From Poseidonibacter lekithochrous (lineage in GTDB: Bacteria > Campylobacterota > Campylobacteria > Campylobacterales > Arcobacteraceae), in NCBI RefSeq assembly GCF_013283835.1, contig NZ_CP054052.1, positions 3,038,001 to 3,102,000 of the forward strand: 64,000 nucleotides of DNA, given 5' to 3'. The notes below the pieces were generated by a model that saw only the letters and a program-made list of their open reading frames with translations, had not been told where the DNA came from and did no database searches. The translations under genes were made by a program, and so were the position numbers. Shown piece by piece: positions 1 through 64,000 of this stretch. The stretch's first letter is position 1. Each line of letters starts with the position of its first letter.

Positions 1-395
1 ATTTTCAAAGTGAAACATCAAATGCTTTAGCAAAGGTTTTAGGATACAAAGGTCAAGTATTAATTGGTGATAAGGCATTGAAATATTATCATGCAAATAA
101 AAACTCAGATTTTATAGATTTAGCTCAAGCTTGGAATGATAAATACAATTTGCCTTTTGTATTTGCAGTATTATGTTACTCATCAAATAAAATGCTACTT
201 GATAAATATACAAGAAAATTTAATAAAAGACATATTAAAATTCCACAATATATTTTAGAACAATATTCAAAAAGAACTGGGATTTCAAAACAAAATATTT
301 TAGACTATCTAAAAAAAATAGATTATGATTTAGGAATAAAAGAAAAAAGAGCATTAAAACTCTTCTTAAAATTAACAAAAGAAAAAGGCTTATAA
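1..395 (+). CDS. mqnA: Menaquinone biosynthesis protein MqnA (C-terminal part)
   Basis: The reading frame is open from the left edge (codons from base 3) to a TAA at 393-395, so the gene is truncated by the window. The visible 131 residues resemble the C-terminal half of MqnA, the chorismate dehydratase that starts the futalosine route to menaquinone. Seen are a [13 protein letters not shown]-like segment, then a [18 protein letters not shown] segment typical of the MqnA/MqnD periplasmic-binding fold, then a helical tail. MqnD is the main alternative, but the W-x-LPFVFAV arrangement favours MqnA. The stop overlaps the uppP start by one base (TAATG), so the two are probably translationally coupled. 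A menaquinone pathway fits the UbiD, complex I and fumarate reductase genes elsewhere in the window. Confidence 0.75.
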
Positions 396-1162
396 TGGAA
401 CTACTTGATACGGTAATACTTGGAGTAATTGAAGGTATTACAGAATTTTTACCTATTTCATCAACGGGACATTTAATTGTTGCAAGTGAATTTTTGAATA
501 TAGAACAAACAAGTGTAAATAAAGCATTTGAAGTAATTATACAGTTTGCAGCAATTTTAGCTGTAATTTTAAACTATCCATCTAAGTTTACTTTTTCACA
601 TATTAGCTTATGGACAAAAGTTTTTATTGCATTTTTACCAATAGCGGCAATTGGTTTTTTATTTTCATCTCAAGTAAAAGCAATGTTTTCAATAGAGATA
701 GTTGCATGGATGTTCATTATTGGTGGAATAGTCTTTTTAATAGTAGAGAAATTTTATGATGAGAAACAAACACATACCTTAGATGTTGAAGATATTACAT
801 ATAAACAAGCTGGATGGATTGGTTTTGCTCAAATCTTTGCTTTAATTCCAGGAACATCAAGAGCAGGTTCATCTATTATTGGAGCAATGTTAGTAGGCCT
901 TAATAGAAAAGCAAGTGCTGAATTTTCATTTTTACTTGCATTCCCTGTTATGTGTGCAACTACAGCTTATGATTTATTAAAACATCATGAAGAGTTATTA
1001 TCAGATGCAAACTTCTTAAATCTAGCTGTAGGTTTTGTTGTATCATTTATTGTAGCTTACGGAGCAATAAAACTATTCTTAAAATTCCTAGAGAACTTTA
1101 CTTTTATTGCCTTTGGAATATATAGAATAATCTTTGGTTTACTACTACTAGCTTTTATCTAA
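395..1162 (+). CDS. uppP: Undecaprenyl-diphosphatase UppP/BacA
   Basis: An integral membrane enzyme of 255 residues that dephosphorylates undecaprenyl pyrophosphate to recycle the lipid carrier for peptidoglycan. Both family signatures are present: [14 protein letters not shown] at residues 13-26 and PGTSRAGSS at 152-160 with the catalytic Arg156. Length and the seven to eight hydrophobic segments match the family. It starts on the last base of mqnA. Its 3' end overlaps the convergent murG by 15 bases, so transcription of the two genes meets head-on. Family assignment is firm. Confidence 0.95.
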
Positions 1163-2173
1163 AATATAATCAACCATTAAAGATGTGGCATTAGATGAGA
1201 TTGAATTCTGTAATCTTATACTAATGTTTTCCACATCACAATCTAGTGCTTTAAAAAACATCTCTTCATTTAAATCTTTTTCTCTTGACATAAAAGCAAT
1301 ATTTTTATCTACTAAATCTTTTGCATTATAGTACTGATGATCACCTGCTGCGAATTTATATGGTACAAATAAAGAAGGTAATCCAGTAGCACACATTTCC
1401 CATAAAGTTGAAGCCCCAGCACGACTAACAGCAAAATCTGCTTCTTTCATTTTATTAGGTAATTCTTTTGAAAAACCAAAAACATCAACATTCATTTTTA
1501 ATTTATCATATTCAGCACTTACTCTATCAAAGTCATTTTTACCTGTTTGATGAATAATTCTATAACCATCTTCTTTTAATCTAGGAGCAACTTTTAAAGC
1601 AAAATTATTAATAGCAACAGCACCTTGAGAACCACCAAAAAAGGCTACAGTTTTAATCTCTTTTCTAATTCTCCCTAGATCAAAAAACTCTTGAGATACT
1701 GGGTAATCTTTAATTTTTGAATCTTCAATAAATGATGAAAAAACTTCAGTAGCAAATTTTGCCGTTAATTCATTCAGTTTCCCCATTTTTGAATTTTGTT
1801 CGTGAATATACAATTCACATCCAGGTTTAGCAATTGCAGCAAAAGTTCCTGCAGCAGCCGAAAATCCACCTACAGAAATTACAGTATCAATTTTATATTT
1901 AGCATAAATAGATAAACATTTAATCATTTTCAAAAAGATATTACTTAAAGATAAAACTTTTCCTATTTTATTTTTATTAACAACACCTCTAGTGTCTAAG
2001 AAAAAAGTCTCTTTTAATCTATTATCATTTTCAAACCAAGATTTATCTTGACCATTAGATGAACCAATAAAAATAACATCAATATCTCTTTTTATGAATT
2101 CATCAATAAAAGCATCAGCAACTTTCAGATGACCACCAGTTCCACCACCAGTAATTACAACAGTATTATTCAT
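1148..2173 (-). CDS. murG: MurG, lipid II synthase (UDP-GlcNAc transferase)
   Basis: A peripheral inner-membrane glycosyltransferase that adds GlcNAc to lipid I to give lipid II. The N-terminal glycine-rich loop TGGGTGGH lies at residues 8-15. A second conserved region reads FFGGSQGA near residue 180, and the donor-binding stretch with [10 protein letters not shown] is near 255. The length of 341 fits the family. It lies 5 bases downstream of the FtsW/RodA-like gene on the same strand, so both act on lipid II from one transcript. The 3' end overlaps uppP on the other strand. Confidence 0.95.
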
Positions 2174-2178
2174 ATGAA

Positions 2179-3420
2179 TTAGACCTTTTTTGTTTTAATA
2201 TTTTTTTTATCTACAACTCTACTAATGGACAAAACTAAACCAATAGCTAAAGACATTGCGAGCATGGATGATCCACCATAAGATAAAAAAGGAACTGCAA
2301 TACCTTTGATTGGAATCATTCCCGAAATACCATAAGAATTAATTAAAAATGCAATTATAATCATTAATGCAACACCTAAAGTAAATAGATGATAAATAGG
2401 ATTTTCAACTCTTCTACTAATTTTAAAAATTCTCCAAATAATTGTAAAAATAATACTTATTAGAACAATTAATCCAAGTAGACCAACCTCTTCTGTAATT
2501 CCAGCTAATACAAAGTCAGTATGAACTTCAGATAGAAAACCTACTTTTAAATCACCGTTAGAAATTCCTTGACCTAAAAAGCCACCATTATGCATAGCAT
2601 TTAAGGAATGTGATACCTGATAAGGTTCAGGTAATTCATCAATACGTAAATAACCTTCAGCCCAAGAAGGAAGAATTGATAATATTCCATCTTGTACCAT
2701 TGCCCACCAAGAATGAATTCTTTTTATTCTGTGAGGAGCAGCAAGAATTAATCCAATAAGTCCAACTAACGCAACTCCACCTAAAACTAAAAATATTTTA
2801 AAAGATCTATTAGCAAAGATCAATAATACAACTAAAATTACTCCTAGTAATACAACCTGCCCTAAATCCTTTTGTAAAAAAGCTACAATAAAAACAACAA
2901 TAAAAAAGGTAAGAAAATATGGAGCTAATAATAATGCTTCATCTTTTAATCCAATTTTTCTTGGTTGATCCATTACTTTACGATGAAAAGACCATGATAA
3001 AAAATAAATAAAACCTATTTTAAAAAATTCTACAGGAGATAAAGAAAAACCAGGCAATCTAATCCAACGATTTGCACCACCAGCAGCTGTCACCATTGAA
3101 GAAGGAAGGATAGGCATAATAGCCATAAGTAAAAAGAAGGTTCCAAAAAGAGTCATACCAACTTTTCCAACTAATTTATCAGGGTCAATTTGTGAACAGC
3201 CCCACATTATAAAAATTGCTATTATACCCACGAAACACTGTCTCATGAAAAAATGAAATTGATTATAACCATAATACTCAACTGTATAAATTGAAAGAGA
3301 ATATGAAAATATTATGCTTGATACTACTAATAATGACACCAATATAAATAAAGGATAATCGGGATTACTATTAATATGATTTTTTTCTATTGATTTAATC
3401 TTATTTTTGTTAGAATACAT
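2179..3420 (-). CDS. ftsW: FtsW/RodA-family (SEDS) peptidoglycan polymerase
   Basis: A polytopic SEDS glycosyltransferase that polymerises lipid II during division (FtsW) or elongation (RodA). The conserved HTDF motif with its aspartate and the following GITEEVGLLG segment are visible in the large periplasmic loop, and about ten hydrophobic helices are present. The frame is open back to 3471, but that would overlap the divergent PBP gene. The ATG at 3418-3420, preceded by AAGAGA, gives a normal cytoplasmic N-terminus and is chosen here. The neighbours murG and a class B PBP favour FtsW. RodA cannot be excluded from sequence alone. Confidence 0.85.
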   Translation of the reverse strand: MYSNKNKIKSIEKNHINSNPDYPLFILVSLLVVSSIIFSYSLSIYTVEYYGYNQFHFFMRQCFVGIIAIFIMWGCSQIDPDKLVGKVGMTLFGTFFLLMAIMPILPSSMVTAAGGANRWIRLPGFSLSPVEFFKIGFIYFLSWSFHRKVMDQPRKIGLKDEALLLAPYFLTFFIVVFIVAFLQKDLGQVVLLGVILVVLLIFANRSFKIFLVLGGVALVGLIGLILAAPHRIKRIHSWWAMVQDGILSILPSWAEGYLRIDELPEPYQVSHSLNAMHNGGFLGQGISNGDLKVGFLSEVHTDFVLAGITEEVGLLGLIVLISIIFTIIWRIFKISRRVENPIYHLFTLGVALMIIIAFLINSYGISGMIPIKGIAVPFLSYGGSSMLAMSLAIGLVLSISRVVDKKNIKTKKV

Positions 3421-3426
3421 TCTCTT

Positions 3427-3436
3427 ATTATATAAT
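3427..3436. promoter_or_regulatory. Palindromic bidirectional -10 element
   Basis: Only 29 bases separate the divergent starts of the FtsW/RodA gene (3420) and the PBP gene (3450). Their centre holds the palindrome ATTATATAAT, which presents a perfect TATAAT on both strands (3431-3436 plus, 3432-3427 minus). On the minus strand the hexamer ends 6 bases before the ATG. On the plus strand it ends 13 bases before the ATG. No good -35 is evident. Promoter function is inferred from the sequence. Confidence 0.45.
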
Positions 3437-3449
3437 ATTATGGATAAAG

Positions 3450-5324
3450 ATGTCTTCAAACAATACAACAAAAATAAACAAAACTAAGAAAATTGTTATA
3501 CTATTTTTAATAATTTTTTTATTCTTATCAATATTAGTTATTTCTATATTTAAGACAATCTCTGATTATAGAAGGCTTCCAACACTTCAAAGTACAAAAA
3601 AAGAACTATCAGTTCGTGGAGATGTAGTAAGTGCAGATAATTTTAAAATAGCCTCTTCAAAAAAATTATATAAAGCTGCAATAGACACTAGACACTTATC
3701 AGAAGACAAAATTGAATTATTTTTAAATCTTTTTTCAATTTATAGTGACATTCCTTATCAAAAATTAAAAAATAAATTAAAGAAAATTAAAAAACCTGGA
3801 AACTTAGTATTATCATATAATATTGATTCAAGAACAGCAAAAAACTTAAAAGAATTAGCATTTAAATTACGAAAATTAAAAGTATTTATTCCTAGAAAAG
3901 TAAAAGGTGGAAAAATCCTAAGAGGCTTAAGTATTAGTGAAAGTGGTGAAAAAAGACTATTTTCATATGAAGATACTCTAACACCAGTAGTTGGTTATAT
4001 TTCGAAATTTGAAACAAAAGATGGTAAAACAAAAGTTAAAGGTATTAAAGGTTTAGAAAAAAGTTATAACAAAGTTCTAAATGAATCTAAAGATGGAATA
4101 CTAAAAGGAAATAGAGATGTATTGTCATATATCTCATTTGATAAAGACTCAATAATTAGAAAAAGAGTTGATGGTGCTACATTAAATTTAAATATTCCAC
4201 TAAAACTACAAAAAAACAATGAACTAACTCTTGATATGTACAAAGAAAAATTAGGTGCAGACGAAATCATTGTTTCTATTATGGATAGTAAAACAGGGAA
4301 AATACTTACATTAGCTTCTTCAAATAGGTTTAATCCAGAAAAGATAAAACAATCAGATATTCCATCACTAAATGTGAATGCTATTGAATATCAGTTTGAG
4401 CCAGGTTCAGTTATTAAACCTATTTCTATTGCATTAGTTATGGATAAAAATAGAATTAAAAAAGATGAATTATTATTTGCATATAATACAAAAGGAAAAG
4501 CAAATAAAAAAGGTGAATATCCAAAAGGACAATATAAACTAGGACGATATACAATTAAAGATGATCACCAATTTAAAAAACATTATTTGACATTAGATGA
4601 TATTGTAATCTTTTCATCAAATATTGGAACATTGCAGTTAGCTCAAAGACTAAGTGGTCCTGAATTTTATGAAGGTCTTAAACGATTTGGATTTACAAGA
4701 AAAACGGGTATTGATTTACCTTATGAAAAAAAAGGTGTAATGCCAAAGGTTTGGCAATTTGCAGCAGGTGATAAAGAAAAGAAAGATAACGTATTTAAAG
4801 CTACCGTATCTTATGGGCAAGGTATGACATCCACATTCATGCAAGTACTTAAATCCTATACAGTATTTAATAATAATGGTTATATGACAACACCAAAAAT
4901 TGTTTCTAATTTAATTCATGATGGAAATAACTATAAACCATATGATGATAAAGCAGAAAAAATTATTTCTTCAAAAACAGCAAATGAAATTAAAAGATTA
5001 TTAGTAAAAACTGTTGATCAAGGTACAGGAAAAGCAGCTAGAATTGAAGGACTTGAAGTTGGTGGGAAAACGGGTACAGCACAAATAGCAAGAAGAGGAA
5101 AGTATTTAAAAAAATATATTTCTTCATTCTTTGGTTTTGTTAATGATGGAGAAAATTCTTATACAATTGGTGTTACAGTTATCAATCCAATATCAACAGG
5201 TAAGTATTGGTATTATCATTATGCATCGTGGTCAGCAGTACCAGTATTCAGAGAAATCACAAAGAACCTAATAAAATTAAACTACCTTACACCTAAAAAA
5301 GATATAATTCAAGAATTAAATTAA
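3450..5324 (+). CDS. ftsI: Class B penicillin-binding protein (FtsI/PBP2-type transpeptidase)
   Basis: A division-type DD-transpeptidase of 624 residues that cross-links peptidoglycan in the periplasm. It has a short cytoplasmic tail, one membrane anchor at about residues 14-36, a pedestal (PBP dimer) domain, and a transpeptidase domain with all three active-site motifs: S320-V-I-K, S389-S-N391 and K540-T-G-T. It is divergent from the SEDS gene, which is the usual functional partner of class B PBPs. The cyclophilin gene follows after 10 bases. FtsI is favoured over PBP2 because of size and the FtsW-like neighbour. Confidence 0.9.
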   Translation: MSSNNTTKINKTKKIVILFLIIFLFLSILVISIFKTISDYRRLPTLQSTKKELSVRGDVVSADNFKIASSKKLYKAAIDTRHLSEDKIELFLNLFSIYSDIPYQKLKNKLKKIKKPGNLVLSYNIDSRTAKNLKELAFKLRKLKVFIPRKVKGGKILRGLSISESGEKRLFSYEDTLTPVVGYISKFETKDGKTKVKGIKGLEKSYNKVLNESKDGILKGNRDVLSYISFDKDSIIRKRVDGATLNLNIPLKLQKNNELTLDMYKEKLGADEIIVSIMDSKTGKILTLASSNRFNPEKIKQSDIPSLNVNAIEYQFEPGSVIKPISIALVMDKNRIKKDELLFAYNTKGKANKKGEYPKGQYKLGRYTIKDDHQFKKHYLTLDDIVIFSSNIGTLQLAQRLSGPEFYEGLKRFGFTRKTGIDLPYEKKGVMPKVWQFAAGDKEKKDNVFKATVSYGQGMTSTFMQVLKSYTVFNNNGYMTTPKIVSNLIHDGNNYKPYDDKAEKIISSKTANEIKRLLVKTVDQGTGKAARIEGLEVGGKTGTAQIARRGKYLKKYISSFFGFVNDGENSYTIGVTVINPISTGKYWYYHYASWSAVPVFREITKNLIKLNYLTPKKDIIQELN

Positions 5325-5334
5325 AAGGATATAA

Positions 5335-5850
5335 ATGTTCGGTTTTAAAAAAGAACTAAAAGAATACAATTATTCACAAGAAGAATTATCAAAATTCAAT
5401 TTTGCTAAAATAACTACAGATAATGGAATTATTTGGATCAAATTATTTAACCAAGAAACGCCAAATACTGTTTCAAACTTTGCTACATTAGCAAATGAAG
5501 GTTTTTATAATAACTTGAATTTCCACAGAGTAATAGATGGATTTATGGCACAAGGTGGATGTCCAGAAGGTTCTGGTACAGGTGGTCCTGAGTGGGCAAT
5601 TGAATGTGAAACTCAAGCTGAAAAGCAAGTACATAATAAAGGTAGTCTTTCAATGGCTCATGCCGGTCCTAATACAGGTGGTAGCCAATTCTTTATTTGT
5701 TTTGTACCTTGTCCTCACTTAGATGGTAGACATACTGTATTTGGAGAGATTGAAAATACTGATTCAGATAGTTTCTCTTCTTTAGATAATATTCACCAAG
5801 GTGATAAAATTGTTTCTATTGAAATTTTAGAAAATAAAGATGATAACTAA
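5335..5850 (+). CDS. Cyclophilin-type peptidyl-prolyl cis-trans isomerase
   Basis: A cytoplasmic-type cyclophilin of 171 residues (no signal peptide) that catalyses proline isomerisation during folding. Conserved core motifs are visible: [13 protein letters not shown] near residues 62-74, the [16 protein letters not shown] segment near 105-120, and [10 protein letters not shown] near 129-138. These contain the catalytic Arg, the Phe/Met/Gln wall and the HTVFG signature. The last 11 bases overlap the next gene, so the two are probably co-transcribed with the upstream PBP gene. Confidence 0.93.
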
Positions 5851-6301
5851 TATTATTCTATTTATACATATAATCTCAGCTGCCACATGGGTTGGCGGCG
5901 GATTATTACTTTTTGGAATGGGTATTTACTTTAAAGACCCGGAAGTACAAAAAACAATCTACTCTCATATTGGTCCATTTTATGGATATTTTCAATTAAT
6001 TTGGATTACATTATTAATAATTACGGGTGCTTTGCTTTTAAATCAACATGATCTATATTCTCTTATGTTTACAAATGAATTTGTAGATAGTAGATTTGGT
6101 GAATTACTATATAGAAAACTTTCTATTGTATTACTTGTAGTTCTTGCAACTGCATTACATATGTATATCTCATTAAAAGCCCATGGAAGAGAAAGAAGCT
6201 TTAAAGAAAAAATCCTGTCAAGATTGACTTCAATGATTATTTTCCTTTTTAACTTTTCAATTATTTGGTACGCAATGAATATCTCTCAATATTTTATTTA
6301 A
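5840..6301 (+). CDS. Small four-helix membrane protein, CopD-like
   Basis: A predicted inner-membrane protein of 153 residues with four hydrophobic segments (about 3-25, 46-68, 90-112 and 127-148). The N-terminal [19 protein letters not shown], with a histidine and AxxWxGG, resembles the first helices of CopD-like and related heme/copper membrane proteins. Function is not known. It overlaps the cyclophilin gene by 11 bases and is the last gene before the rRNA operon. Two further membrane proteins of similar size and layout lie at 54194-55088, but clear homology between them and this one is not certain. Confidence 0.6.
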
Positions 6302-6564
6302 AAAAACTAATAAAATTCATATTAAGAAGTCAAGAAAAGAACCTTGGCTTTAAAATATAAAAGAACCGCATTATAAAACTCCATATCTACAATATAACAA
6401 ATAAAACAAACCATTCAATATAAATACTCATATAAAGTAAAAAAGTGCTTGTAGCAGATCTATAGTAATATTAAATAAAAAGAATATATATAAAGAAGAA
6501 GTATTAACTAAATTAGGATTTTCTATTAATAAGTAAAAAAACATGATTAAATCATAAAAAAAGG
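6302..6564. other. Intergenic region without visible gene
   Basis: About 260 bases of very AT-rich sequence between the membrane-protein gene and the terminator of the oppositely oriented rRNA operon. I see no open frame with a ribosome binding site, no tRNA and no strong hairpin for the upstream gene. Confidence 0.5.
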
Positions 6565-6566
6565 GC

Positions 6567-6614
6567 TAAAAAAAAAGCTTAGTTAAAAACACCTAAATGT
6601 TTTGAACTAAGCTT
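6567..6614 (-). terminator. Rho-independent terminator of the rRNA operon
   Basis: A perfect 10-bp inverted repeat, AAGCTTAGTT (6575-6584) and AACTAAGCTT (6605-6614), encloses a 20-base loop. Read on the minus strand it is followed by a run of eight T. It lies just past the 3' end of 5S, where the operon must end. Confidence 0.85.
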
Positions 6615-6627
6615 TGAAAAACTCAAG

Positions 6628-6744
6628 AGCTGGCAGCGGCCTACGTTTCCACAAGGGGACCCTGCAGTATTATCAGCGATGAAGTGCTTGACTTCCAGGT
6701 TCGGAATGGGACTGGGTATTGCCACTTCTCTATTACCACCAGCA
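6628..6744 (-). rRNA. rrf: 5S ribosomal RNA
   Basis: The reverse complement begins with the TGCTGGTGG-type 5' strand and ends with the complementary CCGCTGCCAGC strand, as in bacterial 5S. The central loop that matches E. coli 5S (AGTTCGG...ATGGG in plus-strand form) is present. Length is about 117 bases. The ends are approximate, judged from pairing and family length. It is the last gene of the rrn operon. Confidence 0.9.
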
Positions 6745-6871
6745 ATATGAGTAATCAACATATTATAAAAAATATATTCATTACTCACATTAAGTGAGTT
6801 ATAAAAAGTAATGTTAAAGTCTTTGCGTTATTTCTAACGTCTTTGTTGACACTTAATTATTAAGTATACAC

Positions 6872-9876
<3,005 letters not shown>

Positions 9877-10118
9877 ATTTACATTTAATAAGTTAGTTGT
9901 GTCTATCTATACTTTTTATTTAAACTTTCATTTAAATAAGTTTTTTTAGATATAAAATTTTTTATTTTTAATAAATTCTTCATACGAAAGATTTTATTAA
10001 CGAAAAAATTAAAGACTTTAACATTATGTTTTTAAATATCATTTTGATTATAAAATCAAATATAAATACTTCTTTTAAGTACTTATATTTAGTTTTGTAA
10101 ATCAGGATTGGTTTTAGA

Positions 10119-10194
10119 TGGTGGAGAATAGCGGGATCGAACCGCTGACCTCCTGCGTGCAAGGCAGGCGCTCTCCCAGCTGAGCTAATTCCCC
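10119..10194 (-). tRNA. tRNA-Ala (anticodon TGC)
   Basis: The reverse complement folds as a full cloverleaf of 76 bases with encoded CCA. The acceptor is GGGGAAT paired to ATTCTCC, the anticodon loop contains TTGCACG giving TGC, and the T-arm has GGTTCGATCC. It lies in the 16S-23S spacer beside tRNA-Ile, the common bacterial arrangement. Confidence 0.96.
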
Positions 10195-10240
10195 ATCTGT
10201 GTTAACTTATTTTAGTTAGGTTAAGATTATTTATAAAAAA

Positions 10241-10317
10241 TGGTGGGCCTACCAGGACTTGAACCTGGGACCTCACGATTATCAGTCGAGCGCTCTAGCC
10301 AGCTGAGCTATAGGCCC
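10241..10317 (-). tRNA. tRNA-Ile (anticodon GAT)
   Basis: The reverse complement folds as a cloverleaf of 77 bases with encoded CCA. The acceptor GGGCCTA pairs with TAGGCCC, and the anticodon loop CTGATAA gives GAT. The anticodon stem reads CTCGA/TCGTG, which leaves a U-U mismatch at the second pair (positions 28-42). It lies between 16S and tRNA-Ala. Confidence 0.95.
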
Positions 10318-10334
10318 ATTTTTATATTCACAAA

Positions 10335-12077
<1,743 letters not shown>

Positions 12078-12095
12078 CTTCTTTTTAAACCATCT

Positions 12096-12109
12096 GTTTT
12101 TAAAGATCA
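12096..12109 (-). promoter_or_regulatory. boxA-like antitermination site in the rrn leader
   Basis: The minus strand reads TGATCTTTAAAAA here, close to the bacterial boxA consensus TGCTCTTTAACA, between the rrn promoter and the 16S processing stem. This is where NusB/NusE-dependent antitermination signals are normally found. Assignment is by similarity and position. Confidence 0.5.
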
Positions 12110-12153
12110 TATCTCTTCAGAACTTTGTGTCGTTCCTCTGAAATTGGACGGGA

Positions 12154-12182
12154 ATTATAGACAAATTAATCCCCTTTGTCAA
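12154..12182 (-). promoter_or_regulatory. rRNA operon promoter, perfect sigma70 consensus
   Basis: On the minus strand a perfect -35 TTGACA (12182-12177), a 17-base spacer and a perfect -10 TATAAT (12159-12154) precede the 16S leader. The base run after the -10, TCCCGTCC, is GC-rich in a very AT-rich setting, as in discriminators of stringently controlled rRNA promoters. Upstream (12183-12225) is A/T-rich and could act as an UP element. Spacing and match are seen directly; the regulation is inferred. Confidence 0.9.
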
Positions 12183-12224
12183 GGGAGTTTTCTTAATTTG
12201 GGTTTAAATTATAAAATTTATCTT

Positions 12225-12839
12225 TTAATATATAAATCCTGTTTTATTTTCAACTGTAATAAATATTTTATTTGAATCTTTATCAACAATATTTATGATA
12301 CATTTTTCTTCTAATTTATAATTAAAACTGTCATTTTCATCTTTAGATAATTTTGAATATACATTACCATCAAAACCAAATGAGATTTGAACAATAGCCT
12401 TAGTACTATTACAGGTAGCATATATTTCTCTTATATTAAAATTATCAGTTAAAAGTACATATTTACTATTTGAATTATTTGGTATACATTGTTTCCCAGT
12501 AAAAATATTTTTGTTAGAAAGGGGATCATCTAATGCTTCATCTGCAGCAACTTGACCAGTATTATTTAAATCTGAATACATAGTATAGTAAACACCATCT
12601 TTGTTTTTATCACAGTTAAATATTTTAAAAGACCATCTCTCTTTATGCCATTTTGAATCTGATTCATCATATTTGTTGTCAGTTAATGCTTTGTATCTAA
12701 GATACTTTAATTGAAGGATTAATCTATTTTTTAATTCATAAATATTATTTGTATTTGTTTTGGGAATAAATGATGTATATAATAGAGATAAAAGAAGTAG
12801 TACAATAATTAATTCAAGTATTGTAAATGATTTTTTCAT
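12225..12839 (-). CDS. Prepilin-like protein with N-terminal methylation-type motif
   Basis: A 204-residue protein starting with a short basic leader, then SFTILELIIVLLLL, which is the type IV pilin/type II pseudopilin signature with Glu at +5 and a hydrophobic helix. The usual glycine before the cleavage point is a serine here. The remainder has a D-rich segment and four cysteines. Such proteins build pseudopili or minor pilins after prepilin peptidase cleavage. It overlaps the upstream membrane glycosyltransferase by four bases (ATGA). No other pilus gene is near. Its 3' end lies about 40 bases from the rrn -35. Confidence 0.7.
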   Translation of the reverse strand: MKKSFTILELIIVLLLLSLLYTSFIPKTNTNNIYELKNRLILQLKYLRYKALTDNKYDESDSKWHKERWSFKIFNCDKNKDGVYYTMYSDLNNTGQVAADEALDDPLSNKNIFTGKQCIPNNSNSKYVLLTDNFNIREIYATCNSTKAIVQISFGFDGNVYSKLSKDENDSFNYKLEEKCIINIVDKDSNKIFITVENKTGFIY

Positions 12840-14032
12840 TTAACTTTTTTAATATATAAAGTTTTTAAATCTCTTCCATAATAATTGACAGTAATAGAGC
12901 TTGTATATATGGTAGCTTTATTAAATGTAATAAAATAGTTATAGCCTTTTTTTATACCATAATATTTTAATCTTAATTGCAATCGCTCATCAGTTGTATA
13001 CACTGAATCAATATTACGCTTTTTTAGCTCTTGAGCAATTTCTTTTATAAAATGGTATTTATAAGCAAAATGTTTTCTTTCATTTGGAATTACTAAATAC
13101 AAAGGTTTATTTATAATTGTTAGTATTACATTTAGAAATAGCATAATAAAAACTAAAATTGCAGAGATATAGTGTTTCTTTCTAAACTGTTTTAATCTGA
13201 CTCTGTATGAATGATAGAATGTTTTTAACATATAAGGTAATGAAATTACGACATAAGGTGCATAGTCTTCTATATAAATTCTTTGTCTAAGTGAAAAAAT
13301 TAAAGATAAAAGTAAAGCTGTTGCTGAAATATACCATGTTAAAGTTTTCTCATTTTTAATTCCTGCTCTATAAATTGTATATACAAAATATACAAAAAGC
13401 AAAGGAGAAAAAATTGTTGAATAAATTGCAAAAGTATCTAAAAAATAACCTTTGGGTTTACCAGCTGATTCAAAACCATAAATATACATAGATAATGAGA
13501 ATAAAACAAGTGAAGTAATTAGTATTTTTTTATCTTTACTTTTTAAACTAAATAAAAAAATTGCAAAATATAAAATTGCAAAGGAATTATCTATTAATAA
13601 GTATAAAAATAAAAGTATATAAGAATGTTTTTTCTCTTTATGAAAAAAGTAAAGATACAGTAAAGTGAAAAAAGTGACCATTATTGCACTATTAACTAGT
13701 AATGATGCACTTAAAACTCCAGGTAAAACCATAAATATAATAATAGATAGAAATCTATCTCTATCGTATTTAAAATATTTTTCTGTACTTTTGTACATTA
13801 ATAGAACACTCAAAATATAAAAAACTATAAAGGGTAATCTAAGGGCTATATCATTTTGTCCAAATATATATATTGAGGTTTTTGTTATGTAAGTTAAAAC
13901 AGAAGTATTTTCAAATACATTTAAAGCTTCTTTATAAGATATACTTAATGTATTTGATACAAAGAGCAGAACTACTACTAATATTGATAATAAAAAATAG
14001 AATAAGTAGTTGTAACTCTTTGAATTAATCAT
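12836..14032 (-). CDS. GT-C type membrane glycosyltransferase (ArnT/PMT-like)
   Basis: A 398-residue protein with about ten hydrophobic helices. The N-terminal segment, with an acidic residue in the first periplasmic loop and GQNDIALRLPFIV near residue 55, resembles the ArnT/PMT family (GT39/GT83), which transfers sugars from polyprenyl phosphates to lipid A or proteins in the periplasm. The C-terminal soluble part is short, about 80 residues. Its start overlaps pabA by four bases and its end overlaps the prepilin-like gene by four, so a common operon is likely. The substrate is unknown; modification of a surface protein or glycan is only a guess. Confidence 0.6.
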   Translation of the reverse strand: MINSKSYNYLFYFLLSILVVVLLFVSNTLSISYKEALNVFENTSVLTYITKTSIYIFGQNDIALRLPFIVFYILSVLLMYKSTEKYFKYDRDRFLSIIIFMVLPGVLSASLLVNSAIMVTFFTLLYLYFFHKEKKHSYILLFLYLLIDNSFAILYFAIFLFSLKSKDKKILITSLVLFSLSMYIYGFESAGKPKGYFLDTFAIYSTIFSPLLFVYFVYTIYRAGIKNEKTLTWYISATALLLSLIFSLRQRIYIEDYAPYVVISLPYMLKTFYHSYRVRLKQFRKKHYISAILVFIMLFLNVILTIINKPLYLVIPNERKHFAYKYHFIKEIAQELKKRNIDSVYTTDERLQLRLKYYGIKKGYNYFITFNKATIYTSSITVNYYGRDLKTLYIKKVK

Positions 14033-14598
14033 AATTTTAGAAAATTATCTATCATCTCATATCCATATTCACTCATTATAGATTCTGGATGAAATTGTAC
14101 TCCATAAATTTGTTTATCTTTAATTTCTAAAGACATAATTTCATTGTCATCTAAACTCATTGATGTTGGAATAATACAAGATGGTAAATTATCTTGTTTT
14201 ACTGTTAATGAATGATATCTAGTTTGAGTAAACTCTTTTGGAATATTCTTAAAAATATTAGTATCATTGATTACTTTAATTTTAGATGTTTTTCCATGCA
14301 TCATATTTTCAGCTCTGATAACTTCAGCTCCAAAAACTTGTGCAATACTTTGATGACCTAAACAAATGCCAAATATTGGTTTTTTATCTGCAAAATGCTT
14401 AATAACATCTAAACATATACCAGCATCATTTGGTGTTGCAGGTCCTGGAGATATAATTATCTTTTCAGGATTTAGTTTCTCAATCTCTTCAACTGATAAT
14501 TCATCATTTCTGATTACTTTAAGATCTGCTCCTAATTCTAAACAATATTGAACTATATTGTATGTAAAAGAATCATAGTTATCTATCATTAAAATCAT
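14029..14598 (-). CDS. pabA: Glutamine amidotransferase, anthranilate/aminodeoxychorismate synthase component II
   Basis: A class I amidotransferase of 189 residues that supplies ammonia to a chorismate-using partner for tryptophan or folate synthesis. The catalytic triad is visible: Cys79 in GICLGHQ, His170 and Glu172 in HPES. The oxyanion loop SPGPATP is at residues 50-56. No TrpE or PabB partner gene is adjacent, so PabA and TrpG cannot be told apart; many bacteria use one protein for both. The stop-start overlap with the upstream 92-residue gene is one base. Confidence 0.88.
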   Translation of the reverse strand: MILMIDNYDSFTYNIVQYCLELGADLKVIRNDELSVEEIEKLNPEKIIISPGPATPNDAGICLDVIKHFADKKPIFGICLGHQSIAQVFGAEVIRAENMMHGKTSKIKVINDTNIFKNIPKEFTQTRYHSLTVKQDNLPSCIIPTSMSLDDNEIMSLEIKDKQIYGVQFHPESIMSEYGYEMIDNFLKL

Positions 14599-14876
14599 TA
14601 CTTATCCATACCCTCTTTGGCTTTATCCATGTCTTCTTTGATTTTATCCATGTCCATTCTAATTTGATTAAGTTCTTCTTGAGGTACACCTTCGTCAACG
14701 AACCATTTTACTTCATCAATCTGTCCACCATAATCTTCACCTAATTTTTCAATTTTTGTTGAATATTCTTCAATATCTTTACAGATTTCAACTCTACCAT
14801 CTACTAAATCTTTTAGTTCAATATATACGCCACCAGTTTTATTACATTTGATTCTTGATTCAAAAATTACGCTCAT
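14598..14876 (-). CDS. Small acidic protein of unknown function
   Basis: A 92-residue protein that I do not recognise. The N-terminal half contains one or two possible beta strands with two cysteines (residues 11 and 33). The C-terminal part is a charged helix with repeats of the type MDKxKEDMDKAKEGMDK, likely coiled coil. A -10-like TATAAT on the minus strand (14908-14903) and an AAGGAAA ribosome binding site precede it, so it is probably the first gene of the pabA group. Confidence 0.55.
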   Translation of the reverse strand: MSVIFESRIKCNKTGGVYIELKDLVDGRVEICKDIEEYSTKIEKLGEDYGGQIDEVKWFVDEGVPQEELNQIRMDMDKIKEDMDKAKEGMDK

Positions 14877-14967
14877 AAGTATTTTCCTTAAAATAAAAAT
14901 ATATTATAACAATAAAAAATTAGTTTTAGGTTTAAACAAATTTTTTAAAAGCATAAAATAACTTACA

Positions 14968-15035
14968 TGATAATCATTCTTACTATTAAGATTAATTAAA
15001 GTTAATAAACTCTATAATTGCGATAACAATTATCA
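14968..15035 (+). promoter_or_regulatory. Two Fur-box-like operators flanking a -10 box
   Basis: Two 15-base sites resemble the 7-1-7 Fur consensus TGATAATnATTATCA: TGATAATCATTCTTA at 14968-14982 and CGATAACAATTATCA at 15021-15035. Each departs from the consensus at only a few positions. A TATAAT lies between them at 15013-15018. The iron transporter genes follow at 15061. Iron-dependent repression is the natural reading; it is inferred. Confidence 0.7.
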
Positions 15036-15060
15036 GTATGATTTAAAATAAGGACAATCA

Positions 15061-16068
15061 ATGATTAAAAAATTAGCATTAAGTGCAATAGTATTAGCAA
15101 GTTCGTTATACGCAAGTAGTGAAGTAAATGTTTACTCTCATAGACATTATGATACAGACAAGAAACTTTTCAAAATGTTTGAAGAAAAAACAGGAATTAA
15201 AGTTAATGTTGTTAAAGCAAAAGCTTCTGCTTTAATTAAAAGAATGGAATCTGAAGGTGCTAAATCGCCTGCTGACGTTTTAATCACGGTTGATGCTGGA
15301 AGATTATATCAAGCAAAAAGTAAAGATTTATTACAATCAATTAACTCTAACTACTTAACTACAAATATCCCTGCTACATTAAGAGATAAAGACAACAAAT
15401 GGTTTGCCTTAACAAAAAGATCAAGAGTTGCAGTATATAGAATTGGTTCAGGAATGGACTCAAAATTATCTACTTATGAAGGTTTAGCTGATCCTAAATT
15501 CAAGGGTCAAATTATGGTTAGATCATCAAATAATATCTATAACCAATCTTTAATGGCAGCAATGATTGCTCACCATGGTAAAGAATATGCATTAAACTGG
15601 GCAAAAGGTGTTGTTGCCAACATGGCTAAAGCTCCAAAAGGTAATGATAGATACCAAGTTAAAGCTGTAGCAAATGGAATTGGTTCTGTTGCAATTGCAA
15701 ATACTTACTACATTGGTAAAATGGTTCATAACAAAGACGCTTCTCAAAGAGAATCTGTAAAAAAAGTTAAAATTTTCTTCCCTAAATTTGAAAATGGTGG
15801 AACTCACATTAACGTATCTGGTGCAGGTGTTGCAAAATACGCTCCAAATAAAGACAACGCAATTAAATTTGTTGAATTCTTAGCATCTAAAGAAGCACAA
15901 GAATTATTCGCGCAAGCTAACTATGAATACCCAGTATTAGCAGGTGTTAAATCTTCTGAATTAGTTTCATCTTGGGGTCAGTTTAAAGATGATACAATCT
16001 CGATTAACACATTAGGTGAAAACAATAAAGCTGCTGTTAAAGTATTTGATCAAGCAGGTTGGAAGTAA
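15061..16068 (+). CDS. fbpA: Periplasmic iron(III)-binding protein (FbpA/FutA family)
   Basis: A binding protein of 335 residues for ferric iron uptake. It has a signal peptide (MIKKLALSAIVLASSLYA, cleavage likely after residue 18) followed by EVNVYSHRHYDTDKKL, the usual start of the mature Fbp/Fut fold with an iron-ligand candidate in the HRHYD segment. Later tyrosines in the NTYYIG segment fit the paired-tyrosine iron site. AGGACAATC precedes the ATG. It is the first gene of a three-gene ABC operon behind Fur-like sites and resembles the cFbpA group of Campylobacter. Confidence 0.92.
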   Translation: MIKKLALSAIVLASSLYASSEVNVYSHRHYDTDKKLFKMFEEKTGIKVNVVKAKASALIKRMESEGAKSPADVLITVDAGRLYQAKSKDLLQSINSNYLTTNIPATLRDKDNKWFALTKRSRVAVYRIGSGMDSKLSTYEGLADPKFKGQIMVRSSNNIYNQSLMAAMIAHHGKEYALNWAKGVVANMAKAPKGNDRYQVKAVANGIGSVAIANTYYIGKMVHNKDASQRESVKKVKIFFPKFENGGTHINVSGAGVAKYAPNKDNAIKFVEFLASKEAQELFAQANYEYPVLAGVKSSELVSSWGQFKDDTISINTLGENNKAAVKVFDQAGWK

Positions 16069-16074
16069 TAATAA

Positions 16075-17679
16075 TTGATAAACAATTTTTCGAAATTAAA
16101 AATAAGTAGTGTTTTTTTAACACTACTTATATCTGCACCAGCAATAATAATATTTTTATATCTATTTATAGGATCTAGTGAAAACTGGGAACACTTAAAA
16201 GAAACTCTTCTTTTTGAATATGTATTTAATTCGCTATATATTATGATTGGTGTTGCAGTACTAACTGCCTTAATTGGTTTTACCACAGCATATCTTACAT
16301 CTTTATATACCTTTTCTTTTTCTAAATTTTTTCATTATGGACTAATCCTACCCTTTGCTATTCCTACATATATTATGGCATTTATTTATGGTGGTATGTT
16401 CGATATTACAGGTTCAGTTACTACATTTATTCTAGATACTTTAGGGAAAACTTTAGATGAAGTTATCTTCTTTGATATTATGTCAATTGAAGGTGCTATT
16501 ATAATTATGTCTTTAGTTTTATATCCATATGTATATTTAATTTGTAAAACATATCTTTCGTTTGAATCTGCATCAATTATTGATGCCGCTAAAACATTCA
16601 ATTTATCTTCTTGGCAGATTTTAAAGAAAGTAATTTTACCAATATCTAGACCTGCTATTGTTGCAGGAGTTACACTTGCAGTTATGGAAGCAGTTGCTGA
16701 TTTTGGAGTTATGGATTATTTTGGAGTAAGTACTTTTGTAACTGGGATTTTTAGGGCTTGGTTTGGAATGGGTTCTGTAGAAGACGCCGCAAAACTAGCT
16801 AGTATTTTAATGACTTTTGTATTTTTACTAATTGTTTTAGAAAGACTTCAAAGAAGAAATAAAGTATATAAAAGTTCTGGAAAAGATTTTAAACCAATAG
16901 ATAAAGTTAAATTAACTGGTTTTAAAAATGTCTTAGCAGTAATTACATGTTTTGTTCCATTTTTCTTAGGTTTCTTATTACCATTCATTCAATTATGTTT
17001 TTGGTTTGCTATTTCTTATGAAGAAATAATTGATGAAGACTTTATGACTTTACTATATCAAACATTAACATTAGCCTTAGGTTCAGCAGCTTTAATTACA
17101 GCATTGGCTTTACTATTTGTATACAATGTAAGAGTTAATCAAGACAAAAGTTCATCAATACTAACACAAGTTGTAAAAATGGGATATTCAATTCCAGGAG
17201 CAGTAGTAGCTGTTGGTATATTATCATTCTTTGCTATTTTAGATAGATATGTAATTGATTTATTTTCATCAACATATATAATCTCAGGAACAGTTATTGC
17301 CGTTGTATTTGGTTATTGTGTAAGATTCTTAGCAATTGCTATTAATAACTTCGAATCAGGATTTACTAGAATTCCAACTACATATGATGATGCGGCTAAA
17401 ACATTTAATATAGGTCAAAATAAAACATTTGTAAAAATATTCTTACCTTTACTAAAAAATTCAGCATTTGCTGCATTTATTGTTATATTTATTGAAGTAA
17501 TTAAAGAACTTCCTTTAACTATGATATTAAGACCATTTAACTATGATACTTTAGCTGTAAGAGCATTAGAATTAACACAACAAGCACAAATTATAGAATC
17601 ATCTGTACCATCAATGTTTATTATTGTAATTGGAATAATATCGGTGACACTATTAGCAAAAAATATGAATAAGGCATAA
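16075..17679 (+). CDS. fbpB: Iron(III) ABC transporter permease (FbpB type)
   Basis: A fused double permease of 534 residues with about twelve membrane helices. Two EAA-type loops that contact the ATPase are visible as duplicates: DAAKTFNLSSWQILKKVILP in the first half and DAAKTFNIGQNKTFVKIFLP in the second. The start is a TTG at 16075, six bases after fbpA; GGAAG at the end of fbpA serves as ribosome binding site. Five bases separate it from the ATPase gene. Confidence 0.9.
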   Translation: MINNFSKLKISSVFLTLLISAPAIIIFLYLFIGSSENWEHLKETLLFEYVFNSLYIMIGVAVLTALIGFTTAYLTSLYTFSFSKFFHYGLILPFAIPTYIMAFIYGGMFDITGSVTTFILDTLGKTLDEVIFFDIMSIEGAIIIMSLVLYPYVYLICKTYLSFESASIIDAAKTFNLSSWQILKKVILPISRPAIVAGVTLAVMEAVADFGVMDYFGVSTFVTGIFRAWFGMGSVEDAAKLASILMTFVFLLIVLERLQRRNKVYKSSGKDFKPIDKVKLTGFKNVLAVITCFVPFFLGFLLPFIQLCFWFAISYEEIIDEDFMTLLYQTLTLALGSAALITALALLFVYNVRVNQDKSSSILTQVVKMGYSIPGAVVAVGILSFFAILDRYVIDLFSSTYIISGTVIAVVFGYCVRFLAIAINNFESGFTRIPTTYDDAAKTFNIGQNKTFVKIFLPLLKNSAFAAFIVIFIEVIKELPLTMILRPFNYDTLAVRALELTQQAQIIESSVPSMFIIVIGIISVTLLAKNMNKA

Positions 17680-17684
17680 AACTT

Positions 17685-18680
17685 ATGGTAAGTGTAAATA
17701 ACTTTTCAATTAAATTTGATACAACTTCAATATTAGAAGATATTACTTTCGATGTACAATCAGGAGAGATTGTTACTTTATTAGGTCAAAGTGGATGTGG
17801 TAAAACAACAATTTTAAGATCTATTGCAGGACTACAAAGAGAACATGGTGGGAATATCTGTATAGGTGATACATGTGTATCTTCTAAAGAAATATATGAA
17901 AAAAATAGAGAAGTTGGATATATTTTTCAAGATTATGCCCTATTTCCACATTTAAATGTAGAAGATAATATTGCTTTTGCTTTAGACAAATTATCTAAAA
18001 AAGAAAAAGAAAAAAGAGTTCTTCAACTATTAGAACAATTTGATATTACAGATCATAGAAAAAAACAAATTCATCAGCTTTCAGGTGGACAACAACAAAG
18101 AGTTGCAATTGCTAGAGCAATGGCAAATAATCCAAAAATATTATTACTAGATGAGCCTTTTGCAAATCTTGATTCACAACTAAGATATAAAACAAAAATT
18201 TGGTTAAAAAACCTAATCAAAAAATATAATCTTAGTGCTATTCTTGTAACTCATGATAAAAAAGAAGCCTTAACAATATCGGATAAAATTGGTATTATCC
18301 ATGATAAAAAATTATTACAATTTGATACAACAAATGAGATTTATAATAATCCAGCAAACTATTATATTGCAAACTTCTTATCAGAGATAAATGTACTTTC
18401 AAGTGAAGTAACAAAAAGTATGAATTTAGAAATAAATGAAAAACAAATAGCAGTAATTTCTATTAATAAATGTTTACTTACAAATGAAAAAAATAATTTT
18501 GAAGTTGAGATAATAGATTCATCATTCTGTGGTGAATATTATGAAATTGTAGCAAAATTAAAAAACTTCCCAGAAAACCCAAATTTTATAATTCATCAAA
18601 AAGAATTTGATACATTAAAAGAAGAGAATAATCTTTATTTAGAAATTAAAAAGAGTGAAATAAAAATAATTTTTAAATAA
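17685..18680 (+). CDS. fbpC: Iron(III) ABC transporter ATP-binding protein (FbpC type)
   Basis: A 331-residue ATPase that powers the iron permease on the cytoplasmic side. Walker A GQSGCGKTT is at residues 34-42, the Q-loop at 82, the signature LSGGQQQR at 132-139 and Walker B ILLLDEP at 152-158. The roughly 90-residue C-terminal extension corresponds to the regulatory (TOBE-like) region of the FbpC/PotA group. It is the last gene of the fbp operon. Confidence 0.92.
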   Translation: MVSVNNFSIKFDTTSILEDITFDVQSGEIVTLLGQSGCGKTTILRSIAGLQREHGGNICIGDTCVSSKEIYEKNREVGYIFQDYALFPHLNVEDNIAFALDKLSKKEKEKRVLQLLEQFDITDHRKKQIHQLSGGQQQRVAIARAMANNPKILLLDEPFANLDSQLRYKTKIWLKNLIKKYNLSAILVTHDKKEALTISDKIGIIHDKKLLQFDTTNEIYNNPANYYIANFLSEINVLSSEVTKSMNLEINEKQIAVISINKCLLTNEKNNFEVEIIDSSFCGEYYEIVAKLKNFPENPNFIIHQKEFDTLKEENNLYLEIKKSEIKIIFK

Positions 18681-18716
18681 TTCTTAATTTTAAATTAATA
18701 ATTTAATTTAATTATG

Positions 18717-18722
18717 TATAAT
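18717..18722 (+). promoter_or_regulatory. -10 box placed directly before a start codon
   Basis: TATAAT ends six bases before the ATG at 18729. Transcription would start at or next to the A of the start codon. No Shine-Dalgarno sequence is visible. The pattern suggests a leaderless mRNA. Promoter activity is inferred. Confidence 0.45.
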
Positions 18723-18728
18723 GTTTGA

Positions 18729-21002
18729 ATGTTATTTAAAAATATTCTTACATTATTTATTATACTACTATTAAATGCTAGTGCAAATAGCCAAGATAGA
18801 ATTAATCTACAATTAGATTGGTTACATCAATTCCAATTTGCAGGTTATTATATAGCAAAAGAAAAAGGTTATTATTCTGATAATAATCTAGATGTAAATA
18901 TTAAAGAATTTAATTATAATCTTAATTTACTAGAAAATGTACTTGAAAATGACAATACTTATAGTGTTGGAAAGTCATCACTAATTATTGACCGTTTACA
19001 AGGTCATAAAGTTGTATTACTTAATGCAATTTATCAAAATTCTCCTATGGTTTTATTAAGTCTAAAAAAATCAAATATTAAATCTATAAATGATTTTAAA
19101 TCAAAAAAAATAATGCTAACAAGCGATGCAAGATCAGCTGCCAGTATCAATTCAATGATTAAATCTGAAGGTATTAAAACAAATGAAATAGATTTTATTC
19201 CTCACTCTTTTAAATTAGATGATTTAATCTCAGGGAAAACGGATTTAATGGGTTCATATTTATCTAATGAACCATATATTCTAAAAAATAAGGGTATTGA
19301 ATATGATATTTTTAATCCTAAAGATTATGGCTTTGATTTCTATGGAGGTATTTTATTCACATCCCAAAAAGAATTAAAAAATAACCCAATAAGAGTAAAA
19401 AAGTTTACGGAAGCCACATTAAAAGGTTGGGCTTACGCTTTTGAGAATATAGAAGAAACAGCAAAACTGATATATAACAAATACAATACTCAAAATAAAT
19501 CTTTGAAGTCATTAATATATGAAGCTAAGGTACTTAAAAAATTATCCAAATATAATGAAGGAATCCTAGGACAAATTGACAAGAAAAAAATACTTGAGAT
19601 GAAACGTTTATATTTAGTATTAGGATTTAAAAAGAATGTCGATTTTGAAATTGAAGATTTTATATATAATAAAAAAGATTTCTTTTTAAATGCAACTGAG
19701 AGAAAATTTCTTAAAAGTAAAAACTTCACTCTAATATCAAATAGCAAAAATATGCCATATTCATATAAAATCAATAATCAATTAGATGGAATTGAACTTG
19801 ATTACTGGAGATTACTAGAAAATAAATTAAATAAGAATTTTAATATTATTGAGTATCCACCAAGTGAAAAGATCTTGAGTGCAATACAAACAAATGATAG
19901 GATGTTTAGAGTTAACTATAATAAGAATAGTGTAGATTTACAAAAAACTAGCCTTAGTAAACCTCTAACAAATATATCAATGGCTATTGCTACAGATAAT
20001 AATACTAACCTTATTACAGACTTATCTTTAATAAAAAATAAAAAAATCGCATTACTTGAGAAAACATCTATTTTTTATTCTCTAAAAAAGAATTATCCTG
20101 ATATTGAGTTTATACAAGTTGATACTTTAAACAAAGCATTTTCAATGCTTGAAGATAAGAAAATATTTGGAGTTATTCATAATATATTTAGTCTTTCATA
20201 TAATATTATAAAGAAAAAAAACAATCATATTAAAATATCTGGTACTTTACCTTATACAATGGAAATAAGATTAAGTACAAAAAAAGAGAATCAAATTGCT
20301 ATTGATATTCTAAATAAAATTATTGATCAATTCACTCAAGATGAAAAAGATATGATTGAACATAAATATCAATTAGTTTTATATCAAGAAATTAATGATT
20401 ACTCATGGGTTTATAAATATATTGCTCCTTTATTTATTATCATAATTGTTATATTGATAATAAATACAAAAATGAGAAAAGAGATTAAGAAGCGTAAAAT
20501 AGCAGAAAAAGCTCTTATTGATTATGCAAACAAAGATAGTTTAACAAAAGTATTTAATAGAAGAAAAATTGAAAAGATCATGACTAGTGAGATAAAAAAA
20601 GCAAAAAATAGTGATTCAATTTTTTCAATTATATTTCTTGATATTGATGACTTTAAAGCAATCAATGATACGCAAGGACATATCAAAGGAGATCATGTTT
20701 TAGTATCTATTAGTAAGCTTGTCTCAAAACACATAAGAAGTACTGATTATATTGGTAGATGGGGAGGAGAAGAGTTTATTGTGATACTTCCTAATACGAA
20801 TAAAGATGAAGCTGTGAAAGTTGCACAGTTTTTAAAAGAGCTTATTATAAATAAAGATTTAAAAATAGGAAAAACATTAACTTCTAGTTTTGGAGTTACA
20901 GAATATAAAAATAATGATACTAAAGCAGATATTATAAAAAGAGCTGATAAAGCTATGTATTTTGTAAAAGAAAATGGAAAGAATGATATAAAAGTTTTAT
21001 AA
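18729..21002 (+). CDS. Diguanylate cyclase with NMT1-like and SBP-type periplasmic sensor domains
   Basis: A 757-residue membrane receptor. A signal segment (residues 1-20) is followed by an NMT1/THI5-like binding domain (about 24-230, starting INLQLDWLHQFQFAGYY), a second bacterial solute-binding domain of family 3 type (about 320-540), one membrane helix (about 558-577) and a C-terminal GGDEF domain. The active site is G679-G-E-E-F683, and an RSTD inhibitory site lies at 670-673, five residues upstream. It should make c-di-GMP in response to a periplasmic ligand. The ligand is unknown; NMT1-like domains often bind pyrimidines or related compounds. The start is fixed by the signal peptide. 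Confidence 0.88.
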   Translation: MLFKNILTLFIILLLNASANSQDRINLQLDWLHQFQFAGYYIAKEKGYYSDNNLDVNIKEFNYNLNLLENVLENDNTYSVGKSSLIIDRLQGHKVVLLNAIYQNSPMVLLSLKKSNIKSINDFKSKKIMLTSDARSAASINSMIKSEGIKTNEIDFIPHSFKLDDLISGKTDLMGSYLSNEPYILKNKGIEYDIFNPKDYGFDFYGGILFTSQKELKNNPIRVKKFTEATLKGWAYAFENIEETAKLIYNKYNTQNKSLKSLIYEAKVLKKLSKYNEGILGQIDKKKILEMKRLYLVLGFKKNVDFEIEDFIYNKKDFFLNATERKFLKSKNFTLISNSKNMPYSYKINNQLDGIELDYWRLLENKLNKNFNIIEYPPSEKILSAIQTNDRMFRVNYNKNSVDLQKTSLSKPLTNISMAIATDNNTNLITDLSLIKNKKIALLEKTSIFYSLKKNYPDIEFIQVDTLNKAFSMLEDKKIFGVIHNIFSLSYNIIKKKNNHIKISGTLPYTMEIRLSTKKENQIAIDILNKIIDQFTQDEKDMIEHKYQLVLYQEINDYSWVYKYIAPLFIIIIVILIINTKMRKEIKKRKIAEKALIDYANKDSLTKVFNRRKIEKIMTSEIKKAKNSDSIFSIIFLDIDDFKAINDTQGHIKGDHVLVSISKLVSKHIRSTDYIGRWGGEEFIVILPNTNKDEAVKVAQFLKELIINKDLKIGKTLTSSFGVTEYKNNDTKADIIKRADKAMYFVKENGKNDIKVL

Positions 21003-21027
21003 AGATAAGAGAAATCTCTTATCTTTA
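21000..21027. terminator. Bidirectional terminator between convergent genes
   Basis: TAAAGATAAGAG at 21000-21011 and its exact inverted copy at 21016-21027 form a 12-bp stem with a short loop between the 3' ends of the diguanylate cyclase and ubiD genes. It includes the TAA of the cyclase gene. Confidence 0.7.
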
Positions 21028-22839
21028 TAGTTGGAATTCTTTTTTGAATTCATCACTTATATCAATAATTCCTCTTTCTTGTAAAGAATCTAAAACCTCA
21101 GGTGTACAATCTACATCATCTGGCCATCTTCTTTTGAAATTATCAAATGAATTTTTATTTGTACTATCAATACAAATTGTATTTGATTCAATATAAACAT
21201 CTCTATTTGAATCCATATTATTAACAACTCTCCAAACTAACATGTATGGATTATTAACATCATTTTGATTTGCAGCATCAATCATAATAACTACCTTCAT
21301 ATTTTCATATAATGGCTTTAAGTCTTCAAACAGATGTTTTTGACTTCTAGTTTTATTTACTGTAATAATTGTAACTGGATTCTTTGTATTAGTATAATAT
21401 TGTTTTAAATCTACAACTTCATTAGTTAAAGATTTCATTTTGAATAATAACTCATCATCTTCAATCTGAGTGATACCTAATTCTTCAATCTCTTCACCTG
21501 TACAATCAAGTCCTAGTTTTCCACCTAATGCAAACTTAGGAGAAGAGTGATCAAGTGCATCAACTACACCTTTTGAAATCATAATATCATCTATGTTAAG
21601 TCTATTTAATATATGCTCTACTATAGCATCATGGTCTGTTAAATCTGGAGCATCTTCATTTACAAAGATTGCATGTTTAACAAAAGACATTTGCCCTACT
21701 CCCCAGAATGCATGCATCATTTGTTGTGCGTGACCTGGATATAAAGTTTTGATTTTTGCTAAAATAAGATTATGGAACACACCATTTTCTGGCATATAAT
21801 AATCTATTAAATCAGGTGCTGTAGTTTTAAGTAAGGGTAAGAAAATTCTCTCTGTTGCATGTCCCATATACTTATCTTCTAATGGTGGCTTACCAACTAC
21901 AGTTGCAAGGTATGTTGGTTTTGCTTTTGAAGTAATAGCAGTTACTTCCATAAATGGATATTCTTCTTCAAGAGTATAATATCCAGTATGATCTCCAAAT
22001 GGTCCTTCAATTCTTAGTTTAGATGGGTCAACAAATCCTTCAATAATAAAATCATTATCTTTTGGAACCCAAATATCATTTGTAATTGATTTTACAAGTT
22101 GAGCATTTTTATTCTTTACAAAACCATATAACATTAATTCAAAAATCCCAATTGGTAATGGAGCTTGTCCACACCAAATATACATAGGGTCTCCACCAAT
22201 ACCAATAGATACAGGCATTTTTTTACCAGCTTTTTTGTATTCATGGAAAAAGTGATTTGAATCTTTGTGGATTTGCCAGTGCATTCCTAGAGTATTGTCT
22301 TCATATACTTGAAGTCTATACATACCTAAGTTTTTCATCTCACCATTTAAAGAAGTAGTATATACTTGCCCCATAGTAATAAATGGTCCACCATCTTGCT
22401 CCCAAGTAGTAAGAACAGGTAAATCAGAAAGTTTTGCATCAGAGCCTAGTTTTATTACTTGCTGACACTCACCTTTTCCTTTGTTCTTTTTAGGAATTGT
22501 ATTTTTTAATGCAAATAACTTTCCAAAAGTAGAAAGTTTTTCACTAAAAGTAGTAGGTGGTTTCATCTTTAGTAAAGACTCAATCTCAGCACCAATTTTA
22601 TCTCCATCACCTATGAATAATTTAACTGCTTTTTCATTACAGAATACATTCATAAGAATTGGCATATCATATTTTTTGTCATTCTTTTTATCAACAACAT
22701 TTGTAAATAAAAGGGCTTTTGAATCCTCTTTTTTTACTTCAATATATGCAATATGAGGTATCTCTAAATAAATATCTAATTCATCGTCAATAACTCTAAG
22801 TAAATCATGTTTTTTTAATAGTTCAATTGCTTCTTTCAT
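21025..22839 (-). CDS. ubiD: UbiD-family decarboxylase, probably menaquinone pathway
   Basis: A 604-residue member of the UbiD family of prenyl-FMN-dependent decarboxylases. Motifs typical of the family are visible, including EGPFGDHTGYY near residue 280 with the conserved acidic residues, and the central PTYLATVVGKPPLEDKYMG segment. In futalosine-pathway bacteria a UbiD homologue is annotated for the late decarboxylation in menaquinone synthesis, which fits MqnA at the left edge. The alternative is the ubiquinone enzyme, less likely in this group. It is a single gene, convergent with the cyclase. Confidence 0.85.
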   Translation of the reverse strand: MKEAIELLKKHDLLRVIDDELDIYLEIPHIAYIEVKKEDSKALLFTNVVDKKNDKKYDMPILMNVFCNEKAVKLFIGDGDKIGAEIESLLKMKPPTTFSEKLSTFGKLFALKNTIPKKNKGKGECQQVIKLGSDAKLSDLPVLTTWEQDGGPFITMGQVYTTSLNGEMKNLGMYRLQVYEDNTLGMHWQIHKDSNHFFHEYKKAGKKMPVSIGIGGDPMYIWCGQAPLPIGIFELMLYGFVKNKNAQLVKSITNDIWVPKDNDFIIEGFVDPSKLRIEGPFGDHTGYYTLEEEYPFMEVTAITSKAKPTYLATVVGKPPLEDKYMGHATERIFLPLLKTTAPDLIDYYMPENGVFHNLILAKIKTLYPGHAQQMMHAFWGVGQMSFVKHAIFVNEDAPDLTDHDAIVEHILNRLNIDDIMISKGVVDALDHSSPKFALGGKLGLDCTGEEIEELGITQIEDDELLFKMKSLTNEVVDLKQYYTNTKNPVTIITVNKTRSQKHLFEDLKPLYENMKVVIMIDAANQNDVNNPYMLVWRVVNNMDSNRDVYIESNTICIDSTNKNSFDNFKRRWPDDVDCTPEVLDSLQERGIIDISDEFKKEFQL

Positions 22840-23019
22840 TTAATCCCCATGATAGTTTGTATTAGTATAAAACTTATATCATTTTATCAATAAAAAATAG
22901 TTTATAATAGAGGTTTTATGTATGATTTATAAAAAGATACTAATTTCAATATTCATAAAAATAAGCAAAATTAAGATTATTTGTATAAAATTTACTTAAA
23001 ACAATTATTAGGTATAAAT

Positions 23020-24180
23020 ATGAATTACAATTTTGACGAAGAAAACAATAGAAAAAATACAAACTGTGAAAAACACGATGCTTTAGAAAAATATTTTGGT
23101 TATGAAGATTTGCAAGCTTTATGGGTTGCAGATATGGATTTTAAAACTCCTGCATTTATTAATGACAAAATTCTTGAGGCAGCGAAAAACTCAACTTATG
23201 GATATAGCTTGCAAAGTGATGATTTATTTAATTCAATAATAAATTGGCAAAAGAATCAACATAATTGGAATGTAAAAAAAGATGAAATCTATATGGTAAA
23301 TGGTGTAGTTCCCGCTTATTCCGCTTGTATTGAAGCTTTTTGTCCAAATGAGAATGATGAAGTAATCGTTCAAACTCCAATTTATCCTCCACTATTTAAA
23401 TGTGTACAATCAAATAATAGAAAATTAATCATAAATGAATTAAAAGAAGTAGATGGTTATTATACTATGGATTTAGAAGACTTAAAAGCTAAGATTACAA
23501 AAAATACTAAAGTCCTAGCTTTATGCTCACCTCATAATCCAGTAGGAAGAGTTTGGAATAAAAAAGAATTAGAAGATTTAGCACACATATGTAAAGAGAA
23601 TAATATTGTAATAGTCTCTGATGAAATACACTCTGATATTACATTTAAAAAGTTCATTCCACTTGCATCAATTTCTAAAGAAATTGCAGATATTACTATT
23701 ACACTAAATTCTGCAGGAAAGACATTTAACATTGCTGGACTAAATACATCTTATGCAATTTCACACAATCCTGAATTACTTGAAACATTTAAGAAAGTTT
23801 CACAAAAAAGACAAATAAATTCTATAAATTTCTTTGGTTATATTGCAACACAAGCTGCGTACGAAAATGGTGCAGAATTCGTTTCACAACTGAAAAAATA
23901 CATCCAAAATAATATAGAATTAACAAAAAATTATTTAAAAATAAATAACTTACCTATCGAATTTTACGAGCCTGAAGCTACATATTTAATTTGGTTGTGT
24001 TTCAAAAATACACAGCTGTCTCACAAAGTAATAAAAGAGAAGTTATTGACTGAATCTAAACTAGCATTAAACGATGGTGTTTCTTTTGGTAGCAATGGTT
24101 ATTCTTACTTTAGATTGAACACAGCACTTAACAAAGAGCGATTACATGAGGCTTTGAGAAAATTATCAAAGGCATTTTAA
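23020..24180 (+). CDS. PLP-dependent aminotransferase/C-S lyase of the MalY/PatB type
   Basis: A fold-type I PLP enzyme of about 386 residues, probably a cystathionine beta-lyase-like C-S lyase. Family features are the N-terminal ALWVADMDFKTP motif, the aspartate in VSDEIHSD (about residue 201) and the PLP lysine in NSAGKTFNIAGL (about residue 234). The frame is open from a TTG at 22981, but the ATG at 23020 with an AGG upstream gives the usual N-terminus and is preferred. The exact substrate is not determined. A hairpin ends the gene at 24189-24207. Confidence 0.82.
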   Translation: MNYNFDEENNRKNTNCEKHDALEKYFGYEDLQALWVADMDFKTPAFINDKILEAAKNSTYGYSLQSDDLFNSIINWQKNQHNWNVKKDEIYMVNGVVPAYSACIEAFCPNENDEVIVQTPIYPPLFKCVQSNNRKLIINELKEVDGYYTMDLEDLKAKITKNTKVLALCSPHNPVGRVWNKKELEDLAHICKENNIVIVSDEIHSDITFKKFIPLASISKEIADITITLNSAGKTFNIAGLNTSYAISHNPELLETFKKVSQKRQINSINFFGYIATQAAYENGAEFVSQLKKYIQNNIELTKNYLKINNLPIEFYEPEATYLIWLCFKNTQLSHKVIKEKLLTESKLALNDGVSFGSNGYSYFRLNTALNKERLHEALRKLSKAF

Positions 24181-24188
24181 TTAAATAT

Positions 24189-24213
24189 AGGCAATAAAGT
24201 ATTACCTTTTTTC
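24189..24213 (+). terminator. Terminator after the PLP enzyme gene
   Basis: AGGCAATA and TATTACCT pair with one mismatch around a three-base loop and are followed by six T. It separates this gene from the nuo operon. Confidence 0.55.
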
Positions 24214-24314
24214 TCATAATGAGAATAAACGTTTTATAAATGAGTGAAAAACTTCAAAATAGTCATTGATTTGTGTACAATCTTCAAATGATATTAAAAT
24301 AAATAGGATATGAA

Positions 24315-24677
24315 ATGTCAACAGAATTAATTCTTGCATCTGTTATTTTTGTCGCAATCGGACTTATCTTAGTTGGAGTATTCACTTTAACTAGATTTAT
24401 TGGTCCTAAAAATGAACATGCGGAAATGAAAAATACAGTATATGAAAGTGGTGTATCTAACCCAGTTGGTAATACAAATATTAGATTTTCAATTAAATTT
24501 TATTTAGTTGCAATTTTATTTGTTCTGTTTGATGTGGAAATCATATTTATGTTTCCGTGGGCTGTAAATATTAAAGAACTAGGATATCTTGGACTATTTG
24601 AAATGTTCATGTTTATGGGACTTTTATTTTCAGGCTTAATTTATATATATAAGAAAAAGGCACTATCATGGGATTAG
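24315..24677 (+). CDS. nuoA: NADH-quinone oxidoreductase subunit A
   Basis: A 120-residue membrane subunit of complex I with three helices. The conserved loop YESGVSNPVG near residues 45-54 and the segment LFDVEIIFMFPWA near 73-85 with the key acidic residues are present. It is the first gene of the nuo operon, with AGGATATGAA upstream. A possible -10 TACAAT lies at about 24276-24281. Ten bases overlap nuoB. Confidence 0.95.
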   Translation: MSTELILASVIFVAIGLILVGVFTLTRFIGPKNEHAEMKNTVYESGVSNPVGNTNIRFSIKFYLVAILFVLFDVEIIFMFPWAVNIKELGYLGLFEMFMFMGLLFSGLIYIYKKKALSWD

Positions 24678-25183
24678 GCGCAGAATCAAAACTTGGTGAT
24701 TCAATAGTTACTACAAAACTTGATCACGCAGTTAACTGGGGTAGATCTTATTCGTTATGGCCAATGGTATTTGGTACTGCTTGTTGTGGTATTGAATTCA
24801 TGTCAGTTGCCGGTGCTAAATACGATTTATCTAGATTTGGAGCAGAAGTTGTAAGATTTTCTCCTAGACAAGCTGATTTACTTATTGTTGCTGGAACTAT
24901 TTCTTATAAGCAAGCACCAATTCTAAAAAAAATATATGAGCAAATGTGTGAACCTAAATGGGTTATCTCTATGGGTGCATGTGCTTGTTCAGGTGGATTT
25001 TACGATAACTACACAACATTACAAGGAATTGATGAAATCATTCCCGTAGATGAATATGTAGCAGGTTGTCCTCCAAGGCCTGAAGCTGTACTTGATGCAA
25101 TTATGAGAATTCAAGAAAAAGCTAATGATGAATCAATTATCAAAGATAGAGTTAAAGACTACAAAGGATTCTTAGATGCTTAA
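24668..25183 (+). CDS. nuoB: NADH-quinone oxidoreductase subunit B
   Basis: A 171-residue peripheral-arm subunit that holds the terminal 4Fe-4S cluster N2 next to the quinone site. Ligand motifs are clear: [10 protein letters not shown] with the adjacent cysteine pair, MGACACSGG, and the CPPRPEA motif. The start overlaps nuoA by 10 bases and the end overlaps nuoCD by 8. Confidence 0.96.
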
Positions 25184-26810
25184 ATGTGATATGTTAATTG
25201 ATTCAAGTGAAATCAAATCTACGATTTCAAAACTAAAAAATGAAGACAACTATTCAATCTTACTTGATGTTACAGTTGTTGATTACTCTAAATATCCAGA
25301 TGTAACTCCTTCTAGATTCGCTGTAATATATATTCTAAGAGATGGAAGTTTTAAAAATCAAACTTCAGTTAAAGCATATATTGATGATGCAACATTAGAA
25401 GTTGATACTATTTCTGATTTATATAAAGCTGCTGATTGGGGTGAAAGAGAAGCTTATGACCAATATGGTATAAAATTCAAAGGTCACAAAAATCTAAAAA
25501 GACTTTTAAACCATCACCAATTTTTTGGTTATCCTTTAAGAAAAGATTATCCAATTACAAAAGGTCAAATCTGTACTGAAACAGAAGATTTAATGGATGA
25601 GATGTTGCCTCTTTTAGATTCAAAAGGTTACTCTCAAGAAGAAATCAATGATTTAATGTTATTAAATGTTGGTCCTTCACACCCTGCTTCTCATGGTACT
25701 ATTAGAAACTTCGTAGCTATGGAAGGTGAAACAATCACTGCTTGTGTTACTGAAATTGGTTACTTACATAGAGGTTTTGAAAAATCTTGTGAGAATCATA
25801 CTTATTCACAAGTAATTCCCTATACAGATAGATTAAACTACTGTTCTGCTATTTTAAATAACATTGGTTATTCAAAAGCTGTTGAAGAGATGTTAAATAT
25901 CGATATTACACAAAGAGCTAAATTTATTAGAATTATTATTGGTGAGTTATCAAGAATTATTGATCACTTAGTATGTAATGCTGCAAATATGGTAGATTTA
26001 GGTGGACTTACAAACTTCTGGTATTTATTTGCTCCAAGAGATAAAGCATATGATTTATTATCAAAATTAACAGGTGCTAGACTTACAAATACATATACGA
26101 GAATCGGTGGATTAGAATTCGATTTATATGATGGTTTTGATGAAGATATGGCAGAAGTACTAAAAGATGTTGAAATTGCTATTGATGATGCATTAAGTCT
26201 AGTTGCTAGAAATAAAATTTTCCATGATAGAACACAAGATGTAGGTGTTATTAAGTCTGATTTTGCTCTTAATGCAGGAATTTCTGGACCAAACTTAAGA
26301 TCAACTGGTATTCCACATGACCTTAGAAAGGACAAACCATATTACGGATATGAAAACTTCGATTTTGATATCGTTGTTGGATCACATGGTGATGTATATG
26401 ACAGAGTAATGTGTAGATTTGAAGAAATGAGACAATCTGTAAAAATCATTAGACAAGCTATGAAAGAATTACCAGATGGAGCAATTAATGTTGATGCACC
26501 TGGTATTTTACTTCCATCTAAAAAAGATGTTTATGGAAATATTGAAGGTTTAATGAATCAATTTAAACTTACTTTTGAAGGTATAAAAGTACCAAAAGGT
26601 GAATATTATTCATCTACAGAAGCTGGAAATGGAGAATTAGGATTCTTTATTACTAGTGATGGAACAGGTACACCATACAAAGTAAAATGTAGACCACCTT
26701 GTTTTTATTCACTTGGTGCATATGCCAATATTGTAGAAGGTGGAATGCTTGCTGATGCCGTTGTTACAATGGCAAGTATGAACTTTATTGCTGGGGAGTT
26801 TGATAGATAA
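25176..26810 (+). CDS. nuoCD: NADH-quinone oxidoreductase fused subunit C/D
   Basis: A 544-residue fusion of NuoC and NuoD. The NuoC part (about 1-135) has the [17 protein letters not shown] motif and ends at GYPLRKDYP. The NuoD part starts near 160 with [13 protein letters not shown], which contains the quinone-site histidine region. The NuoC part is short, lacking part of the usual N-terminal region. C/D fusions also occur in E. coli. It connects cluster N2 to the quinone cavity. It shares one base (TAATG) with nuoE. Confidence 0.94.
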
Positions 26811-27289
26811 TGAAAACATTTACATATACAGAAGAAAATGAAAAAGAGTTTCAAAGAATTCTAAAAAAATATCCAAATTCTGATGCAATGATGCTTCCAG
26901 GACTTTGGTTAGTACAAGAACAAGAAGGATGGGTTTCACCTGAAGCTATGATTTTTATGGCTAACAGATTAAACAAATCTCCAATTGAAGTACACTCTTT
27001 TGCAACATTTTACACAATGTTCAATCTAAAACCAATTGGTACATATCATATTGAATTATGTAAAACATTATCATGCATGGTGATGGGTGCACCTGAACTT
27101 AAAAAATTCATTAAAGAGACTTTAAATATTGAACCAGGACAAACTTCAGAAGATGGAAAATTTCATTTTTCAGAAGTTGAATGCCAAGGGGCTTGTGGAG
27201 GTGCACCAATGATTGCACTAAATAATACATACCATGAAAATATGACTATTGAAAAATTAGAAAATATTATTAAGGGGTGTAGACAATGA
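26810..27289 (+). CDS. nuoE: NADH-quinone oxidoreductase subunit E
   Basis: A 159-residue thioredoxin-like 2Fe-2S subunit that binds cluster N1a. The four ligand cysteines are in CKTLSC and CQGAC. The GAPM segment follows. Length and motifs are normal for the family. It works with NuoF in the electron-input module and is absent from Campylobacter and Helicobacter complex I. It overlaps nuoF by four bases. Confidence 0.93.
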   Translation: MKTFTYTEENEKEFQRILKKYPNSDAMMLPGLWLVQEQEGWVSPEAMIFMANRLNKSPIEVHSFATFYTMFNLKPIGTYHIELCKTLSCMVMGAPELKKFIKETLNIEPGQTSEDGKFHFSEVECQGACGGAPMIALNNTYHENMTIEKLENIIKGCRQ

Positions 27290-28560
27290 GTTCAAACGAC
27301 ATGATTGTAAAAATTGTAAGTAAAAACTTTGACATTCCAGATTCACATAAACTAGATGTTGCTTTAAAAAACGGAAGATATGAATCAATTGATAAACTTT
27401 TTTCAATGACACCTGAAGATGTAACTGAAGAAGTTTGTAAAAGTGGACTTAGAGGAAAAGGTGGTGGTGGAGCTGCTTGTGGACCTAAATGGAAATTAAT
27501 GCCACCAGTTGATGAAAGACCTAGATATTTAATAGCTAACGGGGATGAATCAGAACCAGGAACTTTTAAAGATAGACAAATTTTTGAATACGATCCACAT
27601 CTTTTAATTGAGGGGATTATCTGTTCTTCTTATGCAATTGGAGCACATGATTGTTTTATCTACATTAGAGGAGAATATAAATTCTTTATTGATAGATTAA
27701 ATGCTGCAATTGAAGAAGCTTACGAAGCTGGTATTATTGGTGATAAAATCATGAACAAATATGATTATAGAATGAATATTACAGTTCACAGAGGTGGTGG
27801 AGCATATATTTGTGGTGAAAAATCAGCACTTATTGAATCTATTGAAGGTAAAAGAGGACATCCAAGACTTAAACCACATGGTAAAGAGTGTGAATGGTTC
27901 TTTGGAGATCCTGCAACTGTAAATAATGTTGAAACAATTGCTTCAGTTCCTAATATTGTATTAAATGGTTATGAATCATATACAAAATACGGTACAGAGA
28001 AAGCACCTGGCACTATGCTATTTGCAATGAGTGGTCCAGTTAACAACCCTGGTGTATACGAACTAGCCTACGGTAATAAAATGACTGATGTTATCGAAAA
28101 AATTGGTGGTGGTATGAAAAATGGATTAAAGCTTAAAGCTGTAATCCCAGGTGGTGCTTCATGTCCTATATTAACTGCTGAAGAAGTTGAAAAAGCTTAC
28201 TTAGATTATGAATCTATGTGGGATATTGGTTCAACTTTAGGGACAGGTGGAATGATGATTATTCCTGAAGGTGTATCAATGGTTGAAGTTGCTAAAAACT
28301 TAATTGAATTTTATCATCATGAATCGTGTGGTCAATGTACACCTTGCCGTGAGGGTTGTGGATGGATTGATACAATTATTCATAAAATTCTTGAAGGAAA
28401 AGGTTCCAGTGAAGATTTAAATACAATACTTGATGTATGTGGCACAATGAACGGAAAAACAGTTTGTGTTTTTGCACCAGCTGTTAAAGACATTATTCAA
28501 AGTATTGTAGAGAAATATGCACATGAATTTGAAACATATTTCAAAAAAGAAAACAAATAA
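27286..28560 (+). CDS. nuoF: NADH-quinone oxidoreductase subunit F with altered NADH pocket
   Basis: A 424-residue subunit that normally binds NADH, FMN and cluster N3. The N3 motif ESCGQCTPCREGC and FMN-region residues (NGDESEPGTFKDR at 85-97) are kept. The glycine-rich loop reads GKGGGGAACG (57-66) where others have GRGGAGFPTG, so the stacking phenylalanine is an alanine. GEET is GEKS (177-180), and KPPFPA is KPHGKE (196-201). By remembered Thermus Nqo1 numbering these replace Phe70, Glu185 and Phe205, all NADH contacts. The protein is otherwise full length and in frame. The donor may not be NADH. gltA follows after 38 bases. Confidence 0.9.
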   Translation: MSSNDMIVKIVSKNFDIPDSHKLDVALKNGRYESIDKLFSMTPEDVTEEVCKSGLRGKGGGGAACGPKWKLMPPVDERPRYLIANGDESEPGTFKDRQIFEYDPHLLIEGIICSSYAIGAHDCFIYIRGEYKFFIDRLNAAIEEAYEAGIIGDKIMNKYDYRMNITVHRGGGAYICGEKSALIESIEGKRGHPRLKPHGKECEWFFGDPATVNNVETIASVPNIVLNGYESYTKYGTEKAPGTMLFAMSGPVNNPGVYELAYGNKMTDVIEKIGGGMKNGLKLKAVIPGGASCPILTAEEVEKAYLDYESMWDIGSTLGTGGMMIIPEGVSMVEVAKNLIEFYHHESCGQCTPCREGCGWIDTIIHKILEGKGSSEDLNTILDVCGTMNGKTVCVFAPAVKDIIQSIVEKYAHEFETYFKKENK

Positions 28561-28598
28561 ACAAAAAAATTAAATTAAATTTACTAAAGGAGAAATTA

Positions 28599-29885
28599 AT
28601 GGCAAAAAATACTATGACACTAACTGACAATAGAAATGGTAAAGCTTATGAATACAATATTATAGATGGGACAAGAGGTCCAAGTGTAGTTGATATTAGT
28701 TCATTCTACAGAGATTCAGGTATGTTTACTTATGACCCAGGTTATACTTCAACAGCATCTTGTGAATCAAAAATTACGTTTATTGATGGTGAGAATTCAG
28801 AGTTAAGATATAGAGGTTACGATATTGCTGATTTAGCTGGTAAACACTCTTACTTAGACGTATGTTACTTATTAATGAGAGGTAAATTACCTACTCCTGA
28901 AGCTTCTAAAAACTTCGATTTAGAAATTAGACATAGATCATTCTTAAACGAAGGTTTAATTAAAATCTTTGATGCATTCCCAGATGGAGCACATCCAATG
29001 GCAACTATGGGAGCTGCAACTATGGCGCTTTCAACATTCTATAAAGATCACTTAAACTTAGAAGATGAAGCTGAATTCAAAACTATGAGAAGAAGAATTG
29101 TTGCTAAAATGCCAACAATTGCTGCAATGGCTTATAGAAAATCAATTGGAACACCTTTAATTTACCCAGATGTAAATAGATACTTTACTGAAAACTTCTT
29201 ATATATGTTAAGAGCATATCCAGGTGGTTCTATGAAAAGATTAGCAGATGGTTCAAATGAAGAGATTAAACAAATTGAAGTTGATGCAATGGATGCAATC
29301 TTTACATTACATGCTGATCACGAACAAAATGCTTCTACTACTACTGTAAGAGCTGTTGGTTCAACAGAAGCTCACCCTTACGTTGCTATTTCTTCTGGTA
29401 TTGCTGCATTATGGGGATCTGCTCATGGTGGTGCAAATGAAAAAGTAATGGATCAATTAAAAATGATTGGTGATATTAAAAATGTTCCTACTTATATTGC
29501 TAAAGCAAAAGATAGAAACGATCCATTCAGACTTATGGGATTCGGACACAGAGTATATAAAAATAGAGATCCAAGAGCTGAATGTTTAAAAGGATTACAA
29601 GATCAATTAAGAGAAGAATTAAATCTTGACTCTAAATTATTAGATATTGCTGCTGCTGTTGAAGAAGCTGCATTAAATGATGATTACTTCAAAGAAAGAG
29701 GTTTATATCCAAATATTGACTTCTATTCTGGTGTTATCTTAACTGCGCTTAAAATTCCAGTTGAAATGTTTACTCCAATTTTCGTAATCGGAAGAACTCC
29801 AGGTTGGATTACACAATGGTCTGAATTAAAACAAGATCCTAAGCATAAAATTGCTAGACCAAGACAATTATATACAGGTAACTAA
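28599..29885 (+). CDS. gltA: Citrate synthase (type II)
   Basis: A 428-residue citrate synthase that condenses acetyl-CoA with oxaloacetate. Catalytic regions are seen: the histidine in GSAHGGANE, and GFGHRVYKNRDPRA with the second histidine and arginine. Length is typical of the hexameric type II enzyme. It has its own strong ribosome binding site (AAAGGAGA) and gaps of 38 and 34 bases to nuoF and nuoG, while the nuo genes mostly overlap or abut. No terminator lies on either side, so co-transcription with complex I is likely. Confidence 0.95.
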   Translation: MAKNTMTLTDNRNGKAYEYNIIDGTRGPSVVDISSFYRDSGMFTYDPGYTSTASCESKITFIDGENSELRYRGYDIADLAGKHSYLDVCYLLMRGKLPTPEASKNFDLEIRHRSFLNEGLIKIFDAFPDGAHPMATMGAATMALSTFYKDHLNLEDEAEFKTMRRRIVAKMPTIAAMAYRKSIGTPLIYPDVNRYFTENFLYMLRAYPGGSMKRLADGSNEEIKQIEVDAMDAIFTLHADHEQNASTTTVRAVGSTEAHPYVAISSGIAALWGSAHGGANEKVMDQLKMIGDIKNVPTYIAKAKDRNDPFRLMGFGHRVYKNRDPRAECLKGLQDQLREELNLDSKLLDIAAAVEEAALNDDYFKERGLYPNIDFYSGVILTALKIPVEMFTPIFVIGRTPGWITQWSELKQDPKHKIARPRQLYTGN

Positions 29886-29919
29886 GAAAAAATAAAACAA
29901 GTGTAAGGGGATAGAATTT

Positions 29920-31356
29920 ATGAGTGAAATGGTAGAAATCACAGTCAATGGCGCACAAATGCAAGCTTCCAAAGGAAGCTTGTTAATTGATAAATTATTG
30001 GATGAGAATATCCATATTCCTCATTTTTGTTATCACCAAGCACTAGGTAAAGATGGTAACTGTAGAATGTGTATGGTAGCAATTGAAGGTCAAAAAAGAC
30101 CTCAAATTGCATGTGATACACCTATTAAAGATGGAATGGTAGTAAGAACTAAGGGCGAAAATATCGAGAAAGTAAGACGAGATATTTTAGAACTACAACT
30201 TATTAACCATCCTATTGATTGTCCTACATGTGATCAAGCTGGTGAATGTAAACTACAAGATTACTACATGGAATCTGGTTTTTATGAATCAAGAGTAAAT
30301 GTAAATAATAAAACTACGCATCGTAAAAGAGTCGATTTAGGCGCTAATGTAATGCTAGATGAAGAAAGATGTGTACTTTGTACAAGATGTGTAAGATTCT
30401 GTAAAGATATTACAAAAACAAGTGAACTTGGTGTAATTGATAGAACAGATCACTCTACTATTGGAATTTTTCCAGGACGTCCCCTATATAATCCTTATGC
30501 TATGAATGTTGTTGATTTATGTCCAGTTGGAGCATTAACTTCAAAAGATTTTAGATTCAAACAAAGAGTTTGGTTCTTAGAAACATTTGATGCTATATGT
30601 AATGGCTGTTCAAAAGGATGTAACATAAGTGTTGATCATAGAAAAGAAAAATATAAAGATGACCAAATTCATAGATTTAGACCACGTGCTAATAAAGAAG
30701 TTAACGGTTGGTTTATGTGTGATGAGGGTAGATTATCTTACGAAAATGAAAATCAAAATAGATTTGAAACTCCTTTATTAAATAAAGAAACAACAAATCT
30801 TAGTAATACAATAACAAATATGTTTAAAGAGTTATCAACAAAAAAAGATATCTTATTTGTATTAAGTCCAAATCTTTCTTATGAAGAAATGTCAAATCTT
30901 AAAAATTTAGCAGAAAAATTAAATGCAAAAATTAGTGGATATTCACCAGATACTTTTGATGAATCATTTGGTGATGATTACTTAAGAAAAAGTGACAAAA
31001 CTGCTAATAGAGCATCATTTAAAGAACTAAAAGTTAATGAAGAAGAGTCTTATTTCAAAGACTCATTAGAAAAAGCACAATTAGTAATAATTGTTGATTC
31101 TTCATTCTTTGAAGAAAACTCGCAATTATTAGAAGGTAAAACAGTTATTTCACTATTTAGTCATAACTGCTTAACTTTAAGTAAATCAAATATTGCAATA
31201 CCTATTGCATCATTCTATGAGAAATCAGGAACATATATCAACTGTGATGGTATAAAACAAAGAGTGATTTCTCAAATGAATAAAAATAATCCAATGGAAA
31301 CTATTACCTCTGTAATAGAACATCTAAAAGAAATGATTGGTAAAGGAACTCTATGA
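29920..31356 (+). CDS. nuoG: NADH-quinone oxidoreductase subunit G, short form
   Basis: An iron-sulfur subunit of 478 residues. Seen are a 2Fe-2S site (Cys37, 48, 51, 65), the N5 site (His97, Cys101, 104, 110), the N4-type 4Fe-4S site (Cys151, 154, 157 and 201) and an N7-like site (Cys227, 230, 234, 267). After residue 270 only about 200 residues remain of the molybdopterin-oxidoreductase-like domain; usual NuoG has 700-900 residues. The stop overlaps nuoH in the normal ATGA manner, so the shortness is not a recent frameshift. The electron wire itself looks complete. Confidence 0.9.
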   Translation: MSEMVEITVNGAQMQASKGSLLIDKLLDENIHIPHFCYHQALGKDGNCRMCMVAIEGQKRPQIACDTPIKDGMVVRTKGENIEKVRRDILELQLINHPIDCPTCDQAGECKLQDYYMESGFYESRVNVNNKTTHRKRVDLGANVMLDEERCVLCTRCVRFCKDITKTSELGVIDRTDHSTIGIFPGRPLYNPYAMNVVDLCPVGALTSKDFRFKQRVWFLETFDAICNGCSKGCNISVDHRKEKYKDDQIHRFRPRANKEVNGWFMCDEGRLSYENENQNRFETPLLNKETTNLSNTITNMFKELSTKKDILFVLSPNLSYEEMSNLKNLAEKLNAKISGYSPDTFDESFGDDYLRKSDKTANRASFKELKVNEEESYFKDSLEKAQLVIIVDSSFFEENSQLLEGKTVISLFSHNCLTLSKSNIAIPIASFYEKSGTYINCDGIKQRVISQMNKNNPMETITSVIEHLKEMIGKGTL

Positions 31357-32630
31357 GTACGGGAATAATAATTGCTGTAAATATATTACTAGCTGTTGTA
31401 TTAGCAGTTGGGTTAACACCACTTTTTGTTTGGTGGGAAAGAAGAATATCTGCTTTTATGCAAGATAGAACTGGTCCTAACCGATGTAATATTGGTCCTT
31501 TGAGATTAGGTGGATTAATTCAAAGTTTTGCAGATATGTTAAAACTTGTTTTTAAAGAAGACTTCACACCTTCACATATTAAATATAAGTTTTTCTTTAC
31601 TATTGCACCTGCAATTGTTTTCTTATGTTCATTTTTAACATTTGCAACAATTCCTTTTGCTGATAATTTAGTAATTGATGGAAAATCATTTATTATGCAA
31701 GCTGTTCCAAATGAATTAGGAATCATGTGGTTCCTAGCTTTTGCTGGACTTGCAATCTATGGAATTATTTTAGGTGGTTATTCATCTCAAAATAAATATG
31801 GATTATTAGGTTCAATTAGAGCATCAGCTCAAGTAATTTCATATGAAGCAGCAATGGCGTTAGCAATTATCTCAATGCTTTTATCTTATGGTTCAATTCA
31901 CTTAACAGATATGGTAAATGCACAAGCAGGAGTATTCTGGGGTGTTGTTCCAATGTGGGGAATCTTTATTCAACCACTAGCAGCTGTAATTTTTATTGTT
32001 TGTGCTTTTGCAGAAACAAATAGAGCACCTTTTGATATTGCAGAGGGTGAATCAGAAATTGTTGCGGGTTATCATACTGAATATTCAGCAATGAGATTTG
32101 GTCTTTTCCAAGTTGGTGAATACGCTGCTATGTCTGCATCATCGGCTATTATTGTTACTTTATTCTTTGGTGGATATCAAATTCCTTGGTTAGATACACA
32201 AACAATTCAAAGTAATATAAACTATGTAATCGTTGCTATTATGATTTTATTACCAATCAAAATCTTTATTTTTACAAGATGGATGAAAAAGAATAATAAA
32301 ACAAAAGGTGATGGGGATTTAAGAAGAGAAAAAGAAACAAAGATTTTAACTACAGCATTCTGGGCTATATGTGTTGGAATTGTTGGGCTTCTAGCTATAT
32401 TCTTAATCACAGGATTAGGAACTAATGGGATTAATATTGTAACTGCTGTTCTTCAAGTTGGAACATTCTTAGTTAAATTTTTTATGATGGCATTTGTTTA
32501 TATTTGGGTTAGATGGACTGTTCTTAGATTCAGATATGACCAATTACAAATGTTAGGGTGGAAAGTGTTATTACCATTGGCACTTTTAAATATTGTTGTA
32601 ACTGCAACATTTATTGTAGTAGGAAGTTAA
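31353..32630 (+). CDS. nuoH: NADH-quinone oxidoreductase subunit H, extended
   Basis: A membrane subunit that joins the peripheral arm and forms the quinone chamber. Conserved loops are present: WERRISAFMQDRTGPNR near residues 28-44, and AETNRAPFDIAEGESEIVAGYHTEY near 220-245. The length of 425 exceeds the usual 325-340. The extra material is after residue 290: a charged linker (KKNNKTKGDGDLRREKE) and at least one extra hydrophobic helix before the conserved FVYIWVRWT end segment. It overlaps nuoG by four bases. Confidence 0.93.
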   Translation: MSTGIIIAVNILLAVVLAVGLTPLFVWWERRISAFMQDRTGPNRCNIGPLRLGGLIQSFADMLKLVFKEDFTPSHIKYKFFFTIAPAIVFLCSFLTFATIPFADNLVIDGKSFIMQAVPNELGIMWFLAFAGLAIYGIILGGYSSQNKYGLLGSIRASAQVISYEAAMALAIISMLLSYGSIHLTDMVNAQAGVFWGVVPMWGIFIQPLAAVIFIVCAFAETNRAPFDIAEGESEIVAGYHTEYSAMRFGLFQVGEYAAMSASSAIIVTLFFGGYQIPWLDTQTIQSNINYVIVAIMILLPIKIFIFTRWMKKNNKTKGDGDLRREKETKILTTAFWAICVGIVGLLAIFLITGLGTNGINIVTAVLQVGTFLVKFFMMAFVYIWVRWTVLRFRYDQLQMLGWKVLLPLALLNIVVTATFIVVGS

Positions 32631-32631
32631 T

Positions 32632-33138
32632 ATGGGAATTAAAGTAGTACCAAGACACGGTAAATCATTTAAAGACAAATTATATCTACCTGCAATTGCA
32701 GGGGGAATGAAAACAACTTTTAAACACTTTGTAAAAAACTTAAAAGATGTAGATAACCTAAAAACAATGCAATACCCAGAGGTTCAACCTGATGATCTTA
32801 ATGAAAGATACAGAGGGGTTCATAGACTTACAAAATGGGAAGATGAAACTGAAAAATGTGTTGCTTGTTATATGTGTGCAACAGCATGTCCTGCTGATTG
32901 TATTTTTATTGAAGCAGAAGAGAGATTTGATGATCACGATGAAAAACGACCTAAAGAATTCAAAATTGATTTATTAGAGTGTGTATTCTGTGGTTATTGT
33001 GTTGAAGCTTGTCCTTGTGATGCAATTAGAATGGATACAGGTATCTTTTCATTTACAGCAGGAACAAGAGAAGAGTTTGTATTAGATAAAAAAGCTTTAA
33101 TGGCAAACGAAAGATCAAAGGATTTAGATAATGATTGA
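32632..33138 (+). CDS. nuoI: NADH-quinone oxidoreductase subunit I
   Basis: A 168-residue ferredoxin-like subunit with clusters N6a and N6b. Two full 4Fe-4S motifs are visible: CVACYMCATACPADC and CVFCGYCVEACPCDA. It passes electrons to NuoB. One base separates it from nuoH and it overlaps nuoJ by eight bases. Confidence 0.96.
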   Translation: MGIKVVPRHGKSFKDKLYLPAIAGGMKTTFKHFVKNLKDVDNLKTMQYPEVQPDDLNERYRGVHRLTKWEDETEKCVACYMCATACPADCIFIEAEERFDDHDEKRPKEFKIDLLECVFCGYCVEACPCDAIRMDTGIFSFTAGTREEFVLDKKALMANERSKDLDND

Positions 33139-33658
33139 TTTAATTTTTATTGCATTAGCTTTTTCAGCAATATCTGGTGCAATTGCTATGATTGTATATG
33201 CAAATCCAATGTACAGTGCTCTTGGGGTTTTAATCTCAATGTTAAGTGTTGCAGGAATGTTTGCTTTACTTAATGCCACTTTCCTTTTCTTAGTTCAAAT
33301 CATTGTTTATGCAGGTGCTATTATGACTTTGATTTTATTCATCTTAATGTTCTTAAATATTAAAGAAGAAGATTTACCAAAAGAACCAAAGAAATATACA
33401 TTAATAGCATTAGGTGCTGTTGTTATGATTCCTTTAAATATCTTAATATTAAAAGCTGTAGCTAAACTTCCTGCAAAAGATTTTAATATTACAAACAGTG
33501 ATTTTGGAGATATTAAACCAATTGGTATTCAACTTTATAATAATTGGTTATTAGCATTTGAGTTAATCTCAATTCTATTGTTAGTTGCATTAATTGGATC
33601 TGTTGTATTAGCAAAGAAAAGATCATCAAAAATCACAAACACAGGAGATGAAGCATGA
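33131..33658 (+). CDS. nuoJ: NADH-quinone oxidoreductase subunit J
   Basis: A 175-residue membrane subunit with five hydrophobic helices. The conserved third-helix segment QIIVYAGAIMTLILFILMFL is present; in known structures this region contains the pi-bulge. It overlaps nuoI by eight and nuoK by four bases. Confidence 0.93.
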   Translation: MIDLIFIALAFSAISGAIAMIVYANPMYSALGVLISMLSVAGMFALLNATFLFLVQIIVYAGAIMTLILFILMFLNIKEEDLPKEPKKYTLIALGAVVMIPLNILILKAVAKLPAKDFNITNSDFGDIKPIGIQLYNNWLLAFELISILLLVALIGSVVLAKKRSSKITNTGDEA

Positions 33659-33969
33659 TATCATTAACATCTTATGCCTTTGTATCAATGGCTCTATTTT
33701 CTATTGGGGTAATAGGTGTAATTGCAAGAAGAAATGTATTTGTAATTTATATGTCTATTGAAATGATGTTAAATGGTATTAACTTATTCCTAGTAACATT
33801 TGCTAGATACCATTTTAGTATGGACCCTCAAGTTGTAACAGTTATGGTAATTGCAATTGCTGCTGCGGAAGCTGCTATTTTCTTATCAGTAATTATTCTA
33901 TTATATCGATCAAGAAAATCTCTTGATACTGATATCTTTACAACTCTTACACAAGGAGAAAAATCATGA
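33655..33969 (+). CDS. nuoK: NADH-quinone oxidoreductase subunit K
   Basis: A 104-residue membrane subunit with three helices. The two membrane glutamates important for proton transfer are visible, in MSIEMMLNGINL and in AAAEAAIFLS. Length matches the family. It overlaps both neighbours by four bases. Confidence 0.94.
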   Translation: MISLTSYAFVSMALFSIGVIGVIARRNVFVIYMSIEMMLNGINLFLVTFARYHFSMDPQVVTVMVIAIAAAEAAIFLSVIILLYRSRKSLDTDIFTTLTQGEKS

Positions 33970-35852
33970 GTACATCACTACTTGTATGGATAATTTTAGC
34001 TCCTTTATTAGGTGCTATTTTATTAGGTGGTTTATATTTATATCATATTAAAAAAGAAAAAGTTTCTGAATTAACTTTTTCACTAATTGGATGTATTACT
34101 CCTTTGATATCATTTTTAATAACTTTATCTTTATTCTTAAGAATGAATGATGAAGGTATTATTTTTAAACAGCAATTATTCACATGGATTAATATTGATA
34201 AACTAAATATCGATATGGCATTACTTGGCGATAACTTATCAATTTTTATGACTATGTTTGTAACATTTGTTGGATGGTTAATTCACATTTATGCAATTGG
34301 TTATATGAGAGGTGATAATGGTTTTGGTAAGTTCTTTGCTTATTTCAATTTATTCTTAGCTTCAATGTTAATTTTAGTATTAGCAGATAACCCAATTATT
34401 CTTTTCATTGGATGGGAAGGTGTTGGAGTTTGTTCATATTTACTAATTAAATTCTATTATGGAAAATCAGAAAATATTATCGCAGCAAATAAAGCATTTA
34501 TTGCAAATAGAGTTGGAGATTTTGGTTTCTTACTTGGAGTTGTAACTTTATTCTTTGCACTAGGAGAAGTTGATTTATCATTTGCTTCAATAGAATCAAA
34601 TATTTCAAATGCTTCAAATGAATTATTAATCCTTTCTGGATTCTTGTTATTTGTAGGAGCTATGGGAAAATCAGCACAGGTTCCATTATATGTATGGCTT
34701 CCAGATGCAATGGCAGGACCAACTCCAATTTCGGCATTAATTCATGCTGCTACTATGGTAACAGCTGGTGTTTATATGGTTGCAAGATTCCACTTCTTAT
34801 ATTCAGGTATTGAAGAGATTGGATTATTTATTGCATACATTGGAGCAATATCTGCACTATTTGCAGCAGTAATTGCAACAAGACAAACAGACATCAAAAA
34901 AATTCTTGCTTACTCAACAATGAGTCAATTAGGGTATATGTTTATTGCAGTTGGTCTTGGGTTTTATTCAACTGGACTATTCCATGTATTTACACATGCA
35001 TTCTTTAAAGCCATGTTATTCATGGGTGCTGGTGGTATTATTATAGCACTTCACCATGAACAAAATATCTTTAAGATTGCACAACATAGAGCTCAACTTC
35101 CTATAATTGGAGCAACGTTCTTAGTTGGAGTTATAGCAATTTCAGGTATTCCACCATTCTCTGGTTTCTTCTCAAAAGATGCAATCTTAGCAGCAGCATT
35201 CCAAGAAGGTGAATATTTAATTTGGGCAATTGCATTAGGAACAGCATTTTTAACAGCATTTTACATGTTTAGAATGTATTTTATTATATTTGTTGCACCA
35301 ACAAAACATAGATCACAATATACATACACATCTAAAACAATTACAATTCCATTACTAATATTAGCAATTGGAGCAATTGGGGCTGGGTTCTTAAACTTAC
35401 CAACAATATTTGGTGGAGAACATTTAGTTGATACTTGGTTAGGACAATTAAATTCTAAGACAATTCATATGAGTCACTTAACAGAATGGATATTAGTGAT
35501 CACTTCAGTTGCAGTTGCATCTGCTGGTATTTACGTTTCATATAAAAAGTATGCAAACTTTGATGTTACTAAACCAGAAGAAGAAGTGGGATTAATTGGA
35601 AATAAATTCTATGTTGATGAAATTTATGATGCAATTTTTGTTAAAACTTCAAAAAAACTATCAGTATTTATTGATAAAGTTTTAGATGACAAAATTATTG
35701 ATGGATTTATTATGAGTTCATCAAAAGGTTTTGTTAACTTAGGTAAAAAAGTTGCAATGATTCAAAATGCAAATGTAAGATTTTACGCACTATTCATGTT
35801 ATTAGGAATGACTTGTGTGTTTATCTATTTATTAACTACTTTAGGATTATAG
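33966..35852 (+). CDS. nuoL: NADH-quinone oxidoreductase subunit L
   Basis: An antiporter-like proton-pumping subunit of 628 residues with about sixteen helices and the C-terminal lateral helix. Conserved segments are visible: GWEGVGVCSYLLI near residues 149-161 with the key glutamate, KSAQVPLYVWLPDAMAGPTPISALIHAATMV (given in part) near 235-265, and the lysine and histidines of the proton path. It overlaps nuoK by four bases. Confidence 0.96.
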   Translation: MSTSLLVWIILAPLLGAILLGGLYLYHIKKEKVSELTFSLIGCITPLISFLITLSLFLRMNDEGIIFKQQLFTWINIDKLNIDMALLGDNLSIFMTMFVTFVGWLIHIYAIGYMRGDNGFGKFFAYFNLFLASMLILVLADNPIILFIGWEGVGVCSYLLIKFYYGKSENIIAANKAFIANRVGDFGFLLGVVTLFFALGEVDLSFASIESNISNASNELLILSGFLLFVGAMGKSAQVPLYVWLPDAMAGPTPISALIHAATMVTAGVYMVARFHFLYSGIEEIGLFIAYIGAISALFAAVIATRQTDIKKILAYSTMSQLGYMFIAVGLGFYSTGLFHVFTHAFFKAMLFMGAGGIIIALHHEQNIFKIAQHRAQLPIIGATFLVGVIAISGIPPFSGFFSKDAILAAAFQEGEYLIWAIALGTAFLTAFYMFRMYFIIFVAPTKHRSQYTYTSKTITIPLLILAIGAIGAGFLNLPTIFGGEHLVDTWLGQLNSKTIHMSHLTEWILVITSVAVASAGIYVSYKKYANFDVTKPEEEVGLIGNKFYVDEIYDAIFVKTSKKLSVFIDKVLDDKIIDGFIMSSSKGFVNLGKKVAMIQNANVRFYALFMLLGMTCVFIYLLTTLGL

Positions 35853-35853
35853 T

Positions 35854-37341
35854 ATGAGTTCAGATATACTTTCGTTTATTATATTTTTACCTGCAATTGT
35901 TGCATTTGGTTTAATGCTTACAACTAGGGATGTTAATACAATCAGAAATATTGCATTTTTGACTACTACAGTTATTTTAGCACTTGTACTAAAGATTTAT
36001 ATAGAGTTCATTCCTGGTGAAGGAATGCAGTTTGTAACAAATGTACCTTGGATTGAAACTTATGGTATTAATTATTATGTAGGTTTAGATGGATTTTCTT
36101 TAACTATTTTAATGATGATTGCCATCTTAATACCAACTTCTTATTTATTATTATGGGAAGGTAGAACTAAAGGTTACTGGATTAATATGTTATTAGTTCA
36201 AACAGGGGTAACTGGTACATTATTATCACTTGATGTTGTATTATTCTATTTCTTCTGGGAAGTAATGTTATTACCAGTTTTCTTAATGATTGGTTCATAC
36301 GGTTTTGGTGAAAAGGTATATACAACTATTAAAGTAACAGTTTATACAATGGTTGGTTCATTATTAATGTTCATTGCTATTTTATACTTAGGTGTTGCTT
36401 ATCATGCAGAATTTGGTACATGGTCATTTGCTTATAATGAGCTAATGAAAATAACTACAATTGATTACAATACTAAAGTATGGTTGTTCCTTGGATTCTT
36501 AGCAGCATTTGCAATTAAAATTCCTATTTTCCCTCTTCATACATGGATTATGGAAACATATAAAAATGCTCCTACTGGTGCAGTTTTCTTATTATCTTCA
36601 ATAATGGCTAAACTTGGAGTTTATGCAATTGTAAGATTTATGATTCCTATTTTCCCAGAAATTTATATTGAATTCTCAGTTTATTTTGTGGCTATTGGTT
36701 TATTTGGTTTAGTTTATTTTGGAATTGCAGCACTTATGCAAGATGATATAAAAAGAATGTTTGCTTACTCATCAGCATCACATTTAAGTTTCATTGCAGC
36801 TGGTATTTTCTCACTAAATGAATATGGTATCAATGGAGCTTTATATTTAATTATAGCTCATGCTATTGCAACAGGTGCATTATTCTTACTTATAGGATTA
36901 ATTCACGAAGAAACTGGATTTAAAACTATTAAAGACTTAGGTGGAATAGCAAAGCAAGCTCCTGTATTAACTTTTATATTTGCAATTATGTTATTTGCAA
37001 ATGTTGGATTACCAGGAACTAATGGATTTGTTTCAGAGTTATTAATCATATTTGGTATTTATGAGTTTAATCATACCCTTGGATATATCTCAGCTACTAC
37101 AGTTGTTATTGGAGCTTCATATATGTTATGGATGTTTCAAAGAGCTATTTTACAAGATAGACCAGAGGGAAGCCCCGTTCTAAAAATGAGAGACTTAAAA
37201 ATTAAAGAAATGATTGGTTTAGCACCATGGGTAATTTTAGTATTCTTAATGGGACTATATCCAGAAATTTTTATTAATAAGTTTGAACCAACAGTTACAC
37301 ATTACTTAAATGACATTTTACATATTGGAGCATCAAAATGA
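35854..37341 (+). CDS. nuoM: NADH-quinone oxidoreductase subunit M
   Basis: An antiporter-like proton-pumping subunit of 495 residues with about fourteen helices. The [14 protein letters not shown] segment with its conserved glutamate and the [19 protein letters not shown] segment with the proton-path lysine are present. One base separates it from nuoL, and it overlaps nuoN by four. Confidence 0.95.
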
Positions 37342-38858
37342 GTGAATTTATATATTTAATTCCAGCATTAACTGTATTAACAGGTGCATTAGTACTTATG
37401 TTTATGAGTATGTACGAAAGTTTTACAGTTAAAAACTTTATTGTTGTTTCTTGTATTTTCTTATTTATTGCATTTGGATTTTCATTATCACAAATTGGTG
37501 AAGCATATTCTGTTCAACCATATAATGATTTATTAAATAATGTATTAATATTTGATTCTTTTTCAAACTTCTTTAATATTTTACTAATAGCAGGAACAAT
37601 ATTAACACTATTAATTGGTGAACATTACTTCCAACATAGAGAATACTTTAAAGGTGAATTTTTCTCAATTTTATTATTTGCACTATTTGGAATGATGGTA
37701 TTAGGATATTCAAACGAATTAGTAACAGCATATATTGCTCTTGAAATTGCTTCTTTTGCAGTTTATATTATGGTTGGATACAACACTGAAGACTCAAAAA
37801 GAGTTGAAGCAATATTTAAATATCTAGTATTAGGTTCATTTATTGGAGCATTTTACTTATTAGGTGTTGTTTTAGTTTATGGAGCATCTGCTACTACAAA
37901 CTTAAGTGAATTATCTGTATTTATTAATTCTGCATCTGATGACCAAATGATTTTAGTGTACATAGGGTTAACATTAATTCTATTTACATTCCTATTTAAA
38001 ATTGCAGCATTTCCATTCCAATCTTGGGTACTTGATGTATATAGAGGTGCACCTATGGTTGTTACTGCGTATATGGCATCAACATTTAAAATTGCTATAT
38101 TCTCATTTTTCCTTAGAGCATTTTTACAAGACTTCGGATTAACTCTTGATTTCTGGGATACAATTATTTCAGTAATTATTGTATTTACTTTAGTATTTGG
38201 TACATGGTTAGCAGTAACACAAAAAATTGTAAAAAGAATGCTTGCAGCTTCTTCAATTGTGCACACTGGTTACTTATTATTAGCATTCATCGCATTAAGT
38301 TACAAAGATGGACAAATTGTAAATATTGAATCTGCTTATGCAACAATGTTCTATTTAATTGCATACCTTTTATCTGCTCTTGGAGCATTTGGTCTTGCAT
38401 CTCATATTATTTCAGAAACAAATGTAAGAGTTACATATGACGATTTCAAAGGTTTAGCAAAAGAGAGACCATTCTTAGCTGCAATGATGACAATATTCTT
38501 ATTCTCATTAGCAGGGATTCCTTCAACTATTGGATTCATTGGTAAATTTTATGTATTCACTGAAGCAATTAACGCTGGATATGCAGGATTAACTGTATTG
38601 GCTGTATTTGCAACAATTGTATCAGTTTACTACTACTTTAAACTAATTGCAGTTATGTATTTTTATCCAACAAAACAAGAATGTATATCTGTAGAATTTA
38701 ATGATAAGAGAGTTTCAACTTATGCAATTGCATTTGTTGCAATCTTGACTGTTTTAGGTGGGGTTGGATCTGCAATTGTATTCTTTATCCCTGCATTAAA
38801 TATTGACCAAATTATTATACTTGCTCAAACAGCAGTACAATCTTTATTTATAAAATAG
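37338..38858 (+). CDS. nuoN: NADH-quinone oxidoreductase subunit N
   Basis: The third antiporter-like subunit, 506 residues and about fourteen helices. The segments [20 protein letters not shown], with the conserved lysine and tryptophan, and [17 protein letters not shown], with the glutamate, are clear. It is the last gene of the nuo operon. A hairpin with a T-rich tail follows immediately. Confidence 0.95.
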
Positions 38859-38898
38859 ACTGTTACAAATTCACACAGTCTAATTAATTTTTTCTTTT
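38857..38898 (+). terminator. Terminator of the nuo operon
   Basis: AGACTGT (38857-38863) and ACAGTCT (38875-38881) form a 7-bp stem with an 11-base loop starting at the nuoN stop, followed by a T-rich stretch. A second hairpin, CATAAAGCC with GGCTTTATG (38922-38948), with CTTTTT downstream, gives a back-up. Confidence 0.65.
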
Positions 38899-38955
38899 AA
38901 GATACACTTAAACTTATTTTTCATAAAGCCTATTTTATGGGCTTTATGAAGCTTT

Positions 38956-38973
38956 TTCGTATAACATTCGTAT
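38956..38973 (+). promoter_or_regulatory. Direct repeat upstream of frdC
   Basis: TTCGTAT occurs twice at an 11-base step (38956-38962 and 38967-38973), one helical turn apart, about 105 bases before frdC. Such spacing is typical of response-regulator sites. A possible -10 (TATATT) lies nearer the gene, around 39030. Regulatory function is only suggested by spacing. Confidence 0.3.
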
Positions 38974-39077
38974 GATATTTCATAAATAAATCACTTCTCA
39001 TCTAATCATAAGTCAAGTACCTTTAGGCTACTATATTGCTATTGTTCAAATAATCAAATCACAAGAAAGGATAGGAA

Positions 39078-39872
39078 ATGAGTGACCTAATAGAAGGTTA
39101 TTTAGGTAAGACGGTTGAGGGAAAGAAAAGTAGGCTACCTGCTAAACTAGATTATCTACAAAGTGCGACTGGTGGTTTTTTAGCGCTATTTATGTGGGGG
39201 CATATGTTATTAGTATCTTCGATATTAATTTCTAATGACTTTATGTACACTATTACTAAGCTTTTAGAAGCTAGTTTTATTTTTGAGGGAGGAAATCCTT
39301 TATTAGTAACAATTGCTGCGGTTGTTGTGTTCGTAATTTTTATAGCACATGCTGGTCTTGGAATGAGAAAACTTCCTGGTAACTTCAAACAATATCAAGT
39401 AATGAAAGCTCATGCTAAACACATGAATCACGATGACACTAAGTTATGGTTTACACAAGCAGGAACTGGTTTTGCTATGTTCTTCTTAGGTTCTGTACAC
39501 TTATACATTATTGCAACTAATTCTGATGCAATTGGTCCATATGCTTCTGCTGACAGAATCTGGTCTGAGTGGATGTGGCCATTATACATCTTATTATTAA
39601 TAGCTGTTGAATTACATGGAACAATTGGTCTTTACAGATTAAGTGTTAAATGGGGATGGTTCGATGGTGATAATCCAAGAGAAAATAGAAAAAAACTTAA
39701 ACAAGTTAAATGGGGACTTACTGTGTTCTTCCTTGCATTAGGATTTGCATCTTTAGCTGCATACATGAAAATTGGTATGGATCACGCTGATAAAGCTGGT
39801 GAAAGATATGTACCAACTGCAAAAGTAATGGAATACAAAATGACAAATAAAACTTCTGGGAGAATTGCATAA
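39078..39872 (+). CDS. frdC: Fumarate reductase cytochrome b subunit
   Basis: A 264-residue di-heme membrane anchor that passes electrons from menaquinol to FrdAB. It has five hydrophobic helices and histidines in the right places for two hemes: [20 protein letters not shown] and ELHGTIG, matching the four heme ligands known from Wolinella FrdC. Length is close to that enzyme (256). AGGATAGGAA precedes the ATG. The order frdC-frdA-frdB is the Campylobacterota pattern. Confidence 0.94.
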
Positions 39873-41857
39873 TGAAAATTAATTACTGTGATGCATTAGT
39901 TATTGGTGGAGGACTAGCTGGGTTAAGAGCTGCCGTTGCTTCACAAAAAAAGGGATTAAACTCAATTGTATTATCATTAGTTCCTGTTAAAAGATCTCAC
40001 TCTGCAGCTGCTCAAGGTGGTATGCAAGCATCTTTAGGTAACTCTAAAATGTCTGATGGAGATAATGAAGATTTACACTTTGCTGATACTGTAAAAGGTT
40101 CTGACTGGGGATGTGATCAAGACGTTGCAAGAATGTTCGTACATACTGCACCAAAAGCTATTAGAGAACTTGCTGGTTGGGGTGTTCCTTGGACTAGAGT
40201 TAGAGAAGGTTCAAGAGAAGCTGTAATCAATGCTAAGAAAACTACAATTACTGAAGATGCTGACAGACATGGTTTAATTATGTCTAGAGACTTTGGTGGT
40301 ACTAAAAAATGGAGAACTTGTTATACTGCTGATGCAACTGGACATACTATGTTATTCGGTGTTGCTAATGAAGCTTTAAGACAAGACGTTGATATTAGAG
40401 ATAGAAAAGAAGCTATTTCTTTAATTCACGAAAATAACAGATGTTACGGTGCAATCGTAAGAGATTTAATTACTGGTGAATTAGAAGCATACGTTTCTAA
40501 AGGTACATGTATCGCAACAGGTGGATATGGTAGAGTATTTAAACAAACTACTAATGCTGTAATCTGTGAAGGTATCGGTGCTGCTATCGCTTTAGAAACT
40601 GGTGTTGCTACACTTGGTAACATGGAAGCAGTACAATTTCACCCAACTCCAATTGTTCCTTCAGGTATTTTATTAACTGAAGGTTGTAGAGGTGATGGTG
40701 GAATCTTAAGAGATGTTGATGGTCATAGATTTATGCCAGATTACGAACCAGAAAAGAAAGAACTTGCTTCAAGAGACGTTGTTTCAAGAAGAATGATTGA
40801 GCACATTAGAAATGGTAAAGGTGTACCTTCTCCATACGGTGAGCATATCTGGTTAGATATTTCTATTCTAGGTAGAGAACACATTGAGAAAAACTTAAGA
40901 GATGTACAAGAAATTTGTCAAATCTTTAATGGTATTGATCCTGCTGATGAGGGTAAAAAAGGTTGGGCTCCAGTTCTTCCTATGCAACATTACTCTATGG
41001 GTGGAATTAGAACTAAACCAACTGGTGAATCTCAAAACTTAAACGGTTTATTCGCTTGTGGTGAAGCCGCTTGTTGGGATATGCATGGATTTAACAGACT
41101 TGGTGGAAACTCAGTATCTGAAACAGTTGTTGCTGGTATGATTATTGGTAACTACTTTGCAGATTATTGTTTAACTAATGATGTTACAATTCCTACTGCT
41201 ACTGTTCAAAAATTCATGGATAAGCAAGATGCTTATTTAGATGAAATTTTAGCATATAACGGTACTGAAGATATCTTCAGAATTAAAAACAAAATGCAAA
41301 ACCTAATGGACAACAAAGTTGGTATCTTTAGAGATGGAACTGGACTTGCTGAAGCAGTTGATGAATTAGAAGACTTATTAAAGAAAACTAAACAAATCAA
41401 TGTTAAATCTAAAGAAAGAGTTGGTAACCCTGAATTAGAAGAAGCTTATAGAGTTCCAAGAATGCTTAAAGTTGCACTTTGTGTTGCTAAGGGTGGTAGA
41501 GAGAGAACTGAATCTAGAGGTGCTCACTATAGAGAAGATTACCTTAAAAGAGATGATGCAAACTGGTTAAACAGAACATTAACTTCTTGGCCAGATGAAA
41601 ATGATACTCAACCTACAATTACATATGAAGAACTTGACATTATGACTATGGAAATGCCTCCAGCATTTAGAGGTTATGGTGCTAAGGGTATGATTATTGA
41701 AAATGAAACATCAGCTGTAAGACAAGCAGAAGTAGATGAAATTACTGAAAAAATGCAAGCTGAAGGTAAAGATAGACACGAAATTCAAGATGCATTAATG
41801 CCATTTAGTTTACCAATGAACTATAGAGAGAAAAATGAAAGAGCAGGAGATAAATAA
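39872..41857 (+). CDS. frdA: Fumarate reductase flavoprotein subunit
   Basis: A 661-residue FAD-containing catalytic subunit that reduces fumarate. The N-terminal dinucleotide-binding [10 protein letters not shown] is at residues 12-21. [14 protein letters not shown] carries the histidine used for covalent FAD. The active-site region reads [11 protein letters not shown]. Length matches epsilonproteobacterial FrdA. It overlaps both frdC and frdB by one base, indicating tight coupling. Confidence 0.96.
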
Positions 41858-42588
41858 TGAGCTTAGAAAAAGGTAGAGAAATCACGATATCGGTTCTTAA
41901 GTTTAATCCAAGAAGTAAGGTTTCTAAACCTCACTTCGTTGATTATAAATTAGAAGAAACTCCAGGAATGACTCTTTTCATTGCATTAATGAAAATTAGA
42001 GAAGAGTACGATCCCGATTTATCATTTGACTTCGTTTGTAGAGCTGGAATCTGTGGTTCTTGTGGAATGGTAGTTAATGGTAAACCTGCACTTGCTTGTA
42101 GAACATTAATTGCTAATTACCCTACAGGTGTTTTACAATTAATGCCTATGCCAGCATTCGAATTAATCAAAGATTTATCTGTTAATACAGGTAAATGGAT
42201 GGATGATATGTCTAAGAGAGTTCAATCTTGGATTGTAACTAACGAAGAAACTGATATTACTAAAATGGAAGAAAGAGTTGATCCAGATGTAGCGGATGAA
42301 ACTTTCGAACTTGATAGATGTATCGAATGTGGTATTTGTGTTGCTTCTTGTGGTACAAAATTAATGAGACCTGACTTCGTTGGACCTGTTGGATTAAACA
42401 GAGTTGCAAGATTTGAAGTAGATCCTCATGATCAAAGAACTGCTGAAGACTTCTATGAGTTAATCGGTGATGATGATGGTATCTTTGGTTGTATGTCTTT
42501 ACTAGCTTGTGAAGATCATTGTCCAAAACACTTACCATTACAAAACAAAATTGCTTACTTAAGAAGAAAACTAGTAGCATTAAGATAA
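41857..42588 (+). CDS. frdB: Fumarate reductase iron-sulfur subunit
   Basis: A 243-residue subunit with three clusters linking FrdC to FrdA. The 2Fe-2S ligands are in [10 protein letters not shown] and the following ALACRT. The 4Fe-4S motif is [11 protein letters not shown], and the 3Fe-4S ligands are in [12 protein letters not shown]. It ends the operon at a strong hairpin. Confidence 0.96.
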
Positions 42589-42616
42589 TTACGAAGGGGC
42601 TCACCCCTTTGTAATT
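42587..42616 (+). terminator. Terminator of the frd operon
   Basis: AATTAC (42587-42592) pairs with GTAATT (42611-42616), and inside it AAGGGG pairs with CCCCTT around a CTCA loop. The hairpin starts on the frdB stop codon. The trailing T run is weak. Confidence 0.6.
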
Positions 42617-42687
42617 CCTTTAAATTAAGTATGAAAAGTTAAGTATCAAATTTTGGTATTTAGCTTTTTTTATTTTAGGGAGATATA

Positions 42688-45039
42688 ATGAGCTTAGCAA
42701 ACGACTACTTTTTACTATATCATGGGATTACATTTGAACAAGATTTAGATGTTGAACCAATTGATACAAATATCACAGAAACTACATTTTCAATTTACGC
42801 ATTAGTTTTAAGTGCCACTAGAAAAGATTATGAAAAATTCTTGCCGCTTACATCTTTTAAAACATTTTGTCAACAGCTTAATGTAAAAACACCAAGTAAT
42901 ATTGCTGAGTTAAATCACTTACAACATAATATTGTTGAGTGTATTGAGACAAATCAAGCAAAATCACATGTTGATACTTTACATGATTCTTTTGACTATT
43001 TAAAAGAAAATAAGATATTAAATATGGAAAACTATGATAAATTAATTTCATTATTTGATCATCAAGAACTTAACTTAGTTGATGAAATTGACATGCCTGC
43101 ACAAGTTGTTGAAGATGATGAAAACAAGTCATCATTCAAAGAATTAAAATCTACATTAGAAGATGTTATCAATGAATTAAAAGAAGAATCTTCAAATGAA
43201 AAGATTATTGAAGACTTAGATGAAACAAGTAACTATTTAAATAATCAAAAATTCTCAATTGGTATTACGGGTGTTATGAATGCTGGTAAATCGACAATGC
43301 TAAATGCCCTAATGGGAAGAGAAATTTTAGGTTCAGCTGTTGTTCCTGAAACTGCAAACTTAACAATTGTAAAACATAATCCAACTGAAAATGCAAAAGT
43401 ATTTTACTGGAACAAAGGTGAATGGGATAGAATTGTAAAATCAGCAGATGAACTAGAATCTATGAGAGATTATGTTAATGAAACTAATAAAATCTTTGGA
43501 AGTGAATTAAACTCATACATCAAACCTGAGTCAAGATATGATGAAGTTGATATTAATGATTTATCTTCATACACATCAGCAGAAGCTAGTGGAAAAAAAT
43601 GTAACTTAGTTAAATATGTTGAATTAGGTTCAAACTTAGATTTCTTATCAGATGGAATTGAAATAGTTGATACTCCGGGATTAGATGACCCTGTTATTCA
43701 AAGAGAAGAAATTACAAAAGAGTATATCTCAGCTTGTGATATGATGCTTCACTTAATGAACGTATCTCAAAGTGCTACATTAAAAGATGTTGAGTTTATT
43801 ATTGATGCACTTTTATATCAAAATATTTCAAAACTATTAGTTGTAATTACAAGAGCAGATACAGTTTCTAAAGAGCAATTAGATGAAGTAATTAAATATA
43901 CTAAATCATCAATTGAAAAACAATTAAAAGCACAAAATAAAGATTCTCAACTTGATTATATTCTAAAAACTATCAAGTTTATTCCTATCTCTGGGAAAAT
44001 GGCTTTATTACATAGAACAGGTAGAGAACAAGAAGCCTTAGATGCTGGATTTACTATTGAAGATACTGGTATTTTAGAAATTGAAAGCTATTTAAATGAA
44101 ACTTTATTTGGTTCAAATTCACAAAAAGGTGAATTGATTATTCAATCTGGAAAATCTCAAGTAATTAAAACAATAGAAAAAGAAGCTCAATCTTTAAACT
44201 ATGAGTTAAAACTATTATCTAAATCTAAAGAAGAATTAGAAGTTGAATTAGAAGAGTTTAATAAGAAAAAAGCTGTAAATGATAGAATTTTTCTTGCTAT
44301 GAAAGAAGATATTATTTATTATAAAAGTGATGCTAAAAACTATATTGAATCACTTGAAACATTTGTTGAAAGTGAATTAATTGAACTTCAAAATGTAATA
44401 AAACAAAGAGTTGTTTCAGATGTAAGATACTCTTTTGAAAAAACTAAAAAAAGACCTGAAAATTCTAGAATTAAAGTAATTGTTGAAACGGCAATTAAAG
44501 ATGGAATTATTGATGTAATTAGAGATTATAGATATAAATTTATTAAAAAATCTCAAACAATTGGAGAACAGTGTGAGCAAAAATATCATGACTTTGGATT
44601 CTCAATTGGTCACAAAAATGATAACTTTGATGCAAGAGGTTTCTTCCAAGATGATTTTAAAGCTGGATTCTTAACAGGTAATAATGAAGTTTTAATAAAT
44701 CAAGTAACAACTGCTGTATCAAAATCAAAAGCAAATAAAATAAATGAACTAGATAGAGAAATCGAATCTTTTATTAAAGATCAATTCAAAAGTATTGAAG
44801 AAGATATTAAATCAAAAGCAAATAAAGTTTCAAATATTTTAATTGAATCATTCTTTGCTACATTAAATGCACCACTTCAAGCCTTTGAACAAAAAATGTT
44901 AAATGATGAAGAAATACTTCAAAAGCAAATTGGTTCATTTGAGCAAAACAATGAAAATAGAGCTTCAATGTCAATTGATATTCATAAAAAGATTAAAAAA
45001 CTAGATACAGTTATTTCTAATGTAAAAGGATTAAACTAA
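42688..45039 (+). CDS. Dynamin-like GTPase, first of a pair (DLP1 type)
   Basis: A 783-residue large GTPase. The P-loop GVMNAGKST is at residues 195-203, switch region G3 is DTPGLDDP near 328, and G4 is TRAD near 391. An N-terminal region of about 190 residues precedes the GTPase domain, and a long helical region follows (about 480-783). It corresponds in size and gene order to Cj0411 of C. jejuni, which forms a hetero-assembly with its neighbour and tethers membranes. AGGGAGAT is a good ribosome binding site. It ends one base into the next gene. Confidence 0.88.
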   Translation: MSLANDYFLLYHGITFEQDLDVEPIDTNITETTFSIYALVLSATRKDYEKFLPLTSFKTFCQQLNVKTPSNIAELNHLQHNIVECIETNQAKSHVDTLHDSFDYLKENKILNMENYDKLISLFDHQELNLVDEIDMPAQVVEDDENKSSFKELKSTLEDVINELKEESSNEKIIEDLDETSNYLNNQKFSIGITGVMNAGKSTMLNALMGREILGSAVVPETANLTIVKHNPTENAKVFYWNKGEWDRIVKSADELESMRDYVNETNKIFGSELNSYIKPESRYDEVDINDLSSYTSAEASGKKCNLVKYVELGSNLDFLSDGIEIVDTPGLDDPVIQREEITKEYISACDMMLHLMNVSQSATLKDVEFIIDALLYQNISKLLVVITRADTVSKEQLDEVIKYTKSSIEKQLKAQNKDSQLDYILKTIKFIPISGKMALLHRTGREQEALDAGFTIEDTGILEIESYLNETLFGSNSQKGELIIQSGKSQVIKTIEKEAQSLNYELKLLSKSKEELEVELEEFNKKKAVNDRIFLAMKEDIIYYKSDAKNYIESLETFVESELIELQNVIKQRVVSDVRYSFEKTKKRPENSRIKVIVETAIKDGIIDVIRDYRYKFIKKSQTIGEQCEQKYHDFGFSIGHKNDNFDARGFFQDDFKAGFLTGNNEVLINQVTTAVSKSKANKINELDREIESFIKDQFKSIEEDIKSKANKVSNILIESFFATLNAPLQAFEQKMLNDEEILQKQIGSFEQNNENRASMSIDIHKKIKKLDTVISNVKGLN

Positions 45040-47072
45040 TGAATGCAAATATCAAAATATTAAGAGGTTTTGTAAAAGAGTTTAATGAAACATATTCAGA
45101 AAAAGAAGTAGTTTATGATGACTCACTTGTAGGTCAAATTAAAAAAACTCAAGACAAATTATTAGATGAAAAGTTTTTACCATCTAGACAATTAGAAAGA
45201 ATTCTGAATAAACAAATTAGACGTGCTAGATATCCTATGGAAGTTGCTATTACAGGACAATTCTCAGCTGGAAAATCTACATTTTTAAATGCCCTACTTT
45301 CAAGAAATATTTTACCAACTGGTATTACACCTGTTACTTCTAAAGTAAACTTTATTAATTATGGAGAAGAGTATAAACTAAAAATCACTTACTACTCTGG
45401 GGCTCAAGAATATGCTCCTATTGAAGCTATTGCTGATTTTACAGACCAAAGACAAGATGAAATGAATGATATTAAATATCTTACTTTATATGCTCCTATG
45501 GATATATTAAAAGATATTTCATTTGTTGATACTCCAGGTCTAAATTCACAATCACAAAGTGATACAGATACTACAAGAAGTGTATTAAGAGATGTGGGTG
45601 GTATTATCTGGCTTACACTTATTGATAATGCAGGTAAATTATCAGAAGCAAAAGTTCTAGAAGAATATATGGAACACTTCAAAGATAAATCTTTATGTGT
45701 GTTAAATCAAAAAGATAAATTTACACAAGAACAAGTAGATACTACTACAAAATATGTATCTGAAAAATTTGGTAAATATTTTGCACAAGTTACACCTATT
45801 TCAGCAAAAATGGCACTTGATTCAAGAGCTCATCAAAAATCAGTACTTATTGAAAATTCGGTAGATGGAATATTAAAAGATTTCAAAAAAGATTTAAATG
45901 AAAATCTTGATTCTACGTCATTAGATTTCTTCAAAGAGAAATTTGATACTTTCCAAAAAGAGTTAGTAGATATTAAATATCAAGATATTGCATCAAATAT
46001 GAAGCTTTTACATGATTCTAATATTCAAGATGTTTTAGACTTTATTGAAAGCACGATTAGACCAAAAGCGGAAGAATCAAAAGAGTATGCAATTAAAAAT
46101 GATATGAAAGGTGTTTGTGATATTTTAATCAAAGAATACCAAACAATCATTGGGGTTTATGATGCTTTAACATCTGTTCTTAAATCTTGTGAAGATGATA
46201 CAATACAAGCCTTTGAAGAAATCCATAAAAAATATTCAAAAGAGTTATTCACTATTTATAACTCATTAGAAACAATTATGGAAAAAATTGCAAATGAAAC
46301 ATTCAAAAATATCAAAAGAAAAACTAATATTAGATTTGAAGAGTCAAAAAGTGGTTTCTTAAAATCTGAAAAAATAGAAAAATTTGATTATGAAACATTC
46401 TGGATTGATTCAGATAATGTATATAAAAACCTTTTCTATGATGACCAAACTATTGATAAAATGTTCAAAAGATCAATCAAACTTCTAAAAAATATTGAAC
46501 TTAATACTGATGAAGCATTTAGAAATGTATATAGAAATATAAAAACAGAAGTTGAAAAATGGCAAGAACCATATGAGCTTATTAAAAAACATAGAGAAAT
46601 TGCTTCTGATTTAGAGTTCTCAAATACTAGACACTTTGCTGCTAAAGTATATGAAAATGTTTTAAGATCATACCATAGAGCTATTTTAGAAAATATCTCA
46701 GCGGTGAGAAAAAAGTTTGCTTATTTTAATGGGGCATTATCTTATTCTTATATTCAAACAACACAAGCTACTATTGGACATTTTGAACAACAAATATTAG
46801 AATCAGAAGAGTTATATAAAAAAGAACCATCAAGGTTTGCAATTCAGCATCCAAGAGAAGATGAGATTCTTACTAAATTAAAAGCAAATTTTGCTTTTGA
46901 AAAAATTGAAGATTTCTTAACATCAAAAAGAAACTACTTATTCAAAGTTGTTAAATATTCTAAACAACAATATTTAGAAATAAATGAAGATAGAATTAAT
47001 TTTGTAAAATCTAAACAAGCTCAATATATTGAGAAAATTAAAGATTTAGAAAAGATAAAAGAAGAGATTTAA
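45039..47072 (+). CDS. Dynamin-like GTPase, second of a pair (DLP2 type)
   Basis: A 677-residue large GTPase. The P-loop GQFSAGKST lies at residues 73-81, G3 is DTPGLNSQ near 165, and G4 is NQKDK near 225. The C-terminal two-thirds is predicted helical and would form stalk and membrane-binding parts. The one-base overlap with the first GTPase gene (TAATG) couples their synthesis, as expected for two subunits of one complex. It corresponds to Cj0412 of C. jejuni. Roles in membrane remodelling or division are known or proposed only for relatives. Confidence 0.88.
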   Translation: MNANIKILRGFVKEFNETYSEKEVVYDDSLVGQIKKTQDKLLDEKFLPSRQLERILNKQIRRARYPMEVAITGQFSAGKSTFLNALLSRNILPTGITPVTSKVNFINYGEEYKLKITYYSGAQEYAPIEAIADFTDQRQDEMNDIKYLTLYAPMDILKDISFVDTPGLNSQSQSDTDTTRSVLRDVGGIIWLTLIDNAGKLSEAKVLEEYMEHFKDKSLCVLNQKDKFTQEQVDTTTKYVSEKFGKYFAQVTPISAKMALDSRAHQKSVLIENSVDGILKDFKKDLNENLDSTSLDFFKEKFDTFQKELVDIKYQDIASNMKLLHDSNIQDVLDFIESTIRPKAEESKEYAIKNDMKGVCDILIKEYQTIIGVYDALTSVLKSCEDDTIQAFEEIHKKYSKELFTIYNSLETIMEKIANETFKNIKRKTNIRFEESKSGFLKSEKIEKFDYETFWIDSDNVYKNLFYDDQTIDKMFKRSIKLLKNIELNTDEAFRNVYRNIKTEVEKWQEPYELIKKHREIASDLEFSNTRHFAAKVYENVLRSYHRAILENISAVRKKFAYFNGALSYSYIQTTQATIGHFEQQILESEELYKKEPSRFAIQHPREDEILTKLKANFAFEKIEDFLTSKRNYLFKVVKYSKQQYLEINEDRINFVKSKQAQYIEKIKDLEKIKEEI

Positions 47073-47083
47073 TTCTCTTCTTT
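47058..47083. terminator. Bidirectional terminator between DLP2 and GNAT genes
   Basis: AAAGAAGAGA and its inverted copy TCTCTTCTTT flank a six-base loop between the convergent gene ends. The stem includes the stop codon of the plus-strand gene. Confidence 0.6.
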
Positions 47084-47588
47084 ATTTTAGACATAAAGAG
47101 TAAACTAATCTCTCACCTCTTGGTATTACAGTAGTTTTTTCATATATAAAACCTAAGTTTTCCAAAGATTTTATTGAGGCTTTATTAATAGGCGCTACAA
47201 CTGCTATTGCTCTATCTTTTTTCAAATCATTTTTTATTTGTTCAATCTGAGCAGAACCAATCTCTTTTGCATAACCTTTACCCCAAGATTTTTTTTCTAG
47301 GATAAAACCTATTTCATAATCATCTTCATCCAGATATCTGCAAGGTAAAACTCCACCAATTCCAATAATAGAATTAGTCTCTTTTTCTTCAAGAACTGAT
47401 AGTCCAACCTTTGAATCAAAGTTTCCATTTTCTAATAAAAATTCGTAAGTCTCTTCTTGTGAAAACATAGTAGAACCAAAAGTATTTTCAACAACTTCAT
47501 AATCAGAAAAAATCTTTTCATATAAAGTATGAAAATCATCCTTTGAAAGCTTACGTAAAATTAATCTGTTTGTATTTAAAATATTCAT
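47082..47588 (-). CDS. GNAT-family N-acetyltransferase (RimJ/RimL-like)
   Basis: A 168-residue acetyl-CoA-dependent transferase. The N-terminal TNRLILRKLSKDDFHTLYE is the usual start of the RimJ/RimL-like group, and the acetyl-CoA loop is WGKGYAKE near residue 108. The C-terminal SIKSLENLGFIYE motif also fits. Its substrate is unknown; these enzymes acetylate protein N-termini or small amines. Single gene. Confidence 0.85.
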   Translation of the reverse strand: MNILNTNRLILRKLSKDDFHTLYEKIFSDYEVVENTFGSTMFSQEETYEFLLENGNFDSKVGLSVLEEKETNSIIGIGGVLPCRYLDEDDYEIGFILEKKSWGKGYAKEIGSAQIEQIKNDLKKDRAIAVVAPINKASIKSLENLGFIYEKTTVIPRGERLVYSLCLK

Positions 47589-47630
47589 ATTTACTCCAAG
47601 TATTGAAGCATTATAACAAAAATTTTAATA

Positions 47631-47636
47631 TATAAT
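47631..47636 (+). promoter_or_regulatory. -10 box close to a start codon
   Basis: TATAAT ends seven bases before the ATG at 47644, with no Shine-Dalgarno sequence between (ACTAGCC). As at 18717, transcription would begin at about the start codon. Promoter activity is inferred. Confidence 0.4.
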
Positions 47637-47643
47637 ACTAGCC

Positions 47644-48135
47644 ATGAAACAATTACAACATTACCCACAACACTTACAAGATACAATAAAATCACAATTA
47701 GAAAATGGAAAACTTGGCGATTCAATTAAAAAGAAATATCCAAATGCTCATAATATAAAATCTGACAAAGCTTTATATAACTATGTTATGGATTTAAAAA
47801 ATCAATACTTCAAAAAATTTCAACTATCAAAAATACAATTTGATGGAAAAATAAATGTTATTAATAATGCTTTAGGAATGCATACTTTTATTTCAAGAGT
47901 ACAAGGAAATAAACTAAAAGCAAAAAATGAAATTAGAGTTGCAACTATATTTAAAAATGTTCCAGAAAAATTTCTAGAAATGATTGTAGTTCACGAGTTA
48001 GCTCATCTTAAAGAGAAAGAACATGATAAAGCTTTTTATGATTTATGTACTTATATGATGGATGATTATCATCAAGTTGAATTTGATTTGAGAGTTTATT
48101 TAGTATATATGGATAGACACGGGAAATTGTATTAA
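47644..48135 (+). CDS. YgjP/DUF45-type zinc metalloprotein
   Basis: A 163-residue protein with the HELAH zinc motif (His117, Glu118, His121) and a third likely ligand His127 in KEHDKAF, the arrangement of the YgjP-like (DUF45, M48-related) family. The biological substrate of this family is poorly known; both peptidase and nucleotide hydrolase activities have been discussed. It stands alone between two convergent or divergent genes and ends in a hairpin. Confidence 0.78.
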   Translation: MKQLQHYPQHLQDTIKSQLENGKLGDSIKKKYPNAHNIKSDKALYNYVMDLKNQYFKKFQLSKIQFDGKINVINNALGMHTFISRVQGNKLKAKNEIRVATIFKNVPEKFLEMIVVHELAHLKEKEHDKAFYDLCTYMMDDYHQVEFDLRVYLVYMDRHGKLY

Positions 48136-48158
48136 AAGAGAATCTCTTCTCTTTTAAT
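48131..48158. terminator. Bidirectional terminator
   Basis: ATTAAAAGAGA (48131-48141) and TCTCTTTTAAT (48148-48158) pair perfectly around a six-base loop between the convergent metalloprotein and siroheme reductase genes. Confidence 0.65.
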
Positions 48159-48161
48159 TAC

Positions 48162-49733
48162 TTATTTTTTTAACTCTACTACGTTTAAGAAATCTTTGAA
48201 TGTAGTTTGACCTAAGTTATCAGCTTGGTATGAAGCAATTAAATCTCCAACAAAACCAACAACTTCAGTAGCTTGAACTTTTACACCTGATTTGTGTGCA
48301 ATTCTACTACCTTCTACACCTTGTAATTGACCACCTAAAATAACATCATAACCTTCTACTCTGTTACCTTCAGCATCTCTTACTTTTGTTCCAACAAAAC
48401 CAATATCAGAAATTTGTGGATGAGAACATCCATTACCACAGCCAGAAATTGCAATAGTTACGTTTTCAGTAAAATCAGGGTTTTTCTCTTCTAATTCAAG
48501 AACAACTCTTTTTGCATACTCTTTTGTCTCAGTAATTCCGAATTTACAGAATTCTCTCCCTGTACATGACTGTAATCTTGCTCTAAATGGAGTTGGAGCA
48601 TAAGGGTAACCTAATGCATCAATTTCATCTGCTAAGGCTTGTGCATCTTCATTTTTTACACCATAAACAATAAAGTTTTGAGTTGCAGTTAATGATAAAC
48701 CAGCAACATTATATTTATTACAGATATCACTCATTGCTTTAAAGTCTTCACCAGCAACTCTTCCTGAGTTTGTAGCAAATCCAATAAATGATTCACCCTC
48801 TTGTTTTGCAGGATGGATTCCAAAGTGGTTTCTGTTTTCAAAGGCTGTAATTTTTGGTTCAACTAAACCTTCTTGTAATTCGTAACCTAATCTTGTTTCA
48901 ATTTCAGCAACAAATTTTTCTAATCCCCACTCATTAACTAAGTGTCTTACTCTTGCTTTATTTCTATTAGCTCTGTTTCCATGATCTCTGAAGATTTCAG
49001 CACATACAACTGCTACTTCTGTTACTTGACCTGGTTTTACATATCTATTAGCTCTATATGCAATTTGTTTTGATTTTGATAATCCACCTGCTAAAGTAAG
49101 GTCAAATAATACTTCATCATTTTCACCATTAAATGCTGTAAATGCAACATCTTGAATCTCATGAGCTGCACTGTGTCTACCACATCCAGAAATACCAATC
49201 TTGTATTTTCTTGGGAAGTTACAGAATCTATCATCATTTTGATCAAAATAAGTATCAACTTCTTTTACTAAATAAGAAGCATCAATAATTTCTTCTGGAT
49301 CAACTCCACCAATTGCTGATGTCATAATAGGTCTTGGTCCATCACCTGATGCCATTCTTGAAGTTAATCCAACAGAATCTAATAAATCTAAAATTGCTGG
49401 CATATCTTTGATTTGAATGAAGTGAAATTGAACATTTTGTCTATCAGTAAAATCTACAAGACCTTGTGCATAATCTTGTCCAATTTTAGCCATTACTTCT
49501 AATTGCTCTAAATTCATTTTAGTATCAACTAATTTGATTCTTTTCATGAAGTATTTTTTATCTTCAGTCTCTTCACCATTAATATGTGGATACATTCCAT
49601 ACCATTTTAATAATCCAATATAATCTGCACTTAAAGGAATACCCTCTTGTGCTTCTTTATATATATCTTCAATAACCTTTAACGGGTTTCTAGAAGCTTT
49701 TAATTGCTCTACTGCTGATAGTTCTTCTGCCAT
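48162..49733 (-). CDS. Siroheme nitrite/sulfite reductase (NirA/CysI family)
   Basis: A 523-residue assimilatory reductase that performs six-electron reduction of nitrite or sulfite with siroheme and a 4Fe-4S cluster. The cluster motif is complete: CTGREFC followed by CGNGC about 40 residues later. The duplicated ferredoxin-like halves are recognisable, with ISGCGRHSAAHEIQD in the first half. AGGAG precedes the ATG. No nitrate reductase or cys genes are adjacent, so the substrate stays open. Divergent from the small paralogous genes. Confidence 0.85.
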   Translation of the reverse strand: MAEELSAVEQLKASRNPLKVIEDIYKEAQEGIPLSADYIGLLKWYGMYPHINGEETEDKKYFMKRIKLVDTKMNLEQLEVMAKIGQDYAQGLVDFTDRQNVQFHFIQIKDMPAILDLLDSVGLTSRMASGDGPRPIMTSAIGGVDPEEIIDASYLVKEVDTYFDQNDDRFCNFPRKYKIGISGCGRHSAAHEIQDVAFTAFNGENDEVLFDLTLAGGLSKSKQIAYRANRYVKPGQVTEVAVVCAEIFRDHGNRANRNKARVRHLVNEWGLEKFVAEIETRLGYELQEGLVEPKITAFENRNHFGIHPAKQEGESFIGFATNSGRVAGEDFKAMSDICNKYNVAGLSLTATQNFIVYGVKNEDAQALADEIDALGYPYAPTPFRARLQSCTGREFCKFGITETKEYAKRVVLELEEKNPDFTENVTIAISGCGNGCSHPQISDIGFVGTKVRDAEGNRVEGYDVILGGQLQGVEGSRIAHKSGVKVQATEVVGFVGDLIASYQADNLGQTTFKDFLNVVELKK

Positions 49734-49739
49734 GTGTTA

Positions 49740-50093
49740 CTCCTATTTGGTTGTATATTTATAATATCTTTTTTCAGTTACATTTGTATAAATACTAGTT
49801 ATTTATAATAAATTTTTTCCAATTATATCAAGTTTATTTTAAAAAGTCTTTAAAATAAACCATAGTAATTTTATCAACTTAAGTTAAATACCTATTTTTA
49901 GGCTATTAATTACTCAAGTAAACTATAGTTGATTAATATACTATATTATTTAAGATTTTGCAAATTTTTAATATAAATTAATAGTTTATTAATTTATTCA
50001 CTTCCTTGAACCATAAAATGGGACTTAGTTTATATGATTAACTTTTAAGACATATTTCTGTACATTTTCAATTGACTTTTTTAGGAGTAATTA
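49740..50093. other. Intergenic region with a perfect 12-bp palindrome
   Basis: About 350 AT-rich bases between divergent genes with no open frame of note. It contains one clear structure: GTTTATTTTAAA (49832-49843) and its exact inverted copy (49849-49860) with a five-base spacer, about 100 bases upstream of the siroheme reductase start. It could be an operator or a hairpin in a leader. Short inverted repeats near 49920-49945 are weaker. Confidence 0.5.
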
Positions 50094-50324
50094 TTGGCTG
50101 TAGAGTTTAAAAATGAGTATGTTAGAGGGACTGTTATTGATGACCCTATTGTTAATGAAATTTATAATATTGTTTATTTTATAAAAACAACAGACTTTAA
50201 TAGTGCAAAACAATTAATGAATCAACACAATATATCATTTGAAAATATAGTATCAAAAACTCAAACATTAAAAAATCAAGACTTAATAAGTTTTGCAGAT
50301 TTTGTAATAAACCAAAGAAACTAA
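50094..50324 (+). CDS. Small protein of unknown function, paralogue 1
   Basis: A 76-residue protein that I do not recognise. Translation probably starts at a TTG at 50094, seven bases after a strong AGGAG. It is predicted mostly helical. The core, from residue 18 on (IVNEIYNIVYFIKTTDFNSA), aligns along its length with the next small gene, sharing the AKxLxxxxxxSFE, KTxxL and AD elements. No signal peptide or cysteine is seen. Confidence 0.6.
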   Translation: MAVEFKNEYVRGTVIDDPIVNEIYNIVYFIKTTDFNSAKQLMNQHNISFENIVSKTQTLKNQDLISFADFVINQRN

Positions 50325-50330
50325 AAATAT

Positions 50331-50519
50331 ATGAATACAGATATACACACAATTATTATAAAAATAATTCATCTTATTAGAGTTGAAAAAGATTATAGTA
50401 ATGCTGCTAAATTACTAATTGAGAATAACTTATCTTTTGAGTATTTAAGAACTAAAACTTACAAACTAACACAAAGAGAAATCGCCATACTTGCGGATAA
50501 TATTCTATTAAATATATAA
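50331..50519 (+). CDS. Small protein of unknown function, paralogue 2
   Basis: A 62-residue helical protein starting six bases after the first paralogue, with no strong ribosome binding site of its own, so translational coupling is likely. It shares the pattern AxKLLxxNxLSFE, TKTxxL, AD and a C-terminal asparagine with its neighbour. It lacks the roughly 15-residue N-terminal extension of the first. Not recognised as any known family. Confidence 0.55.
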   Translation: MNTDIHTIIIKIIHLIRVEKDYSNAAKLLIENNLSFEYLRTKTYKLTQREIAILADNILLNI

Positions 50520-50632
50520 TTTAATATTATTTTCTTATTATAAAAAATCTTTTATTATATTTTTATACAAAATAAACAAAGCAAAATAGATTTTTCACTA
50601 TAATTGCTCAAATAATTTTTATAAGAGTAACA

Positions 50633-51367
50633 ATGGAACTGACACAATCACAAATAAATGAATTTAATGAAAATGGATTTTTGATTATCAAAGATTTTGC
50701 GAAAGAAGAACTTTGCAATAATATTTTGGAAAAAGCAAAATCACACTTAGAGAGAAAACAAGCTCCAATTGAGAGTGAACAAGAGTATATGCAAGTAAGT
50801 GATGAGAATATAACTGTTCGAAGATTAAGACAAGTATATGATAGAGAAGAAGTATTTAAAGAGTGGATGACCTCAGATGATATTAGACCTATTTTAAAAC
50901 AAGTGTTAAATGATACACCAGTACTTACCCTAGCACACCATAACTCAATAATGACTAAATTAGCCCATGAAAGTACTAGAACATTTTGGCATCAAGATAG
51001 AAGATATTGGAATTTTGAAAATGACAATTTAGTATCAGTATGGTTAAGTCTTGGAGATGAGTATTTAGAAAATGGTTTATTAGAGTTTATTCCAAAATCT
51101 CATAAATTAGATTTCTCTAAAGATAGATTTGATGATGATTCAAACTTCTTGGATTCAAATAAAGAAAATCAAGAACTTATAAAATCAAGAACATCTTCTA
51201 ATCTTAAAAAAGGTGATGTAGTATTATTCCATTGTAAAACCCTACATCATGCAAGTAAAAATGCTAGTAATGAAGCAAAAATATCTTTTGTTTATACAGT
51301 AAGAGCAAAATCAAATGCACCTATAAAAAATACTAGAAGTGACTATAAGGAAGTGATTCTTGACTAA
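50633..51367 (+). CDS. Phytanoyl-CoA dioxygenase (PhyH)-like oxygenase
   Basis: A 244-residue Fe(II)/2-oxoglutarate-dependent oxygenase of the PhyH superfamily. The metal ligands are visible: His120 and Asp122 in WHQD, and a distal histidine (205 or 206) in KTLHHAS. The GLLEFIPKSHK segment near 148-158 is typical of the family. The substrate cannot be predicted. It has AAGAG before the ATG and a TATAAT near 50600, and overlaps tex by eight bases. Confidence 0.8.
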   Translation: MELTQSQINEFNENGFLIIKDFAKEELCNNILEKAKSHLERKQAPIESEQEYMQVSDENITVRRLRQVYDREEVFKEWMTSDDIRPILKQVLNDTPVLTLAHHNSIMTKLAHESTRTFWHQDRRYWNFENDNLVSVWLSLGDEYLENGLLEFIPKSHKLDFSKDRFDDDSNFLDSNKENQELIKSRTSSNLKKGDVVLFHCKTLHHASKNASNEAKISFVYTVRAKSNAPIKNTRSDYKEVILD

Positions 51368-53471
51368 TGATTTAATAAAACTAATAAAAGAGAAAACTAC
51401 ACTATCAAGTAAATCAATAGAAAATATTATTACTTTACTTGATGAGGGTTGTACAATTCCTTTTATTGCGAGATATAGAAAAGACTCTACTGGAAATGCT
51501 ACGGATGAAGACTTAAGAGCTTTTGAGGAAGTATTCACTTATTCACAAAAACTTCTAAAAAGAAAAGAAGAGATAATTAATCTTTTAGATGAAAAAAACT
51601 TCTTAAATGATAAAGTAAAAAATAGTATAAATGAAGCTAAAACTCTACAAGCTTTAGAAGATATATACGCTCCATTTAAAGATAAAAAATCTTCTAGAAC
51701 TTCAAGTGCCATTGAAAATGGTCTTGAACCACTAGCTAATATAATCCAATGTCTAAAATACACAAATCAAGAAGTAGAACAAAAAGCAAAACAATTTGTA
51801 AATAAAAATATCAAATCAAATGAAGAAGCAATAACTGGAGCAAAAGATATCATAGCTCAAAGATATGCTGATGATTTTAAATCAAAAGAGATTCTAAGAT
51901 CTATGATTTCAAACTGGGGTGAGATTCAGATAAAAGAAGGAAAAGAGTTTCATAAATCTGGGGTTTATTCAAGTTTTGCAAACCAAACTGAAAAAATAAA
52001 ATATATTAAATCTCATAGAACTTTAGCAATTTTAAGAGCTGTAAATGAAAAACAATTATCTATTAAAGTAGATATTGATGAAAAGCATATTTTAGAAAAT
52101 ATAAAAAAATACAAAATCCCATCATGGGCAAGTTCATCTAAAGATATAGTTTTTGATGCATATAAAGATGGGCTAAAAAGACTGCTTCTTCCAAGTCTAA
52201 AAAGAGAAGCTATAAACACTCTAAAAGAAAAAGCTAGTTCTGAAGCAATTGAGCTTTTTGGAAAGAACCTAAAAGAGTTACTTCAAACAGCACCACTAGT
52301 AAATCAAGTGATTTTAGGAATGGATCCAGGATTTGTATCTGGTTGTAAACTGGCAGTTATAGATGAAAATGGAATTTATTTAGATTCAGATGTAATCTAT
52401 CCAACTAAACCAAAACAAAATACAGAAGCTTCAAATAAAACAGTATTAGCTCTCATCAAAAAATATGGTGTAACTTCTATTGCAATTGGTAATGGAACTG
52501 CTTCAAGAGAAACAGCAGAGTTTGCCTCAAATCTTATCAAAGATAATAACCTAGATATAAACTATGCAATTGTAAGTGAAATAGGTGCAAGTGTATATTC
52601 AGCTTCTAAAATAGCAGCGCACGAGTATCCAAATCTAGATGTAACAATAAGAGGAGCTATCTCAATAGCAGGACGACTTCGTGATCCAATGGCAACACTA
52701 GTGAAGATTGACCCAAAATCTTTAGGAATTGGTCAATATCAACATGATGTAAACCAAAAAGAGTTAGGCTTAAAACTAGAGAATACTACAGTGGATTTAG
52801 TAAATAAAGTAGGAGTTGATTTAAACTCTGCTTCATATAAACTACTATCTTTTATCTCTGGTATTTCAGAAAAACTAGCAAAAAATATAATTGAGCATAG
52901 AGATGGTATCAAAAAGTTCAATAGTAAAAATGAATTACTAAAAGTAAAAGGTTTAGGTGCAAAAGCATATGAACAAGCTGTAGGATTTCTTCGAATCAAA
53001 GATGGAAAATCAATCCTAGATAATACAGCAATTCACCCAGAAGATTATACAGTAACAAAAAACCTACAAAAAAAATACAATATAGAAGATATAAGAGATA
53101 ATCAAATAGAGCAAATAGCAAATGAGCTAAATACAACTCCACTAAAACTAAGTGATATTATCCAAGAGTTAAAAAAACCAGGATATGACGTAAGAAGTGA
53201 ATTTAATCAAGTGAAATTTGCCCAAGATGTAACAAAAATAGAAGACTTAAAAGAGGGATTCATCCTAAGTGGAATTGTACGAAATATCACAGACTTCGGA
53301 GCTTTTGTAGATATAGGACTAAAAAATGACGCCCTACTTCATATCTCACAAATAAGCCAGAAAAGAATCAATCACCCAAGTGAAGTTTTGAGTATCAATC
53401 AGAATTTAGAGAAGATAAAAGTTGTAAGTGTTGATTTGGAGAAACAAAGAGTCGGGTTAAGTTTAAAATAA
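51360..53471 (+). CDS. tex: Tex, RNA-binding transcription accessory protein
   Basis: A 703-residue cytoplasmic Tex protein. The order is: helical N-terminal region with GCTIPFIARYRKDSTG near residues 30-45, YqgF/RNase H-like domain with LGMDPGFVSGCKLAVID near 320, helix-hairpin-helix repeats near 490-545, and a C-terminal S1 domain (GIVRNITDFGAFVDIG near 640). Length is slightly below the usual 720-780. It overlaps the oxygenase gene. Confidence 0.93.
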   Translation: MTNDLIKLIKEKTTLSSKSIENIITLLDEGCTIPFIARYRKDSTGNATDEDLRAFEEVFTYSQKLLKRKEEIINLLDEKNFLNDKVKNSINEAKTLQALEDIYAPFKDKKSSRTSSAIENGLEPLANIIQCLKYTNQEVEQKAKQFVNKNIKSNEEAITGAKDIIAQRYADDFKSKEILRSMISNWGEIQIKEGKEFHKSGVYSSFANQTEKIKYIKSHRTLAILRAVNEKQLSIKVDIDEKHILENIKKYKIPSWASSSKDIVFDAYKDGLKRLLLPSLKREAINTLKEKASSEAIELFGKNLKELLQTAPLVNQVILGMDPGFVSGCKLAVIDENGIYLDSDVIYPTKPKQNTEASNKTVLALIKKYGVTSIAIGNGTASRETAEFASNLIKDNNLDINYAIVSEIGASVYSASKIAAHEYPNLDVTIRGAISIAGRLRDPMATLVKIDPKSLGIGQYQHDVNQKELGLKLENTTVDLVNKVGVDLNSASYKLLSFISGISEKLAKNIIEHRDGIKKFNSKNELLKVKGLGAKAYEQAVGFLRIKDGKSILDNTAIHPEDYTVTKNLQKKYNIEDIRDNQIEQIANELNTTPLKLSDIIQELKKPGYDVRSEFNQVKFAQDVTKIEDLKEGFILSGIVRNITDFGAFVDIGLKNDALLHISQISQKRINHPSEVLSINQNLEKIKVVSVDLEKQRVGLSLK

Positions 53472-53480
53472 AGGTAGATA

Positions 53481-53888
53481 GTGGAAAAAGAATTATTAGA
53501 GACTACAAAAAGTTTATCACCTATTATAATCGCTTTGATTACAATGGGTTCAGGAATAATATCTGCATTAATTACAATATACCTTACACCAAAGATAAAA
53601 TTTAAATATGAAGATAAAAAAAGAAAAATTGAATATCAAATTGAATTAATCCAAAATATTAGGAATATGCTAGATACAGCTAATGATTTTCAAGAAATAA
53701 GAAGTTCATCGTATTGGGGATTTATAAAAGAGAATTTATCAGAAAGAGAAAAAGAAACTGTTTTAAATAAAGGAATTGTAGTTACAGTAGGTCTTCAATT
53801 TGTTAAAGACTCAGATTATCTAACAAGAAAAAGTACAATTTCATCAATGATTAGTAGAATTGAAAAAGAATGGGGATTAATAAAATAA
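53481..53888 (+). CDS. Small membrane-anchored protein of unknown function
   Basis: A 135-residue protein probably starting at the GTG at 53481, with AAGGTAG upstream. It has one N-terminal membrane helix (about 13-37) followed by a charged, helical cytoplasmic part with KFKYEDKKRKIEYQIELIQ. It follows tex after nine bases and may be co-transcribed. I do not recognise the family. Confidence 0.55.
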   Translation: MEKELLETTKSLSPIIIALITMGSGIISALITIYLTPKIKFKYEDKKRKIEYQIELIQNIRNMLDTANDFQEIRSSSYWGFIKENLSEREKETVLNKGIVVTVGLQFVKDSDYLTRKSTISSMISRIEKEWGLIK

Positions 53889-53890
53889 AT

Positions 53891-54021
53891 GTGAGCATTT
53901 TCAAAATAGTGTTAAGAAAAACTAAATTAAATCTGTAAAAAAATTTGAACTGTCTGAGCGGAGCGAGTTTTCAAATTTTAAGATTTCATTTAATTTTTTA
54001 GCTATTTTGGAATCTGCTCAC
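53891..54021. repeat. Long imperfect inverted repeat (about 131 bp)
   Basis: The outer ends GTGAGC (53891-53896) and GCTCAC (54016-54021) are exact inverted copies. Pairing continues inward with mismatches through CAAAATAG with CTATTTTG, an AAATTAAATCT-like segment with AGATTTCATTTAATTT, and AAATTTGAA with TTCAAATTT, to an apex around CTGAGCGGAGCGAG. The apex is GC-rich in AT-rich surroundings. The structure resembles a small mobile or extragenic palindromic element. Confidence 0.6.
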
Positions 54022-54034
54022 GATTTTCTTTTGC

Positions 54035-54061
54035 TTCTTTTCTTTACTAAAAAGAAAAGAA
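54035..54061. repeat. Hairpin of the TTCTTTTCTTT/AAAGAAAAGAA type
   Basis: An 11-bp perfect stem (54035-54045 with 54051-54061) around ACTAA, next to the long inverted repeat. Similar CTTTTGCTTCTTTTCTTT-plus-complement hairpins are familiar extragenic elements in many bacterial genomes. It may act as a bidirectional terminator. Confidence 0.5.
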
Positions 54062-54193
54062 AGAACTATCACAACTAACAAATATTAAATTCACAAAATA
54101 AAACTAAACATCGTTGACCACTATCAATGATATAAAATCCAATATTGATTACAATTATCATATTAATTCAAAACATCCCCAAGGATTTCAATA

Positions 54194-54628
54194 ATGGAAT
54201 ACACACTAATTCTAATCGCTCACCTACTAGGTGCAATCATTTTCATAGGTTTTATTTTCGCAGACGTAATAGTCTTCCCAGCAGTTAAAAACAAATTTGG
54301 ACAAGAGTTCCATGACAATATGATAGAAGCAATTGTAGGACGAGGTCTTAAAATCTATCCACCAATAGTTTTAATACTAATGGGTACAGGTGGATATATG
54401 TTCTCAAAATACATAAACAGCACTCTAGGATACTTTTCTACATCAATGCAGATCTTACTATGGGTTAAAGTGTTTTTCGTACTTCTAATCGTTCTAGGAG
54501 TGATTTATACTATGTATTGCAAACTTACTAAGACTGAACCAGTTGGATTTATGCATTACTTCCATACTTATGCTTTAATCTTAAGTATTCTAATTGTAAT
54601 CATCGCAAAATTTATGTTTGTAGTTTAA
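54194..54628 (+). CDS. Four-helix membrane protein, CopD-like, paralogue 1
   Basis: A 144-residue inner-membrane protein with four helices (about 4-27, 55-74, 84-106 and 120-143). A histidine in the first helix (AHLLGAIIFIGFIFADV) and a histidine pair before the last helix (MHYFH) are shared with the next gene and could bind heme or metal. Function is unknown; a CopD-like family is the nearest resemblance. AAGGATTTC lies upstream. Confidence 0.6.
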   Translation: MEYTLILIAHLLGAIIFIGFIFADVIVFPAVKNKFGQEFHDNMIEAIVGRGLKIYPPIVLILMGTGGYMFSKYINSTLGYFSTSMQILLWVKVFFVLLIVLGVIYTMYCKLTKTEPVGFMHYFHTYALILSILIVIIAKFMFVV

Positions 54629-54656
54629 ATAAAATATTTTTAAAAGGATTTAAAAA

Positions 54657-55088
54657 ATGTCATATACTTTAGTTTTAATTATTCACTTATTATGTGCAAT
54701 CATCTTTATTGGGTTTGTATTTGCAGATGTTATTGTATTGCCTGCTATGAAAAAAGTTCTAAATGAAAAAGAACATCAAAATGTTGTAAATGCAATATCT
54801 GGAAGAGCTAGAAAAATATTCCCCTTAGCAGTTTTAACACTGATTCTAACTGGTGGATTTATGTTTTCAAAATATATAAATTCTGATGCTGGAATGTTTA
54901 ATTCTTCACTTCAAATTCTTCTATTAATCAAATTTGTACTTGCAATGATTATTGCAGGTGGAATTGTATATTCTTTATCTTGTAAGTTTTTGAAAAAAGC
55001 TCCAAATCCTATAATGAAACATTTTCATAAGTTTGTATTAGTTGTGGGTGTTTGTATAGTTGTATTAGCTAAATTAATGTTCGTATAA
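54657..55088 (+). CDS. Four-helix membrane protein, CopD-like, paralogue 2
   Basis: A 143-residue membrane protein closely related to the preceding gene along its full length, including IHLLCAIIFIGFVFADVIV, GGFMFSKYINS and the KHFH histidine pair. AAAAGGATTT is its ribosome binding site, and 28 bases separate the two genes. It is a tandem duplication with clear divergence; the pair may form a heterodimer. It ends at a strong hairpin. Confidence 0.6.
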   Translation: MSYTLVLIIHLLCAIIFIGFVFADVIVLPAMKKVLNEKEHQNVVNAISGRARKIFPLAVLTLILTGGFMFSKYINSDAGMFNSSLQILLLIKFVLAMIIAGGIVYSLSCKFLKKAPNPIMKHFHKFVLVVGVCIVVLAKLMFV

Positions 55089-55094
55089 AAGATT

Positions 55095-55120
55095 AAAACT
55101 AGAGAAATTTCTCTAGTTTT
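55095..55120. terminator. Bidirectional terminator
   Basis: AAAACTAGAGA (55095-55105) and TCTCTAGTTTT (55110-55120) pair perfectly with a four-base loop between the convergent membrane-protein and ridA genes. Confidence 0.7.
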
Positions 55121-55496
55121 TAAAAGCGATTGCATCTACTTCAACTAAAACATTTTTAGGTAAAGTTTTTACTGCAACTGTTGCTCTTGCTGGTGCATCT
55201 TCTGCTCCAAAATATTCTGCATAAATTTCATTGAAAGCTACAAAGTTATCCATATCAGATAAGTAACAAGTAGTTTTTAAAACATTATCAAAAGATGAGT
55301 TTGCTTCTTCTAATACTGCTTTTAAATTTTCCATTACTTTTCTAGTTTGTTCTTGAACTCCACCTTCAATGATTTCCATTGTTTGTGCATCTAAAGGAAT
55401 TTGTCCAGATAAAAATACTAATTTTTCAAAAGATGTAGCTTGATTATAAGGTCCAATTGCACTTGGAGCTTTTGTAGTTGATATAATTTGTTTCAT
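55113..55496 (-). CDS. ridA: RidA, reactive enamine/imine deaminase
   Basis: A 127-residue RidA (YjgF/UK114) protein that hydrolyses reactive enamines and imines released by PLP enzymes. Motifs: APSAIGPYNQA near residue 10, FLSGQIPLD, and PARATVAV near 100-107 with the catalytic arginine. It is the last gene of a minus-strand group for amino-acid transport, which suits its role in amino-acid metabolism. A 60-base gap separates it from the Nudix gene. Confidence 0.93.
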   Translation of the reverse strand: MKQIISTTKAPSAIGPYNQATSFEKLVFLSGQIPLDAQTMEIIEGGVQEQTRKVMENLKAVLEEANSSFDNVLKTTCYLSDMDNFVAFNEIYAEYFGAEDAPARATVAVKTLPKNVLVEVDAIAFKN

Positions 55497-55556
55497 TTTT
55501 TGCCCTTTTATTTTAAAAAGGCATTATACAATTTTTTTATAAAAGATGGTTTTATA

Positions 55557-56330
55557 CTATTTTTCTATAGGAAAAAATAGTTCAAAATCCCTTTTGATAT
55601 GACATAAGGTTTCATGATTTGCAAGGGTAAAACCTTGGTATTCTAAGGCCGCTAGTACAACTGCTTTTGAGTATGCTAATACAGTTTCATCTTCTAAATA
55701 TTTAGAAATTTTCACCCATTTTGCATCTATAATTTCATTTGTATCTTGGATATTTATTTCAAGCGTTTTTGGTTTTGCAATACATAATACATATAAATTT
55801 GATTTATGAAATTGGTGTGGATAGAAATGACCTAAAGATATAATAGATTGGAATTCTACTTTAATACCAGTCTCTTCAAGAACTTCTCTCTCTAATGCAG
55901 ATGATATCATCTCGCCATTATCAATATGTCCACCAGGAAGTTTATATCCAATAGTTGATATTTTCTCTTTGATTACTAATAACTCTTCATTTTCATTGAT
56001 TACAACAGCACCAACACCTAAAGTATGGTTGGCACTTGTTGGAATAATTGCATTAGGAATTAATCTTTTCACTACAAGTACATAAGCCTCATCACATGAA
56101 TGAAAAATAAAACCTCTTGAAGTAGATATTGGAATAAAGTCAGATTTTGAAATATCAATATAAATCCAAATAAGATTTCTTCTATCTTGTGTTTCTTCTA
56201 TTAAAAAATCAAGATTTATCTCAAACTCTTCTTTAGAATTAGGAAGGTCTTTTGACTCAATTGTTATTCCATTATAAGGGTCTAAAACAGTATTAAAACA
56301 ACCAATTTTTTCTACGCTTGTATTATTCAT
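55557..56330 (-). CDS. Nudix hydrolase with pre-Nudix domain
   Basis: A 257-residue hydrolase of nucleoside diphosphate-linked compounds. The full Nudix box GX5EX7REVxEETG is visible from Gly134 through Glu140, Arg148-Glu149 and Glu152-Glu153-Thr-Gly155. The N-terminal 100 residues, with SRGFIFHSCDEAYVLVVKRL near 71-90, resemble the pre-Nudix domain of human NUDT6 and plant NUDX7-type enzymes. The substrate is unknown. It lies 25 bases after the LysE-family gene. Confidence 0.85.
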   Translation of the reverse strand: MNNTSVEKIGCFNTVLDPYNGITIESKDLPNSKEEFEINLDFLIEETQDRRNLIWIYIDISKSDFIPISTSRGFIFHSCDEAYVLVVKRLIPNAIIPTSANHTLGVGAVVINENEELLVIKEKISTIGYKLPGGHIDNGEMISSALEREVLEETGIKVEFQSIISLGHFYPHQFHKSNLYVLCIAKPKTLEINIQDTNEIIDAKWVKISKYLEDETVLAYSKAVVLAALEYQGFTLANHETLCHIKRDFELFFPIEK

Positions 56331-56355
56331 ATCTAGCCCTTTTTATTTATGATAA

Positions 56356-56970
56356 CTAAAGTACAATTAAATCTATTAATGAGTAAGCAATTAATAACAT
56401 AATAAAACCAATAGAAATATCTAGGATTTTCCAAGTTATTGGTTTTTTAAATAAAGGTATTAAAGCCCTAGCTCCAAAACCTAAAAGAGTAAACCATACA
56501 GTAGAAGCACTAATAGCTCCTAATAAAAAGTATAGTTTTAAATCATCCGAAATATTAGCCCCAATTCCACCAATAAGTAATACTGTATCAAGATAAGTAT
56601 GTGGGTTTAAAAAAGTAAATACCAATAACATAGTAATTACTTTTTTTAATGGATTAGTTTTTATTTGGTCATCTATTTGCATACTTTCATTTTTGAAAGC
56701 AGCTTTAAAAGATAGGAGAGAATAGAAGACTAAAAAAACTATTCCAATTACGGCAATAGAATTAATTAAAAGTTGATTTCCTTTTATAAAAAAACCAAGT
56801 CCTAATACTCCAGCTGAGATTAATAGAAAATCAAAAATAATACATAAACTAACAGCTAATAAAACATATTGTCTCATTAGTCCTAGTTTTAATACATACG
56901 CATTTTGAGCTCCAATTGCAACGATTAAAGAAAACGTTACTATGAAACCTTTCAGATATATATCAAGCAC
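56356..56970 (-). CDS. LysE/ArgO-family amino-acid exporter
   Basis: A 204-residue membrane exporter with about six helices. The N-terminal IGAQNAYVLKLGL (residues 19-31) is the ArgO/LysE signature, and FLNPHTYLDTVLLIGG lies near 120-135. It exports basic amino acids in characterised relatives. It overlaps marC by eight bases, in an operon that also encodes an amino-acid importer. Confidence 0.88.
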   Translation of the reverse strand: MLDIYLKGFIVTFSLIVAIGAQNAYVLKLGLMRQYVLLAVSLCIIFDFLLISAGVLGLGFFIKGNQLLINSIAVIGIVFLVFYSLLSFKAAFKNESMQIDDQIKTNPLKKVITMLLVFTFLNPHTYLDTVLLIGGIGANISDDLKLYFLLGAISASTVWFTLLGFGARALIPLFKKPITWKILDISIGFIMLLIAYSLIDLIVL

Positions 56971-57601
56971 CTAAATAAGCCTTTGATAGATTTACTAAAC
57001 CACTTACAACAAATTGTACAGCAATAGCTCCAACAATAAGTCCCATTAGTTTAGTAATGATATTTTGACCTGTAACTCCCATATATTTTTTGATATAAAA
57101 AGAGTATTTAAATGCAAGATAAATAATCAGTGCATTTACTAAGAAAGCCACAACTAAAGCACTAATATCTGTAACAGTATGTGCTTCTTGTTTGAAGATA
57201 ATAATAGTAGTAAATAACCCCGGTCCAAAAGTAATTGGAATACCAATTGGAATTACTGATAAATCTTCTTGTTCTTTGGCTTCTTTTTCTTCTTCTTTTG
57301 TTTGTTTTTTTGTTTTACTATTTACCATTTGTAAGGCAGTTAAAAATAGTACTACCCCACCCATTACTTTAATTGAGTGTTGATCAATACCGAATAATTT
57401 CAGTACAAAATCCCCAGTAATTAATACAACAATAAAAGCAATAATAATAGTAAGTGTTGCTTTATACGCAACCTTATTCATTTCTTGTTTTGTGATATTT
57501 GCACTAACAAGTGAAAGTACTAATGCACTTACTCCTATTGGATCCATAATGGCAAAAAATGTAATAGAGTTTTGTAAGAATAAATCGAAAAAATTAGACA
57601 T
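56963..57601 (-). CDS. MarC-family integral membrane protein
   Basis: A 212-residue membrane protein with six helices. The start segment FFAIMDPIGVSALVLSL and GIPITFGPGLFTTIIIF near residue 120 are typical of MarC/UPF0056. A charged loop with KQTKEEEKEAKEQEDL lies between the third and fourth helices. Function of MarC is not established; export of small molecules has been proposed. It starts two bases after the permease stop. Confidence 0.87.
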   Translation of the reverse strand: MSNFFDLFLQNSITFFAIMDPIGVSALVLSLVSANITKQEMNKVAYKATLTIIIAFIVVLITGDFVLKLFGIDQHSIKVMGGVVLFLTALQMVNSKTKKQTKEEEKEAKEQEDLSVIPIGIPITFGPGLFTTIIIFKQEAHTVTDISALVVAFLVNALIIYLAFKYSFYIKKYMGVTGQNIITKLMGLIVGAIAVQFVVSGLVNLSKAYLGA

Positions 57602-57603
57602 TG

Positions 57604-58569
57604 CTAACTCATTCCACCTTTAGCTTCCATTTTTTTCTCTAATCTGTGTCCTACATAACTAAGTACGGACGTAATAGATAAATAAATCAATGCAATAACA
57701 ATCCACGTTTCAAAAGGTGAGAAGGTATTAGCAACAATCTCTTTACCTACTTTTGTAAGGTCTGTAATTGAAATAACAGATACTAAAGATGAATCTTTAA
57801 TAAGTGCAATCATTTCACCTACAAGTGTTGGTAATGCTCTTTTAAATGCTTGAGGTAAAATAATATATCTCATAGCTTGGAATTTAGAAATACCTAAAGA
57901 GTTAGCAGCTTCTAACTGACCTTTATCAATAGATTGAATAGCACCTCTTAAAACTTCCGCCATATAAGCACCAAAGAAAATACCAAGTGATAATACACCA
58001 GCTACAAATCTTTCAAATTCAAATATATTTGCAACAATAAAATAGAATAAGAAAATTTGTACAAGCAGAGGTGTTCCTCTAACAATTGTAATATATACAG
58101 TTGCAATATCTCTTAAGAATACCATTGATGATAACTTCATAAGTGCTACAACAATACCTACAATAAATGTAAGAATAGCTGCAAAAAATGAAATCTTTAA
58201 TGTAATCCAAAGACCATTTAAAACAGGTCCCGCTCTCATCTCTGATTTCGAAGCTATATAATCGCCTTCGTATACTTCTTCACCTACTTCGTAATCAAAT
58301 GAAAAACTACTATCTACATCTTCAAGTTCAACTTTTTCATCACCATTGATATAGTATTTACCATCTTCAAATACTAGTTTTCCATCTTTAGGAGCTTCAA
58401 CTGATATTACTTCTTCATAAGCAAAGTATTTAGGAACTGAATTCCACTTCCAAACATAATTCATATTGGCAGCAGCCATATAGAAAAAATAACCTACTGC
58501 AAGGAAAAAACCTAGAGCAAGTAAATGCCCTAAGTTTTTATTTTGTGTCCATGATTCTCTTCTAGCCAT
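57604..58569 (-). CDS. Polar amino-acid ABC permease with inserted periplasmic domain
   Basis: A 321-residue permease of the His/Glu/Gln family. The usual permease domain starts near residue 115 (NGLWITLKISFFAAI), with the EAA loop EAANSLGISKFQAMRYIILP near 218-237. Before it come one helix (14-35) and an extra segment of about 70 residues (40-113). This segment has VEAPKDGKL and YEVGEEVYEGDYI stretches, which resemble halves of a barrel-sandwich (lipoyl/HlyD-like) fold. Three bases separate it from the upstream binding-protein gene. Confidence 0.85.
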   Translation of the reverse strand: MARRESWTQNKNLGHLLALGFFLAVGYFFYMAAANMNYVWKWNSVPKYFAYEEVISVEAPKDGKLVFEDGKYYINGDEKVELEDVDSSFSFDYEVGEEVYEGDYIASKSEMRAGPVLNGLWITLKISFFAAILTFIVGIVVALMKLSSMVFLRDIATVYITIVRGTPLLVQIFLFYFIVANIFEFERFVAGVLSLGIFFGAYMAEVLRGAIQSIDKGQLEAANSLGISKFQAMRYIILPQAFKRALPTLVGEMIALIKDSSLVSVISITDLTKVGKEIVANTFSPFETWIVIALIYLSITSVLSYVGHRLEKKMEAKGGMS

Positions 58570-58572
58570 AAA

Positions 58573-59409
58573 CTACTGAACTCTTTTTAACCAAGATGTG
58601 TCTCTTAACCATTTTTTATTTAATTTTTCATGGAAGTCAACAACTTTATCTTCTTTAACTTGTCTTAAGAAGTTATTTAACCAGTTAAGGAAATCAGGGT
58701 CACCTTTTCTAATAGCCCAACCTAATGGCTCATAAGTTAATGGAGCATCTAAGTGGATTAATTTACCTTTACCTTTATCAGACATAAATAAAATATTATA
58801 TGGTTGGTCATATACAAATGCATCTGCTCTACCGTTTAATACTTCTGCTGCTGCATCGGCTTCAGTTTCGAAAGTAATGATTTTTGCTTTAGTAAAGAAT
58901 TTTCTTGTAGCAACTTCACCAGTAACACCTAGTTTAGTAACAACAGTAAATTCAGGTTTATCTAAATCTTTAGCTGTCTTGATTTTAGAATCTAAATCTT
59001 TTTTCATAAGAATAGTTTGACCAACTACAACATAAGGATTTGCAAAATTAATTTTTAAATTTCTTTGTTGCGTAATAGTCATACCAGACATAATAATATC
59101 ACATTTGTTAGTAACTAATGCTGCAATAATACCATCCCAAGATGTTGGAAGTAATTTTAATTTTACACCCATCTCTTTTGCCATTCTCTTAGCCATATCT
59201 ACATCATAACCAATAATTCTACCCTTCTTGTCTTTCATCTCGAAAGGCATGTACCCAGGTTCCATACATACTTGTAATTCCCCTCTTTGTAAAATCTGGT
59301 TTAACGTAGATTTTTTCCATAGATTAATGTCGTCAGCAAATGAATTAACAGATGCTAAAGTACTTACAGCAAAAACTGCAACAAAAATTTTCTTAACTAA
59401 ATTTCTCAT
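58573..59409 (-). CDS. Amino-acid ABC transporter binding protein, copy 1
   Basis: A 278-residue periplasmic binding protein of family 3 with a signal peptide (residues 1-25, cleaved after SFA). The ligand-site region EPGYMPFEMKDKKGRIIGYDVD and the SGMTITQQRNLKINFANPY segment are typical of polar amino-acid binders. It is very similar along its length to the next upstream gene. Both belong to one importer operon. Confidence 0.9.
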   Translation of the reverse strand: MRNLVKKIFVAVFAVSTLASVNSFADDINLWKKSTLNQILQRGELQVCMEPGYMPFEMKDKKGRIIGYDVDMAKRMAKEMGVKLKLLPTSWDGIIAALVTNKCDIIMSGMTITQQRNLKINFANPYVVVGQTILMKKDLDSKIKTAKDLDKPEFTVVTKLGVTGEVATRKFFTKAKIITFETEADAAAEVLNGRADAFVYDQPYNILFMSDKGKGKLIHLDAPLTYEPLGWAIRKGDPDFLNWLNNFLRQVKEDKVVDFHEKLNKKWLRDTSWLKRVQ

Positions 59410-59435
59410 ATTCTCTCTCCTTGTTTAGAATTGAA

Positions 59436-60254
59436 CTACTGTACTTTTTTAAGCCACTTAGTCTCTACAAACCACTTGTTGTAAAGTCTTTCATGTAAAT
59501 TTACTACTTTATCTTCTTTGATTTGTCTTAAGAAGTTATTTAACCAATTTTCAAAATCAGGGTCACCTTTTTTGAAAGCAAATGCTAAAGGCTCAAAAGT
59601 TAAAGGTTTATCCATATGTACTAATGAACCTTTTCCTTTTCCATCCATAAATACAGTATTGTATGGTTGGTCATTTACAAATGCAGTTGCTCTTCCGTTT
59701 AATACTTCAGATACAGCTTCACTTTCTGTTTCAAATGTGATTACTTCTGCTTTTTTGAAAAACTTTCTAGCTGCAATTTCACCAGTTTGACCTAAAACTG
59801 CTGTAATTGTATATTTTTCATTATCTAAATCTTTAGATTTTTTGATGTCATTTTCATATTTCTTATTTAATAAAATTGTTTGACCAACAACGATGTATGG
59901 GTCAGAGAAGTTAATTTTTAGGTTTCTTTGTTGAGTAATAGTCATACCAGAAATAATGATGTCGTATTTGTTAGTTAATAAACCAGCAATAATACCATCA
60001 AATGCAGTTTCTTCGATTTTTAATTTTACTCCCATTGCTTTTGCCATAGCTTTTGCAATGTCTACATCATAACCTATGATTCTTCCCTTTTTATCTTTCA
60101 TTTCAAAAGGCATATATCCAGGTTCTAGAGCTACTCTTAATTCACCCTTGTTTAAAATTTTGTTTAGTGTTGAGTTTTTCCATAGATTAATATCATCTGC
60201 GAATAAACTTGTGTTAATTAGTAGTAAAAATGCAATTAAAATATTTTTAATCAT
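59436..60254 (-). CDS. Amino-acid ABC transporter binding protein, copy 2
   Basis: A 272-residue paralogue of the adjacent binding protein, with signal peptide MIKNILIAFLLLINTSLFA. The ligand-site segments are nearly the same as in copy 1, with small changes such as TAFDGIIAGLLTNK in place of TSWDGIIAALVTNK. Two binding proteins for one permease can widen substrate range. It lies 39 bases after the ATPase gene. Confidence 0.9.
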   Translation of the reverse strand: MIKNILIAFLLLINTSLFADDINLWKNSTLNKILNKGELRVALEPGYMPFEMKDKKGRIIGYDVDIAKAMAKAMGVKLKIEETAFDGIIAGLLTNKYDIIISGMTITQQRNLKINFSDPYIVVGQTILLNKKYENDIKKSKDLDNEKYTITAVLGQTGEIAARKFFKKAEVITFETESEAVSEVLNGRATAFVNDQPYNTVFMDGKGKGSLVHMDKPLTFEPLAFAFKKGDPDFENWLNNFLRQIKEDKVVNLHERLYNKWFVETKWLKKVQ

Positions 60255-60293
60255 TCTGTTTTGTTCCTTGTGCTTTGTTTTCTTTTTTTGTAA

Positions 60294-61034
60294 TTAGTGA
60301 ACTAAAATTTCATTTAAAAATTGTTTAGCTCTTGGTGATTTTGGATTATTGAAAAACTCTTCAGGAGTATTCTCTTCTACAACAACTCCATCATCCATAA
60401 ATACGATTCTATCCCCTACTTCTTTTGCAAATCCCATTTCATGAGTTACACAAACGATAGTAAAATCTTCTTTTGCTAAATCTTTCATAACTGAAAGAAC
60501 ATCACCGATTGTTTCAGGATCTAATGCTGATGTTGGTTCATCAAATAAAATCACTTTTGGTTTCATTGCAAGTGATCTTGCAATTGCAACTCTTTGTTTT
60601 TGTCCACCAGATAAATCTCCAGGGTAAGAGTCTGCTTTATGGTCTAATTTAACTTTTTCAAGTAATGCCATAGCAATTTTCTTTGATTCTTCTTTTGAAA
60701 TAGTTTTTACTAGTGTTGGTGCTATAGTAATATTTTCTAAGATAGTTAAATGAGGAAATAAATTAAAGTGTTGGAATACCATTCCTACTTCACTTCTAAT
60801 CTCTTTTAGGTTCTTTTTACTTGCATGAATATCGATATTATCTACAATAATAGATCCATCATCAATATCTTCTAATCCATTAATACATCTGATTAATGTC
60901 GATTTTCCAGATCCACTTGGACCACAAACTACAACGATTTCACCTTTTTTTACACTAAAATCTATATTTTTTAGTACATGAAAATCGTCGAAAAATTTAT
61001 TTATCTTTGTCATTGAAATTATATTATTGCTCAT
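60294..61034 (-). CDS. glnQ: Polar amino-acid ABC transporter ATPase (GlnQ type)
   Basis: A 246-residue ATPase. Walker A is GPSGSGKST near residue 38, the Q-loop FQHFNLFPH lies near 88, the signature LSGGQKQR near 141 and Walker [15 protein letters not shown] near 160. It is the first gene of the minus-strand operon that continues through two binding proteins, the permease, MarC and LysE. The gene name indicates family, not a proven substrate. Confidence 0.92.
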
Positions 61035-61153
61035 TTACACTCTTTTGTTAAATTCATAAGCTTAAATATTACTGAAATATGTTTTAAAATTAGATTAAAA
61101 TGAATAAAATATGTATAAATTCCGCTTTTTATATATATTAATTGTATAAATAA

Positions 61154-61162
61154 TGATATAAT
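61154..61162 (+). promoter_or_regulatory. Extended -10 promoter of the EamA gene
   Basis: TGATATAAT is an extended -10 (TGn plus perfect TATAAT). It lies 25 bases before the ATG at 61188, with GGAGGG between. No strong -35 is seen, as expected for an extended -10. Confidence 0.6.
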
Positions 61163-61187
61163 CGCGCTTTTTATTTTGGAGGGTTAT

Positions 61188-62066
61188 ATGACTAAAGCAA
61201 AACTATATGAATATAGAGCTGATTTATTACTACTAACTGTTGCTATTGCTTGGGGTGTAACATTTCTTATGGTACAAGAGGCAATCGAGTCTACACCGGT
61301 ATATGCATTCTTATTTTTTAGATTTACACTTGCTTCAATTTTAATGTTTTTTATTGCTTATAAATTCTTAAAAGAGACAAATATTCAAACCGTACTTTAT
61401 GGTGTAATCTTAGGATTATTTTTATTTTTTGCCTTTGCAACTCAAACATTTGGCTTAGCTTATACAAAAAGTTCAATAGTTGCGTTTATAACGGGTCTAA
61501 ACGTAATTTGTGTTCCTTTTTTAGCTTATTTTATTTTCAAAGATAAAGTTAGAAGAAATGTATTTATTGCTTCATTAATTGCAGTTTTTGGACTATATTT
61601 ATTAACAATGAGTGGAAAACTTACATTAGGAACAGGAGAGTTTCTAACACTAATTTGTGCATTTTTATTTGCTTTACAAATTATTTTTACAGGTAAATTT
61701 TCAAAACAAGTAAATGTATATCTTTTAGTTTTATATCAATTAGTTACGGTAAGTGTTTTATCACTTGGTTTTTCATTAGCACTAGATGATACAACTTTTG
61801 GTATAGAGTATGATTATACATTCTATAAAGCAGTATTAGTAACTGCAATTTTTGCAACTGTATATGCATTTTTAATTCAGACATATATGCAACAATTTAC
61901 AACTGCTACTAAAACTGCAATTATTTTTACTATGGAACCTGTATCTGCATCAATTTATGGATACTTTGTTGGGGGAGAAATACTCACATCAATACAAATA
62001 TTTGGAGCTGCGTTAATTATTGTAGCAACCTTGGTTTCGGAGTTACAATTTAAAAGAAAAAAATAA
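61188..62066 (+). CDS. EamA/DMT-family transporter
   Basis: A ten-helix exporter of about 292 residues with two EamA repeats. Typical segments are LLLLTVAIAWGVTFLMVQEAI at the start (shown in part) and FTMEPVSASIYGYFVGGE near the end. A TTG at 61176 keeps the frame open, but it is part of the ribosome binding region (GGAGGG); the ATG at 61188 is the start. The substrate is unknown. Single gene. Confidence 0.87.
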   Translation: MTKAKLYEYRADLLLLTVAIAWGVTFLMVQEAIESTPVYAFLFFRFTLASILMFFIAYKFLKETNIQTVLYGVILGLFLFFAFATQTFGLAYTKSSIVAFITGLNVICVPFLAYFIFKDKVRRNVFIASLIAVFGLYLLTMSGKLTLGTGEFLTLICAFLFALQIIFTGKFSKQVNVYLLVLYQLVTVSVLSLGFSLALDDTTFGIEYDYTFYKAVLVTAIFATVYAFLIQTYMQQFTTATKTAIIFTMEPVSASIYGYFVGGEILTSIQIFGAALIIVATLVSELQFKRKK

Positions 62067-62135
62067 TAATTTTTATGCTTTTTTAATGCGACTTTTACTT
62101 GCTACTATTTAATATTAAATTTAAAGGAGTAGCAA

Positions 62136-63248
62136 GTGCAAAAGTTTTTATATGTAACAGATCAAGAAGAATACACTGATCACAGTTTTATAGGTCCTTT
62201 ATTTGAAAAATATTTAAATAAACATTTCGAAATTAAAATAGTATATTTCTCAAAAACTAAACAAAATTTTGAAGAAAAAGATGAAAAATCTTATATTCTT
62301 CCAGAGAAAGATAAAAAAAATCCAATTGAAGCATTAGAAAAAAATGGTATTGATTTTGCTGACTATGAATTTGTAGCAGTTAGAAATGATACAGATATTC
62401 TAAAAGAAGTACTAAGACAAAAAGCAACACATGATTACAAAGTTGCCTTTAGATTATCTTTCCCAAAAAGAATTGCAAAACTTCAAACTGACGAAGCTAA
62501 TCACAAAAAAAGTTTCTTAGATGTGATTAACAATAAAATCAAAACTTACAGTGAAACAAACTTAATTAATGAGTGTGATATATTCTTACCAACATCAAGA
62601 CAAATGAGAGATGATTACTTAAAAGATGTTAAAACTAGAACATTTGTAATTCCATCTGCAATTGACCCTGAGGTATTACAACATAATATTCAACATGAAG
62701 GTAATGAAAAAAGATTTTTCTACGCTGGCACATTAGATAAACTTAGAGAATTTGAGACAGTTCTAGATGCCTTTAATGATATTCATAGTGATAAATTTAA
62801 AATTATGATTTCATCAAAAGATCCAGAATATACAAGTGATATGATTTCAAAATTCCCAAATATTCAAGATAATGTTGAAGTATATAATGCTAAAACAAAA
62901 CAAGAATTATTAGAACTAATTGCAAAAGCAGATATTGGATTAGCCTCTTTACCTGATATTGCACTGTTTAATAGTTCAACACCAATGAAAGTATTAGATT
63001 ATTATTCTAGTGCTATTCCTTGTGTAATGACACATAATGAAAATAACTCTTCAATTTTTGAAGATAACTATAGTGGTTGGTTGTGTGAATTTGATAAAGA
63101 CTCAATTAGATGTAAATTAGAGCATATTATTAATCTATCTAAAGATGAAGTAACTGAAGTAGGTGAAAATGGTCAAAAAAGATTATTAGATATTAGAAAC
63201 TACGAAAGAATTGCTGCTGATTTAGCACACCAATTAAATATATTATAA
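62136..63248 (+). CDS. GT4-like glycosyltransferase
   Basis: A 370-residue cytoplasmic glycosyltransferase of the GT-B fold. The C-terminal half has a typical donor-binding arrangement: RFFYAGTLDKLREFETVLDA near residue 193, ADIGLASLPD near 268, and PMKVLDYYSSAIPCV near 287. The start is a GTG at 62136 after AAAGGAG. Acceptor and donor are unknown. It ends at a strong bidirectional terminator. Confidence 0.75.
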   Translation: MQKFLYVTDQEEYTDHSFIGPLFEKYLNKHFEIKIVYFSKTKQNFEEKDEKSYILPEKDKKNPIEALEKNGIDFADYEFVAVRNDTDILKEVLRQKATHDYKVAFRLSFPKRIAKLQTDEANHKKSFLDVINNKIKTYSETNLINECDIFLPTSRQMRDDYLKDVKTRTFVIPSAIDPEVLQHNIQHEGNEKRFFYAGTLDKLREFETVLDAFNDIHSDKFKIMISSKDPEYTSDMISKFPNIQDNVEVYNAKTKQELLELIAKADIGLASLPDIALFNSSTPMKVLDYYSSAIPCVMTHNENNSSIFEDNYSGWLCEFDKDSIRCKLEHIINLSKDEVTEVGENGQKRLLDIRNYERIAADLAHQLNIL

Positions 63249-63276
63249 AAAAAGGGTAATTTAATTACCCTTTTTT
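63248..63276. terminator. Bidirectional terminator
   Basis: A long stem of A-run plus GGGTAAT (63248-63260) with ATTACCC plus T-run (63264-63276) and a TTA loop, located between convergent glycosyltransferase and methyltransferase genes. It functions in both directions by sequence. Confidence 0.8.
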
Positions 63277-64000
63277 ATTCCAAGAGATAACAGCCCATTC
63301 AACAGGTTCTGATTCTTGTTTTGAAGATAAATCTATATTTTCATAATAATCTTCTAAAGCTTTTATATCAGTATTTGATAATTCACCCAAAGACCATTTA
63401 ATAGATTCTACGAATTTTTCTTTTAAAGTATATATTGTAGATCTTCCTTCACTTTGTACAAAGTTTACACTTGCGTTTATTCCAAGTGAATAAAGAATAT
63501 TTATTACATAGATATAATCTGGTTTTTTGATTACTTCTTTTTGAAGTACATCTAAGATTTCATCAGATACAAAAGTTCCACCCTTTTTAAAAGAAATTAC
63601 AACTTTTTTATTTGCTTTTTCATTTAGCTTTAAAAGGGCTTCTTTCATATCTTTTACTTCCATAGAACGTGAAGCAATAACCAAATCTGTATTTGGTACA
63701 TCTTCCCATGAGTCATACCAAGATTTGTTTATAGTTTTTATATTATTAAGATTTTGCTCTTTAGCGTTTTGTTCTAATATTTCAAGCATTCCACTTGAAT
63801 AGTCTAAACAAAATACCTCATCAAGAGTATTTGCTAATTTTAAAGATAAGTTTCCAACTCCACATCCAACATCTAGTGAGCTTTTTATACCATCAAGATT
63901 TAGTAATGATAAAAACTGCTCATTATAAATTGAGTTATGAACTCTTTTATTCATATGAGGTGCTTTTTCATCCCAAGCCTCTTTGCCTTTGGCTTTAAAA
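63265..64000 (-). CDS. Class I SAM-dependent methyltransferase (start beyond window)
   Basis: A Rossmann-fold methyltransferase of unknown substrate. Motif I is LDVGCGVGNLSLKL, followed by an acidic residue after the second strand (CLDYSSGMLE). An ATG at 63954 would give 229 residues. The frame stays open upstream to the window edge, and the extra residues (KGKEAWDEKAPHM) look like the usual W-D-x-x-A start of this family. The true start is therefore probably to the right of 64000 and the gene is truncated here. Confidence 0.8.
   Translation of the reverse strand, partial: FKAKGKEAWDEKAPHMNKRVHNSIYNEQFLSLLNLDGIKSSLDVGCGVGNLSLKLANTLDEVFCLDYSSGMLEILEQNAKEQNLNNIKTINKSWYDSWEDVPNTDLVIASRSMEVKDMKEALLKLNEKANKKVVISFKKGGTFVSDEILDVLQKEVIKKPDYIYVINILYSLGINASVNFVQSEGRSTIYTLKEKFVESIKWSLGELSNTDIKALEDYYENIDLSSKQESEPVEWAVISWNKKG

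Follow-up and report, generated by a model that had tools for sequence, protein, structure and literature searches.

The window, a 64,000-nucleotide stretch of the Poseidonibacter lekithochrous genome (assembly GCF_013283835.1, contig NZ_CP054052.1, positions 3,038,001 to 3,102,000 of the forward strand), carries a complex I operon with the gene order nuoA-B-CD-E-F, a gltA-like gene and nuoG-H-I-J-K-L-M-N (Table 1). Its NuoG has 478 residues. The open reading frame list and the translation contain no internal stop for this gene, whose 3' end reads ...TATGAG, with the TGA overlapping the nuoH ATG at 31353 (ATGA), and no minus-strand frame of at least 80 residues is listed opposite nuoG in the window. 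Several names used here are assumed: nuoA is named from likeness and position, the names of nuoB and of nuoI, J, K, L, M and N are assumed too, N1b, N5, N4 and N7 are the customary cluster names applied to the 16 ligand positions, and the gltA-like gene is, by likeness, presumably a citrate synthase.

Table 1. Features of the nuo operon in window coordinates, under the names assumed in the text.
Feature	Coordinates	Strand	Basis
nuoA	24315..24677	+	ORF; orthologues at related loci
nuoB	24668..25183	+	ORF; orthologues at related loci
nuoCD (fused)	25176..26810	+	Corresponds to a pair of distinct ORFs in the second complex I operon
nuoE	26810..27289	+	2Fe-2S_thioredx match
nuoF, altered FMN/nucleotide motifs	27286..28560	+	Pfam/NCBIfam matches, motif alignment
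gltA-like gene between nuoF and nuoG	28599..29885	+	ORF; orthologues at related loci
nuoG, compact form, 478 aa	29920..31356	+	ORF, Pfam and NCBIfam matches, AlphaFold2 model
N1b [2Fe-2S] ligands Cys37, 48, 51, 65	30028..30114	+	Fer2_4 match; invariant
N5 ligands His97, Cys101, 104, 110	30208..30249	+	NADH-G_4Fe-4S_3 match; invariant
N4 ligands Cys151, 154, 157, Cys201	30370..30522	+	Fer4_Nqo3 match; invariant
N7 ligands Cys227, 230, 234, Cys267	30598..30720	+	Molybdop_Fe4S4 match; invariant
Molybdopterin-like domain in reduced form (residues 286-478; a single alpha/beta lobe)	30775..31353	+	PF00384, pLDDT, long-NuoG alignment
Junction (residues 341-380), longer by >100 residues in long NuoG	30940..31059	+	Alignments
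nuoH, ATGA overlap with nuoG	31353..32630	+	ORF, sequence of overlap
nuoI, J, K, L, M, N	32632..38858	+	ORFs; orthologues at related loci

The compact NuoG is encoded together with other nuo genes here, and the Arcobacteraceae loci of sufficient length have nuoE and nuoF on its 5' side and nuoH-N on its 3' side. Every one of the 36 family loci L001-L036 has the gltA-like gene 5' of nuoG, as do L057 and 18 of the 19 loci L074-L092, the exception being L084; the remaining loci of these two sets gave no gltA-like match adjoining nuoG. Fusion of nuoC and nuoD is not general, the two being separate in a second nuo operon of the same genome and at several compact loci of Myxococcota type.

Cluster ligands and fold of the compact NuoG

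NuoG matches the Pfam families Fer2_4, NADH-G_4Fe-4S_3, Fer4_Nqo3 and Molybdop_Fe4S4. The N1b, N5 and N4 ligand sets stand in the NuoG arrangement, and the N7 set is present as well. All 16 ligands are invariant in 56 of 56 short NuoG sequences taken from genomes (own copy L001 counted) and in 73 of 73 sequences aligned in A2 (own copy P0001 counted), which supports the complete cluster set described in the earlier note. A2 comprises the window's NuoG and 72 of 80 GTDB loci. The eight loci not included are L079, L080, L082, L091, L111, L118, L130 and L144; in four of them a contig end interrupts the gene, and the other four were dropped to thin out near relatives.

Behind the clusters the protein is reduced. 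Of the 353 positions of the PF00384 model, only 24-122 and 290-330 find a match, and the middle is absent; the molybdopterin-like part amounts to about 190 residues, with an internal gap and a C-terminal loss, close to the 200 or so estimated in the earlier note. The complete PF00384 region and C-terminal piece of the full-length E. coli and Thermus type are lacking. The NCBIfam model TIGR01973 scores 363.5 bits, below its cut-off of 470.05; a missing stretch of this kind lowers such a score.

Which residues are missing? When the A2 profile is aligned to the plant mitochondrial NuoG 7ar7_G, profile position 339 falls on residue 352 and position 377 on residue 513, about 38 profile positions facing 161 residues of the long form at the gap site. 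An AlphaFold2 model built from the 73 sequences has a pLDDT of 91.4 and a pTM of 0.87. It is confident over most of residues 270-478, the part for which the earlier note had proposed a prediction (ten-residue blocks 281-470 at pLDDT 94-98, last block 68), and weakest in blocks 91-130 (64-77), where N5 binds. The model superposes on solved NuoG chains over 453-466 of its 478 residues, and a NuoG fold is thereby predicted along the whole protein. On the mouse chain it covers 464 residues (model 1..476 on chain 5..610). With Paracoccus denitrificans NuoG (8qby_G, 666 residues modelled; Z 27.6, 461 residues, 2.5 A, model 2..475 on chain 2..590) it shares the N-terminal Fe-S domains and one alpha/beta lobe, whereas the Paracoccus chain is longer by about 115 residues inside the superposed region and by about 75 beyond it. 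Thermus thermophilus NuoG/Nqo3 (3i9v_3, 754 residues; Z 26.3, 456 residues, 2.7 A) and E. coli NuoG (7z7r_G, 905 residues; a Foldseek match) are likewise related but much longer. The top row of the structure table is not a NuoG at all, being NfnA (9n5u_A; Z 28.0, 412 residues, 3.1 A), with a Z tied with those of the NuoG rows.

Superpositions and profile alignment together point to one internal and one C-terminal stretch: compared with Paracoccus and mitochondrial NuoG, the model lacks about 115-130 internal and about 80 C-terminal residues, a pattern unlike that of a ragged truncation. The molybdopterin-like domain has shed an internal lobe and a C-terminal piece, with one folded alpha/beta lobe left beside the N7 domain. 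In molybdoenzyme terms the lost lobe is domain III and the C-terminal piece a remnant of domain IV.

At the junction the columns of window residues 341-380 hold 34-49 residues in 16 compact rows sampled from several phyla and 148-245 in 13 long rows; the window's NuoG has 40. We define the compact NuoG class by this shortened junction, which stands where long forms have the internal lobe. D352, L355 and N363 are invariant at the junction in all 73 compact rows. Since the long rows carry N363 in 13 of 13 cases, L355 in 6 and D352 in one, D352 at most may serve as a marker of the compact form, and N363 was rejected as its hallmark. A junction-motif pattern was too strict to be usable, since it picked up one of five compact rows and none of the other 15, and the alignment was used instead.

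Length, conservation and origin

How unusual is a NuoG of this length? Of the 43 genomes listed for the organism's own family, 36 have a like-sized orthologue, and a compact match was found in 80 of 397 sampled Campylobacterota genomes; both counts rest on matches at E<=1e-109 whose open frames measure 450-556, the next weaker match being at 6.6e-50. These and the phylum-wide genome counts given below were tallied by hand from the listed rows. Nearest by identity among the GTDB loci are the NuoG of Arcobacter sp. UBA7394 (96%) and that of a P. lekithochrous record (81%). The earlier note had considered that all close relatives might have a long NuoG; the opposite was found, 17 of the 19 Arcobacteraceae-like GTDB loci (L074-L092) encoding 478 residues, with one of 472 and one cut by a contig end, when counted from the residue matching the window start (the first possible start of L084 gives 489).

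Nor is the form peculiar to this organism. The best 80 GTDB loci belong by title to Campylobacterota, Desulfobulbales, Myxococcales, other Deltaproteobacteria, Ignavibacteria, Nitrospirae, Methylomirabilis and Glassbacteria. Their 76 complete frames span 445-560 residues (median 489.5, from the match to the window start), lengths biased to compact because the loci are the best hits of a capped scan with a compact query. Four phylum-wide samples are broader than this set and share the same compact query, and their open-frame lengths include in-frame upstream extension, which can overstate the protein (a 786-residue frame was trimmed to 502, a 723-residue frame to 572). The phylum of the myxobacterial relative has frames of 516-630 in 37 of 42 matching genomes (57 searched); that of the ignavibacterial relative, 560-632 in 52 and 320-402 in 17 of 77 matching genomes (118 searched); that of the Desulfobulbus relative, 460-573 in 13 of the 15 strongest matches, weaker ones being mostly long or about 350-400. 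Among 51 matching genomes (60 searched) from the phylum of the Nitrospirae relative, only three are compact (511-543), one is 319 and the others are 695-885. Compact and long NuoG therefore coexist across bacteria in proportions that vary by phylum. The usual length of 700-900 residues given in the earlier note fits E. coli, Thermus, mitochondria and this last phylum, in which long forms rule, and does not extend to bacteria at large, as the myxobacterial relative's phylum illustrates. Even shorter are the Bacteroidota-type NuoG of L166, L167 and L168 (316-335 residues), whose match to P0001 stops at residue 285-296.

Could the gene be a frameshift, an assembly error or a decaying copy beside an intact one? 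The genome does hold a second nuo operon with an 824-residue NuoG, which could be cited for such a reading. That protein is a distant paralogue (26% identity), however, and no source copy. The length shared by the 17 Arcobacteraceae-like loci, the retention of every ligand and the ATGA overlap, which the earlier note had already held against a frameshift, argue in the same direction. Pairwise dN/dS (14 pairs, several with dS near or above 1) is 0.04-0.19 for residues 1-285 and 0.10-0.41 for residues 286-478; by these estimates the tail appears looser than the N-terminal part, yet under purifying selection. We reject frameshift and error on length conservation and purifying selection, and leave damage of any kind virtually no chance. 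In this family a short NuoG is the norm and no mark of damage, and this correction is the main import of the analysis for the window. Length filters and whole-protein cut-offs, such as the TIGR01973 threshold that failed here, can under-call complex I.

A quick-method tree, built on 277 columns of the N-terminal part and on 68 rows thinned for speed from 94, has a branch (support 86, not starred) that sets the 52 compact NuoG apart from all others; the program warned that several long branches meet, which they do elsewhere in the tree. The compact group of the tree includes one 704-residue row with a C-terminal extension and the long group one 637-residue row. By this tree, the class is perhaps of single origin. 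Campylobacterota and Desulfobulbales form one set of 29 (support 100*), which makes Desulfobulbales, in the tree, the closest sharers of the compact form with Campylobacterota. A compact NuoG of 520 residues from Desulfobulbus sp. Tol-SR (L127) has the same architecture and a like junction of 40 residues; it differs from the window's NuoG by about 37 more C-terminal residues and by a neighbouring NuoF with canonical GRGGAGF and GEET motifs. A Campylobacteraceae MAG (L129) groups within Desulfobulbales, and the three Bacteroidota-type NuoG form another branch.

Molybdopterin-type proteins elsewhere in the genome

The earlier note had suggested a search for a separate protein that covers the missing domain. 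A profile search of the whole genome with PF00384 and TIGR01973 gave no candidate in the window (3038001-3102000) besides NuoG. Eight other genome stretches match PF00384 above the cut-off, one of them a protein of 568 residues, and these are what could be cited for a lobe supplied in trans. Seven are frames of 667-948 residues, the size of whole molybdoenzymes. The eighth, a stand-alone molybdopterin-oxidoreductase-like protein (L073:967-2673, minus strand), has its own CPLDCYDAC motif and a PF00384 match at 17-321, and is encoded about 135 kb away from nuoG. A ninth stretch, below the cut-off, lies in the second complex I operon. With none of the eight in the window and the compact form occurring in several phyla, we consider supply in trans very improbable.

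In that second operon (L037, G000:C1:3422000-3441000) nuoC and nuoD are distinct genes, and nuoE and nuoF gave no match. The 824-residue NuoG encoded there resembles the window's in the NuoG-like N-terminal part and in lying within a nuo operon, and differs in its long form. The operon also encodes a 269-residue protein that we take, on our own reading, to be NuoG-like; the weak PF00384 match just mentioned lies in this operon. The operon is like the Campylobacterota complex I type with nuoXY and without nuoEF that is described in PMC6682613, and according to PMC4585668 the genome of Sulfurospirillum multivorans also encodes two forms of complex I.

NuoF and electron transfer

Adjacent to the compact NuoG, the window's NuoF reads GKGGGGA where the canonical motif is GRGGAGF, and GEKSAL where it is GEETAL. 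The same replacements, Lys at the Glu of GEET and Ala or Gly at the Phe of GRGGAGF, characterize the Campylobacterota, which make up 50 of 63 NuoF rows (the record titles of L077, L125 and L149 give no phylum, and the first two are assigned to Campylobacterota by their NuoG and L149 is counted among the others; the 63 include duplicates, L045/L132 being identical and L049/L129 and L050/L131 the same record). All 13 rows from outside Campylobacterota, also beside compact NuoG, have the canonical Glu and Phe. In E. coli NuoF, the Glu of the GEET motif reportedly decides between NADH and NADPH, and a changed nucleotide specificity of the Campylobacterota enzyme is possible from its sequence.

Are the two changes one adaptation? 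The earlier note had set the reduced NuoG right beside the altered NuoF, and a joint response to a different electron donor, with another partner docking on the exposed face of the arm, would account for their coincidence in the 50 Campylobacterota rows. The usual partner is also not always adjoining, since nine loci with compact NuoG, of Myxococcota and similar types (L135, L138, L140-L143, L146, L147, L150), gave no nuoE or nuoF match in the fetched stretch; they do not bear on whether the two changes are separable. However, the 13 canonical NuoF outside Campylobacterota mean that NuoG reduction needs no NuoF change. On this ground we rejected altered NuoF as a necessary partner of compact NuoG; judged from these alignments the two changes appear separable, and a single adaptation is quite improbable. 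A sequential reading is conceivable, if rather unlikely: compact NuoG would mark one old complex I lineage present in several phyla, in which the lobe was lost once, and Campylobacterota NuoF would have been altered afterwards (Glu to Lys, Phe to Ala/Gly), the donor being NADPH or another and the enzyme no ordinary NADH dehydrogenase.

We think it very probable that the window's protein is an orthologue of NuoG/Nqo3 and an ordinary electron carrier of a NuoEF-containing complex I, belonging to a widespread compact class. By analogy with the family, electrons from NuoE and NuoF would pass through the N1b, N4 and N5 clusters towards NuoI, and N7 would be an off-path structural cluster. NuoG binds no molybdenum cofactor according to passages of PMC5123574, and electron transfer is therefore expected to be intact; the loss would spare it and trim the outer scaffold only. 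Because the residues are missing, the outer face of the peripheral arm would be changed, as the earlier note supposed.

In the same passages of PMC5123574, N7 is not universal in the NuoG family, lies off the electron path and is required for stability. Compact NuoG retains its ligand set despite the loss of most of the domain that usually follows, which fits that role, and N7 may serve structurally here too. The Glu434 column has Glu in 54 of the 73 A2 rows and the Arg281 column Arg in 64 of 73. We tentatively map these two residues to the salt-bridge pair of PMC5123574. On that mapping of the Glu434 column, a stabilising salt bridge may be lost in some compact NuoG. What such a naturally slim NuoG offers is a measure of how much can go with all four cluster sites kept, and a test case for the role of the molybdopterin-like relic.

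In favour of an ordinary NuoG, in the group of genomes designated g10 compact NuoG is the sole match at E<=1e-20 in 10 of the 17 genomes listed (at most four candidates scored per genome). The literature on Arcobacter NuoG or complex I and on a compact NuoG class, mostly papers open without subscription and thus weak evidence of absence, gave no description of the form. The species A. butzleri carries nuoEF where other Campylobacterota have nuoXY (PMC6682613), and its nuoA-N operon is oxygen-regulated, loss of the regulator lowering ATP and growth (PMC11334517). Excerpts of PMC5492636 report that rotenone halts aerobic growth of Melioribacter roseus (Ignavibacteria) and that its NuoG rises with aerobic growth; two other Ignavibacteria loci encode a compact NuoG of 560 residues, distinct from the M. 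roseus gene. Counting against this reading, as do the TIGR01973 score, the low model confidence around N5, the NfnA row and the Glu434 column, the NuoEF-type complex I of S. multivorans was scarcely seen in its proteome in the conditions used in PMC4585668.

Gene order varies among the loci compared. Sulfurospirillum-type loci (L038-L040, L048 and similar) have nuoG-N apart from nuoA-F in the fetched stretch, and in L041 nuoF adjoins nuoN on the opposite strand. The nine loci of Myxococcota type and similar have the order C-D-G-H-I where complete.
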